In this document: piece by piece, positions 1 to 64,000 of the stretch
Layout of the letters: every line of letters starts with the position of its first letter
How positions within the stretch are numbered: position 1 is the first letter of the stretch
Source: Solanum dulcamara
Taxonomy: Eukaryota; Streptophyta; Magnoliopsida; Solanales; Solanaceae
Reading direction: 5' to 3'
NCBI RefSeq assembly: GCF_947179165.1
Contig: NC_077245.1
Span: 39,425,286 to 39,489,285, forward strand
Length of the DNA stretch: 64,000 nt
The notes under the pieces: model-generated
The model's database searches: none
What the model was told of the DNA's origin: nothing
The model's input: the letters and a program-made list of their open reading frames with translations, nothing else
Position numbers and translations under genes: made by a program

Positions 1-1135
1 GACCAGGAGGGTCAAGTATTAAAATGAGTACTGTGATGTTTCAGAGATTCTGGGTTCTTTCAACAATGATTGGAAATTGATTTATGACAACAGTTTATAG
101 TTCTCCACCGACTAATTGGGGAAAGAGCTTCGAAAAGAAGCACCACAAAGAGATGTCAGGAATTGAATTCGAATACAAATTAAAAGGGGGATATGTAAGT
201 ATGAATTGAACAGTGTGATACGAGTATGCAAGGATAAAGTAGAACCACTAGTCAGACGCACATAGTACGCGTTGACTAAGTTAAAGGCCTGCGTTGAGAA
301 TGCGGTAAGAGCATGGGGCTTACGATACAAAAAAAATGACGCATGTACATAACGTCGCCCCAAAAATAGTGGAACCCTTAAGGGACGAGGATGGCAAACT
401 TAAGGAATAAATGGCGCAACTTCTATTCGCCCCAAGAAGCACAGGATATAGGTTGGGATAAAGCTACTACTAAAAGAAAACCTTATCGTCAGAATATTAG
501 CACTGCCTAATTGGAATTGGAATGACTACAAGTACAAACAAAGGAAAGTATGTGTACCCTCTAAAGGGGGGAAGTTAATGAGAAAATGGCAAAAGTAAGA
601 TGAAGGCAATCGATATGGGAATATATTTAATATGGACGTCTAAACATCAACAAGATATCTTACCGAACAAAGTTAGAAAGGTCTGGAAGCTACCAATAAT
701 TGGATGGAAGCCAGAATGCTATATAAGGCAGCGTTAAGAAGTTTTTGATGAGACCCTAACTGACATAACACTAGAAGGCAGCTGCAGATAATAACAAAAG
801 AGTGTAACCATGAAAGGATATCAACCAACTTAAGAGACATTACGAAGGATAATGACATCATGCTAGACCAAAATCCAAAATGTTGGTTATAGAGTTAGTC
901 GCAAATGATGTTGCGATAGATAAATCACCAAAGAAAAAGAAATAGAAAGCCTCTTGTGGTAGAAAATAAGGAGAACATAAAGTGAATAGAGGATAGTGGA
1001 GTTAAAGGTCTACGCCGGTACTGGATGCAAGATAACAGATGAAAGGATAGGGCGAAACATAAAGACTCGCTAGATAATGCTGAGGTAAATCTTGGGCTAA
1101 ATCGAGTGCCCGCATATCGTGGAAAGGATTACAAT

Positions 1136-1255
1136 GGAACGCGACACGAAGACTTCCCAGGGAGGTCACCCATCCCAGTATTACTCTCACCCCAGCACAC
1201 TTAACTTCAAATTTCTGATGGAACTTAATGTGTTAGTACTGGTATGATCACACGA
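1136..1255 (-). pseudogene. 5S rRNA-derived module inside element A
   Basis: Read on the minus strand, this is a full-length (120 nt) relative of plant 5S rRNA. It starts near the GATCATACCAG block, passes through a GTTAAG-GTGCT region (the internal A box) and GGATGGGTGACC (the C box), and ends in a GTGTCGCG tail. The A-box part has changes (GTTAAGTGTGCTGGGG). It shares with the copy at 33,042-33,161 one extra base in the CCTC-CTGGG segment and the TAATACTGGGATGG variant, so both descend from one capture. It is antisense to the host element and is not part of a 5S rDNA tandem array. Confidence 0.88.
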
Positions 1256-1929
1256 GATGGAAGAATCGGAACTAGCAGCGGAGGAACGACATGAGATTAT
1301 GTCCCTAGAATACTATACTATACATTAAGGCAATTGTAACAAGGGCGTAAGCAAAATAAGAAGGATTAGCTAATTTCTAATTGACGACACAATCAACTAC
1401 CGAGAAATGCGAAAGTAGGTTAAGCCATACTACCGAGATGGAATTGGTACTACGAGTAAGGTAAGACATGGCCACGATTGGACCAAAGACCTACCCCAAC
1501 ATCGAAGGTAAGATATGAGAACTAACGAGATAGCACTGGGATATTTTTTGTACCCTCTCATAATCTTGTAAAGGTAAAGAGTGACACAGGATAATGTGTC
1601 TAGAAGGTTACAAGTGGGGGTAAGGAAAGTGGTGAAAGAGTTTAAACGAAACGGGCAGAACTAGCTGGTTACTACAGAATGACGAGCTTATATGCCAAAA
1701 TTCCTTTGGAATTACACTAGATCATGTTAGACAACGCACAGAATGACTACGAGAGACATTATATGAGGGGACCGCATCATTATTCGGTAGCCAACTCTAA
1801 GGATTGGGAAAAAAGGGGAAGAAGAACCCAAAAGATCGAATGCCAGTTAAAGTTCTGGAAAGGAACCCCTCTATAATTTATATAAAGTCTTAAAGGAAGT
1901 TGCATTTAACATTCGGGGATGAATTTTCT

Positions 1930-1943
1930 AAAGGGGGGAAGGA
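1930..1943 (+). other. Polypurine tract of element A
   Basis: The run AAAGGGGGGAAGGA lies directly before the 3' LTR start. This is the expected primer site for plus-strand DNA synthesis in LTR retrotransposons. An almost identical tract, reverse complemented, precedes the LTR of element B at 31,534-31,547. Confidence 0.85.
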
Positions 1944-4900
1944 TCTTACACCCCACATATTTGAACTCGGAAGGTCCCTTAAGTTATTTAGAAGCTAGTA
2001 TGTGAGCCACTTAAGTTACGACCCTATTAAACAACTCTAAGGAAAGAGGATTGTGGTACCTCATGAGAAGGAAGGTTGGAAACAGAGTTATACAAATCCA
2101 GAAAGAGTTGGAGGCTAAGGAATCGAAATACCTACGTAAGCTACTAACTTGGAAGTCTTACATACTTAAGCTATTGGAGTACGTACCAAGCTTGCGAAGC
2201 ATGGATTACATAGGCTCTTCAATTGAGACAAGATTACAAACTCACGAGGAAGAGGAGAAGATGACACGTGGCAGCCAATAAGGAGGTGCCACGTGGAAGC
2301 ACCTCAAGCAAGTAGGTGACCCACCTACTTGAAGGTGGACCCCACTGACACGTGGTAGCACCCCATTGGCCGCATGGTTGAGGTGGCCCAATAAGGGCCT
2401 GACACGTGTCAGCCCCTAAGAGTGACACATGTCACCTCATATATATATATGTGTATATGACTCTTCATTTGTTCAATTATCCAAAAACATCAGCCTAGCA
2501 TGGAGAAAAAAACGTGAGAGAGAGAGATAGAGAGGCAGACATGGTTTTTGAAGTTTGAAGGTAAGTTTCTCACTTTTTTTCGTGAATTAATTATCTACGG
2601 TGTTACTCAATTACGTGGAGGTGTATATATGTATATTAATATGCCTACGGAACCATATTTTCAGTTCTTCAGTTGGAAAACTAAGAGAAACTTAAAGAGA
2701 AAACGCTACGGCATAGACCCATTTTTGGAGGGGACACTTGTTAGTAATATTGGTATAACTTCTTGTGTATAGCTTAGTTTTGGGTGATTCAATATTTTTT
2801 GGGAAGGTATTTCATATGTCTATAACCTTTATTTAGACTTTCAAATCCATTTTTGCATTTATCTTCGTGAAAAAGGGTGATGAAGTGTAGAGGAGGTACT
2901 GCCCAGATTTGGTTTTGGAAATCCTACACGTACAACTGTGAGTATTTTGGTCATATATTTTTATACAAAATTGATGTAGGGGTAATTCAAATTTTTTTGC
3001 GACCTTTATACACATGTATATAACTTTAATTGAGGCTACAAATCTTATTTCCTTCAATTACCCCTTCGAAACTAAGCGACAATACAAGACGGTAGGCTGT
3101 CCAGAATTCACGTTTTGATAGGTTTGGCGAGTTTTGGCCTATTTTGGGAAAGGTAAGGTTTTTCCTTTCAATTTGAAGCTTATGGTGTTGTTATATGGTG
3201 TATTACACCCCTTGTATGCTACTGAAAGTTTAAAAATGACGTAGAAATGCTCGACGTTCGAAATAAACTAAATTGGAATTGCTATAGTAAAATTGTCATC
3301 GAAGGATAGTGTTGTTCGTGTGAGGTGCTACTGCAGGGGTCTGATGTGTTGTTGCAGGGCCTAAATATGTTCTAATGTGGTTTAGGGTGATGCTGGTTTA
3401 ATCCATACGACCCCTCGTTGCGTATAATCAAAGGCGTTACAAAATAAAGGCTAGACGCCCTATTGTGCTACCGTATTTTTGAATAAGTCGTTTGGAGTTT
3501 ATGTTGTATATTGTTGGTGTGAATCGCTGCAGGTTGTTGTTGTTGGTTGGATGTAGGTCTTAGGGACCTAATTGTAAATTTGTATATGGCACATTATAGG
3601 GGAGGTGCTGCCAAATTTTTATCGACGCCTTAGAGGAAATAGATTCCATTAAGGAAATAGATTCCATTAATACTAAGATGTAACCTAGGGTGTTGGAAAG
3701 TAAAAAAGGGTTGATATTCATAATACTTTCATGTTGAATAGTTTCAAAGGACGACGAGGCAAGCAGGATAAGGAATAATTCAGACAAAGTATGTGAAGCC
3801 TTCTCTTGGCATGTTGTTGACATAGTGCGTAAAGCTATCTTTCTTTCCTGTTGGCATGTCATAGCCTTAGGTGGTTTGTGGATGAAATATGGGAATAATT
3901 CCATTCCCAGAACTCCAAGTATGCCTCCTAACCCCCATCCACTGTTTGATAATAGAACCCCTATAAAGATTGAGTATTGCCTGTTAAGGCTTCTACGTGT
4001 TAAAGAGTAGTTTATGAAAAGCTATCTCTCCTTTCTATTGATATGTACAGACTATATATAGTTTATTCTCTTTCTTCTTCTGGCATGTCTTAGTTGTAGG
4101 TTAAACATGATATGAGTTCCGGGATAATTCCATTCTTAGCATCTCTTATTTACGTCTGAATATCCGACTTTTATAATAATTGAACTATTTCCCTGAAAAC
4201 TTCTCTATGCTAAAGAGATAACAAATGTACAGGCTCCAAGTCTTACAAATTATATGTTAACAAATGTTTCTGGTTCCATAAGCGATTTGGCTTTATTTTA
4301 GTACATGTATAGGAGCCCCGAGATTATAATTGATATTGCCCATAATGGCATTTAGAAGTCACTCGAGATGACTATACTACTACTCGAGTCCTCCGATAAA
4401 ATTTTAATCTTCTTATACGGTCAAGTCTCTAATAATGATTTAAATTGCATATAGTTACTCACTACTCTACTCGTGTATATTGTAACACTTCTTTCCCTGA
4501 GTCCCGGGCCAGCATATGTTCTTGTGCATAGTTCACTACATTATTCCCTGAGTCCCTCAATAGAGGGCAAGGATACGTGTATAGATATATGATGATGTGT
4601 TGTAATAAGGTGGTGATGGCACTGGGGCCATGATGGTTTTACAGAGGTGATTCACCGGACCCCCGAAAGGGCCGGCTATATGATATGATTCGAACATGCA
4701 TGTTTTTGTAATTCACAAAGTACAGGTACAAGTTTCTAAATTGATATCTTATCCCCTGTTTCTCTATTTCGAATATACCTCCAGTGTATTATGTTACATT
4801 TTACATACTCAGTACATATGTCGTACTGACCCCCTTTCCCGGGGGGCTGCGTTTATGCCCGCAGGTACAGATACAGATTTTTGGAGTCCGTCAACTTAGG

Positions 4901-5333
4901 ATTCCATGCAGCTCAGTTGGAAGAGGCTCTATTGTATCGGGGCCTAGTTTTTGATACTGTCCACAGATGTATAAAAAATATTTTATCCATTTAGGGGTAC
5001 GGCGGGGGCCCTGTCCTGCCATATGTTGTCATTTATATGTTTAGAGGTTTGCAGACATGTATATGTGGGTTGTATATGTCAGTTTGGTTCAGCTGGGTCT
5101 ATATGATATATTGTACATGTTGTTATATTATGGTAGCCTTGTCGGCTTGCGTGTCCTATCATGTTGTGATACAAACAAAAAGGGCTATAGGTATATGTAA
5201 ATGTTATCGCCCAGTGGGGCTCTGTTACATGATATTGTTTTATTTACAGTTCAATGTGACCACGGCTGATAGATATGTGTACGGGGGGTCCAGGTCGGAC
5301 CCCAGTCGCGACCTACGGGGTTGGGTCATGACA
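1944..5333 (+). repeat. 3' LTR of element A (family 1, about 3.4 kb)
   Basis: The LTR starts TCTTACACCCC (degenerate TGTTACACCCC) after the polypurine tract and ends GGGTCATGACA. It shares, in order, all family-1 landmarks: CACGTG boxes, a TATA box, a G-A-rich leader, GTGAATTAATTATC, two AAGGTAAG sites, a GGGGAGGTGCTGCC block, a GGCATG block, the CTACTCTACTCGTG block and the terminal GACCTACGGGGTTGGG block. It contains only short chance ORFs, which I do not call as genes. Element A appears to have inserted into the minus-strand LTR F, whose sequence continues immediately after position 5,333. Confidence 0.88.
2401..2455 (+). promoter_or_regulatory. Predicted U3 promoter of LTR A: palindromic G-box plus TATA box
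   Basis: GACACGTGTC (2,401-2,410) is a perfect 10-bp palindrome containing the CACGTG core. It is followed by a related GTGACACATGTCAC motif and then an alternating TA tract (about 2,437-2,450) that can serve as a TATA box. Further CACGTG cores lie upstream between 2,265 and 2,355. All family-1 LTRs here keep the same order. CACGTG is the known binding core of plant bZIP and bHLH regulators; actual use is inferred. Confidence 0.6.
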
Positions 5334-7453
5334 GAGCCCTTAGGAATACGAGCTTGCATATCCAGTTACTACCCAACATATGAAAGGCTCGAGGGTAGTA
5401 GCTCAACTACTTTAGGACCTTTAACATTCAGAAGTGAGTACAAGCCATGAGTTACACCCTGAATGTATAAATGGAATTACCTCTAACTCATATAGTATAC
5501 CGCTTCACTTACATTAAGTCAGTTCAAGAGAAAGAAGGGATAGGCTTCACGTGTACTACCTTTCGTCATGTAGAAGACTTACAAGACAATAACTCAACTA
5601 TCGCAGGAGTTCTAACACAAGAAGTGAATAAGATTTACGAACCATACTCGGGGTTCTATGAATGGAATTATCCACACAGTACATATACCAACCACTTATG
5701 ACTAAGACACGCCAAGAGAAAAGAAGAGATAAGTTTTACATATTCTCTACTTCCCCTCATATAGTCGTCATACACATATATGCCATGGAACGTACGGCCC
5801 GATCCTTAGATAGTAACACATACTACTTGGTCCATCAAGGGACTCGGTACCATAAACATTTCATCATAACATCATAACTAATGTCACAGACATATCAAGA
5901 GAGAAGAAGGGTAGCTTTACATACTTATGCCAAAAACATGCCAAGAGAAAGAAGGTAGGTTCACATACCTCTTATGGATTACTCTTAACCATGTTTGCCT
6001 CGTCATCTTTTGAACCTATGTAACATGAGAGTAATACTAATATTAATAATCTTTCACTTTTCAATCTACAACTCTACAACCACCTATCTATAGGAATCAT
6101 TTCCTTATCCATTTTCCTTAACTAGCTTATTACTAGCTCTGAAGTTACCGAATATTGGGCAGCATCTCCCCTATAACTTCAACATCCCCAAAATTTTAAA
6201 TCGGAAAAAATATCATCAACCATACCAACAACAAAAACCATCAGCATATTTACAAATAAATCACTTCAACTTTACAAAATACAAACTCCAAACAACTCGC
6301 TTAACTATGATACGAAAATAGAGTTTTTAATCTTTATTTCGTAAAACCTTTAACACTATAAAATTGAGGGTATTGTGTCTACAAACAGAAGAAACCACAA
6401 CCTTTTTAAAATACCTTCCATCCATGCACCACACAACCAAACCAGCTACAACCATAGCACCACAATCACAACACACTACCCAACTTCAATTTAAGTATAA
6501 CGACTTCAATTTAGTTCATTTCTAACATCAAGCATCCTTATGAAATTTTTCCACTTCCAACCTTATTTAAATGTAATATACCTAATAACATCATCATACA
6601 CTCCAATTTGAAATGAAAAGCCTTACCTTGTCTGAAACTCGCCTTAGAGGTTTTTCTAGCGCGGCTGAAACTTCGTGGTTGTTTGCTATCCTTTTGGGGC
6701 TGATTGAAACCATAAATTTAAATTAATAACATATTCATACCCTCGTGGTATACCCTATATAATTAATTCACAGAATGAAATCGGAGGGCTTACCTTTTTG
6801 GCTCCAAATCCATGGCTCCCTCTCTTTAGTCTAGAGTTTCTCTTCTCTCTTTTTTTCTAGAATTTTCTTGGATATAAGAATGAGTTGTTTGGATAAGGAT
6901 GATCGTAAAACATATATATATATATAGGCCACCTTAAGGGGGTGACATATGTCTTCCCCTAAGTGGTGACATATGTCTTCCCCTAAGTGGTGACATATGT
7001 CAAGCCCTTAGTGGGCCAACACATCTCCTCCTCTACTTAGGGGATGCCACATGGCATGTGGGGTCCCACCCCCTTGCTTTAGCTTCTGCCACATGACACT
7101 CCCTCTTGCTGCCACATGTCACCTTCTTTTCCTCCTCATGAGTTTTTAATCTCATCTTACTTTACGAACTTATGTAATCCTTGCTACGTAAGCTTGGTAT
7201 GAACTCAAGTAGCTTAAGAATGTAAGATTTTCAAGTTGGTAGATTATGTATATAAGTCGAGTCCTACGACTCATTACTTGGCCTCCAACTTCTTCCAGAT
7301 TCTTATAACCATATTTCCAATCCTCCCTACTATGGGGTGTCATATTCTCCCTTTCTTAGAGTTTTTTTGGTAACGTTATAGATTATCCAGATCATATGGT
7401 GACTTGTATGAAGCTTAAGAACCTTTCAAGGTACAAAAGTATGGGGTATAACA
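5334..7453 (-). repeat. LTR fragment F (family 1), inserted in the AK-HSDH pseudogene
   Basis: This is a minus-strand family-1 LTR with its outer end at 7,453 (reverse complement TGTTATACCCC). It is homologous to K and L in the same order and reads backward from LTR A. Its left part is missing because element A lies inside it; the rest probably lies left of the window. The right end abuts coding sequence of an aspartokinase exon, so the parent element, or a solo LTR, inserted in that exon. ATTAT (7,454-7,458) is the likely right target-site copy. Together A and F form a large inverted LTR pair. Confidence 0.85.
6911..7012 (-). promoter_or_regulatory. U3 promoter array of LTR F: three 24-bp repeats and TATA box
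   Basis: On the plus strand the unit GGTGACATATGTCTTCCCCT recurs at 6,941, 6,965 and 6,989 (period 24). It is preceded by an alternating TA run (6,911-6,926), which is the TATA region when read on the minus strand. The cores are decayed relatives (CATATG) of the CACGTG boxes in the same place in LTRs C and H. Confidence 0.6.
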
Positions 7454-8605
7454 ATTATAGCAGCAGATAAATCACTATCATCTCTCTTCAAAGTAGTGGG
7501 AATATTCTGTAGCGTAGTAGCTATAAAGCTTGTTGCAATGATTGTTTTAGATGGATTGTTAAAGTACCATTTCTCAAGTCTCTCCTCTAACTTCAAATAA
7601 TCTGGATCAACTTGGTTAGAACTTGTCGGTTCACAAAAAGTACTTCCCTTGTGTCCATCCACTTACACTCTACACCATTCTGAAAATATAAATTTAAAAG
7701 GTAGAGCCAAGATGTGGGATGATTTTAATTTCATAACAAGAAGAACTAATTAGCTGTGTAAGATTTGACAAAATCTGCAAGAAACCCACCTTCCTGACAG
7801 AAGATAACAACAATTGTGCAGACCACAACTCTCCATACCCTACTACAAAATCAGAAAAAGACTCTGTTGCATGACCAATTGCAAAACAAGTAATTTATAA
7901 AGTTAATGCCTGAGAAGGAGGGTAGGTCAATCAAAGGAACTCCAACAAGGAACCATTTCAGTTCTAGCAAAAACAAGAGACTAAAGCAACAACCAGTATG
8001 CTAACCAGAGACTGAAGTAAAACAATAATTATTGCACCGCAATGTACTTCCAATTAACCACATGCAAAGGTGTGAGGGAATGGGGGTTGAAGTACTCTAA
8101 ATTATTTTTCTTTTACGTCATCCTTTGTAGAACTAGAAATTTTCAATGGAGTTTACTCAGTTTGAGAAAAGAAGCATTAGGAAGCTTTTCCCCCAGACAT
8201 CAGGCAAACAAACGGGAAAAGCAACCATACCAATATATATTGCACAGAGCATTGCTTTAAGGTTGTTGATGTCATCTTGCAGTTTAGATAAGAAACTAGC
8301 TAGGTCATCTCCGTCAAGTAGATCAGCAATTGCTAATTTGTGTTTCTCTCTAACAGCATCAAGTGCTATTATATACGAGTTATCTCGAGACTGCGCCTTG
8401 TAAATTAGATCATACATCATGTCAATTACTTTTCAAATTGCAGATACCACTACCAACTTTCTCTCTGATTGATCATCAATTATTATCTCATCTACATTCC
8501 CAATTCTTTTAGGTGTTCCCACACAAGTACAACTAAATTTATGAAAAAACCAGTAATCACCCTTAGGGAGCTGAGTATTTTCTAGCGCTCCATTCAATGA
8601 GTATT
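7454..8605 (-). pseudogene. AKHSDH: Aspartokinase/homoserine dehydrogenase (AK-HSDH) pseudogene, N-terminal exons
   Basis: The intact enzyme is plastid-targeted; its aspartokinase part phosphorylates aspartate in lysine/threonine/methionine synthesis. Three minus-strand exons are visible. Exon 8,605-8,231 encodes the start of the kinase domain (HKFSCTCVGT, where the intact family has HKFGGTCVG) through to DDINNLKAMLCAIYI, and ends at a GT donor. Exon about 7,878-7,790 encodes GHATESFSDFVVGYGELW and ends AAG|GT. Exon 7,679-7,454 starts after TTTTCAG with NGVECKWMDTR and runs to TTLKRDDSDLSAAI. Defects are a TGA at 8,433-8,435 in place of a serine codon, a lost base near 7,627 that shifts the frame before TSSNQVDPDY, a damaged acceptor before the second exon, and LTR F cutting the third exon. 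The transit peptide, the rest of the kinase and the dehydrogenase half are absent. Confidence 0.88.
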
Positions 8606-10352
8606 CTATCACAATATTAGATAAAGGAAGAGGAAATTAACAACTAGGGAAAATAACACATGGATGACAAAAGCTATTAGTGTAAAATAGACCTTTGCTG
8701 TCACAATAGCACTTATGATGAACTTTCATGATTCTCCTCTTTCCCATTATGGATAAAAATCCACTCTGAAATGAAATTATAAAATGAAAGCAATGAAAAA
8801 CTTTACCAAAACAGAAAGAATGAGATGAAAAGAAGATTCTCAAAGGAAAGGGACAAATCATAGTAGTAAGTGTCCAGGATGCTCATTAGAAGTTTTTCAC
8901 AAAACAACAAAATTATAAAGACCTTTTAGCTTAAAGTATATGTCACAAATGGCGATAAAATTTTCTTTTTTCTTTTATAATTCTTTTCTTATTTTGGTTG
9001 TGGTGAGTGACGGCATAATGAAAACCCCACGCCTCCAAATCTCCTACCCATTAGCCTAAAAGTGGCATTGCCAATTTTGCTCCTTCAATAACTTGAGGTG
9101 GAGGGTCCTTACAACAATGGTCATACTTATTTTTCTTAGAATTGTAAGTATACAAATATGGTCCTTAAATTCCTCTATTGCTTATGCTCTTTTCACCTTT
9201 TAGGAGGGTACCTTAAAGTTGAACTGGAAGTTTAGACATAAAAAAAGTTACTCCACTATTGACCTAAGTTTATTTATATATGAGGACCTTTTCAGTGTTA
9301 TTCCATGCATTAGAAAGACAAACTAAATTTGAAGAGTAGTCCTACAATAGTCGACAAAAGGGAAGAAGTAGAATGATGTAATTTCAATTCTAATGGATTA
9401 GAAATCTCTTCTAAATTAGCAAGAGGAAGATAGAAGGAATTGGTCTACCTCAACCACCTGCAGATCATTGCATACTATTTTTTCTATAATATCAACATGT
9501 CTAACAAATACATGCATACTCGACATTTTTCAAAGAACACGGAGAAAATGCAAAAAACATTATATATAAAAAGAGAAAATTGACATGATAAAGTGAAACT
9601 AAACAACTTTTTCTTTTTTCTTTTTCAGATCTCATGATATATGAATGACCAAAACAGTTTAATTAAAAAGCATTATACAGGTATGAGATGCATCTCTATG
9701 TATGTCTGAGAAGTGTATCATTTAATAAGCATGCACTAGCTCTTTATTATAATGATATACGAGGTTTGCATCTCAATAGTACCTTAGACTTTTTCTAACT
9801 TGTGTTCACCCATAAAGAGAATCAGAATAGTAAAACTGCATTAGATATAAGTATCTGTATTGATGAATGGACACAATGTGCATTATAAATTGGCTTTTTC
9901 AATTAGCTCTACACATCATCTGTATGTGTATAAAGTACATGTTCATTCATAGATGGTTAGTCCAACTTATCCCCATGGTTTGGATAATTTTCTCTCTCTT
10001 TGTTCTCTTTCCAAAGTTTGTAGCCTTAAATTCCACCAAAGAAGACATCAGGCATGTCGGAGAAACATGTCTTTGGGGATCAAACATCAGGCTTATTTAA
10101 TAAGTTTCCATCTCATACAAGATTAAACATCAGAATTGCATTTGCTAGGACACACTCCTCAAATAGATTTGAACTATTCTCTTGAGCCTTGTAGAAAATA
10201 TTTACTTCTTTGCTAATCGATATCGTGGGGACATCAGTTAGTTGTTTTCTGTTTATGTTATTTCTTTCAAGTGATAACATTATCCCAGTAAAACCACAAA
10301 TGTGGAAAATTTTCTAGCATCAAACTACTATATCTGAATGGATAAAAAAGAA
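8606..10352. other. Unassigned AT-rich stretch upstream of the AK-HSDH exons
   Basis: This lies between the first visible AK-HSDH exon and the LINE 3' end. A pyrimidine-rich tract ending in AG just upstream (minus sense) of the first exon suggests that at least the part next to 8,605 is an intron. I find no convincing transit-peptide exon, RNA gene or repeat. The short ORFs look like chance. It may be the remains of a first intron, or promoter-proximal DNA. Confidence 0.5.
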
Positions 10353-10726
10353 TTTTTTTTGAGAAAGGTAACTTGTAATATGAACAAAGGAATACTCAAG
10401 AAGTACTCCAGTAGTACTTACAACAACAATACAAGTAGTAGAAAACTACTAGTACATCACAAATGATCTAGAATACTAGGATTATCCGCTTCATCTTGAG
10501 GATACTCATGTATACACCAAAAAAGAAAAAAGGACCAGACAGTTCATCTTCAGTTTCTGCAATGAGCAGCTCTTGTTTTCAAAGCATGTCTGATTCCTTT
10601 CCATCCATATAGTACACCAAATGCGGCGGAGGGGAGGGTGGACAATATTTCATCTTTCCCTGTGTCCTGATTAATTTCCTTCTTGGCAAGTTATTCTTGG
10701 GAGAATTTTTGGTGAAATTGCACCAT

Positions 10727-11277
10727 GCGTTTGACCCCAAATTTTCCCATGTTTTGGTGAAATTTCAAAAAATATTATTTTGTACCTATAACTTCTAAAA
10801 ATTATTAAAAATACACATAAGTTTGTGTTATTATTTTATAATGAACATGTTCCGTTAAAAAAACTAACATAATTGATAACAATCAACAACAACAAAATAA
10901 CATTATATACAATACATTAATTATTTGATTTAACATATACTTAATGATCAAGAATTAAGAGGGCTGGTGAATATTTTTATAGATAAGTTTTATTTAAGAG
11001 GGATTTATGGTATTGGTTGATCATATTAATGGATAAAATTGGTAGATAAATATTTAGTTGTAATTAATAAATGATTATTGTTTTTATAAAATATAAAAGT
11101 TTGGGGTTATTTTTAAATTTTTAAAACTTCCCAACTTCCCAAGTTCTATATTTTTTTAGATCTTGGGAACTTGGGGATTTTGCCAAAACATTTGCTAAGT
11201 CTAGCAAAATGTATGGAAAAACACAAATTCCCAAATATTTTTCAAGTTTTTCCCCAAAACTAATTGGGGTCAAACGC
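10727..11277. mobile_element. MITE-like element with terminal inverted repeats
   Basis: This is a 551-bp AT-rich block bounded by inverted termini: GCGTTTGACCCCAAATT on the left and the reverse complement of GCGTTTGACCCCAATT on the right. A second inverted similarity, involving the TTCCCAAGTT / AACTTGGGGA segments, lies inside near the right end. It has no coding capacity. It interrupts the LINE 3' UTR. I could not identify a convincing target-site duplication, so the superfamily is left open. Confidence 0.65.
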
Positions 11278-11472
11278 TACCTAAAACTTCTTTGATGCTT
11301 CTTGGCATAGTACAGCTTTTAGCCCTTAAGTTAAAACAAATCTGCGCTAATTTCACAGTCTCTCTATAAGGTACAAGAGATTATTTATTATCTCAATCTC
11401 ACATTCACACATAGAGCACCTAGAATAAATTTGAAAACCTCTTTTCATAAGTTTTTCCTGGGTGAGTTTAAC

Positions 11473-11694
11473 CTAATTGGCTAGAAGCCAAGTAAAACAT
11501 GTTATCTTGAAAGGTATCTTGACTTTCCAGATCATCTTCCAGGGCCAACTACCACCACATATGTTTGATCTCCGTAACCTTATGTAAGCTAAACCCACTA
11601 TAAACCTTCCGTTCTTATCAGGATTCCAAAATAAACTGTCTTGATTGGAGGTTAGTTCTTTGTATTGTTTTAAAATATTTAACAGTTCATCCAC
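11473..11694 (-). pseudogene. LINE ORF2 C-terminal zf-RVT-like segment
   Basis: The 73-codon segment contains DSLFWNPDKNGRFIV and GGSWPWKMIWKVKIPFKITCFTWLLAN. That pattern (W, then KIW..K.P.K...F.WL) is typical of the zinc-binding RT-associated domain at the C-terminus of plant L1 ORF2. The downstream cysteine/histidine part is not open in this frame. It belongs to the LINE that ends at 10,353. Confidence 0.75.
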
Positions 11695-11937
11695 TCTATT
11701 GATTTCACAATCATTCAGATGTATTCTAAATCTTAGGTCCTACCCCTGACTATCTCTCACTTCTCTGATAGTGGATAGCTTTTGGAGATTTAAAATAAAA
11801 AAATCAGGGAACTTGTTCTTCAGATATTCCTGTCCTACCCACATATCTTCCAAAAACAGAGTCTTTCCCCCATTTCCTACCTTGATTTTGCATTTGATGG
11901 GAAACCAGATCCACTAGTTTCTGATAGCCCTCCATAC

Positions 11938-13414
11938 TTAAGTCCCATAGGGTTGTGTTGAAAATTTGGTAGTTGATTTGTTATCCATACCAAACCCGGT
12001 GGTGATTGTTTTCTTCCACAAAGCTTGTTCATATGATGCAAATCTACAAAGACACTTCATTAGAAGGCTTTGATTCTGAATTTTAAGATTTCTTATCCCC
12101 AAGGCCCCTACCTTTTTGCTGAGGATAACTTGATCCCACTCTACTAGATGAATTTTATGATCATTAGAATCATAGTTTCCTTTGCATGAAAAATTCCTCA
12201 TGATGGCATCTATTCTATCAATTACATTTGCAGGCATAGGAAAGACTGATATCATATATGTTGGCATTGCATCCAACACACTATTTATGAGTGTGACCCT
12301 TCCACCTAGAGACTGATATTTGCTTTTCCAATTTACTAACTTCTTTTCACATTTTTCTAAAACATTGTTTCAAATGCCTTTTGACTTTCTCTTATCCCCT
12401 AAAGGCATTCCAAGATACACTGTGGGGAGCTCCCTCGTATTTCCCCCCAAAATATTTGCTAACACTCTTATGTTAGGAACCTCATTAACTAGGTAAATAA
12501 AGGTTTTCCCCCAATTAATATGTAAACCTAAAATGGCATCAAGCAAGATCAACATAACTCTCATATACTTGAGTTGGGAGCCCTCCACATCAAGAAGATC
12601 AGAGTGTCATCAGCATACTGTAGGTGTGAAATAGCAAATCACTGCTTATCATTCATTTTGACACTGAAAGCTCTTATCCATCGGTTTGTTTGGTTTGTCC
12701 TGAGCATGTCATTTAGTCATTCCATTGCCAGAATAAAAAGAAAAGGGGTACGGAGTCTCCTTGTCTCAATCCTCTCTCACATAGGAATAAGCCAGAGGGA
12801 GATCCATTTATTAGAATAGAGAATTTCACAGTTATGATGTGAAACTTCAACATCTTTATCCATTTGTCGCCAAAACCCATATTCCCCAAAGTGTTACAGA
12901 GGAAATCCCAGTGAATGTGATCATAAGCTCTTTCAATATCTAACTTACATAGAATGCCTGGGACTTTACTTATCTTTCTTACATCCAGACACTCATTTGC
13001 AATCAAGATTGCATCCATGATCTTCCTGCCTTTTATGAAAGCCATCTTTTGATCATACACTAACTTTGGAACTACTTTCTTAAGCCTTTAAGTTAGAACT
13101 TTAGATATGATCTTGTACATGCTTTCTATTAAATAATAGGTCTGAAGTCCTTTAACTCTTTAGCCCATATCTTCTTCGGGATCAGTGCTATGAAAGTGGC
13201 ATTGAAGTTTTTTTCAAAAAAAAATCTGATTATGAAAGTTTTGTACCGTTGCCACAACATCTATACTACCCACATCCCAACATGAAATAAAGAAGGCCAT
13301 GGTGTAGCCATCAAGGCCTGGTGCTTTATCCCCCGCACTTTCCATAACACACTCCTTAATTTCCTTCTCACTGAACTGATCTTGCAGCATGATATTATCT
13401 ATCTCACTCACCAT
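11938..13414 (-). pseudogene. LINE ORF2 reverse transcriptase, broken into several frames
   Basis: The order on the minus strand is as follows. The GDKAPGLDGYTMAFF block (13,414-13,214) is the plant L1 K.PG.DG motif. KMAFIKGRKIMDAILIANE follows with the KLDIERAYDHIHWDFL block and RGLRQGDSVPLFFLF (13,060-12,713). Then comes QYADDTLIF with the catalytic YADD at 12,606-12,617. INWGKTF, VYLGMPLGDKRK (12,588-12,370) and finally the MPANVIDRIDAIMRNF / WDQVILSKKVGALGIRNL thumb-like block (12,279-11,938) complete it. The catalytic aspartates are kept but frameshifts and stops separate the blocks, so no functional enzyme can be made. Confidence 0.88.
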
Positions 13415-14686
13415 ACTACTAGTTCTAGGATTGAACTAAGGCCTCTACTTTTCTTTCTCAGCAAATAGTTTCTAATAAAAATTAATGATCTCTTATTTGA
13501 TCACTTTTGGTTCCCTTGTAAATACTCCAATGACTAGCAACTTGTCAATATTGTTCTATCTCCAATGGCAATTTGCAATTCTATGAAATAACTTTGTGTT
13601 TCTGTATCCATCTTTTAACCATAGAGCCCTGGATCTTCGTCTTCAAGCTATTTCCTCCCTCTTTGCGTTTACTTCAAATTCAATTGTGAGAACAACTCTA
13701 AAGTAGGGCTCATCGTCAGTTAATTGTCTATGGTCTTAGACCCCATCTAATTCAGCCAATTGATTTAGAATACTTTATTTCTGCATTCCTAGATTGCCTT
13801 ATCTTATTTTGCTCCACTCTTTGAGTTTATCTTTCAAGTGCTTTAGTTTACTTGCTAAGATCAAATCTGTCCTTCCCTTAAAATTATTTGATTCCCACCA
13901 CGTCTTTACCATTTCTTGGAATTTTTCAATTTGGAGCCATTAGTTATCAAACTTAAAATAGGAATTTGACCTTTCCCAATTCCCATATTATAAAATCAGA
14001 GGGCAATGGTAAGAGGTTACCCTTTGCAATGTCGATTGTTTAATATTTCTGAAGGATGTCTCCCAATCTTCAGATATTAAAAATCTATCAAGTCTGGCTG
14101 CCGGATCATGTCTTTCCCCTCTCTTCTAAGTAAAACTATAACCTGCTAGCTATGGATCCACTAGCTCCATGTCTTCAATAAAGTCGGAAAAATCTAGCAT
14201 TTCTTTACTGAATCTGGTGCAATTCCTTTTCTTTGATGGATATCTCACAGTATTAAAATCACCATCCACCACCCAAGGGCCTGAGAGAAGCCCTCTCACT
14301 AAAGTTATTTCCCACCAGACCTCTTCTCTCTCTTCTTTGTCATTTGGAGCATATAGAGCAGATATGTACTAGCTAAAATCTATTGATTTCCCCGTGAATT
14401 TGCAAGCAATACAATAGGACCGTACCTCACATACTTTCCCATCCCAAACTCTACCATCCCATAGCATGATGATTCCCCCTCTTGAACCACTAGCTTCTAA
14501 TTGGGCATATTTCACCCATCTATTGTCCCATAATTCTCTTACTATGTTCCTTATATGCCCCCGCAATTTAGTATCTTAAAAGAAAAAAACATGTACATTC
14601 CAACTATGCAATAAACTCCAGATCAATAACCTCATTTTCCTTTTATTGGGGCCCCTGAAATTCCATGAAACAATATTAATCTTCAT
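13415..14686 (-). pseudogene. LINE ORF2 endonuclease and linker, broken
   Basis: The domain starts at 14,686 with MKINIVSWNFRGPNKRK. It continues with LEASGSRGGIIMLWDGRVW (about 14,500-14,440), a recognisable GDFNTVRYPSKK block near 14,240 and ARLDRFLISEDWE near 14,080. These are the landmarks of the apurinic-type endonuclease (EEP fold) of plant L1 elements. Frameshifts and stops lie between the blocks. The linker towards the RT includes RALWLKDGYRNTKLFHRIAN near 13,610-13,560, also family-typical. Confidence 0.8.
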
Positions 14687-15578
14687 ACGGTAGGTCGATA
14701 TTACATCCTCCCTGCTTTTTAAACCATAGTTTACAAACTTGGTTCCATATTCCAAGTTTTCTAATTCCTTTGATCTTTTCAATCTTGGAGTCATCAAAAT
14801 TAGAGTCTTAGTAGTATCGCCATTGCAGTTCCTCTTTTCTTCTATTTTCATAAATAATTTCTCTGCTAATTCCTCACAACTATGAAAATTAACCCCGAAT
14901 TCCTTTCTTTGTTGTAGAATGTTCTGTCGAACCCAAAGTGGTACTTCTGAATCACAGTGGGGTTCAATTATTTCTGGTAATTTTGCTGAGTTAATAGGGA
15001 TGACTTTCTCGACATACATAGCCCCCAGTTCTCTATTTTCCTGCTCTGCATGTTCCTCTATGTTGAGTCTCGATTTCACTTGAATGATTGACATAGCATC
15101 GTTGTCTCTTTGCATTAAATTCTAATGTTCCTGATCAGTGTCATCTCCCTCGTCTCGTGTCTCCTATGCATAGGTATTAGAAGAATGTACTTCTTTATTT
15201 AGTAGAGGAAAAGGTTTTTTGTTCTGATTAGCTAAAATTCTATTTATTAAAGGAACAAATGGGTTTTGTTAATTTTGTTCTTTGTTTGCATTAACAAACT
15301 TGGTAAAGGGCTCAGCTGCTAATTTCTTTTTGGACTTTAATTTTTTGAGAATCCAAAACTTGGGCTGCCAGAGGAGGCCCATAGTTATGAAATTTCTCTA
15401 GCCTAATACAATTAGAAGGGTTAAAACCCTTATTAAAATGCTCCATAAGTGTCCAGCTCACATCTGTTATGCCCACATGACTGGGTCCTACAATATTGCT
15501 TGTAAGAGGCTCTTTATCCAGGGGTTCTTTCCCTTTCCTCCTTAACCATAAAGTACGATGGGTCAACAACACCTTCTC
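14687..15578 (-). pseudogene. LINE ORF1 remnant (nucleic-acid-binding protein), 5' part missing
   Basis: Two open pieces lie directly upstream of ORF2. One at 15,584-15,312 contains SWTLMEHFNKGFNPSNCIRL. The other, from 15,115, runs in frame into the ORF2 start and contains VPLWVRQNILQQRKEFGVNF. Position before the endonuclease and the hydrophilic composition fit the C-terminal part of L1 ORF1. I see no zinc knuckle or RRM in what remains. The upstream end is cut by the LTR of element E. Confidence 0.55.
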
Positions 15579-17647
15579 TGTCACGACCCGACCTAGGACC
15601 TAATCATAATACGGTGATCGAACCCCCAAAGGGCTCCAACCAAGCCTCTTGTACATATCATAAGCATACATAAGGTAAAATATAAAAGCGGAATCATCAT
15701 AAGAGAGTCTAAAGCATGAATATAAATCTGAAAATATCTTATAACAACATAGATTTGAACATATGTCCAACTAGATACCTCTAAACATGAGTATGTATGG
15801 GGGCTAAGATATGTCCCTACATCTCCCTCAATATACAACGTAAACAAAAGTTTTTTGAAAAAAAAACAGTAACCAACTTGAAAATTTGTCCCCGATCTAT
15901 GAGGACTCATCACAACACAGTCGGATAGAGAACACCTACTAGTTATGTGGACGATTAGGATCTTCAACCTCAACCCCTATATTATGAGATAATATAGGAA
16001 TATACTAAGTATGAGGGCGTGACATGCAACGTAAATCATGGAATGCAAAGGTCAAGTACAACACATGATAAGATGGAATAAGTAAAGTCTTGAGAAAATC
16101 ATATTGAGCAAAGCATTTAAAAGCATAAATTCAATATCATAGCATACTTAAGAGATCATAAATATGTGGGATAGGAACCATAACCGACAATAAGACCATG
16201 CGAGCTATAACATCGAATCCAATGATACCCACATCGAGAAGAAGGAGGCTACTTTGCCAAGGTAGACTCCTACATGCCTAAGTGGATCCTCTAAGCGGTC
16301 GTATGAACCGGGTACTCACCCCTAGTTCTTAGACTAGGATACTCACCTATAATGGCACGTAGTTCAAGAGACATGAGGTTTGTACTAGGGATTTTAGTAG
16401 GGCCCCCACCTCAAGTCTTCTCGGTGCTAAGTCAAATCCCACAGAATATATATATAGAGAGAGAGAGAGCATAGAAATCATAATTGGCATATATCATAGT
16501 CATGATCATAGATTTGAAAATTATAGAGTAACTCATTTTCATAACATAAGTGCAATGCAGTTATTGTCCTTCCACATTACCAATCCTACATACATAGTTC
16601 ATATCATTTGGCCTTAAGGCACCACATTAGGCCCTAAGTCACCCTTTTCCATAATTTGCATGAAAATCATAATTTGGAACATACTTGTAGTTTATTATCA
16701 TAATTGAAATACATAATCATAATTCATACTTGGAAGTTCATGATCATAGCTTATACTTGAAATTAGGGTAAGACATGAATGTATGATCAATTGACTTGAA
16801 AATTATGAAATTGACTTGAAAACATGCATGATCATAAACTTTGTTTCAGCCTATACACAATTCATATAGATAATATCCTTTGGCAGTATAATTCAAAATA
16901 CTCATAATTTACATCATGAACCCTAGAGATCAAAATAGGAGAATTCATGGGAAAACTCTTATATTCAATGCAATAACCATCAAATCATATCAAAATAGAC
17001 TCGTGATCATACTTTAAATTATAATTCATGCAATAGGAATAGAGATCATAAAACCCATAAAATACCATACTATAATTTGATAGAAAACCTTGAGAAATTG
17101 ATTGGCCTTCATGGATGAAAAGATCCATGAATCAATACCCAAATACCTTAAGTGATAATACAAAATAGGTGGAAGAACTTGAGAGTTTGAGGGAGAAATT
17201 GAGTAGATTACTTGAATTCTTCAATGGAAACCCTTGAGAGCCTTTTTGTAGAGACAGAAATATTTGATAGATGAATTATAGAAGAATAAATAGAATTAGG
17301 GATTTAGGTGAATTTATAGAGTCGGATTAGGCTCTAAAAACATCTAGGTTCATTGATTAATAATTTGGAAAAAGAGTAAAACGCCTTTAAAAAAAACTCA
17401 ACTCGGCCAGAAAATACTTCTAGGTCCGCATTGACGCGGACCCTACTGTTTTGTCAATTTTTTCGAAAATCTATCTTCCAATATAGGGTCCTAAAAATCC
17501 ACCGACACTATTTTCCCACAGGGTTGACCCCCTTATCAATATTCCGAACTCGGATTTTCTAAAAAGATTAAGGATGATACATTACTTGAGCGGCCTATTC
17601 CCAAGGCATTCTTAAGGTACTTGTAATTATTTTTGAGGGATGTTACA
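15579..17647 (-). repeat. 3' LTR of element E (family 2, about 2.1 kb)
   Basis: It runs from TGTCACGACCCGACC (inverted LTR end) to GATGTTACA (inverted TGTAACATC). Immediately right of it is the inverted polypurine tract, so on the minus strand this is the 3' LTR. It aligns in order with LTR D at 55,965-58,263. It contains a GAGA-rich microsatellite (16,448-16,468) and many short AT-rich direct repeats. The 5 bp to its left (TTCTC) would be the target duplication, but the other copy is lost. Confidence 0.88.
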
Positions 17648-19578
17648 TTATCTCCTCCTTGGGAACATTTGTCTTCAAATGAAATCCAACTAATAAAGGA
17701 AGGTCGTGGAAAAAGGACAAGCAACCCAACATGAATATGAGGACACTTTGAATAACTCATAGAACATGTAAACTTCATACTTAACATAAAACACAGTCTT
17801 TGAGGAAAATCATTTTCATTAATCATGCATGCATATGAATGACATATAGAACTGAAATGTAGGAGCTTAATCGATTTGATCATGAACAACTTAATATATT
17901 TAGGCTTGTGTGGAAGGGAAGAGATATAAATAACGCTTTATCATGTCCGATTCCACCTCCTACGTAGCACTCTCTACTTGTTAATTCCTCCATAACACTT
18001 TGACGTATACATCTTTATTTCTTAAACTCTTCACTTTCTGGTCTAAAATCTCAATCGGGATCTCCTCATAAGTCAAACTCTCTTCGATACTCACATTCTC
18101 TATTGGCACAATAGAATTTGGATCACTCACAAACTTCCTCAACATTGACACATATACCTTAGGCTACTACACCTCTATAGAAAAATAGAGTACTACTCCT
18201 TACTACCCGCATTCATCAAACCTCGAAACCTAATAAAGAAATACACAATGTATCGTACATTCACCCATGTTCCATTGACACTAAAATGAAGCCTAGTTCT
18301 ATAACAACTCTAATACACTCACTTGAAACCCTTAACAAGAAGTCATCAATAGACTATTATAATCATTCACATATCTACAACCACACATTCAATCCTACCA
18401 TTCCAACCATTTTATGGCTCCCTTGAAGTCAACATCACTTAATAATTTCCGTGTCTACCCTAGTATCTCTACATCTGCATTTGCATTAACTCCTACTAAC
18501 AAACACACCAATATACTCTTACCTATATATTATACATAACAAGATCCATCTAGCTTTTCCTCCAAGTCTATAACCTTAAATATGCCAAGCATACCACAAT
18601 TATCACAATACGAAACATCTACTCCTTCTCTACCTATAATGACTCAACTAATATCATCAATCTCAAAACACATAACCGACCTCGATAACTAGGTACTCTA
18701 TCTCCCTCTTGGGAAAAGGCTTCTACTATCATATTTCCCCACCATTTCCTTTACTTTGCCAATGATGGGTTAAGGTATTGTTTGACTTGATATCTACTAC
18801 CAAAGATAATTCGGATCAATATGCACCACTATAATTGGAATCCACTCAACTTCACCCTCACTCTAGCCAACCGATGGACATCCTTTACGACTCCCTCTTC
18901 CATTCATTAACATGATCCACGCTCCCCATAAACACCCTTCTAAGTAAACTGACCATACATTGTCCTTATCTAGACAAGAATGCACACTCATGTGATAAGA
19001 CTCATTAGTTTTGGAAACCAACTCAAGAGAAGGACTTCCGAAGATGATATTCCTAACCAACACAGTATACTAAATACAACCCCTAGAATCAATTTTTGGT
19101 CCTTAAGACAAGAAATAATCTACCCTTTAATTACTGAATCATGACCCTTTGATTCTAGAAAAGACTTACTTAGGAATTGAAACTTTACTCAATGAATTCA
19201 AAAATCTATTGAAGATAAAAGGTGCTTGCAACCATTCCACCCTAATAATTATTATTTCAAAAAGGGAATTCACACTTATCGGATGAAGTACCATGCTAAG
19301 CTTGGGGACCCACATAGGGGTAGAGCTGAGATCGCCGATGACTATCCTTATCATTCTTAGCAACCCTTGGACAATGCCTCAACTAGTGATCTTTTGCACC
19401 ACAACCAAAACATACATCCGAACCGGCTAGATAATCTCCTGGATGGTACCTTCCACACTTTTGGCATGTGAGAAAAGCTTGAGCACTATAATTATCACCT
19501 TGATATCTAGCGTTAGGCACCCTATACTTGTGATACTTAGGCATTGAAATATCATCACCAGATGATCCATTCTCAATC
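17648..19578 (-). pseudogene. Element E pol remnant: integrase end, chromodomain, PR/RNase H scraps, gag zinc knuckle
   Basis: Reading leftward from C, the gag end has CQKCGRYHPGDYLAG followed by a knuckle-like CFGCGAKDH-stop-LRHCP (about 19,470-19,371). Next is a protease-side scrap near 19,330. Then the spacer between RNase H and integrase: VHRLARVRVKLSG (about 18,870) and EAFSQEGD (about 18,720). Last are the integrase C-terminus and chromodomain: VSMLRKFVSDPNSIVPIENV, SLTYEEIPIEILDQKV and KVLWRN (about 18,160-17,960). The chromodomain marks a Tekay/Del-type chromovirus. RT and the catalytic integrase core are gone, so E is an internal-deletion derivative. The 3' UTR holds an inverted polypurine tract at 17,648-17,660. 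Confidence 0.75.
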
Positions 19579-19583
19579 CGGGC
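19579..19583. repeat. Target-site duplication, left copy, of element C
   Basis: CGGGC directly before TGTGACACCCC is repeated directly after the 3' LTR of C (29,231-29,235). Removing C restores continuity of the gag of element E, which confirms the insertion boundary. Confidence 0.93.
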
Positions 19584-22431
19584 TGTGACACCCCATACTT
19601 TTGTACCTTGGAAGGTTCTTAAGCTTCTTAAGTATCTTGAAAGGTTCTTAAGTTTTTGGAAGGATTCTTAAGTTTCTTAAAGCTTCTTAAGATTCTTAGA
19701 AGTTACCATGGGAGCCAGATATCCCATAATGCTATCAAACAACTCTAAGGAAGGGAGAATGCGATACCTCATCATAGGGAAGATTGGAAATAGCATTGCA
19801 AGAATCCAGAAAAAGTTGGAGACCAAATAATGAGTCATAGGACTTGACTTACTTACGTAAGCTACCAACTTGGAAATATTACATACTTAAGCTACTTTAG
19901 TACATACAAAGCTTACATAGCAACGATTACATAGGTTCATAAAGTAAGACGGGATTATGAATCCACGAGTAGGAAAAGAGAGTAACACATGGAATCATGA
20001 GAGAGTGCCATATGGTAGCAAGGGAGAGTGCCATGTAGCAGTAGATGGAGCAAGGGGATAGACCTCAGCTGTCACATGGTAGCCTATGGTAGGAGGAAGG
20101 GAAGTGTTGGCCCAATAAGGGCTTGACACGTGTCACCACTTAGGGCTTGACATGTGTCACCACTTAGGGCTTGACACATGTCACCCCCTAAAGTAGCCTA
20201 TATATATAAGTTATGACTCATTATTATCTATAATAAATTCATTTATCTTCCTAGTTCAAGAGACTTCTAGAGAAAAAAGGAAGAGAAAAAACATCTATAA
20301 CTAGAGAGAGAGTAGGTTCTGCCAAGGAGAAAGAAAGGTAAGCCTCTGATTTCTTTCCGTGAATTAATTATCTAGGGTATAAAATGATGTTATGAATATG
20401 TTAGTAATGTAAATTTATGGTTTGGAGCAACACCAAAATGTTAGCAAGCAGCCACAAAGTTTTAGTCGCGCTAAAGGAACTTCTGAGGCAAGTTTTGGCG
20501 AGTTTGGTGAGTTTCAGGAAAGGTAAGGGTTTTCCTTTCAAATTGGAGTTAATTATGATGTTATAAAGTATATTAAATGTCTTAAATAAGGTTGGAAGTG
20601 GAAAAATTGCATAAGGATGCTTGACGTTAGAAACAAACTAAATTGAAGACGTCATAGCTAAATCGAAGTCGCATAGGGTGTTGTGATTGTGAGCCGCGGT
20701 TGTATATGGTATGGTTGTGTGTTGCAGGGATGTAAAGGGTTCTAAAAAGGGTGTGGGTTCTGCTGGTTGTAGAGACACGACCCCCTGTATAGTATGGTTA
20801 AAGGTTTTACGAAATAAAGGTTAAAAACTCTATTTTGGTATCGTAGTTTTGAGCTAGTTGTTTGGAGTTGTATTAGGTAATATTGAAGTGATTTATTTAT
20901 ATATATTCTGCTGTTTGTTTTGTTGGTATGATTTTTAATATTTTGACCGAGTGAAATCTTGGAGTTGTTGAAGTTATAGGGGAGATGCTGCCCGATTTTC
21001 GGTAACTTTGGAACTAGTAAGAAACTAGTCAAAGGTATTGGATAAAAAAATTATTCCTATGGGTACTTGGTTGTAGAGTTGGAAATTGGAACGAGAAAGG
21101 TCATTAATGTCAGTATTACTTTCATGTTATTAGGTCAAGTTGCTAACGAGGCGAGCTGGATTACAGTTAATCCACACAAGGTATGTAAAGCTACCTTCTT
21201 TCTCTTGGCATGTTTTTGGCATAGGTATGTAAAGCTACCCCTTCCTTCTCTTGGAATGTTTTGAGATAAGTATTACATGATGTAAGGTTTGGGGGTTATC
21301 CCATCCATAAATCTCCGAGCATGATTTATGACTCTTATCTACTTCCTAATATTATAACTTCCATAATAATGGAGCTATGGCTCTCATGCCTTCTATATGA
21401 TGGAGAGTAGAAAAAAATGTGAAGTTTTGTTCCTTTCTTTGGCATGGTCTTTATGAAACAAATATATTATTTTAATATGCTTCCCGAGGTTCTATTTTGA
21501 TGCAATCCATAGTAACATTCAAAAGGTACTTGATATGGCACTTGTCTTGATTTTTGAATGATAGCTCATTTTGATCATTCCGTTGAGTCTCAAATATGAT
21601 TTAAATTGCATTTAGTTACTTACTACTCTACTCGTGGATGCCTCAATGCTTCCTTTACTAAGCCTGGACTAGGAGATACATGATCGTGCATAGTTCTTTG
21701 CCTTCTTCGTCGTGCCCCGACGTGAGGGGGCAGGTATTCCCTGTACATGGGTTGTGGAGTTATGTTATGACATGTACACATATGTTGATGTCTGATGATA
21801 TGATATAATATGGCCATCTGATATGATATGATGTGTTATGGATATATTCCCTACTCTGGAGTTATGCTATGTTGTGGTCGGATATGACATATGTTTTTCC
21901 ACATGCATTATCTGTGTTTGTTATAAGTATTTTGACATTTTGGATATTTCGCTCTTTTTCTGTACATTCTGTTCTGGTTATGACTTTATTTATTACATTC
22001 TATGCTTTACATATTCAGTACATGCCCGTAGGTACAGACATTTTAGTTGCCGATCCGCTTGCTTGGGATATCCACTCTGATGTTTGACAGTGCTTCTTTG
22101 TCCAGAGCCTATATTTTGGTACTGACCTTTCTGTAGCCTATATGTATACATTGGTCAGGAGTACAATGGGGCCCTGTCCTATCAAATGATTATTCTATCA
22201 TTCTATAGAGGTCTATAGATATGTATTTGTAGGTTATGTATATGTTTTAGGCTTTTGTGTTTCGTGACGGCCTTATCGACTTTCGTGAGATGCATCTCTT
22301 TTATGCGCTATCTAGTGACCTTATTTAATTTTTATATTTTTTTATTCTGCTAATATGCTAATTTTGGATAAGGGTACGTATAGGAGTCCAACTCGGGCAT
22401 GAGTCGCGGCCTACGGGATTGGATCATGACA
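19584..22431 (+). repeat. 5' LTR of element C (family 1)
   Basis: This 2,848-bp LTR starts TGTGACACCCCATACTTTTG and ends GGATTGGATCATGACA, right before the primer-binding site. It contains the three-unit G-box array, the TATA box, the AAGGTAAG sites and a short internal duplication of a GGTATGTGAAGCTACC-like block (21,180-21,240). Its longest ORFs (such as 21,833-22,087) are hydrophobic chance frames in T-rich sequence. Confidence 0.92.
20119..20210 (+). promoter_or_regulatory. U3 promoter of C 5' LTR: three 24-bp G-box repeats and TATA box
   Basis: The unit GGGCTTGACACGTGTCACCA is repeated with a 24-bp period at 20,119, 20,143 and 20,167. The palindromic core is GACACGTGTC in the first unit and slightly altered in the next two. 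CCTATATATATAAG follows at about 20,197. The same arrangement occurs in the 3' LTR (23,823, 23,847, 23,871; TATA about 23,901). This is the canonical place for the LTR promoter. Confidence 0.7.
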
Positions 22432-22435
22432 AAAG

Positions 22436-22450
22436 TGGTATCAAAGCAGT
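22436..22450 (+). other. Primer-binding site of element C (initiator tRNA-Met type)
   Basis: TGGTATCAAAGCAG starts five bases after the LTR end. It matches, with one change, the TGGTATCAGAGC complement of the plant initiator tRNA-Met 3' end, the usual primer of Ty3/gypsy elements. The equivalent site of B is at 35,954-35,970 on the minus strand. Confidence 0.88.
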
Positions 22451-23700
22451 CCTACCTAGGAATGTCTATAGACCGTGTCTAGTAGAGTCTTATTTATCGG
22501 TGTGTTGAGTGCCACATTTATTAAAAGGAGGCTACAGGGCATTTAGGATGTCACCTTTCTTTCATATCTAAGATTGTGCGATAGAGCCTAGATATAGGAC
22601 ATGAAATTCCTTTTTCTAACCTTTGGTTTCAGCTGAAGAACAACATCGACAGAAGAAAATGACGGATGATATTAGAAGCTACCCAATATACAGGTAAGAA
22701 TGGTGTGAAGGAGGCATGCTGGATAAGGTAAGAAGATTGAAATATGATTGAAATGTAAAGTCAAAAATTGAAGGGAAAAGTAGACAGGAAAGTGTAACGG
22801 GTGCAGTTTGAGTTGGACATACGAGGCAACTCCATTATTTTATACTGTTGTTGATATTGGGTGGCCTATATGGCAGTGATATGAATATATATATGTTGTC
22901 CCTGTGAGGCATTGTTTGTATTTCCTAAGTGCAGGTTTGGGATAGTAAGGAATATAGAGGAAACTCTACCGAATTGTTTTTGGAAATAGAAAGAGAATAA
23001 GATATAAGGTTGTAATATATCTTGAGAGATTGTATACACGGTAACAATAAGATCCGACTAAACTAGGAGTATAACTGACTTTGGGAAATAAGTAAATTGC
23101 GGTACGAGTGGTAATTACATGGTCGATACTAATATGGTGAGAAGAATGGTGATGGATATGAATGTCTTAAGACTGCCTACGAGGTATTAAGGATGAGAAC
23201 GACGAGGAGGGATAAAAGGGTTAAGTACGATTTCTCCACCAAGTGGAATAAGTCCAGAGTAAGGATCCTGAATAAAGGTTAAGAAATATTACCCTACGAG
23301 ATTGACCATGAGCAGAATATAGTGTGAATATAATGAGTATCATCATGGAAGTATGTAGGGCCTAGTAATGAAGTAACTAAAAAATATGATCGTGAGTAAG
23401 ATTAGGAGTCAGCATCGAGTTCACGATAAGGATGAAAGTGCATAAAGCAGAAAGGGGTATTGTGTACATGTACCTCTACTATGGAAAATAGTAAGACCCC
23501 TCAAGGATGAGGGAGGTAGCTCTGCAAGACCATTGATACATTGCGAGTCCTTTAAGAGGAAAAAGTGGTATTCACTGGGATGAAGATAGTGTTATAGCAA
23601 ATCTAGAAACACGTGTCATCAGAGTATAAGTGCCCCCGAATGGAGAATCAGACATGATTATAAGCACTAGTGACATACTGATTGGGATGAAGGAAATGCA
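22451..23700 (+). mobile_element. Internal remnant of element C (leader with intron-like segment)
   Basis: This noncoding remnant is homologous to the first part of B's internal region. A CAG|GTAAGA donor (22,691-22,699) and a TTTCCTAAGTGCAG acceptor (ends 22,934) have counterparts at the same places in B, so the leader may be spliced. There is no gag start and only short ORFs. It joins the 3' LTR with loss of the polypurine tract and about the first 390 bp of that LTR. Confidence 0.7.
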
Positions 23701-24428
23701 GAAAAGAGAGTGACACATGAAAGCATGAGAGTGTGCCACGTGGCAGCAATTGGAGATGGGGGTGGACCCCATCTTTCACGTGGCAGCCAATGGTAGGAGA
23801 AAGGGATATGTTGGCCCAATGAGGGCTTGACACGTGTCACCACTTAGGGCTTGACATGTGTCACCACTTAGGAGTTGACACATGTTACCCCCCTAAAGTA
23901 GCCTATATATATAAGTTATGACTCATTCTTATCAATAATAAATTCATTTATCTTCCTAGTTCAAGATACTTCTAGAGAAAAAAGGAAGAGAAGAAAAATC
24001 TAGAACTAGAGAGAGTGTAGGTTCGGCCAAGGAGAAAGAAAGGTAAGCCTCCGATTTCGTTCTATGAATTAATTATCTAGGGTATAACATGATGTTATGA
24101 AGATGTTAGTAATGTAAATTTATGATTTGGAGCAGCACCAAAATGTTAGCAAGCAGCCACAAAGCTTTAGTAGCGCTAAAGGAACTTTCGAGGCAAGTTT
24201 TGGCGAGTTTGGCGAGTTTTGGGACAGGTAATGTTTTCCCTTTCAAATTGGAGTTTATGATGATGTTATAAGGTCTATTACATGTCTAAAATAAGGTTGG
24301 AAGTGGAAAAATTGTATAAGGATGCTTGACGTTAGAAATAAACTAAATTGAAGTCATCATAGCTAAATCGAAGTCGCATAGGGTGTTGTGATTATGGGCC
24401 GCGATAGTAGCTGGTGTGGTTGTGTGTT
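23701..24428 (+). repeat. 3' LTR of element C, part 1 (lacks its first ~390 bp)
   Basis: It begins at GAAAAGAGAGTGACACATG, which aligns with 19,975 of the 5' LTR, and runs to the insertion point of solo LTR K. It includes a three-unit G-box array, a TATA box and both AAGGTAAG-type sites. The missing first part implies a deletion that also took the polypurine tract. Confidence 0.88.
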
Positions 24429-27385
24429 TGTCACGACCCAACCCCGTGGGCTACGACTGGGTGACAAAGTTGGACACTCGCATATACCCCTGTTAACTGT
24501 AAGTAAATGTGTCGCATGATCACGTATTGGCCCAGCCTATCTCCTGAGAGGCCACAACTTATCATTTAGGCAACATAACACATAAGTCGACGAGGATATC
24601 ATAGCATGTGGGTTATCCCATTATATACATACATACGAGCTGACAAGGCTGCCACGATAAGGGAACATCCCAAAACATAGGTCATACAGACAGAACTGAA
24701 CACAGATATATACATAACCCACGCACATGTCTACAGACCTCTAAGAGTGTTAAAGATAACATATGGTGGGACAAGTCCCCCATAGTGCCCCTAAATAAAT
24801 AGATATATACATAGGAGGTTTAGTACCCAATACTCGCCTCCGATACAATGGAGCCCCTTCCAAACTGGCTGAGCAGAATCCTAGGCTGGCAGACTCCCAA
24901 AACCTGTATTTGTACCTGCGGGCATAAAATACAGCCCCCCGAGGAGAGGAGGGTCAGTACGATATATACTGAGTATATAAAGCATGATATATAATAAATG
25001 AGAACAAAGTTACAGTAGAGGCTCAAAAGTCAAATGTGGTATCCAAGGAACCACTGCACATGTACCTTATGAATCATAAAAGCATGCATGCTCATACAAC
25101 ATATTATAGCTAGCCCCCTTAGGGACTTAGTGAAACACATATCTGTAGGAACATCATCACCTTACTACATCACATCATCAGATATATTCATACATACCTA
25201 CCACTCTAGTGAGGGACTCGGTGAACAATGCAGTGAAATTAAGCACAAATCTATAACCGGCCCAGGACTTGGAGAAAGATGTGTTTTCATATACACGAGT
25301 AGAGTAGTGAGAAACTATACATAATTAAAATCATCGTTTGAGAATCAATAGGTTAAGAAGAGTAATCTATCATCTGAGGACCAGAGTAGTAGTGTATTCA
25401 TTTCAGGTGCCCTCTAATTGCTATTAGGGCCCATATCAATTAGGACCTCAGGAACTATAGACATGTACCTATACAAAGTTACTGGCTTATGTAATCAGAG
25501 ATACCCATCATCATATAGTCCTTAGGACTAGGAGTTTACACACTCATTACTTCTTAACACATAGAGGGTCCACGGGAAGAAGTTCAGTTACTATGAATGT
25601 TTGACCTCCCGAAGTGAATAAGAAACATGTACTACATTCAAGACTTAGGAATGGAGTTACCCAGAGTTTGTATTGTATTTAACTTACATCTAAGACATGC
25701 CAAAAGAAGAGAGAGGATAAGCTTTACATAGTCTCTACTATCCTTCATGTAGTCGTCATATATACATATGCCGCGGAATGTACGTCCCGATCCTTTTACA
25801 CACATATACCATACCTGGCCTATCAAGGGACTCGGTACCATAAATATCTCATCATAACATCATACCTTATGTCAAAGACATATCAGGAGAAGAGAAGGGT
25901 AGTTTTACATACCTTTTGTAGAGTAACCCTAACCACTCTTACTTCGTCGCTTTCTGAACCTATTTAACACAATGGTAATACTAACATTAATAACCTTCAA
26001 CTTTCCAGCTTCTCAAACTCTAACTAAGTATCCATAGGAATCATTTCCTTAGGTGCCTTTCTCAAGTAGTTTATTAATAGGTTAAGAAGTCAACGGAAAT
26101 CGGGAAGCACTTCCCCTATAATGTTACCTATCCAAACATCCAATTACATCTCCAATCATTTAAGACAACCAACAACAACAATAATAAGCTCATATACAAG
26201 TAAGCCACTTCAACATTATGCAGCACAAAATTCAAATAACTCACTTAAAACTACTATACTAAAATAGAGTTTTTAATCTCTATTTCATAAAACCTTTAAC
26301 CACACAGAATGGAGGGTCATGTGGATAAAACCATCAGCACCCACATCCTGTTCAGACCACTTTCCAGCCCTACAATGTACCATCCAACCCTTCAATCCGC
26401 AGCAACATAATCATAACACACTACTCGACTTCGATTTAACTAAAACGACTTCAATTTAGTTTGTTTCTAACGCCAAGATTACTTATGCAATTTTCTCACT
26501 TCCATATTCGTTTAAGACATGTAATACACTCCATAACAACATTATTAACTCCACTTTTAAAGGGAAGACCTTACCTTGTCCAAAACCTGTCCAAATGGGC
26601 CGCGGAAGTCCTCTTAATATGCTGAAACTTAGTGGACTGTTTGTGTCACTTCTTTGCTGCCCCAAAATGAAATTTTTCATTATTAAACACCATTATATCA
26701 CCATAGGATACCTTAAATAATTAGTTCATGGAACAAAATCGGGCCTTACCTTTTCTTTTGGCCAAAGTCATCACCCTCTCTCTAGTCTCTTAGGGATTGT
26801 TTATCAACTTTTCTAAGTGCAAAGCTGATTTTGTGAAGAAATTGATCTTAAAACACATGTATATATGTGTTATTAATAGGGTAAACATGGAAACCCTAGG
26901 GGTGACATGTGGTAGCTCCCTAGGGTGCCACCTTAATCATGCGCCCACTCCTTTGCTGCAATGTGACAGTGTGGAACCCATCTTAAGTAGGTGTGTCACC
27001 TACTTGGTACAACTAGGTGCATCACCTATTTGCTTCTGAGTAGGTTTTTCACCTCCTTCCATCTTTTCCGTTGGTTTGTAATATCATCTCGATTCAAGAA
27101 CCTATGTAATCCTTGCTATATCAACTCGGCATGCACTCCAATATCTTAAGTGTGTAAGACAACCAAGTTGGTAGCTACGCAGGTAAGTCGAGTCCCACAA
27201 CTTGTTATTTGTCCCCCAACTTCTTTCAAATCCTTCTAACCCTATTTCCAACCTTCACTCTTATGGCTCTTCACATCCTTCCCTCATTAGAGTTATTCAA
27301 TAACATTATAGCTAATCTGGGTCACGTAGCAACTTTTAAGAAGTTTAAGAAAGCATTCTGAAGTACAAATGTATGGGGAATAACA
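24429..27385 (-). mobile_element. Solo LTR K (family 1, about 3.0 kb) nested in C's 3' LTR
   Basis: On the plus strand it begins TGTCACGACCC and ends GGGGAATAACA; read on the minus strand that is a complete LTR from TGTTATTCCCC to GGGTCGTGACA. The flanks GTGTT (24,424-24,428) and ATGTT (27,386-27,390) differ by one base and act as the 5-bp target duplication. Removing K rejoins TGTGTGTTGCAGGGATG exactly as in the 5' LTR (about 20,725). There is no internal region, so it arose by LTR-LTR recombination after insertion. Confidence 0.92.
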
Positions 27386-27390
27386 ATGTT

Positions 27391-29230
27391 GCAGGGATGT
27401 AAAGGGTTCTAAAAAGGGTGTGGGTGTTGCTGGTTGTAGCCACACGACCCCCCATTTAGTATGGTTAAAGGTTTTATGAAATAAAGGTTAAAAACTCTAT
27501 TTTGGTATCGTAGTTTTGAGCTAGTTGTTTGGAGTTGTATTGGGTAATGTTGAATTGATTTATTTATATATGTGCTTCTGGTTGTTGTTATTGGTATGGT
27601 TGGATACAATTTAGCCTAGTGAAATCTCAGGGATGTTGAAGTTATAGATGAGATGCTGCCCGAATTTTGGTAACTTTGGAACTAGTAACAAATTAGTCGA
27701 GGGTATTGGATAAGGAAATGATTCCTATGGGTACTTGGTTGTAGAGTTGGAAATTGGAAAGCGAAAGGTCATTAACCTAAGTATTACTCTCATGTTATTA
27801 GATCAAGGAGGTAACGAGGCAAGATGGATTATAGTTAATCCACAAAAGGTATGTGAAGCTACCTTCTTTCTCTTGGCATGTTTTTGGCATAGGTATGTAA
27901 AGCTACCCCTTTCTTCTCTTGGCATGTTTTGAGATAAGTATTACATGATGTATGTTTTGGGGGTTATCCCATCCATAAAGATCCGAGCATGATTTATGAT
28001 TCTTATCTACTTTCTAATGTTAGAACTTCCATAATAATGGAGCTATGGCTCTCAAGCCTTCTATATGATGGATAGTAGAAAAAAATGTGAAGCTATCTTT
28101 CTTTATTTGGCATGGTCTTTATGAAACAAATATATGATTTTTATATACTTGCAAGTCAGATCCTATTCTTAGAGCCACTTGGATGGCTAATGTTTTAGAT
28201 TTCTAGAGGTTCTATTTCAATACAATCCATAGTAACATTCAAAAGGTACTTGATATGGCGCTTGTCTTGATTTTTGAATGATAGCTCATTTTGATCATTC
28301 CATCTAGTCTCAAATATGATTTAAATTGCATTTAGTTTCTCACTACTCTACTCGTGGATGCCTCAATGCTTCCTTCACTGTGCTTGGGCCAGGAGATACA
28401 TGATTGTGCGTACTTCTCTACCTTGTTCATCATGCCCCAATATGAAGGGGAAGGTACGCCCTGTAAATGGGTTATGGAGTTATGCTATGCTATGTACACA
28501 TATGTTGATGTCTGATGATATGGTATGATATGATATAATCTTTTACGGAGATATTTCCTACTCTGGAGTTATGCTGTGTTGTGGCACCGATGACGGGATG
28601 ACGACCATGTTTTGTTTACCGCATCCCATAATGGGTCCGAATATGAAATATGTTTTTCCCCATGCATTATCTGTGTTTGTGATAAGTATTTTTACATTTT
28701 GGATATTTTGCTCATTTTCTATACATTTTATTCTGGTTATGAATTCATTTATTTCAGTTTGTGCTTTACATATTCAATATATTTTTCGTACTGACCCCTT
28801 TCCTCAGGGGCTGCGTTACATGCCCGTAGGTACAAATGCTTGAGTTGCCAATCCGCTTTCTTAGGACATCCACTCTGTTGTTTGACAGTGCTCCTTTGTC
28901 TGGAGCCTATATTTTGGTACTGACCTTTATGTAGCCTATATATTTATGTTGCTCAAGAGTACGATGAGGCCCTATCCCATTATATTATTATACTATCGTT
29001 CTGTAGAGGTCTATAGATATGTATTTGTGGTTTCTGTATATGTTTTGGGCTTTTGTGTTCCATGATGGCCTTATCGGCTTTCGTGAGCTGCATCTATTTT
29101 TGTGCGCTATCTAGTGACCTTAATTAATTTATATATTTATTTATTCTGCTAATATGCTAATTTGGGCTAAGGGTATGTATAGGTGTCCAACTCGGGCATG
29201 AGTCGCGGCCTACGGGATTGGGTCATGACA
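27391..29230 (+). repeat. 3' LTR of element C, part 2
   Basis: It continues the LTR after solo LTR K, aligned with 20,725-22,431 of the 5' LTR, and ends GGGTCATGACA followed by target duplication CGGGC. Hydrophobic ORFs in 28,571-28,843 are chance frames also present, in altered form, in the 5' LTR. Confidence 0.92.
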
Positions 29231-29980
29231 CGGGCCTTCTTAGTCACCCTAGGAACTTATTTAAGCTTTTCCTCTTCAATTTGCTCGATATAAGTCATTA
29301 ATCTAGAGATATCCATTTCCTTTATTAACATAGCCATCTTACATTCATGAACAACCAAATCTGAAACCCCTGATATAAACTTACTCATTCAGGCTCGAGG
29401 GTCGGACACCAAAGTCGGAGCATACTTGGACAACTTTATGAAGTTTATGGCATACTCCCTTACACTCATACTCTCTTGCTTCAAGTTGTTAAATTCCATC
29501 ACCTTGGCCTCCCTCAACTATAAGGGAAAGAAACGGTCAAGAAATGGACGCTTAAAACTTTCCCAATTTATAGGACCCTTATTCACTATTTTGGCCTTCC
29601 ATTAGTTGTACCACACTTGAGCGACACCCTTGAGTTGGTAGGCCGCCAACTCCACCTTTTCTTCTGAAGTCTCTTCCATAATCCTCACTATCTTGTAGAC
29701 TTCATCAATGAACTCTTGAGGATCCTTATTGACTTTTGAGCCATGAAACTCTAGAGGATTCATTTGTGCAAAGTCCCTTACTCTTGAGGCCGGAGTAGGA
29801 ACTTTAGGAGGAGTTGCAACCCATTGGTTGGTCACTACTTGGGATAGCATAGTAATGGTGGTTTGGAACTCCGCATTAGCCACTTGGTCTAGTAAAGGAC
29901 TAATGTCTTGACGATCTGGGGGAGCTTGGGATTCATTAGCATTGTCTCCCCTTAGCGACGGTGGTCTTCTTGGAGCCATC
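29231..29980 (-). pseudogene. Element E gag, N-terminal two thirds
   Basis: The gag polyprotein forms the virus-like particle of the retrotransposon. The frame starts at 29,980 (MAPRRPPSLRGDN). It runs through MNPLEFHGSKVNKDPQEFID and ELAAYQLKGVAQVWYN to a stop at about 29,601. It then continues readable past stops: NWESFKRPFLDRFFPL, EFNNLKQESMSVREYA and SKYAPTLVSDPRA. This is the retrotransposon gag domain of Tekay-type chromoviruses. The gag resumes beyond element C at 19,578 with the linker and zinc-knuckle region. At least four in-frame stops make it non-functional. Confidence 0.88.
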
Positions 29981-30179
29981 TTTCTGAAAATCACAAAGAA
30001 AGACTATTAGGGAAAAGAAGTCTTACGATAACCTCTATAGCATGACATGGATCATGAAAGAAGTGACAATTCCTAAAATTCCTCATAGAATCCTACTCAT
30101 AAGTGTGGCGCACTTCACACCATGAATAATAAAATACTTGACGCGGTATGTTGGACACCCTAGGACACTTGGAAAACCT

Positions 30180-30198
30180 TGTGCTCTGATACAAAGTT
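30180..30198 (-). other. Primer-binding site of element E
   Basis: Read on the minus strand: LTR end, AACTT, then TGTATCAGAGCACAAGG. This is the initiator tRNA-Met type site with one base changed relative to the intact site of element D (55,947-55,964). It separates the gag leader from the 5' LTR fragment. Confidence 0.82.
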
Positions 30199-30260
30199 TG
30201 TCACGACCCAACCTAGGAACTAGTCGTAACACGGCGATCGAAACCCCGAAGGGATCCAAC
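30199..30260 (-). repeat. Stub of the 5' LTR of element E
   Basis: Only the last ~60 bp of the family-2 LTR remain (TGTCACGACCCAACC to GGGATCCAAC), aligned with 15,579-15,640. It then switches to the interior of a family-1 LTR at CAACTCGGCCAC. The other partner (37,490) has ACAACTCGGCCAC, so the break shares a short CAAC microhomology. Confidence 0.8.
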
Positions 30261-31533
30261 TCGGCCACAGTATCAAAAACCACACTAATAACAACAACCA
30301 ACAGCATATATACAATGAAATCGCCTCAATATTACAAAATACAACCCCAAACAACTCGTTTAAAACTATGATATCAAAATAGGGTTTTAGTCTCTTTTTC
30401 ATAAAACCTTTAAGTATGTGAAGTGGAGGGTCGTGTGGCTGAAACCAGAAGCACCCACTCCCTATCTAAATCATTTTCCAGCACCTTAACACACCACCAC
30501 ACGACCAGCAGCCACACGCTACAAACACAACGCACTATTTGACTTCAATTTAGCTACGACGACTTCAATATAGATTGTTTCGAATATAGGGCATTTACAC
30601 GGATTTGTTTGTACTTCAATCCATTTATAATGTGTATAATAAACTTCATAACAACTCCATAGATTCCAAATTGAAAGGATAAAACTTACCTTACCCAGAA
30701 TTGGCTAAAACTCGCCAAAACTCGCCTTGGAACTTCTCTAAATGTGCTAAAATTGTGCGGACTGCTTGTTATCCATTTGGTTCTGCTACAAACCATAAAT
30801 ATATACTATTAATACCCTCATATCATCATGATATACCGTAGATAATTAATTCATGAAACAAAATTAGAAAACCGACCTTTTTCCTCCCTTGCTCGCCACC
30901 CTTTTCTCTTAGCTTAAGGATTCCTTTTCTTTTCTTTTTTGCTGAAGTTTTTTGGATACGAAATGACTTAAGTGTCACAAAAAAAGTATATGTAGTCTGA
31001 CCTAGGAGGTGAGACATGGCATCCCCATAGGGTGCCACGTATGCAGTTTCTATTGGGCCACGTATCCATGTCATGCCCCCTAGGTTGCCACTTGTCTTTG
31101 GTGGGGCCCACCCCCAAGTAGGTGGGTCACCTACTTGACCCCAAGAAGGTGGGTCACCTTCTCCCATGTGACACCCTCCCATGCTGCCACGTGGTGCCTC
31201 CTCTTGCTGCCACATATTGTTCTCCCCTTTTCCGTGTGGGTTTGTAATCTCGTCTTATTTTAAGAGCTTATGTAATCCGTACTACGTGAGCTTGGTATGT
31301 CCTTAAGTATCTCAAGTGTATAAAAATTCTAAATTAGAAGCTTACGTAGGTGAATCGCGTCCTATGACTCATTCCTAGGATTCTTATAACTCTATTTCTA
31401 ACCTTCTCTACTGTGGGGTGTCGCATTCTTCTCTCCTTAGGGTTGTTCGATGTGTGTGTATAGTAGGGGTATCATGGACACATTCAAGAGGGATAGGAAT
31501 ACATTTCAAGGTTCAAAAGTGTGGGGTGTAATA
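30261..31533 (-). repeat. 3' LTR of element B (family 1), truncated
   Basis: It aligns with 37,490-38,735 and ends at GGGGTGTAATA (inverted LTR start) next to the inverted polypurine tract. The downstream two thirds of the LTR (minus sense) are missing at the 30,260 junction. It retains the TATA-like TATATG (about 30,987), CACGTG and CACATG boxes and one AAGGTAAG-type site (about 30,687). The ORF at 30,826-31,215 is a low-complexity GTGG-rich chance frame in the U3 array. Confidence 0.85.
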
Positions 31534-33041
31534 TCCTTCCCCCCTTTAGAACATTTGTCCTCGAATATTAACTCGTCTTATAGGGTTTTACGAGGATTTC
31601 GGGGGTTCTGTATAATCGTCGTCTCCCAATTCAGTTAGGAGGTTATATTACCTTTGGTATATAGCAAACAAGTACAAGTATCTTCTCTCTACTCCCTTTT
31701 GACTTCTCGGGTCATCCTCTTTCTAGTTTTTGTTTTGCCATAATATCCCAACGGAAGTCATGTTCTTATCCATGATCTCCTAATATGTCGATCCAGGGTG
31801 GCGATAGGTTGCTCTTCGTAGGATAACTCATTTATTACGTTGACTCTATCCATGGAGAATATTCCGGAAGGGTTTACTTATACCGTTATAGGACATTGGT
31901 GGGTGAAAGACTAGGGGTACTATTTTTAAACCAGATAGTAGGGCCACTTATAGGAAACTTTGCCTATTCCACACATGGTCTGGTAAAGACCAATATATAT
32001 CGGGCTTAACTTATTCCTTCTTGCCGAACCTCATTACTCCTTCCATAGGCGTCACCTTCAAAGACACCCAATCGCTCACTTAAATTTCCAAAGAGCGATG
32101 TTGATTGTCTGCATATAGCTTCTGTCGATTTTGAGCGGTTAATAACTTTCCCTGAATAGGCTTTACATTCTGTACCTCTTAGTGAACCACGTCTAGGCTT
32201 ATTAGTCGTGCTTTACTAACATTAAACCAACCAATTGGCGACCTACACTATATGCCATACAAAGTCTCATATGGGGCCATCCTGATACTAGAACGATAGT
32301 TAATATCATAAGTACTGCTAACAGGTGGTAGGCAATTGTCCAAGCCACCTTTAGGGCCAACCGCATAGGACCGCAACATATCGTCTACCATGTAGCTAGT
32401 AGACCTAGTCTGTCCATTAGTCTGACGCTAAAGTAGTACACGAAGGCTTATCTATCTTTTATGTCTCTTCGCAGACTGACCTTCGGTAGTTAATTGTAAC
32501 TTGGTCTTATTCATCTAGGATAGTAGCTATGGGGAATCCATAAGGTCCTACCCCCTTTATCCTATAATTTTAGACCTTCTCGGCTGAGTAGGAAGCCTTT
32601 GATTGAAGGAGCATGGGCTAATATTGTTATTCTGTCGGTAACATTCCCTCCAAAGTCATCTATCTATGGAGTGCAAAGAGATTCCTCTAGCTAAGGTCGT
32701 ATTGTGGAATCTTTGACCTTGTGTATTAATTCTTACCTTCTTTAAATGACATCAACCGGTTCCCTTACCTTTTGGGTTTTCCTTTTTGTCCCTAAGAGGT
32801 GGTTACCAAGTGGTGTCAAAATTCCCTTACCCATTGGCCCATATAGCTATTCTGTGGTTTGCCTATCATTAATTGGTTCTACATTGAAGAACTGTGGCAT
32901 ACAAGTGTGTCATCGGTTAGTAATCAGCTAATTCTACTTGAGTTGCTCAAGCCCTTTTTGCAATTCCCTTAACGTAACTTATAATACTCTAGGTACATAA
33001 TCTCATGTCGTTCCTCCGCCGCTAGTTCGGATTCTTCAATG

Positions 33042-33161
33042 TCACACGATCATACCAGTACTGACGTACTAAGGTCCATTAGAATTTCGAAGTTAAGCGT
33101 GCTTGGGCGGGAGTAATACTGGGATGGGTGACCTCTCTGGGAAGTCTTCGTGTCGCGTTTC
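33042..33161 (+). pseudogene. 5S rRNA-derived module inside element B
   Basis: This 120-bp segment matches plant 5S rRNA from end to end. CGATCATACCAG opens it. AAGTTAAGCGTGCTTGGG covers the internal A box unchanged from the plant consensus as I know it, GGATGGGTGACCTC covers most of the C box, and TCTTCGTGTCGCG closes it. Helix-forming ends are altered and one base is inserted before CTGGGAAG. The first run of five Ts that could stop Pol III is at 33,254-33,258. The module is antisense to element B. Flanks (TCTCATGTCGTTCCTCCGCC before, CAATCC after) also match those of the copy in A. Confidence 0.9.
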
Positions 33162-35953
33162 ATTGCAATCCTTACAATAATGTGCGAGGCACTCAACTTA
33201 GTCCAAGATTTACCTTAGCGTCGTCTTACTAGTCTTCATGTTTCACCCTGCCCTTTTTCCTTTTATCTTACAACCGGTATAGAGGTAGATCTTTATTTCC
33301 ACCATGACCATGTCCCTTTTTAGTCATTTGATTTAACTTCTCCTATTGTATTCACCCCTTTTTGTAAACACCCATTTATTAGGGTCTCTGTTAATGGTTT
33401 CCCGTACGGTCTTAGATATCATGGTTTCTATCCATTATGGTTGGCTTTTAGATCTTGCTAGCTCGTTCCAGCATAGGATTTCCTTTGAAGTTTTAAGTGT
33501 TCACATTAAAAGGTTGTAGTGTCGGTTAGTTTTACCTCATACTTGTGTGTCTCATATCTATTTCCCCCCTTTAAGGTGTAGCCATGCCATTGTCTGTTTA
33601 TTTTCAGCCTTTCAACGGCATATCAATCTTTTCTAACATATCTAGTATACTGCATCTTACTTATACCTTAAATTACCTACGTGTGAGACTTTAACAGAAT
33701 TAGAAGGTGCTTATCATCATTTCAAACTTGGTCATAAAACTATCTTAATCCCAAAGGGATACCACTTATTCTCTTAATAACTTCACAGTGCAGCGGTTGT
33801 TCTACAACCCTACATTCCTTATCCTTGGTTATGCATTTGTCGCAACATCCTTTGCGACCAACTCTGTAGACATCATTTTGGCTTTTGGTCTAGCATGATG
33901 TCATTATCCTCCATAGTGTCTCTTGAGTTATTCAATATCCTTTCATTGCTATGCCTTTTTCTTTTTATACGCACTCATCTTCTAGCGCTATGTCATTCAA
34001 GGTCTTGTTAAAACTTGTTAGCACTACCTTACATTGTATTCTGACTTCTATCCAATTATCGACGACTTCCAGATCTTCCTAACTTGGTTCAGCAAGGGAT
34101 TTTATTGAAGTTTAAGCATCCATCTCAAATTTGTTGCCATATCAATTGCCTTTATCTTACCCTTGTAGTTTTCTCATTGACTTTACCCCTTTAGAGGGTA
34201 CTTATACCTTTATCTGTTGATACCTTTTTCTACATCTCTATGTCTAGTCTAAAATCCGTCCGATCTCTTTCCCCACTCTGCCTAGTACTGTATCCTATCC
34301 CCGTTTCTCTGCATATTTTATAACCTGATTTTCCATGTATGGAACCTAGGCTAAATCATGAGGCAACATGAGCCTTCCCATATATAAGGTGATATCTCAT
34401 CTACTAATCGGTACTTGAATGATGTGACCCAGGAAACAACTCATCCAAGGCCACATTCTACCTATGTTTATGAAAGGTTAATGCACACTTATAGTCATTC
34501 CAATTTTTAACTAGGCAACACTTGTATTCCAGTGATGATTGTCCAAGGTTCTCTCGGAATAATAGTTTTATCCCAACCTATAGCCTTTGTTTCTTGGGGT
34601 GAACATAAGTTGCACTATCTATTTCTTATATTCGCCGTCTTTGTCTCTGAAGAGTTCCATTATTTTTGGGGCGACGTTATGTACACATATTATTTCTTTA
34701 TACCTTATGCACCTTTCCCTTACTATATACCTAACACAAACTTTTGACTAAGTTAACACATACCAAGTGCACCTTACTAACGGTTCTACTTTATCCCTGT
34801 ATTGTTGTACTATACCTTTAAACTCATACTTACGTATCTCCCTTTTGGTTCATACTCATATTCAATTCATAACATCTCTCTGGGGTGCTTTTGTTAGCAT
34901 TTCGTTTTCCAATTAGTTGGTGGAGAACTAATAACTATTATCATAGAATGCTTTCCAACCACCGTTAGAAGAAAACTAGAATCCCTTAAATATCATAGTA
35001 CTTCTTAACACTTGACCCACCTGGTCTTCTTTTGAGTTTATCCTCGCGTTATGAACAACTTATCTAACTTTCAACTAAGAGTTGGGGGCTTGGTACTTTT
35101 CAAGAAAAGTGAAACTCAATTGCTGGACATCTTACCCTTTAACATGAGCTTTTTTTTTCTATTCTTTTTGGTCCTACAGTACAAATACGGCTGGAGGTAC
35201 CGTAGTCTGAATTTTAATGCTCAAATAGGCTTTTGTTTCTCCGAAATAAAATTCTCCAAGTAGAAATGGTGACCCTTATCGACGACGTGAAGGGTACCTC
35301 TTACATCTTTAGTTAAACATAATAGGGGTCTTCAATATCAACTTTAAAGGAATACTAAGAGTCTATGTTTCATTCCCTTTTCTTGTTCTGAGAAAATTTC
35401 GACAGAGTTTCCTCTATATTCCTTACTATTCCAAACCCTGCATGCAGAAAAAACAACCAATGCCTCACAGGGCTAGCATATATATATATTCATATCATCT
35501 CACAGCCACACAGGGCTTCCAATATCATCTCATACTGTAACCACACAGGGCTTTCAATATTAATAATAATAAAGAAATAATAGACTTACCTCGTATATCC
35601 AACTTTGAACTGCATTTGTTGCACTTTCCTATCTATTTTCCCTTTAATTTTCGACTTTAAACTTCAATCACATGTCTATACCTTACCCAACAGATATCTC
35701 CTATGCCTTTACTTACCTGCGTGCTTCGTAACTTCCGATTTTGTCAGTTACTTCCTTGTGTTGATGTCGTCCTTCTGCTAAAATCCAAGGTTAGTATAAG
35801 AAGGTTTCCTATGACTCGGATCTATAGAACGATCTTATATATGAAAGAAAGGTAACATACTAAATGTCCTGTAGCTTCCTATTTATAGATGTGGCATGCA
35901 ATACATCGATAATCGAGACTCTACTAGACACGGTCTGTAGACAATCCAAGGAC

Positions 35954-35970
35954 AAACTGCTTTGATACCA
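35954..35970 (-). other. Primer-binding site of element B
   Basis: On the minus strand TGGTATCAAAGCAGTTT follows the 5' LTR end by about five bases. It is identical over 14 bases to the site of element C and complementary, with one change, to the initiator tRNA-Met 3' end. Confidence 0.88.
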
Positions 35971-35975
35971 CTTCC

Positions 35976-38735
35976 TTCACGACCCAACCCCGCAGGTCAT
36001 GACTGGGGTGTGATCTGAACCCCGTATACATATCTATCAGTTGTGGTCAAGTCAAACTATAAATAACACAATACCATGAAATATAACCCTATTGGGTGAT
36101 AATATTTCCATAAACCAATAGCCTTTTTCATTTGTATCACATCATGAAAGGGTACGCAAGTTGACGAGGCTGCCATAACATAATAACATATATCATACAT
36201 CATGTAGACCCAGCTAAACCAAACTAACATACACAACACATATATACATGTCTGCAGACCTCTAAATATATTAATGACAACATATGGCGGGACAGGGCCC
36301 CCACCGTACCCCTGAATAGGCAAACCCATTTTATACATCGGTCGTTCGTACCAAAAACTAGGCTCTGATACAATGGAGCCTCTTCCAACTGAGATGAGCG
36401 GAATGCTAAGCTGACGGACTACCAAATCCTGTATCTGTACTTGCGGGCATGAAATGCAACCCTCCAATAAAAGGGGGTAAGTATGACATATGTACTGAGT
36501 ATGTAAAACATAACATAAAACAACTGGAAGTATATCTGAAATAGAGAAGCAGGGGGTAAATTATCAAATAAGCAACCTATACCTGGGAAAGTAAAATCAT
36601 GCATGCTCAAATTTTTCAATATAGTTGGCCCTATCAGGGATCCGGTGAATCATATCTGTAGAACCATCACCTTCTTATTACAACAAATCATCACATCATC
36701 ACATATATTCATATGTACCCGGCCCTTTAGTGAGGGCATGATGAACAATGCAGTTGAATTGTGCACGAATCCGATAACCAGCCCAGGACTGGGAGAAGAA
36801 GTGTTATAATATACACGAGTAGAGTAGTGGAAAACAAAACACAGTTTAAATCATTATCTGAAATTCAATGAAGTCATCAAGCGAAACATCACTTGGAGAT
36901 CAGGGTAGGAAGTATCTGACGTACACCCTCTAAATGTCACTAAGGACTAAGTAAAAAGGAATCTTGGAAATCTTAGACATATACCAGTGTGAAATATCTT
37001 ATAGTAGTCTGAGTATTAATTATCTCAGAGTCTTTAGAAAAAAGAAGGGCTTCGTCTAATCAATCACTATACAGTCACAGAGATGACTTAAGGAATGGGA
37101 GTTTAACTACTTTAAGAGTCTTAACATCCAGAAGTGATCAAGAGTCCGGAAGTGACATTCATAACCTAAGAATGAAATTTCACCAAAGCTTACATCATTC
37201 ATAGTCTACATCTAAGACATGCCAAAAGAAAGAAAAGATAGTTTCACATACCTGTTACGGGTTAATCTTGTTCCAGCTTGCTCCGTTACTCCTTTAAACT
37301 ATTTAACATAAATGTGATACTAATGTTAGTAGTATTTGACTATCCAACTTGTAATTCTATCACCAACCACTCATAGGGCCCAATTCCTTATTTGCCTTTC
37401 TCGACTAGTCCCGATTAGTCTATTAGTTAGCTAGAAGTTAATGAAATTTGGGTAGCACCTCCTCTATAAATTCAACACCCGAGATTACAACTCGGCCACA
37501 GTGTAAACAACCACACTAATAACAACAAACAGCAACATATATACAATGAACTCGCCTCAATATTACAAAATACAACCCCAAACAACTCGTTCAAAACTAC
37601 GATATCAAAATAGGGTTTTTTGTCTCTTTTTCATAAAACCTTTAACTATGCGAAGTCGAGGGTCGTGCAGTTGCAAATAGAAGCACCCATTCCCTATTTA
37701 AACCATATTCCAGAACCTTAACACACCACTACATGACCAGCAATCACATGCCACAAACACAACGCACTATTCAACTTTAATTTAGCAACGACCACTTCAA
37801 TATAGATTGTTTCGAATGTCGGGCATTTCCACGAATTTTTTTATACTTCCATACATGTATAAGGTGTATAATACACTTAATAACAACCCCATAAATTCCA
37901 AATTGAAATTGGCTAAAACTCACCAAAACTCGCCAAAACTCGCCTCGGAACTTCTCTAAATGTGCTGAAATTGCGCGGACTGATTGTTATCCATTTTTTT
38001 ATGCTATAAACCATATATTTATACTATTAATACCCTAATATAATCATGGTATAACCTAGATAATTAATTCACAGAGTGAACTCGTAAAACCTACCTTTTT
38101 CCTCCCTTGGCCGCCACCCTTTTGTCTTAGCTTTAGGGTTCCTTTTCTTTTCTTTTTTGCTGAAGTTATTTTTGATAAGAAATGACTTAAGAGTCACAAA
38201 AAAATTATATGTAAACTGCCCTAGGAGGTTACATGTGGCATCCGCATAGGGTGCCATGTGTCTAGCCCGTATTGGGCCACATATCCATTTTATGCCCCCT
38301 AGGCTGCCACTTGTCTTTGGTAGGGCCCACCCCCAAGTAGGTGGGTCACCTACTTGACCCCAGGAAGGTGGGTCACCTGCTTCTAAGTGTCACCCTCCCA
38401 TACTTCCACCTGGCGCCTCTTTTTGCTGCCACGTGTCATTCTCCCCTCTTCCTCGTGGGTTCGTAATATCATCTTATTTTAAGAGCCTATGTAATCCGTG
38501 CTACATAAGATTAGTATGTCCTTAAGTAGGTCAAGTGTATAATACTTCTAAATTAGTAGCTTATGTAGGTGAATCGTGTCCTACGACTCATTTCTTGGCC
38601 TCAAATCTTTCTGGATTCTTATGACTCTATTTCCAACCTTCTCTACTGTGGGGTGTCGCATTCTTATTTCCTTAGGGTTGTTTGATGTGTGTGGACAGTA
38701 GGGGTATCATGGCCACTTTCAAGAGGGATAGGAAC
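35976..38735 (-). repeat. 5' LTR of element B (family 1), outer ~45 bp missing
   Basis: It runs from the inverted LTR end (TTCACGACCCAACCCCG) through all family-1 landmarks to AGAGGGATAGGAACAT. That is about 45 bp short of the LTR terminus as judged from the 3' LTR (31,485-31,533). At 38,736 it meets another LTR fragment after a GC-rich filler-like CGCGTTCCCGCG. The long ORF 36,057-36,467 is a chance frame also seen in LTR A (5,037-5,450). Confidence 0.87.
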
Positions 38736-38739
38736 ATCG

Positions 38740-40750
38740 CGTTCCCGCGTTCTCGTCCTCCTTATGGGACTCAGAGGAAGATGGGTTATAGTGTACAAGA
38801 GTAGAGTAGTGAGAAACCATATGCAACTAAGTCATCATTTGAGACTCAATGAAACAGTCAAGTAAACCATCACCTGAAGACCCGGGGAGTAATTATCCGA
38901 GGTACCCTTTTAGATGTCATTAGGCTCACAACAGCTGGGGCCTTAGAGATCACAGACATATATCAAGATAATTCCACACAATTTATGCAATCAAAAACAC
39001 AACGTATGTGGTCAGAGAAGTGCATAAAAATTACGGTTTATGCTTTCTATGCATCCAATTACTATTTCATACATATAGAAGGCTCGAGGGTGATAACTCA
39101 ACTACCTTAAGAGCCTTGTCATTCAGAAATGAACCAGAATTATGAGTCATGCATGTTCAGAGCTCATGAATAGAATTACCCCAAGCTTCATACACATATC
39201 ATTTGACACTTATACCTAAGACATGCCAAAAGAGAAGAAATGGTAGCTTCACATACCTGTTATGGACTACTTCCATCCAAGCTCGCTTCGTTACTTCTTT
39301 AATCTATTTAACATGAAAGTAACTAAAGTTAGTGACCTTCGACCTTCCAGCTTGTAATTCCACCACCAACTCCCATAGGAACCAATTCCTGATTCTCCTT
39401 TCTTGACGAGTCTCGACTAGTCTATTAGTTAGTTAGAAATTAACGGAATTCAGGTAGCATCTCCTCTATAACTTGCCCTATCCGAATATTCAATTTAACC
39501 CCCAAACCTTATAAGCCAACCAAAAACAACAATCATAAGCATATATCCAAGTAAGTTACTTCAATATTACATAATACAAACTCCAAGCAATTCGCCCAAA
39601 ATCAAGATACCAAAATAAGGTTTTCAATTGTTAATCCATAAAATCTCTAACCATGCGGAACAGAGGGTTAGGTGGATGCAACCAGAAGTAACCATACCTA
39701 TTTTATCCCACTTTACATCCCTGCAATATGGCATAAAACCATATCCAAATACAACTCCACAATCGCAACAACACTATCCAGCCTTAACAACTTTAACTCG
39801 GCTAGAACGACTTCAATTTAATTTGTTTCTAATGCCAAGCATACTTATGCAATTATCTTATTTACAGATTAGTTCAAGACATTTCATACACTCCATAACA
39901 ATATTATTACCTTTACTTTTAAAGGTAAGAACTTACCTTGTCCAAAACTTGCCAAAGTTTGCCTCAGAAATCCTTTTAACGTGCTGAAACGTAGTGGACT
40001 GTTTGTGTCATATTTTTGCTACCCCAAATAGAAATTTTACGCTATTAAACATCATTATATTACCGTATGATAACTTAAATAATTAATCCATGAATCAAAA
40101 ATGGAGGACTTACCTTCCTCTAGCCAAAGCTGTAGCTCCCTCTATAGCTTTCTAAGATTTTTCTCTTCTTTTTTCCAAGGACAAACATGCTGAAAATGAG
40201 ATATACTCCTTAATATAACACATATATACACCTCCTTAGGATGTGAAACATGTTATCCCCCTAAGGGTGACATGTGGCATCCCCCTAAGGTGTCACCTCA
40301 TGCCATGCAACCACAATATGCTGCCACATGGGAGTGGAGTCCACCTCAAGCAGGTGAGTCACCTACTTGCTTCAAGTAGGTGCATCACCTACTTACTTCC
40401 AAGTAGGTGCTACGCCTCCTTCTGCCTCTTCTGTGGGTTCGTAATCTCCTCTAACTTTATGAGCCTATGTATTTCTTGCTACTTAAGCTCGACGTGTACT
40501 TAAGTAGATTAGTTATGTAAGATATCCTAGTCGGTAGTTTACGCAATAAAGTCGAGGTCCACAACTTGTTATTTGGCCTCCAACTCTTTTTAAAATCCTT
40601 ATAACTCCATTTCCAACCTTCAATATTATGGGGCGTCACATCCTCCTTTCCTTAGAGTTATTTGTTAACATTATATATAATTCGGGTCACATGGAAACTT
40701 TCAAGAAGTTTAGGAAAACATTCTGAAGTTCAAAAGTGTGGGGCATAACA
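38740..40750 (-). repeat. LTR fragment L (family 1)
   Basis: It starts inside the LTR (the GAGTAGAGTAGTGAGAAACC block, as at 25,300 in K) and reaches the outer terminus GGGGCATAACA at 40,750. It keeps both splice-donor-like sites (about 40,110 and 39,935) and a CACATG box region (40,245-40,420) with a TATA-like tract near 40,220. No target duplication is visible because the inner end is lost. Confidence 0.85.
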
Positions 40751-42294
40751 CCAATCATATACTACCCAATCCAATCCATTCCAATCCAACTCAGAGTATA
40801 ATAAAGACTTATATGAGAGTTTCTCTTATCCGACAACTATCACTTCTGAGCCAGTGATAGTACAATAAATTAACGTTATTGCCACATCCATTCCTACCTT
40901 ACCAAGGTAAGAATGACTCAATAATCATGGATCCATAATCAATTATGTCCTATCATATCAGGACAATAATTTAGGAAATATTCGACTTTAACGGTTCAAT
41001 CCCCTCCTACGTTTGGCGACATAGTTATTAGATTCGAGTTATTGCTTACTATTACCCAATTCGGTGCTCGATACTCTTCTCAAGACTCAATTCTCATAAA
41101 ACTATATCCAATCAGTTCAATCTAGTCATTTCAACAAGTCTCATTAGGACCCTTATTAATTCATCAAACCTATCACAATCAAACCTCTCAACCGATCATA
41201 TTATCCAATCAACCCCAATCATATTTTTCAAGAGTAGTTCAGATATGCATTTATGACAATATTTAATCCTATCCAATCATTTCTGCATTCATTTAGCCAA
41301 TCTTTTGAAGGTAAATCATGACTCACCAAGACTCCAAATCAACAATTAAGGATACTCAAAATATTTAAGTTTATAACAAAAATATGTATAACAACTCATA
41401 CCAATCAACTCTTAGACCCAACCATAGTATAAGAATATTATAATATAGGAATCAATTCAGGTTCATAGGGATGAAGACATGAAGTATTTATCAATTTATC
41501 AACTTATCATTAACAACATAACAAAATCAAGTTAGTAGATGTAAAAATTCATTAGGACATAATTCTATCAAGAAAACTCAATTCCTATGAACATTCAACT
41601 CAAAAAAGATATAGGGCACATGCTGAATTCAATCCATGTTATAATTAGCCTTACATACCTTAGAGTAGATCTTAAATAAATCTTGATGTTAGGTCCTAAA
41701 TAGAGAGTTTGAATCCTTGAGTTTGAGAGCAATTTTGTTAGAGATGATTTTAGAGAGAATATGATGAAGTTTGGGGGTTTTGAGGATGCTAAAGAATGAA
41801 AAAATCCCCTAAAAATGAGTCCAAGATCATATATATATAATAGGAAATAGTCCAAGTTACCCTTACTAAAATCTCGAAAAAACTGGCCAAGTTCGTACCA
41901 GGTCTGCAACACCGACTTGGCGCGCACCTCTCTAGTCAACTGGGCATAACTATTTACTCTAAACTCCAAAAAATACAATATTGGTGGAGTTTGAAAGAAG
42001 AATCAAAGACCTATAATTTTATAGTTCATGGTCCATCCAATTCATTATATTCTAGTTGATATGGTCATTTGAAGTTGATCCTTATATGAACTCATACGAA
42101 AACTTAGCTGATAGAAATTCTTTGGACTCGGCTTGGTGTTAGAGATCCCTTATGATCAAAAACACATATAATACACTTAAAATACTTAGAAATTTATCCT
42201 AACTCATATATACAACTCAAAGTCACCAAGTTCGATCCTACAAGCACATGAAGAATGGTTCGGATCTTGGCATAGAAATTTTTGAGGTGTTACA
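40751..42294 (-). repeat. LTR fragment M (family-2 relative)
   Basis: The right end (GAGGTGTTACA at 42,294) and the preceding 300 bp align with the end of LTR D (57,990-58,263), including CTTGGTGTTAGAGATCCCTTATGA. The left part is more diverged, and the expected TGTCACGACCC end is missing at the contact with L. The ORF at 41,595-41,978 lies inside the LTR and has no recognisable domain. Confidence 0.7.
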
Positions 42295-43548
42295 AGTTAT
42301 CTTCTTCATCAAATCAAGACTAGGAATTCAAGGTTTCAGGTCTCCAACTCTCAATTTGCATTTAGGACTTTGATTACCAAGGCATCTGGTAATTCATCCC
42401 TGGATCTTCTTCCATCAATGGAGTCCCAAAGGTTTCTTAAATTATTCTTCTATGATTTCTTCCTAAACTCCAATTTTGATGATTTTGCATTGGACCTATT
42501 CAATTATGATTTATTTAAATGACAATGATCAACTTATGCATGATTCATTCCTAATTGCATGTTTTCAATTGATTTTACATGGACCCATGCATTATGCTAT
42601 AATTTTCAATTATGAACTATAAATTTATGATCAAGGATTTGATGAAGAATTATGCATGTTTTATGAAAATGGCTAATTATGTTTCAAGTATATTTTCTAA
42701 GAAAGTATCCATGAATTGTGAAAGGTTTTCTCACAATATGAAAAAATCATGATTTAGATGCTTAGAAAGGTATGTCTACATGAAGTATGTTATGAAATCA
42801 TGGTTTTTAAGGAGCCATTCTTATGGCATTATGATGTAGATTGGTATTGATTAATTGCCTTTCTTAATGTTATGATTAATAATGTATGTATCTATTCCAT
42901 TGGAATTTAACTTAGCACGAGAACTTTGTGGTGGAGACTTGGTAAGGGAGTCTCTAGTAGGAACCCTTAGTTCCAAACTACATGCCCAGTAGGTTTGCTT
43001 TAATTAGACTAGCTAGTGGATCCACAAATAGCTATAATGTTGTTATTTATGGAGTTTACCTTGGAAAGTAGCTTCTTTCTTCTTTTTTTCAGTGTGGGAG
43101 TTACACTAGATTCTATGTTATAGTTCAAATGGTCTTAAATGTTGGTTAATGTTAATATCCCAAAAAATGACTGTGTTTATATTACAAGCTTTTCACTATG
43201 TTTTAACTGATGCATTAACCTCTTCTCATGACTTATGATTTTATTCTCATGTTTTTTAAAGAAATCTTAGTCTTGTATCTCATACTTTATGCTCTTTATG
43301 ATATCATGTTTAGATTATACATATTTCTCACATACTTAGTACAATCCATGAACTAACACATACTTTTACCTACATTGTATCATGATGTAGGATCCGACTC
43401 TCATTCTCCCACTCGTGGTTAGTTTTAGATTTGCTATCGTCTACATTATTAGTGAGTCCTTATTCTTCAAGAACACAACCCTTATAAGTTCCATATGCTT
43501 TTTTTTTATGAATTTATTTCTAGTTTATTGGGTGAGATAGGGCTTTTC
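42295..43548 (+). repeat. LTR fragment N (family-2 relative, opposite orientation)
   Basis: It reads in plus orientation with family-2 landmarks: the GGAGTCCCAAAGG leader, CTTAGCACGAGAACTTTGTGGTGGAGACTTGG (near 42,910, split here by my reading) and the block ending GAGTCC-TTATT (near 43,455). Both ends are truncated. With M it forms an inverted LTR pair. Confidence 0.6.
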
Positions 43549-44257
43549 TATAAGACCTCGAAAGTCAAAAATTTGGAACCAAAGGGATACTCTCAGAAAA
43601 TGGAACTAACCTCAAGTGTACGACTCAGTCTACAAGTTGTATATACTCCTATGAGTCATAGGAGTGACTCGTAGGGAGGGTACTGGGTGAAGGAGAGAAG
43701 TTGAGAAAGATAAAGGGTCTACGAGTCAAGACGATGACTCATAGACACATGGAAAAGTCATACTATCAACCCATAAAGAAAGATCAAAGGCTCAAAATTT
43801 TCATTTTTTCAGACCTGCGAGAAGACAAGGGTCTACCACCATAGACTTGTTGATTACTTATAGTAATGATTTTTAGATACAACTTCAGACACTCTAGATT
43901 TTAGGGTCCTCTAAGACCTACATGATGACTCAAGATGATGAGTCGTAGGAATTATTACAATTCGTAGGCCAAGATTCGAGTTTAATGAAGGGTAATATTA
44001 TCTTTTCCCCATGTTCAATTCGATAAACCTAGACACTTTTATGGCTTAGTTCAAAGACTATATACACCCAACCCTTTAAATTCTCCTCCTATTCTAAATA
44101 ATTCTCCAAATCCCTTAAGGCAAGATCAATCAATTCTCTCAAGGTTCTCTCGCTCACTCAAGCTAGGGTTTCAAGAGCAATCAGTTTCTTCTTCAATTTC
44201 TGAGTTAATTTCATCAAGGTATGTGAGGATTTATCCATGGGTTCCTTTCACCCATGG
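43549..44257 (+). repeat. LTR fragment O, start of another gypsy-type LTR
   Basis: It begins TATAAGACCTCGAAAGTC, resembling the TGTAAGACC-type LTR starts of plant gypsy elements. It runs about 0.7 kb to the start of element I. It includes repeated GACTCGTAG/GAGTCATAG motifs (43,655-43,740). No internal region is attached. The assignment is by pattern only. Confidence 0.5.
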
Positions 44258-47116
44258 TCTAATAAACCTCAAGGTCATTTTATAAATAAAACATTTATTT
44301 CATTATTTTGAGTGTTCTTGTAGCGATCCCAAGTCATTTATGACTTACTGCCATAGACTGCTTGATTGCCTAGTTATTTGTTTGGCTGTTAGGTTCATTT
44401 TAGTAGTTTGGAGATTTTTTAACTTGAAAAGTTAAATTTGGTCATAAATTTAGGAAAATTATCATAAAACAAATTTCTGACAGTTCCATCATCTCTAAAA
44501 TGGATAAATTAGGCTAGTAGCATGGTCGGCATGAGTATCGATACAATCGCTACGAGTGTAGGGCCATTTGGCGCTATTGTCTTTGAAATTTGGCCTATAG
44601 TTTACTTTGATCAACATTCTTAGAAAAAATACTCAGATAAAACTTGTTATAGTATAATTAGTTTTGAAATGTCAAGTTTGATCTAGAATAACCTTTTGCT
44701 TACTTTCCAAGGCTTTTAGTGAAATTCCCAAGGCCATTGTGGAATTAGGCTCAAAATGGCACCTGGGTGTGGAAACTACTTTTTATTAAAATAATCTCGT
44801 ATAGATTTTTTGAATGCGCCATTGAGTCTAGAATGTTAAATTTTATGGGATAGCGTACCTCATTTGCATGCACAGGATTCTGAATGAATCCCAAGAACAT
44901 TATCGGAGAATTGGACATGCCAAGTTCAGTTTTGCACCAACTGGGACTGGTGTCATCACTAAAGCGACTCTTGGTAGCTAAAATGAGTCACTAAAATGAT
45001 CATGCCCTCCTGGGCGGGTGTCGATTCTTAAGAGACCTGGTGTGGCTAAAGTAATGTCCGCCTCTTTAAGGTGGTCGCTTAAGCGACCAACGGGTGTTTG
45101 CTTTTATGACACCTGAGACATATTTCAAGTCCCAATTTCACTTAAAGTGTCCAACTTTGAGACACAATTTTTCTACTAATTTAGAGGCAATTTGGGCTTT
45201 TCAAAGGGCTATTTTGCATGATTTTTCAAGGGGATTCTAATGGTGTGATCAAAACTAGGATTTGAGGCTTTTTTAAAAGGTAAATTTCCCTTTTTTATTT
45301 CTAATTTGGGTGTTCTTGAACTAAGTGTCAATTTTGATGCATGTCACAAATTGTAGTTGATTTTGTGTGGGAATTGTGTTCCTATTTGGAAAATAAGATG
45401 GGGGTAGTATTTTAAACCTATTTTTGCAGTCAATTTCATGAGTGAAAAAATGGGTCCCATAATTCTTGATTTTGACTCCAAAATTGGCCCGTCTCCAATT
45501 TCAATAATTCTAGTGTCATAATAATCGTATTAATATTATGATTCCATTGTTAGTAGCGTGGGAACATTCTGAGGCCGTTTAGAAGGGAAAAGCTTCGGTT
45601 CCATGAGTTGGAGTGCGTGTGGTTGGACTGTTGGTAGACTATGATTTCCCCACTTTAGACTAAGCATATTTAGGCATTTTAAAACTAAATTGTCTGAGCT
45701 AGAGGGGTTTGGGCGTCGAGCATGCTAAATTTGTATAATTCATGTCCTAGCCTCTAATTTTGGGAAATTTGGGCTACTAAAGCATGTCTCCTTTTATTAT
45801 TGATCATCCATACCTTGTGTTATGTGCTTTGCCTTTGGTTTATGTCTTTGGAAGTATGTTTGGACTTAGTCTAGGCTTAGACTAGTATTGCCTTAGACTT
45901 GCGCGATTTTGTTGCCATTGGGCCTTAGGACTCCTCCGATGTCATTTTGGAAAGCTTAGCTCCATGTAGACTGATATAGCAGACTTGAGTCTAATATCCT
46001 GAGCTTTATCTAGGCATTAACATAGTTTTGGAACCTTACCTCCATAATGTCATATTATTCTATCAGTCCCATATCACTTGGTTTTTAGTTTCGAAAGTCT
46101 ATTTACCAATTATGATTGGATGTGGTTTGGGCTAGAGTGATTTATTGATGGAATTCATATTGGGGGCACTCCCCACAAAGATCGATCGGCCGCTGATCCT
46201 AATTATTCCTGACTCGCCTATGTTTTGGTTTAAGTCCCAATTAACTCTACCGGGCGGGGTTCAAGTCCCGACCTTGGTATTATTGCCTCGGTTCAAGTCC
46301 TTGGCCTTAGTTAGTCGTGGTTTAAGTACACCTCCTTTATCAGCCTTGGTTCAAGTCCATCTTTCCTTACTATCTTGGGTTTGGTTCCATGGATATCATT
46401 ATCTAGTTCGATTATGTGGTCTCTCTTTTACAATTATCTATTATCGAGGTACTAGTCCTTGTTCCCTTATGCACGTGGTTCAAGTCCATAATTATCTATT
46501 GCCTTGATTCAATTCCTTGGTTTTTTTCAAATCTCAGTTTGAGTTCATGATCCTCTATTGAATCTTCAGTTCAAGTCCTTATCTATTCTAAGATTTGGGA
46601 TTAAATCTTCCGGCTTTTGAAGGGTTCGACTTAAGTCCTTGGGATTTGTGACATTATTGGAATTTCATCTGACTTGTTCTTTTTACTTCTACTAGCTTTA
46701 CTCATGTCGAGCTTATAAGGGTCCATTTAGGTTGTCACTTTTACACTTGTGCAAGAGAATACACCATCATGTTTATAGGAGCCCGATGGATTTAGTTAGC
46801 TACTCTACTTCTCTTTGTGTATTGAGAATGCTCGTGTACATCCCTACCCTAATTTCTTGTTCTATCTTTAATTATGACTAGTTTCTCGAATTTCACTGTA
46901 CTTTTGCTTATTTTCCTGAATCGGCCTATGATTTCTACTAATTGCCTGTTGTTTTGGTACTCATACTATACTCTGCATCTATTTTTATGATGCAGTTTGA
47001 GTACTAGCTATCGAACCTGACATCCCATTACTCACAGTTTTAAAATGTGGGTCTGCTTGCCTACTCGTGGGCCATTATAGGCTCCATCATGAAATGAGAA
47101 ATTGGTTTGTGAAAAG
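44258..47116 (+). repeat. 5' LTR of element I (family 3, about 2.9 kb)
   Basis: The start (TCTAATAAACCTCAAGGTCATTTT) and the following block with CCCAAGTCATTTATGACTT align with the 3' LTR at 51,525-51,999. The right boundary is approximate. A decayed primer-site-like TGGGTATGGGAGACC at 47,117-47,131 precedes leader sequence with the AGTAGAGCCCTGTAG block seen after the primer sites of C and B. A TTCAAGTCC-type motif is repeated many times in 46,225-46,640. The ORF 46,145-46,507 comes from that repetitive stretch and is not a gene. Confidence 0.7.
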
Positions 47117-47320
47117 TGGGTATGGGAGACCTAAGTTAACCGGTTGGACTTGTACAAATCTAATATCTAGTAGAGCCCTGTAGATCGATGTAGAGACATC
47201 CATGACTTATCTTTGGGAGGCTACAAGATATCTTTAGGAATGTGTCTCTTTTTTAATACTGTCGTGAAGTGTGTGTCTAAATGGTTTCTGGAAATCTCAC
47301 TTATTTCACTCTTTTACTAG

Positions 47321-48600
47321 ATGGCTCCCACGTGTGCTAGAGGTAGAGGATGACCTCTAGGTCATGCCAGGGATACAGCTCTAGCTCGAGATAGAGAGCA
47401 AACTCTAAAGCCAAAGGTGGACACACCAATAGCTCTAGTACATCCTCAGTTGGTGGGGATGGGACCATCCCAGATATCACCCAAGCCAGGTACAAAATAA
47501 GACCTACAGTCCATGTTTTCCCATATACTAGTTGCTATTGGAGGTATGTAGTAGGTATCAACTCTAGCTGTTCCAACACCGCAGGGCCAGCCTATGCCAG
47601 AAGTACCAGTTGTTCAGTAGCCACCAGCACCTACTGATCAGTCCAATTATTTAGAGGGCGTCATTCCACTTCTGGAGTAGAATATGCTTAGGGTGTTTTT
47701 TAGGCTATCACCGTCGAGATTTTCGGGGGCTTAGGTGAGGATGACCATGAGTTTTTACTTATTTATCGAGAGCCACTGCAAACTTTGGGTCAAGTGGAGT
47801 CCAGAGGAGCCAACTTTACTACTTATTAGCTAGATGGTCCTCGTCCGACAGTGGTGGATTTCATATTTAAAGACCAGACCATTTGGGTCTCCATCATTGT
47901 CGTGGGCTATATTTTTAGAGGTATTTTTGCCAAATTTATTCCCAAGAGTATCAGAAATTAGATCCAACATCAGTTCTTATTATTGGAGCAGGGCTCCATA
48001 ACCGTATCAGAGTATGAGACTCGATTCTATGAGCTCTCAAGGCATGCCACCAAGCTCTTACCTGCTGAGGAGGAGAGAGTTTGGGTCTTCATCAAATGAT
48101 TGATATTTTAGGTATAGATTGAGACTCAGTCTTTAGTTTTAGTGGGATGCTTATTTTTGGATGTGGTGTACCATGCCAGCATGTTTTAGCAACTCTATCA
48201 TGAAGACCAACGGGGCAGCGACAAGAGAAGTAGGTAGGAGGATAGCTAGGGTGAGCACCGCTTTAGACCTAGAGAGTCCTATAACAGATCTCGCTAGAGA
48301 TTCTAGCCAGGCTAGTCCAGCCTCCCTTTCGAGGCCTTACTTTCTACTTCAGAAGGGTTCTTCCAGTTGAGGTGGCCAAACTCTAGCTCTCTATTAACTA
48401 CCATAGGGGTGAATTGAGTGCAAGGATCTAGATAATTGGTCCCTCGAGTGCCTTCTCCGTAAGTGAGCCGTACCAGCTCCACATATAGCTAGACCTACTC
48501 CAGCAGCAACACCTCTAGTTACAAGCGGAGGCTAGGGCCAAGTCTGCAGTAGTGGTCATCTGGGTGCACGAGGAGGTTCGCGAGAAGGCAGTTAGGATGT
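47321..48600 (+). pseudogene. Element I gag, broken
   Basis: The frame starts at 47,321 (MAPTCARGRG, then a stop) and can be followed through stops. PKVDTPIALVHPQLVGMGPS comes first, then the core EIFGGLGEDDHEFLLIYREP (about 47,715-47,775). The basic linker around 48,190-48,360 (RREVGRRIARVSTALD-like) and a degenerate zinc-knuckle zone near 48,420 follow. The order and composition match chromovirus gag. Homologous sequence opens element G at 58,264. More than five stops or frameshifts leave no usable product. Confidence 0.75.
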
Positions 48601-49110
48601 AGAGTTGATATGCAGGGTAAAAGAGCCCAGACCCACTTTTATGCAGCTCCATCTAGAGTAGAGTCTGAGGCCTCGAATGATGTGATCACAAGTATAGTTT
48701 TATTATGTCATCAGCCCACATCCGCTTTATCTGATCTAGGCTTCACCTATTCCTATATATTTATATATTATGAACCTCGACTGAGTATAGTCCTAGAGAC
48801 CTTAGTTGAGACCGATAGGTGATTCTTTTATAGTGGATCAAGTCTTTAGATCTTGTGTTGTGACTATTCAAGGGTGAGACACTAGGGTTGACCTTATTTT
48901 GCTTCACATGGTGGATTTTGATTTAATTTTGGGCATTGACTGATTATTCCCTTACTGCACGGTCTTGGGTTACTATGTCAAGACCATAACCTTAGCCGTG
49001 CCTGGTATTCCAACGGTGGTATGGTAGGGCTTTTATAATCGCACACCGATTGAAGTGATTTTTTTTGTTCAGGCTCGGAGGTTAGTGGCTAGTGAATGTT
49101 TGGTATACTT
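48601..49110 (+). pseudogene. Element I protease region, broken
   Basis: LCHQPTSALSDLGFTYSYIF (48,700-48,770) corresponds to the aspartic-protease active-site region; the family's DPG/DSG triad reads SDLG here. LHMVDFDLILGID follows (about 48,905-48,945), with HAK/YVK-TITLAVPGIP near 48,975-49,015. The altered catalytic triad and stops indicate a dead enzyme. Confidence 0.72.
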
Positions 49111-50090
49111 TGCTTGTGTTAGAGATGTTAGTAGGGAGGGACCTACTGTTGATTCAGTACCTATAGTCTGAGAGTTTGCAGATGTGTTTTCTATAGACCT
49201 GTTTGGGCTCCCAATACCATGATATCGACTTTGCCATTGATTTAGGGCAGGTTAATCATCCTATTTGCATCCCACCATATCGGATAGCCCCAACAGAGCT
49301 CAAGGTGCTCAGTGTTCAGCTTCAGGATCTCTTAGGTAAGGTATTCATTCAGCCAAGTGTATTGCCTTGGGGTGCAACAATTTTTTTTGTTAAGAAAAAG
49401 AATGGTACTATATGGATGTGTATTGATTATAAGTTGAACTAGGTGACAGTGAAGAACCGTTACCATATGCCTATGATTAATGTCTGTTTGACTAGCTTCA
49501 AGGTGCCATGGTATTTTCTAAGATTGATTTGAGTTCCGACTACCACCAGTTGAGGATTAGGGAAACGGACATTCCTATGACCACATTTAGGACACCTTAC
49601 TGCCACTATGAGTTCCTAGTGATATTCTTTGGGTTTACTAATGCCCTTGTTGCGTTCATGGACTTGATAAATTAAGTGTTCAGGCCGTACTTGGATTTTT
49701 CCCAATCTTTATCAATGATATTTTGGTATACTCGTGGAGCTGAGATGAGCATGAGCATCATTTGAGGGTGGTGTTCCAGAATTTGAGAGATCACCGGCTT
49801 TATTCTAAGTTCTTAAAATGCAAGGTTTGGCTTAAGTCTGTAGTATTCTTAGGGCACGTGGTGTCAAAATATGGAATTATGGTAGATCCGACGAGGATTG
49901 AGGCTATTTATGATTGGGCCAGGCCGACCTCGGTGACTGAAATTCATTGCTTCATTATATTGGTAGGGTACTACAGGTATTGTTTTGAGGGGTTTTCTAC
50001 CAGCGGCACCTCTTACTCACCTGACTTACTAAGATATCCCAATTATTTGGTTGGAGGACTGTGAGAGGAACTTTCTAAGGCTCAATGAGT
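49111..50090 (+). pseudogene. Element I reverse transcriptase, broken; catalytic Asp lost
   Basis: The blocks in order are: DIDFAIDLGQVNHPICIPPYR (about 49,225-49,285); ELKVLSVQLQDLLGKVFIQP and SVLPWGATIFFVKKKNGTIW to 49,442; [18 protein letters not shown] (about 49,550); then IFINDILVYS, where the family has FIDDILVYS (49,705-49,734). The change D to N falls in the metal-binding pair. LGHVVSKYGIMVDPTRIEAI and the connection region follow (49,762-49,990). Several frameshifts separate the blocks. Confidence 0.85.
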
Positions 50091-50560
50091 TTCTTACAAC
50101 CGCTCGTATATTGACTCTTTAAGTTGAGGGTAAGGGATCCACTATTAATTGTGATATATCCGGTGTTGGTTTGGGTTATTTACTGATGCATCAAGGTGGG
50201 ATTATTGCTTATACGTCAAGGCATCTTAAGATACATGCAGCAACTACCCCACTCATGACTTGGAGTTTGCGGCGTTAGTTTTTGAACTTAAGATTTGTAG
50301 GCACTACTTATGTTGAGTTTGATGCAAGATAAACAATTATAACAGGAGCCTTCGGTATATTATGAGTAAGAGGGATCTTAATTCGAGGCAGCACCTCTGT
50401 ATTGTGCTCCTGAAGGACTACGACCTCTCTATTCTCAAACATTCAGGCAGGGAAAACATAGTAGCAGGCGCCTTGAGTCAGAAGGCATTGAGTATGGGTA
50501 GTCTAGCCTTTCTTTATAGTGGGAAGTGACCTTTAGCTTGGGACATCCCGTCCTTAGCTA
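50091..50560 (+). pseudogene. Element I RNase H region, broken
   Basis: Readable blocks are GSTINCDISGVGLGYLLMHQGG (about 50,135-50,200), a YTSRHLK segment, TTHDLEFAALVFELKI (about 50,245-50,290), RHLCIVLLKDYDLSILKHSG (about 50,390-50,450) and LSQKALSMGSLAF (about 50,475-50,510). These are the standard Ty3/gypsy RNase H landmarks. Stops and small gaps interrupt all of them. Confidence 0.75.
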
Positions 50561-51524
50561 ACTGGATGATTCGACTTGATATGTCTGATTCACAGTGTGT
50601 GCTAGCCTATGTGAGAGCTCAGTCATATTTATTGGATCATATTTGCATCTATTAGTTTGAGGATGAGGATCTAGTTGTACTTTGAGACTGGGTTTTGGTA
50701 GATGACGCCGGCCTGGATATTTTAGATGTAGATAGGGTATTGAGGTTTTGTAATCGTCTCTATGTTTTGAGTGTTGGGCATTAAATTTAGTTGATCTTTA
50801 GCAAGGGCCATGATTCATGATATTCTATCTATGTGGGCACCGCTAAGATGTATGGTGATTTGAGGTAGAACTACTGGTGGAATGGCATGAGGAAAGAAAT
50901 TGCAGACTATGTGTCATATTATTTAAGTTGTCAGCAGGTTAAGGTCGGACAATTTAGGCCTGGTGGTGAGCTTCAGAGATTACCCATTTCCGAGTAAAAG
51001 TGGAGAGGATAACCATGGACTTCATTGTGGGGTTTCCCCGCAGTTCCAGAGTATTCTTCTTTGTATCACCCATGAAGGGCGTGATGAGATTTGGAAGGCG
51101 AGGTAAGCTTATTCTCAGGTATATTGTCCCTTTTAAGATATTGAGGATGGCGGGTGAGGTTGCATATGAGTTATCCTTGAGTTATCCTTGGCTCTGTCCT
51201 TGTTAGCCATTCATCCAGTCTTTCATGTTTCGATGCTACACCGATATGTTCTAGACAATTCCCATGTGCTTCAATATAACGCAGTTAACTTCGATGATTG
51301 TCAGATCTATAATGAGGAGCTAGTTATTATTTTGACTAGATATGTCAAGTAGTTGTGATCTAGAGTCATTCCTGTAGTTAAGGTCTGCTGGAGTCATCGT
51401 CCAGTTAAGGAGGCCACTGGGAGACCAAGTAGGAGATACGGGCATAGTTTCCCAACTTATTTGTGCCTTCAAGTACTTTTTGACTGTTACTTTCATGGAT
51501 GAAAGTTCTTTTAGTAGTGGATGT
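50561..51524 (+). pseudogene. Element I integrase with core deleted, plus chromodomain remnant
   Basis: The zinc-binding end is present: TAKMYGDLR-stop-NYWWNGMRKEIADYVSYYLSCQQVKVG (about 50,840-50,945). TMDFIVGFPRSSR (51,011-51,049) is joined almost directly to VSPMKGVMRFGRRGKL (51,064-51,111), so most of the catalytic DDE core is missing. HPVFHVSMLHRYVLD follows near 51,210. A chromodomain relic (YNEELVII..., then VKVCWSHRPVKEATG near 51,380-51,420) closes the ORF. The LTR begins at 51,525. Confidence 0.8.
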
Positions 51525-51999
51525 TGTAATGACCCTTCAAGTCATTTTAGAAATAAATATTCATTTCATTGTTTAGAGCATTCCTGTAGTGACCCCAAGT
51601 CATTTATGACTTGTTGGCACTGACTGTTGGGTCACCTGGTCATTTGTTTGGGTGTTAGGCCCGTTTCCCTATTTTGGAGCTTTAATAACTTAAAAAGTTG
51701 ACTTCGGTCATAACTTCAGATAATCGACCTAAGAATGGAATTCTAAATGTTCCATCAACTCAGTAATGACAAATTGGGCTAGTAGCATGGTCGACACAAG
51801 TATCGAGGTAATCGATACGAGTGTAGGGCTATTTATCGCTGTTGCTTTTGAAATTTGGCCTATGGTTGACTTTTGTGAACATTCTTTGAATACAAACTCA
51901 GATGAAAATTCTTATAGCACGGTTAGTTTTAGAATGTTGAGTTTTGTTTAGAATGACCCTTCATTTGCTTCTCGTGGCTTTTGGTCTAATCATGGGGCC
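51525..51999 (+). repeat. 3' LTR of element I, truncated
   Basis: It starts TGTAATGACCCTTCAAGTC after the internal region and aligns with 44,258-44,730 of the 5' LTR. It stops near 52,000, where minus-strand integrase sequence of element D begins. The ORF 51,766-51,951 is a chance frame. Confidence 0.8.
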
Positions 52000-52463
52000 A
52001 GATGCCCTTATCATATCCTCAAAGGTTTGAATTGTTCTTTCGGCTTGTCCATTGGTTTAAGGATGGAAAGCGGTACGTAGCTTGACTTTAGTGCCAACAC
52101 CTTTCTGAAATGACCTTCAAAAATGTGAACTAAATTGAGTACTTCTATCCGATATAATCGACAAAGGAACACCATGAAGTTTCACAAGTTCACATCTTCC
52201 CACTTCCATGTAGGAATTTTGATTTCTTGAGCAACACCTCCCGGCCTTTGATGCTCAACATTCACTTGTTGACAATTAGGACACTTAGCCATGAACTCCG
52301 CTATGTCCTCTTCATTCCATTCGACCAATACACCTTAGGGTCCTCTACCTCTATAGGAAATTCTATCCCAAGAGTACTACCCCTTACTACCATATTCAAC
52401 AAACCTCGAGACCAAAAAAAGAAACACCCAATATATCATACATTTACTCCATTTTTAGTTCTA
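52000..52463 (-). pseudogene. Element D integrase fragment
   Basis: Read on the minus strand: a decayed spacer (52,463-52,345), then YWSNGMKR (about 52,325), then AEFMAKCPNCQQVNVEHQR and PGGVAQEIKIPTWKWEDVN (about 52,300-52,190). After a deletion of most of the core comes GTKVKLRTAFHP-stop-TNGQAERTIQTFEDM (about 52,105-52,010). CPNC is the second half of the HHCC zinc site. The spacer also occurs in element E (about 18,180-18,310), so E and D are close relatives. The rest of integrase and the 3' LTR are missing at the contact with element I. Confidence 0.82.
52456..52463. repeat. Target-site duplication, left copy, of the poly(A) retroposon
   Basis: TAGTTCTA is repeated at 54,725-54,732. Uninterrupted element E (18,298-18,305) has CCTAGTTCTATAAC, which shows the empty-site sequence. 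Confidence 0.88.
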
Positions 52464-52477
52464 ACTCAAACTTCAAC

Positions 52478-54034
52478 ATGGTTTTGTCTATGCATAGCTA
52501 TAAATACCTTGAAGATCTCACAGTTAGAACTCCTGGCAAAATGAAAATCTCCCTTCCTTATTACTATCTTTATTATTTTTTTAGAATAACCAGTCTAACC
52601 TTAGAGGTAAGGAGTAGAATAGTTTGTATTTTGTCTTCTCTTCCTTCTTGGCTTAACAGGTATAGGAATTCAAATGTTAGCAGACTTTGCATAAGCCACA
52701 TTACAGAAGCAGCAATGACTCCAATTGATAAACAACAGCAGCATTCTAACAGCAGCACCAGAAACCAAAAGCAACCATCAGTACTTAAAAAATACATCAG
52801 GCATCACCAAAATGCCTCCATATTGTGCAGGATTACTGCAAATACAATTCCTGAAGATCCCATGGAGTTTCAACTCAAACGGATAATTGGAGACGTTAGT
52901 CGAGCGACCTTGAAAAAGTTATCAGACTTAAGTTCCCAAATGGAGCATTTCACAACTTGGAGCCTCCAGCCTGTCCAAATGACCTCCAAATGTTGCAAGA
53001 ATATAGAAAATATAGTATTTTCAAATCCCAAGAAGTTTCACCTCCAACGGATAATTGGAGACGTTAGTCGAGCGACCTTGAAAAAGTTAGTCGACTTAAG
53101 TCTCCAACTGATGCACTTCACAACTTGGAGTTTCCATCTTGTCCAAAAGACCCCTAAATGTTGCAAGAATACAGCAAATATAGTAGTTGCAAAGCCCAAG
53201 AAGTTTCACCTCAATCGGATAATTGGAGACGTTAGTCGAGCGGCCTTGAAAAAGTTAGCCGATTTAAAGCTAACAAGCTCCAAAGCACTCTTTGAGGTCT
53301 TTTCCTTTCTTTGCTTTGTGTTTGTTTGTATGTGCAGGTGCTCTAAGGAACTGATCATGAGGAAAGGTCTCCTCCTGAAGGTAACTTGCAAAAACAAACA
53401 ATTGAGCACTTCTACTATGGAGGCACCAGGAAGCTGGCTACAGGTTTGCAGCAACCTATACTTCTCCCACATTCATTTGGTTCTTTGGCTACTTGTTTGT
53501 GCAGGTACACAGAGATCCAAACAAAGGGAGACAAATGCTAGAGATGCAGGAGAATCACCAGCCTTCACCAACAATCCAACCATGCCAGATTCCATCCTTT
53601 ATTACCTGCATCAACACCATTACATCCAAGCTACTTGGAACTCCTTGTTTGTTTATTTATTGGTGTGCAGACACATAATACAGCAGCAATGGAACCTTCC
53701 AAAATGCAAGGCTCCATCAGTTAAACACTCAAGCCAAGGCTACTTCTCCTACAGGTTGCAACATACAACAGCAAAAGCATGGTGCAATAGGTACAACTGC
53801 TTCAACAACAATAACAACATGAGGAGCTACAGCCACAGCAATTGGTCCATCCACAGCAATCCAGTTCTGTTTGTGGATCTTTGTTTTTGGTCTTGTTGGC
53901 TTGGTTTTATGCATTTGCAAGTAGCTGGAGATACACTAAATCAAGCAGCCTCAATACACAACACCTCCAGCAACATGCAGCATCGAAGAAGCTTGCAGAA
54001 CTGTAGTATGAATCAGCTGAATTGCACCTCTTAA
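52478..54034 (+). CDS. 518-codon ORF of unknown function inside the retroposon
   Basis: This is the longest open frame in the window. Starting at ATG 52,478, residues about 125-265 form a tandem repeat with a 56-residue period. Each unit contains RIIGDVSRA-LKKL and then an HFTTWS block, and the first two units end with SKCCKN or PKCCKN. A cysteine-rich hydrophobic segment (FLCFVFVCMCRC, near residue 282) and another near the C-terminus look membrane-like. The C-terminal half is rich in Q, N, H and S. I recognise no family. The hydrophobic parts coincide with pyrimidine-rich acceptor-like tracts, so the frame may be only partly coding, or not coding at all. The start codon is arbitrary. Confidence 0.35.
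   Translation: MVLSMHSYKYLEDLTVRTPGKMKISLPYYYLYYFFRITSLTLEVRSRIVCILSSLPSWLNRYRNSNVSRLCISHITEAAMTPIDKQQQHSNSSTRNQKQPSVLKKYIRHHQNASILCRITANTIPEDPMEFQLKRIIGDVSRATLKKLSDLSSQMEHFTTWSLQPVQMTSKCCKNIENIVFSNPKKFHLQRIIGDVSRATLKKLVDLSLQLMHFTTWSFHLVQKTPKCCKNTANIVVAKPKKFHLNRIIGDVSRAALKKLADLKLTSSKALFEVFSFLCFVFVCMCRCSKELIMRKGLLLKVTCKNKQLSTSTMEAPGSWLQVCSNLYFSHIHLVLWLLVCAGTQRSKQRETNARDAGESPAFTNNPTMPDSILYYLHQHHYIQATWNSLFVYLLVCRHIIQQQWNLPKCKAPSVKHSSQGYFSYRLQHTTAKAWCNRYNCFNNNNNMRSYSHSNWSIHSNPVLFVDLCFWSCWLGFMHLQVAGDTLNQAASIHNTSSNMQHRRSLQNCSMNQLNCTS
52857..53280 (+). repeat. 168-bp tandem repeat, about 2.5 units, in frame with the ORF
   Basis: The anchor GGATAATTGGAGACGTTAGT occurs at 52,881, 53,049 and 53,217, exactly 168 bp apart. 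168 is divisible by three, so the reading frame is kept. Units 1 and 2 are nearly complete; unit 3 ends after about 70 bp near 53,280. Differences between units are mostly single substitutions. Confidence 0.92.
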
Positions 54035-54724
54035 TGTGCATTTCTACTGCAGGATACTACAGCTTAGAAAGGCAACAGGTAGTTGAAGCCTCCTTTAAAC
54101 CTCCTACAAGATTGCAGCTGGATCTCCAATCCACAACATCTCCAAACCTGCTGACTAATACATCTCCAAAGCGGCTGACTGATACACTTCTTTCCATCTT
54201 TCATCCTCCATAGCTGCTATAATCATGATATTGAAGTTGATGCATCTCTCCATTTGGACTTACTTGGTATGACAAGACTAAAAAGGGCAAGATGAATAGA
54301 ACTTTCTCATTCCATGCGAGATAGAAGTTTCGTATACTTGTTCTGCTTCAATTTAGCTATGTGATTCGTCGCGTAGTTGAATAAGACTAGTGTAGGTTAC
54401 TTTCTTGTTTTTCTCATGGAAGGGGAGAGTCTCCCTCATTTATGCTTACTTAGTCAACTTGTACCGGGAGGAGTCCTCCCATAGGTTTAATGCTTTCTAG
54501 TTTTAGTTAGCCTTTTTTGTAACGGGAATGAGTTAGCCGACCTTAGTAGGTTAGCCGACTTATGAAACAACATAGGATCGGAGGTAAGGTTTATGTCCCC
54601 CTCTATGTATTTTTACTTTATTTTATTTATGTTAAGGCTTGGGGGTGTTGCTCAACCCCTGACTGTGCACGAGAGGTGGGAGCCTCGTGTAGGGTCTGTT
54701 CCCCCCCCCCAAAAAAAAAAAAAA

Positions 54725-55760
54725 TAGTTCTATAACCACTCTAATACAATCACTTAAAACCCTTAACAAGAAGTCATCAATAGCCTACTACAATCACTCA
54801 CATAGAACCCTTAAACAAACTTTTTGTAGAATAAGCTTAGCCCAAAAAGCTTCTAATATCCGAAGGAGATAATGGTCTAGTTCAATTCTTAATCGCCTTC
54901 ATTTTTTTTGGATCTACTTTAATCCCATCACCGGACACCACATGGTCAAGCAATAAAACCTTCCTCAGCCAAAATTTGCACTTACTAAATTTAGCAAATA
55001 ATTGCTTTTGTCTCAATATTTGCAATACAATCCTCAAGTGACCTATATGATCTTCCTCATTTCGAGAATAATTCAAGATATCATCAATGAACACAACTAC
55101 AAACATGTCCAGATATGGCTTGAAAATATGATTCATCAAATTCATGAATATAATAGAAGTATTAGTCAAATCAAATGACATTACTACAAATTCAAAATGA
55201 CCATACCTTGTCCAAAAAGCTATTTTGGGAATATCACACTCCCTTACCCTTAATTGATGATAACCAAAATGGAGGTCAATCTTAGAAAAGTAGCTTGCTT
55301 ATTGTAATTGATCAAACAAGTCATCTATCCTTGTAATTGGATATTTGTTATTTATGGTGAACTTATTCAATTACCGGTAGTCTATACACATTCGGAGTGA
55401 CCCATCTTTCTTCCTAACAAATAACATGGGAGCACCCCATGGTGAACTACTCGGTCTTATAAAACCCTTATCTAACAAATCCTTCAATTGTTCTTTCAAC
55501 TCCTTAAGTTCCTCCGAAACCATACGGTAAGGAGGAATAGAAATAGGTTGGGTATTGGGAAGAAGATCTATGCCAAAGTCAATTTCTCTCTCGGAAGGAA
55601 CACCGGGAAAATCATCGAGAAACACATCGAAGAACTTATTAACTATAGGGAGCGACTCAAGAGTAGGAGTTTTAGAATCGATGTCCCTAACTCACACTAT
55701 ATGATAAATATGCCCTTTGGAAATGGTGGTCTTCTTGGTGCCATCTTTCTTAAAATCACA
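54725..55760 (-). pseudogene. Element D reverse transcriptase and fused gag start
   Basis: Leftward from 55,700 come [20 protein letters not shown], then [21 protein letters not shown] and [20 protein letters not shown] to a stop at about 55,371. RIDDLFDQLQ-stop and [17 protein letters not shown] (about 55,330-55,255) follow. Then come [35 protein letters not shown] (catalytic FIDD kept) and [20 protein letters not shown] to about 54,880, and SPSDIRSFLG. At 55,720-55,760 this RT lies next to a gag start with the VVFLVPSFLKSQ antisense signature, as at 29,960. Most of gag and protease is therefore deleted. RNase H is missing too. Confidence 0.85.
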
Positions 55761-55946
55761 AACAAAGACCATTAGGGAAAATAAGTCTTATAGTAAATTC
55801 TATAGTATGACATGGATCATGAAAGAAGTGAGAATTCCTAAAATGCCTCATAGCCTCCTACTCATAAGTGTAGCGCGCTTCACACCCATGAAAAAGACTC
55901 TACTTGACGCGGCATGTTGGACACTCTTGGACACTTGAAAAAGCTT

Positions 55947-55964
55947 GTGCTCTGATACCAAGTT
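55947..55964 (-). other. Primer-binding site of element D
   Basis: On the minus strand CTTGGTATCAGAGCACA follows the LTR end GGGTCATGACA. TGGTATCAGAGC is the exact initiator tRNA-Met type site of plant Ty3/gypsy elements. It is the best preserved such site in the window. Confidence 0.92.
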
Positions 55965-58263
55965 TGTCATGACCCGAACCAGGCCCTAGTCGTAACATAG
56001 CGATTGAAACCCCAAAGGGCTCCAACCAATCCTCTTGTAAATATCCTAAGCATACATAAGGTAAATAAAACGCGGAAACATCAAAAGAGAGTCTAAACTA
56101 TGAATAGAAATTTAAGAACGTCATATGACAACATAAACTTGAAACATTTGTCCAACTAGATAACTCTACTTATGAATATGGGTGGAGGCTAAGACATGTC
56201 CCTTGCTTACCCTCAATATGAAACATAGTAATAATCTTTGAAAATAATAACTAACTTGATACCTAGTCCCCAATAAATGAGGACTCACCACAAACACCAC
56301 TAGATAGAAAAGCTTAACTAGCCACGTAGATGAGTATGATCTTCAACCTCAGCCCCTACATTATGAGAAAATATAGGTAAAATTTATGCATTAGTATTTA
56401 GGAATGTACTATGTATGAGGGCGTGACCTGCATTATAAATCATGGAATTCAATGGTCAAGTAAATCACATGATAAGATGAGATAAGTAAAGTCATGAAAA
56501 AATCATACTGACCAAAGCATTTAAAAATCATAATTTAAAATCATAGCATACATAAGAGACCATACATATGTGGGATAGGAACCATAACTGACAATAAGAT
56601 CATGCGAGCTATAACATGGAATCCTGTTGTCTCCCCATACAATGAAGAAAAAAGGGAATCTACTTGACAAGATAGTCTCTACCACGCTAGGCGGGTCATA
56701 CATACACTATATGTGGATCCAATAGCTAGGCCATGAAGGGAACCTACTGTGGCACGTAGTTTATGGGACATGAAGCTGCTACTAAGGCTTTTAGTAGGCC
56801 CCCCACCTCAAGTCCACTTGGTGCTAAGTCAAATACCATGAAATAAGTGCATAGCATATATATCATAATTACATATATCATAGTCATGATCATAGGTCTG
56901 AAATCATAGAGTGTCTCATTTTCATAACATACTTGTAATGTGAGAGAATTGTCCTTTCATTATTACAATCATAGTTGCATAATTCATATCGTTATGCCTT
57001 AGGTCACCACATAGGGGACTAAGTCACCTTTTAGGCAAGGGTCACCACATTGGGCCCTAAATCACCTTATAGGCCTTAGGTCACCACATAGGGCCCGAAG
57101 TCTCCTTACTTCATAACTTGCATGAAATTCATACCTTGAATTACAGTAGAACTCAATTGCATAATCAATTGACTTTGACAATCATGTAATTGACTTGAAA
57201 ACATACATTATCATAAACTTTTTATTAGCCCATACATAATTCAAATAGACAATATCCCATGGAAGTATAATTCAAAATACTAATAATTTACATCATGAAT
57301 CATAGAGATCAAAATAGGAGAATTAATGGGAAAACTCTTTAATTCAATGCAATAACCATCAATTTATATCAAAATAGACTCATGATCATACTCTGAATCA
57401 TAATTCATGCAATAGGAATAGAGATCATAAAACACATAAAATATCATACTTTAATTTGATAGAAAAACTTAAAAAATTGATTGGTCTTCATGGATGAAAG
57501 TATCCACGAATCAACACTCATATACCTTAAGTGAGAATACCAAATAATTTGGAAGAAATTGAGAGTTTTGATGGAGAGCTTGAGTGAATTTACTTAAAGT
57601 CTTTAATGGAGCCCTTGGGAGTCTTTTGTAGAGAGAGAAATATTTGAGTAGGTGAATTATAGAAAAATGAATAAAATTAAAGGTTTCAATCAATTTAGAG
57701 AGTTGAATTAGGTCCTAAATATATGTAGGTTTATTAACTATCAATTAAGGAAATTTCTAAGGTACCTTTCATCAAATAAAATCTGAAAAATGGACCCAGA
57801 ACCCGGTTGGTGCTATAGTGGCATGCCGCGCCAAAGTCTAAACTACTGCAGCTAGTTTCGGGTGCTCTACTGGCGCGCCGCACCAAGACCATAAATTGCT
57901 GCAATGGTAGTCTTTGGTAAAAGGAGCATAACTTTTGACTCCGGACTCGAAATGAGAAAAACTTGGTGGCATTGGAAAGAAGACTCAAAAACCTCATGGA
58001 ACACCTAATTTCTTATATAATAGGAGATATAGGCATTTAAAGTTAACCTTATTTTGGACTCATACTATAACTTAGCAGATGGAAATTCTTTGGATTTCGC
58101 TTGGTGTTAGAGATCCCTTATGACCCTAAAACACATCTACTATACTTCAAATACTTAAGAATTGATCCTAACTCATATGTAAAATTAGAATTCAATGAGT
58201 TCAAGCCTATACGCCTTTGAAGAATGGTTTGGATCTTGGTATAGAAATTTTAAAGGTGTTACA
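55965..58263 (-). repeat. 5' LTR of element D (family 2, about 2.3 kb)
   Basis: It runs from TGTCATGACCCGAACC to AAGGTGTTACA (inverted TGTAACACC) and aligns with LTR E along its length. A CACC-ATAGGGCC/AAGTCACC block is repeated four times at 57,000-57,095. D interrupts the family-3 element G, whose gag continues at 58,264. The matching left part of G is not found at 52,000, so D's other side was deleted. Confidence 0.9.
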
Positions 58264-58860
58264 CGAGGCCCAAGGGGGCAGCAACAAGAGAGCTTGGTAG
58301 GAGGATACCCAAGGTAGGCACCGCTTTAGACCCAGGAAGTCATATGACAGATCTCGCAAGAGATTCCAATCGAGCCAATCCAGCCGCCTTTTGTAGGACT
58401 TACTTCATACTTTAGAGGGTGTACAGCACAGGTAGGGTGGCTCTAGTAATAGTACAAATCAGGGCCGAGGTTATTTTCAGACAGGTTCTTCCGACCGAGG
58501 TGGCCTACCTCCAGCTCCACGATGACAACCATATGGGTGCTTTGAGTAAAAAGAGCTAGATCATTGGTCCCGTGAGTACCCTCTCTATCAGTCAACCAGC
58601 CACAAGCAACTATACCTATGCCAGAAGAAGCCTCTACAGTTAGAGGTAGGGGACAGGGATAAGATCGTAGGGGTGGTCATCAAGGTGTACAAAGAGGTCC
58701 TAGAGGAGGCAAGTCATGAGGCAGAGTTGATGCATAGGGTAAAGGAGCCCAAGCCCACTTTTTTGCAGCTCCAACTGGGGTAAAGGCTGAGTCCTTGGAT
58801 GATGTGATCATGTGTATTTTTTTATTATGTCATCAACCTATATCCTCTTTATTTGATCTA
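58264..58860 (+). pseudogene. Element G gag C-terminal part
   Basis: It opens at the position homologous to 48,200 of element I (GGGCAGCAACAAGAGAG). It includes a longer serine/glycine-rich linker than I has. A knuckle-like CFE-stop-KELDHWSREYP follows (about 58,537-58,583), in which the second cysteine is lost. Next is a KKPLQLEVGDRDKI-like basic tail. Stops and frameshifts are frequent. The gag N-terminus and 5' LTR are absent because element D's LTR abuts here. Confidence 0.7.
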
Positions 58861-59235
58861 GGCTTCACCTATTATTATATATTTATAGATTGTTCCCTCG
58901 ACTAAGTATGAGCTTAGAGCCCTTAATTAAGTCATTGCATGTTTTTACCATGGTAGGTGATTCATTAGTAGTGGATAAGGTCTTTAGATCCCGTGTGGAG
59001 ATTATTCAGGGGAGAGACACTATGGTTGACCTCATGTTTCTTGACATGGTGGATTTTGACTTAATTTTAGGCATGTACTGGTTATCCACTCATTTTACAA
59101 TCTTGGATTGCCATGCCAAGAACATTACCTTAGCCATACCTGGTATTCCGCCAATGGTGTGGAAAGGCTCTTGTGGTCACACGCTGGTTGGGGTGATTTC
59201 TTTTTATTTTTCTTGAAGGTTAGTCTAATAGATGT
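58861..59235 (+). pseudogene. Element G protease
   Basis: After the DLGFTYYYIF active-site region (the family's DPG reads DLG), an open frame at 58,890-59,216 contains VVDKVFRSRVEIIQGRDTMV, VDFDLILGMYWLS and HAKNITLAIPGIPPMVWKG. These are conserved second-half landmarks of chromovirus protease. The changed catalytic triad and the split frame make activity unlikely. Confidence 0.75.
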
Positions 59236-60130
59236 TTGGCATACTTTGCTTGTGTTATATATGTGAGTAGGGAGGGCCCTATTATTGATTCAGTACCTAT
59301 AGTCTTCGAGTTTGTAGATGTTTTTACTATCGACTTTCTTGGCCTTCCCCCGAATCGTGATATCTATTTTTCCATTGATTTAGAGCAAGATATTCATCCT
59401 ATTTACATCCCACCATAACTTATGACCCCTACAGAGCTCAAGGAGCTTAGTGTTCTTCTTTAGGATCTCTTTGGTAAGGGATTCATTCAGCTTAGTGTAT
59501 CTCCTAGGGGTGGCCCAGTCCTATTTGGTAAGAAGAAGGATGATACCATGTGGATGTGTATTAATTACAGGCAGATGAACATTGTGACAGTGAAGAAATG
59601 TTACCCTATATCTTGGATTAATGATCTATTTGACTAGATTTAGGAAGCTGTGGTATTTTCTAATATTGATTTGAGATCTAAGTACCACCAGTTAAGGATT
59701 AGGGTAGCGAACACCCTCTAAGACTGCATTAAGGGATCATATGGCAACTACGAGTTCCTAGTGAAATCTTTTGGGTTGACTAATGCCTCTGCCGCATTCA
59801 TGAACTTGATGAATCGAGTGTTTAGGCCGTAATGGGACTCATTTGTCATAGGCTTCATTGATGATATTTTGGTATACTTGCGGAGTTGAGATGAGTATGA
59901 ACAGCATTTGAGGGTATTGCTCCAGACTTTAAGAGATTAGTAGCTTTATGATAAGTTCTCAAAGTGTGAGTTTTAGCTTGAGTCTGTAACATTCTTGGGG
60001 GACGTGGTGTCCAAGGATGGAATTATGGTAGATCTGACAAAGATTGAGGCTATTGAGATGATTTGGCGAGGCCCTACTTGGTGACTGATATTTGTAGCTT
60101 CATTAGATTGGTAGGGTACTACAGGCATTT
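59236..60130 (+). pseudogene. Element G reverse transcriptase, broken
   Basis: Landmarks are VFEFVDVFTIDFLGLPPNRD and FSIDLEQDIHPIYIPP (to 59,418), LLFKKKD-type block [19 protein letters not shown] (about 59,515-59,570), GYHQLRI-like YHQLRIR near 59,685, [20 protein letters not shown] (about 59,767-59,828), GFIDDILVYLRS (about 59,850-59,885, catalytic FIDD kept) and FLGDVVSKDGIMVD (about 59,990-60,035). Several stops and small indels separate them. It is homologous to element I throughout. Confidence 0.82.
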
Positions 60131-60846
60131 TGTTGAGCAGTTTTCTACTATAGCAGCACCTCTAACTTGGTTGACTTGTCAGGATGTGCCATTTGTCTGA
60201 TCGGACGAGTGTGAGAGAAGCTTTATAAGGCTCAAGAAGTAAGGGATTCACCATTTATTATGATGTGTCTGGCATTGGTTTTGGCTGTGCACTAATGCAG
60301 TAGCATCAAGTTATTGCTTATGCATCGAGGCATATTAAGAGGTATGAGATCAACTACCCCAATCATGACTTAGATTTTGCGGCAGTAGTTTTTGCGCTTA
60401 AGATTTGGAGGCACTACTGATATGGAGTTCGATGCGAGATCTACACTGATCACATGAGCCTTCAGTAAGTTATGAGTCATAGGGATCTTAATTAGAGGTA
60501 GCACAATTGGATTGAGCTCTTGAAGGACTACGTCCTTTCTATTTTCTACCATCCAGGCAAGGCAAATGTAAAAGTAGATGCCTTGAGTCGGAAGGTAGTG
60601 AGTATGGGTAGTCTAGACTTTCTTTCTACTCGGAAGCAACCTTTAGCGTGAGATATTTAATCCTTAGTTAATCGAATAATTCGACTTGATATGTTTGATT
60701 CATAGTGTGTGATAGCTTATGTGGGAGCTTAGTCATCTTTATTGGATTGGATTCACAAAATTCAGTTAGAGGATAAGGATCTAGTTGCACTTCGAAATCA
60801 GGTTTTTGGAGATGACGTCGGCCTCTCCACTTTAGATCTAGATGAG
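60131..60846 (+). pseudogene. Element G RNase H and start of integrase spacer, cut by element H
   Basis: Readable blocks are DVSGIGFGCALMQ (about 60,262-60,300), [20 protein letters not shown] (about 60,314-60,372), LIRGSTIGLSS-like, LKDYVLSIFYHPGKANVKVD (about 60,525-60,580) and LSRKVVSMGSLDF (about 60,583-60,620). After that lies a QLEDKDLVALRNQV spacer segment. The gene ends where the LTR of element H starts (60,847), so integrase is lost to the window. Confidence 0.78.
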
Positions 60847-61327
60847 TGTTACACCCCGTATTTTGGTACCTTGGAATGCTTCTTAAGCTTCTTAAGTTTT
60901 TGGGAAGGCTCTTAAGTTTCTTAGAAGTCGTCATGTGAGTGGGATAATCTATAACGCTATCAAACGACTCCAAGGAAGGGAGAATGTTATGCCCCATGGT
61001 AGGGAAGGTTGGAAATAGGGTCATGAGAAGTCGGAAGGAGTTGGAGGTCAAGTAAGGAGTCGTAGGACTCGATTTACCTACATAAGTTACTAATGTAAAA
61101 GTCTTATATACTTGAGAGACTAGAGGACATACCAAGCCTGTGTAGCACAGATTATATAGGCTCTTAAAATAAGGTGAGATGACGAACCTACGAGCTGGAG
61201 CAAAAGCTAGTTTCCGAACTTACGAAAGTGAAGCAAGCAGGTGACAAGCAAGAAGGTGACTCACCTGTCTGCTTGGGGGGGTGGACCCTGCTGCCACATG
61301 GCAGCATGTGATTGGCCACATGGGTTG

Positions 61328-61500
61328 ACGTGTCACCCTAGGAGGCTGCCACGTGTCACCCTAGGAGGCTGCCACGTGTCACCCTAGGAGGCTGCCACGT
61401 GTCACCCTAGGAGGCTGCCACGTGTCACCCTAGGAGGCTACCACGTGTCACCCTAGGGGGCTGCCACGTGGCATATTTTAAAGAGGTGTATATAAGTGTG
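61328..61500 (+). promoter_or_regulatory. U3 promoter of LTR H: six 23-bp CACGTG repeats and TATA box
   Basis: The unit ACGTGTCACCCTAGGAGGC begins at 61,328, 61,351, 61,374, 61,397, 61,420 and 61,443 (period 23). All but the first unit are preceded by CC, completing CACGTG. A seventh core, CCACGTGG, lies at about 61,464, and GTGTATATAAGTG follows at about 61,487. Units 2-5 are almost identical, so amplification is recent relative to the LTR. CACGTG is the G-box/ABRE core of plant bZIP and bHLH factors. Confidence 0.75.
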
Positions 61501-63582
61501 TTTGGATGACTACTAATTCATTTCCTATTGTACTTGAGCTGAAAATTAGAGAGAACAAAGGAAAGGAAAACTTGGACCCTAAGGGAAGCTAGCTACGGCA
61601 ACAAGAAAAACAAAGGTGAGTCTCCAACTTTTCCTCCGTGAATTAAATATCTACGGTGTTCCTAAAGCATGTGCAGATATAGATATGTGTGTTATGTGAT
61701 GTATAACTTCAGTTTCTATCCAAAAATATCAGCCAAGGAGAGGAAAAAACATGAGGAAGATAAGAGAGGCAGTTTTGGAGAAACTAAGGTATGTTCTCCA
61801 ATGTTTCTCTGCGAATTAATTAGCTATGATGTTCCTCAACCCTGTGGGGTGTATATATGTATCTTACGATATCTACAAAATTAATTCTTTAGCTTGGAAC
61901 TTGAGAGAAAGTTGAAAGAACAAAGAGGGAAAACGTTAAAAACTAGTTAACAAACCCGTTTTTGGAAGGGAAAGTTGTTAGTAATATTGGTATAACTTGT
62001 TGTGTACAGCTTCGTTTTGGGTGGTTAAATATGTTTTAGAAATGTATTTCATAGTTATATAACTTTCATGTATACTTCAAAATCCAGTTTTTCCTTTAGC
62101 TTCTCGAAAAAGGGTGGTGAAGTGTAGAGGAGGTACTGCCCAGATTTTGTTTTAAAAATTCTACAAGGACTACTGTTGGTATTTTGGGCATATCATTTTG
62201 TACAAAAGTTATGTAAGGGTGATTCTACATTTTTTGCAACCCTAAGACACATGTATATAAATTTCATTAAGGACACAAATCCCGTTTCCCTCAACTACCC
62301 TTTCGAAACTAAGCGACAATACAAGATATTAGGCTGTCCAGAATCCACGTTTTGATAATTTTGGCGAGTTTGACGAGTTTAGGTTAAGGTAAGGGTTTTA
62401 CTTTAAAAGTGGTGTTTATGGTGTTATTATTAAGTGTATTATATGTTGTTTAAGTGGCTGGAAATGTGAAGACCTCATAGAAATGCTTGTCTTTCGAAAC
62501 AAACTAAATTGGAGTCGCTATAGTTGAATTGTCGTCGAAGTAAAGTGTTGTGCTTGTGGTTTACTGCTGCAGGTGTGGGGGGGATTGTTGCAGGGCCTAA
62601 AGGTGTTCTAAAAGGGGTGTAGGTGCTGCTTGTAGAACCTACACGATCCCTCATTTTGTATAAATAAACGCTTGCAAAATAAAGACTAGAAACCCTATTT
62701 TGGTGTCGTAATTTTCAGCAGGTTGTTTGGAGCTTGTGTTGTGTGATGTCGCCATGTTTCATGTGTATATATGCTGCAAGGTGTTGTTGTTGGTTGGCTG
62801 TAGTGATTAGGGATGTAATCGGAAATTTGTATAGGGCACTTTATAGGGGAGGTGCTCCCCAATTTTTGTTAATGCCTTAACTAATTAAAGAACTAGTCGA
62901 GGAGACGAATAAGGAAATAGGTTCCATGAATACTAAGGTGCAACTGAGGGCACTGAAAATTTAAGGTTGTTGATACTCGCATTTCTTCCATGTTAAATAG
63001 GTTCGGAGGACGACAACGTGGACATGATTGAAAGAAGTCCATACGAGGTATGTGAAGCTTTCTTTTGGCATATTTTTGGCATAAGTATGTAAAGCTTATC
63101 TTCTTTTCTTTCGGCATGTCTTAGCCATAAGTGGTTGGTATATGTAATGTGGATATAGTCCCATTCGTAGAATCCCGAGCATGATTCATTAATCTTATTC
63201 ACTTCTTGATGTTAGAACTCCTACGATAGGTTGAGTTATGGTCTTGTAAGCCTTTTACGTGATAGAAAAGTAATACACGTGAAGCCTATCCCTCCCTCTT
63301 CCTAGAAATGGCTTAATGTAAGTGAAACAATGTACGATATGAGTTAGAGATAGTTCCATTTACAGGCTCTAGATGTGACTCAAGACTTGTACTCACTCCT
63401 AAATCTTAAAGGCCTTAAAGTAGTTAAACTACGACCCTCAAGCCTTCTATAGACTGAATAGTGATTGGACGTGTAAGCTCCTAAACTTGGGGGTTCTTGG
63501 GCATACTTTACGATAATGGTTGAGGGATATTTTATATGTTACAGAGTTTTGCGTGCACGTATATGCATAATGATATATATAT

Positions 63583-63955
63583 GGATCGGGCTGGACGTAC
63601 CTCGGCACATTTTGCTATTTAAGGATCGGGTCGTACGTTCCACGATTGATTATGCATTATACAGATTAGGCCATCGTACCTCGGTATTATTATGCATTAT
63701 ACGGATCGGGGCGTCGTACCTTGGCATCATCATGTAATATATGGATCGGGCCGTCGTACCTCGGCATTATCATGTAATATATGGATCGGGCCGTTATACC
63801 TCAGCATTATCATGTGACATATAGATCGGGCCATCGTTCCTCGGCATTATTATCATTATTATGCATTATATGGATCAGGCCGTCGTTTCTCGGCACGTGC
63901 TTGCTATATATATGGATCGAGCTGTATGTTCCATAGTGCTAACAATGTGTATATG
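63583..63955 (+). repeat. 40-bp minisatellite in LTR H, about nine units
   Basis: Units begin with GGATCGGGCCGTCGTACC or close variants at 63,583, 63,623, 63,663, 63,703, 63,743, 63,783, 63,823, 63,872 and 63,914. The period is 40, with two longer spacings near the end. Other family-1 LTRs have one or two related motifs at the corresponding place (for example the inverted CGGCCCGATCC near 5,797), so this is a local expansion. Confidence 0.9.
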
Positions 63956-64000
63956 CCTATCGTGATAGAGGATGTATTTGTAATACTAAGTCCCCGTGCG

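Follow-up and report, generated by a model that had tools for sequence, protein, structure and literature searches.

LTR retrotransposons with 5S-derived sequence have been described with the 5S in their LTRs, as far as can be gathered from the accessible parts of PMC10853983, PMC10886601, PMC7215508, PMC4717578, PMC12786077, PMC5974128, PMC6843817 and PMC8465422. Within the same limits, a whole 5S gene occurs in none of 81 Cassandras (PMC10853983), 5S was not detected in any other TRIM family (PMC4717578), and how retrotransposons gain a 5S promoter, whether once or repeatedly, is under debate (PMC10853983). A literature search, made largely without subscription papers, turned up no LTR element, LARD-like and chromovirus members included, in which the 5S is internal or antisense.

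The stretch of DNA analysed here (the window; 64,000 nt of Solanum dulcamara, GCF_947179165.1, NC_077245.1:39,425,286-39,489,285, forward strand) contains two 5S modules that are full length, internal and antisense to the elements that hold them, and in these respects unlike Cassandra, as an earlier note on this DNA had proposed. The module of element B (33042..33161, plus strand) scores 61.4 bits against Rfam RF00001 (E 1.9e-10) and covers model positions 1-120 of 120, so the 120-bp end-to-end match to 5S described in that note is borne out. The other module, at 1136..1255 on the minus strand, is antisense to the related plus-strand element A and scores 62.3 bits, again over model positions 1-120. 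Both exceed the RF00001 gathering score of 38. There is no third 5S in the 64-kb window, in which these are the two matches at the gathering score and a permissive scan adds nothing. Window positions 993-1391 align to 33305-32906 at 80% identity (71-77% in neighbouring stretches), and the modules of A and B therefore occupy homologous sequence. The internal control region, with A box, IE and C box (5S positions 50-97), is placed at 33090..33138 (plus strand) by its register to the host 5S gene, with box limits that we take to be the usual ones. Against that host reference, a gene from a tandem array with a period of 341, the A box of B is intact, and the C box, said earlier to be nearly so, has two substitutions and one inserted base. 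A flanking inverted repeat extending the terminal stem was noticed by eye in B, is weak in A, and was dropped.

Element B lies on the minus strand, as judged from its PBS-like site, polypurine tract (PPT) and LTR start. Its internal region of ~4.4 kb (31534..35971, minus strand) runs from the PBS-like TGGTATCAAAGC at 35959..35970 (minus strand), presumably of tRNA-Met type, to the PPT at 31534..31547 (minus strand). The PBS-like site has one mismatch, and its motif occurs in the window no more often than chance would give; it is backed by the homology of 36004-35364 to 22402-23006, in another element, which contains the same site. Outside these limits lie the 5' LTR (35972..38734, minus strand; ~2.8 kb, without its outer end), recognised by LTR homology and the PBS-like site, and the first 1.28 kb of the 3' LTR (30257..31533, minus strand), which is broken beyond that point, both LTRs being incomplete. 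Since the pieces 30257-31499 and 37488-38734 are 85% identical, the insertion of B is old. PBS-like site and PPT enclose the module, and the PPT follows ~1.5 kb downstream of it, in agreement with the internal, antisense position claimed for it. Rfam scans at gathering and permissive settings find no 5S in the LTRs of B.

Nine frames of B, with stops read as X, contain no Pfam domain at E 0.01, RT and gag included. At looser limits a Tf2-1-like integrase C-terminal SH3 remnant (PF24626) appears at 31947..32024 on the minus strand (E 0.031), and the domain is clearer in three sister copies (L010, 3.5e-9; L013, 1.6e-5; L015, 6.8e-8). On these grounds B belongs to a non-autonomous family: it has the LTRs, PBS-like site, PPT and pol remnant (weak in B itself) of a Ty3/gypsy element and no intact pol. 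The integrase remnant reported earlier thus stands. For the chromodomain remnant reported with it, the Pfam model is unmatched in B and the sister copies, a regular expression for the chromodomain tail has no match in the window, and a putative tail can be read by eye. B also contains a diverged internal duplication (33324-33601 and 33943-34221, 62%). Element A has its PPT at 1930..1943 (plus strand) and its 3' LTR from 1944 onwards. By alignment, A carries in addition a diverged duplicate of what surrounds the 5S site in B, without the 5S (1452..1864, plus strand). This was rejected as an empty site: the neighbouring sequence is missing along with the 5S, so the duplicate does not fix the limits of the insertion. 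Elsewhere in the window, nested LTR sequence includes two direct copies that are 90% identical (20000-20723 and 23705-24428), and a broken frame at 60250-60720 (plus strand) resembles, by eye, a Ty3-type RT/RNase H, with an LTR start near 60847.

The module is host 5S rRNA sequence that became part of the internal region in a Ty3/gypsy lineage, non-autonomous and chromovirus-like, and was multiplied with it. One genome was searched, the window's own (942 Mb, 32 contigs), and all counts are lower bounds. In a search with the 120-bp module, 40 of 1986 candidates were scored; one is B and the other 39 show 89-95% identity over most of the module. Twenty distinct places (L009-L028, 6 kb each) were sampled in this way, L001-L008 being B and duplicates of seven of them that were not recounted. 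The module is antisense with B-homologous sequence on both sides in all 20, and an LTR-start motif follows it in 16. A second sample was drawn with the flank 33170-33340 as query, by scoring 40 of 2045 candidates and fetching 30, B included; it represents the closest flanks and is not random. Here too the module is at the same place in 29/29 other copies, two of which (L049 and L068) have deletions inside it. The module is therefore common to the family, and is found in A as well, as the earlier note had supposed. The genome contains 252 exact matches to the 24-mer AGTAATACTGGGATGGGTGACCTC, taken from the module, and, as a control, none on either strand to the same pattern read backwards. The matches listed are the first places, on C1 to C5, and the eight read among them (L037-L044) all have the antisense module with homologous flanks. 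No relatives turned up in other collections: viral contigs were searched with three patterns and genome contigs with one, each giving 0 matches.

A second, related family carries 5S in the sense orientation. The canonical 42-base 5S core has 1059 exact matches in the genome; among the 100 listed, a single array on C7 accounts for 69, and 28 of the 31 dispersed ones were examined. Related elements with sense 5S beside their 3' end account for 23 of these 28 sites, with an LTR-start motif 186-214 bp after the C box in 20/23. In 19 of the 23 the 5S starts at +1 or no more than one base away from it (L031, L032, L083 and L086 have an altered beginning), and the 18 copies that need no shift to align agree with the host gene at 42-49 of their first 50 bases. 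The mean identity of the window family to the host over 5S 1-49 is 0.656, and the sense capture is on this comparison much the younger. Among the core sites there are also L091 and L095, which are window-family modules whose 42-base core is identical to the host gene and whose first half is diverged; a less altered subfamily of the window family thus exists.

In all 23 sense copies the 5S stops at about position 103, so that about the last 16 nt are missing, and is followed by forms of GAAAGAGGAAATGAAACAC, which by eye reads as the chromodomain tail W-E-V-K-E-E-M-K-H-K-Y-P. The joint between 5S and tail falls, again in all 23, at a stretch common to both, TGGGAAGT, and has the exact form TGGGAAGTGAA in four of them (L077, L083, L084, L093). 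At the joint position the host 5S has CCCTGGGAAGTCC, and window-family copies have at the corresponding place CTGAGAAGTC (L012, L016) or CCTGGGATGCT (CCTGGGA, L022). These three diverged relatives are the only ones in which the acceptor was found without 5S. Upstream of the sense 5S, the sequence aligns to B up to ~33375 in three copies and up to ~33470 in three others, and the sense 5S therefore bridges a gap of ~1.7 kb relative to B. With its different place, orientation and limits, the sense 5S is a capture independent of the window's.

Three dispersed core sites of the 28 lie outside both families (L082, L090, L094), each with a T-rich trailer, as if 5S transcripts had been copied in this genome. 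At L090 (C5:75321587-75322108) a free 5S runs from +1 and ends in TCTCCTTTTT, like a reverse-transcribed 5S transcript. L082 (C3:65438136-65438657) and L094 (C6:35273999-35274520) have 5S with a TCCTTTT trailer, followed at these unlinked places by the same downstream sequence, which resembles a Solanaceae SINE; they are perhaps a mobile 5S-SINE chimera.

Selection on an ancestral promoter would leave a pattern in which shared changes avoid 5S 50-97. Shared changes, defined as differences from host 5S in at least 80% of the 30 flank-sampled copies, occupy 10/49 positions before the internal control region, 1/48 within it and 4/22 after it (Fisher p 0.008 for the first pair; the inserted C-box base is excluded from the 1/48 and related counts). 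With cut-offs of 50-90%, with and without B, and with two subfamilies taken apart, the counts are 8-16/49 versus 1-3/48 (p 0.0004-0.031). When A and B were first compared with 5S oligos published for angiosperms, the same trend appeared more weakly (8/46 before, 2/41 within, 3/22 after). This avoidance of the internal promoter is suggestive, though no proof, of a TFIIIA/Pol III core that stayed functional in the lineage while it spread. The fixed differences between the two subfamilies all fall in 5S 1-49 (6/49, with 0/48 in 50-97 and 0/216 flank columns), so that the shared changes may include a recombination patch, and the test for selection is weakened accordingly. A promoter role in the ancestral copy is put at somewhat below even odds. 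The sense sites cannot test promoter constraint, since they were picked for a perfect core.

The present copies show no sign of extra promoter constraint. The mean pairwise difference among the 30 flank-sampled copies is 0.184 for 5S 1-49, 0.116 for 50-97 and 0.146 for 98-119, and promoter diversity is no lower than that of the right flank (0.109, biased low since this flank was the query), though lower than that of the near left flank (0.148) and of a longer left flank (0.232, with poor alignment at its far end). Without CpG-prone columns, 5S 1-49 (0.115), 50-97 (0.100), near left flank (0.098) and right flank (0.090) are all alike. By this diversity, the sampled copies today look like decayed passengers. 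The C box is identical to the host's in 1/30 copies and the A box in 10/30; identity to the host is at least 16/18 for the C box in 24/30 copies and at least 14/15 for the A box in 19/30.

Downstream of the module in B, the first T4 run, a possible Pol III stop, lies 92 nt after the 5S end (33254..33257, plus strand), and an antisense RNA from B would be predicted at ~215 nt, ending at 33254-33257. Among the 30 copies this first run lies 62-197 nt downstream, at 92 in 15 and at 155 in six. Plant 5S genes use upstream elements; inspection by eye of the 40 bp preceding the module showed nothing TATA-like in most copies. The earlier suggestion that such a transcript would run antisense across pol is doubtful: the near flank lacks codon periodicity, and B yielded neither an RT nor a gag domain. 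An open reading frame in the flank beside the module (the EESELAAEERHEIM reading in A and B) was ruled out in the same way, by the lack of codon periodicity over the 30 copies.

As to how the 5S entered these elements, the most likely route would be template switching by RT onto 5S RNA during replication of the element. For the sense family we infer this fairly strongly from the order of the parts and the joints: RT would have left the element RNA at the common TGGGAAGT, copied 5S RNA to its 5' end and rejoined the element RNA upstream. The window's antisense module would need a switch during plus-strand synthesis, which is proposed tentatively. Capture at the DNA level would instead mean that 5S rDNA or a circle of 5S DNA recombined with the element or was attached to it by end-joining, as proposed for Cassandra; the accessible text of PMC10853983 names transposition, recombination or eccDNA integration. 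The genome does have a tandem 5S array, DNA repair can also produce microhomology joints, and the start at +1 may partly reflect DNA, since the three bases before +1 (GAT) are the same in the 5S array. We nevertheless consider entry as DNA unlikely, given that the sense family starts at +1 and breaks at a common stretch, and that the flanks of B resemble 5S spacer no more than expected by chance (best E 0.19), for which reason an origin from 5S spacer DNA was rejected. A nested Cassandra LTR, or part of one, would fit the spacing and sequence of A box and C box, which match by eye the core pattern in the available part of PMC7215508. It is a most improbable source, however, for a full-length 5S of a kind seen in none of the 81 Cassandras, and the 200 bp that follow the module contain, on the same strand, no TGGTATCAGAGC with up to 2 mismatches.

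The readings of function divide on whether the promoter was ever used. If the 5S was a pure passenger, captured once per family and spread only with the element, it never had a promoter function; extra constraint is absent now, few copies have undamaged boxes, and LTRs of ~2.8 kb could hold an ordinary Pol II promoter. Against this are the avoidance of the internal control region by shared changes and the two independent captures in related elements, and the passenger reading, serious as it is, strikes us as rather more probably wrong than right. It is very unlikely that the 5S-like fold was used in place of the promoter, as a 5S mimic that serves export or packaging by binding TFIIIA or a ribosomal protein. 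The sense 5S of the sister family does lie near the 3' end of the element RNA, but without the last part of the 5S, and in the window family the antisense module argues against a mimic, as the element RNA carries only the complement. The explanation we prefer combines capture by template switching, an ancestral promoter that kept working and decayed passengers at present, and as a whole it falls just short of an even chance. The internal promoter bound by TFIIIA would probably have kept working in the ancestral copy as it spread, and we infer that Pol III could have started against the element's own direction, with a T-run as its stop, mostly at 92 or 155 nt past the module. Binding by TFIIIA/TFIIIC in present copies and steering of insertion to 5S loci, both raised in the earlier note, are hypothetical. 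If Pol III works on these modules, it would be transcribing within a Pol II-type element and against its direction.

Among known systems, LARD-like or partly deleted chromovirus derivatives (presumably Tekay/Del-like, by the clade names we assume) share with B the long LTRs, the non-coding internal region, the integrase-end remnant and the PPT beside the LTR. SINE3 is likewise 5S sequence spread by reverse transcription; it is a non-LTR, free-standing element. The modules described here are flanked by LTR-element sequence, the same in 29/29 flank-sampled and 20/20 module-sampled copies; a SINE3 would be a free-standing 5S plus tail with a target-site duplication. Ajax/TRIMp3 of nemerteans also has 5S-derived sequence in a non-autonomous LTR element, and differs in its length of 421-434 bp and in its partial 5S, which lies in the LTRs, according to the accessible part of PMC10886601. 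Cassandra, also a non-autonomous LTR element, has a Pol III core derived from 5S, and its Met-type PBS may be a further likeness. As described in the source parts available, it is dissimilar in its size of 563-968 bp without coding remnants and in its partial 5S (a core of ~70 bp) within short LTRs, compared with a 4.4-kb internal region, an integrase remnant and LTRs of ~2.8 kb here. Internal 5S families show how elements can acquire a host RNA gene, and the question of 5S acquisition becomes testable in a genome that offers two captures whose joints can be read. It is conceivable, though on present evidence doubtful, that LTR retrotransposons with internal 5S form a class of their own, in which one gypsy lineage made two opposite template-switch captures that spread because an internal TFIIIA/Pol III core is of use to the element; on that view RNA capture would be a recurrent process, with Cassandra as one of its results and not a single ancient accident.
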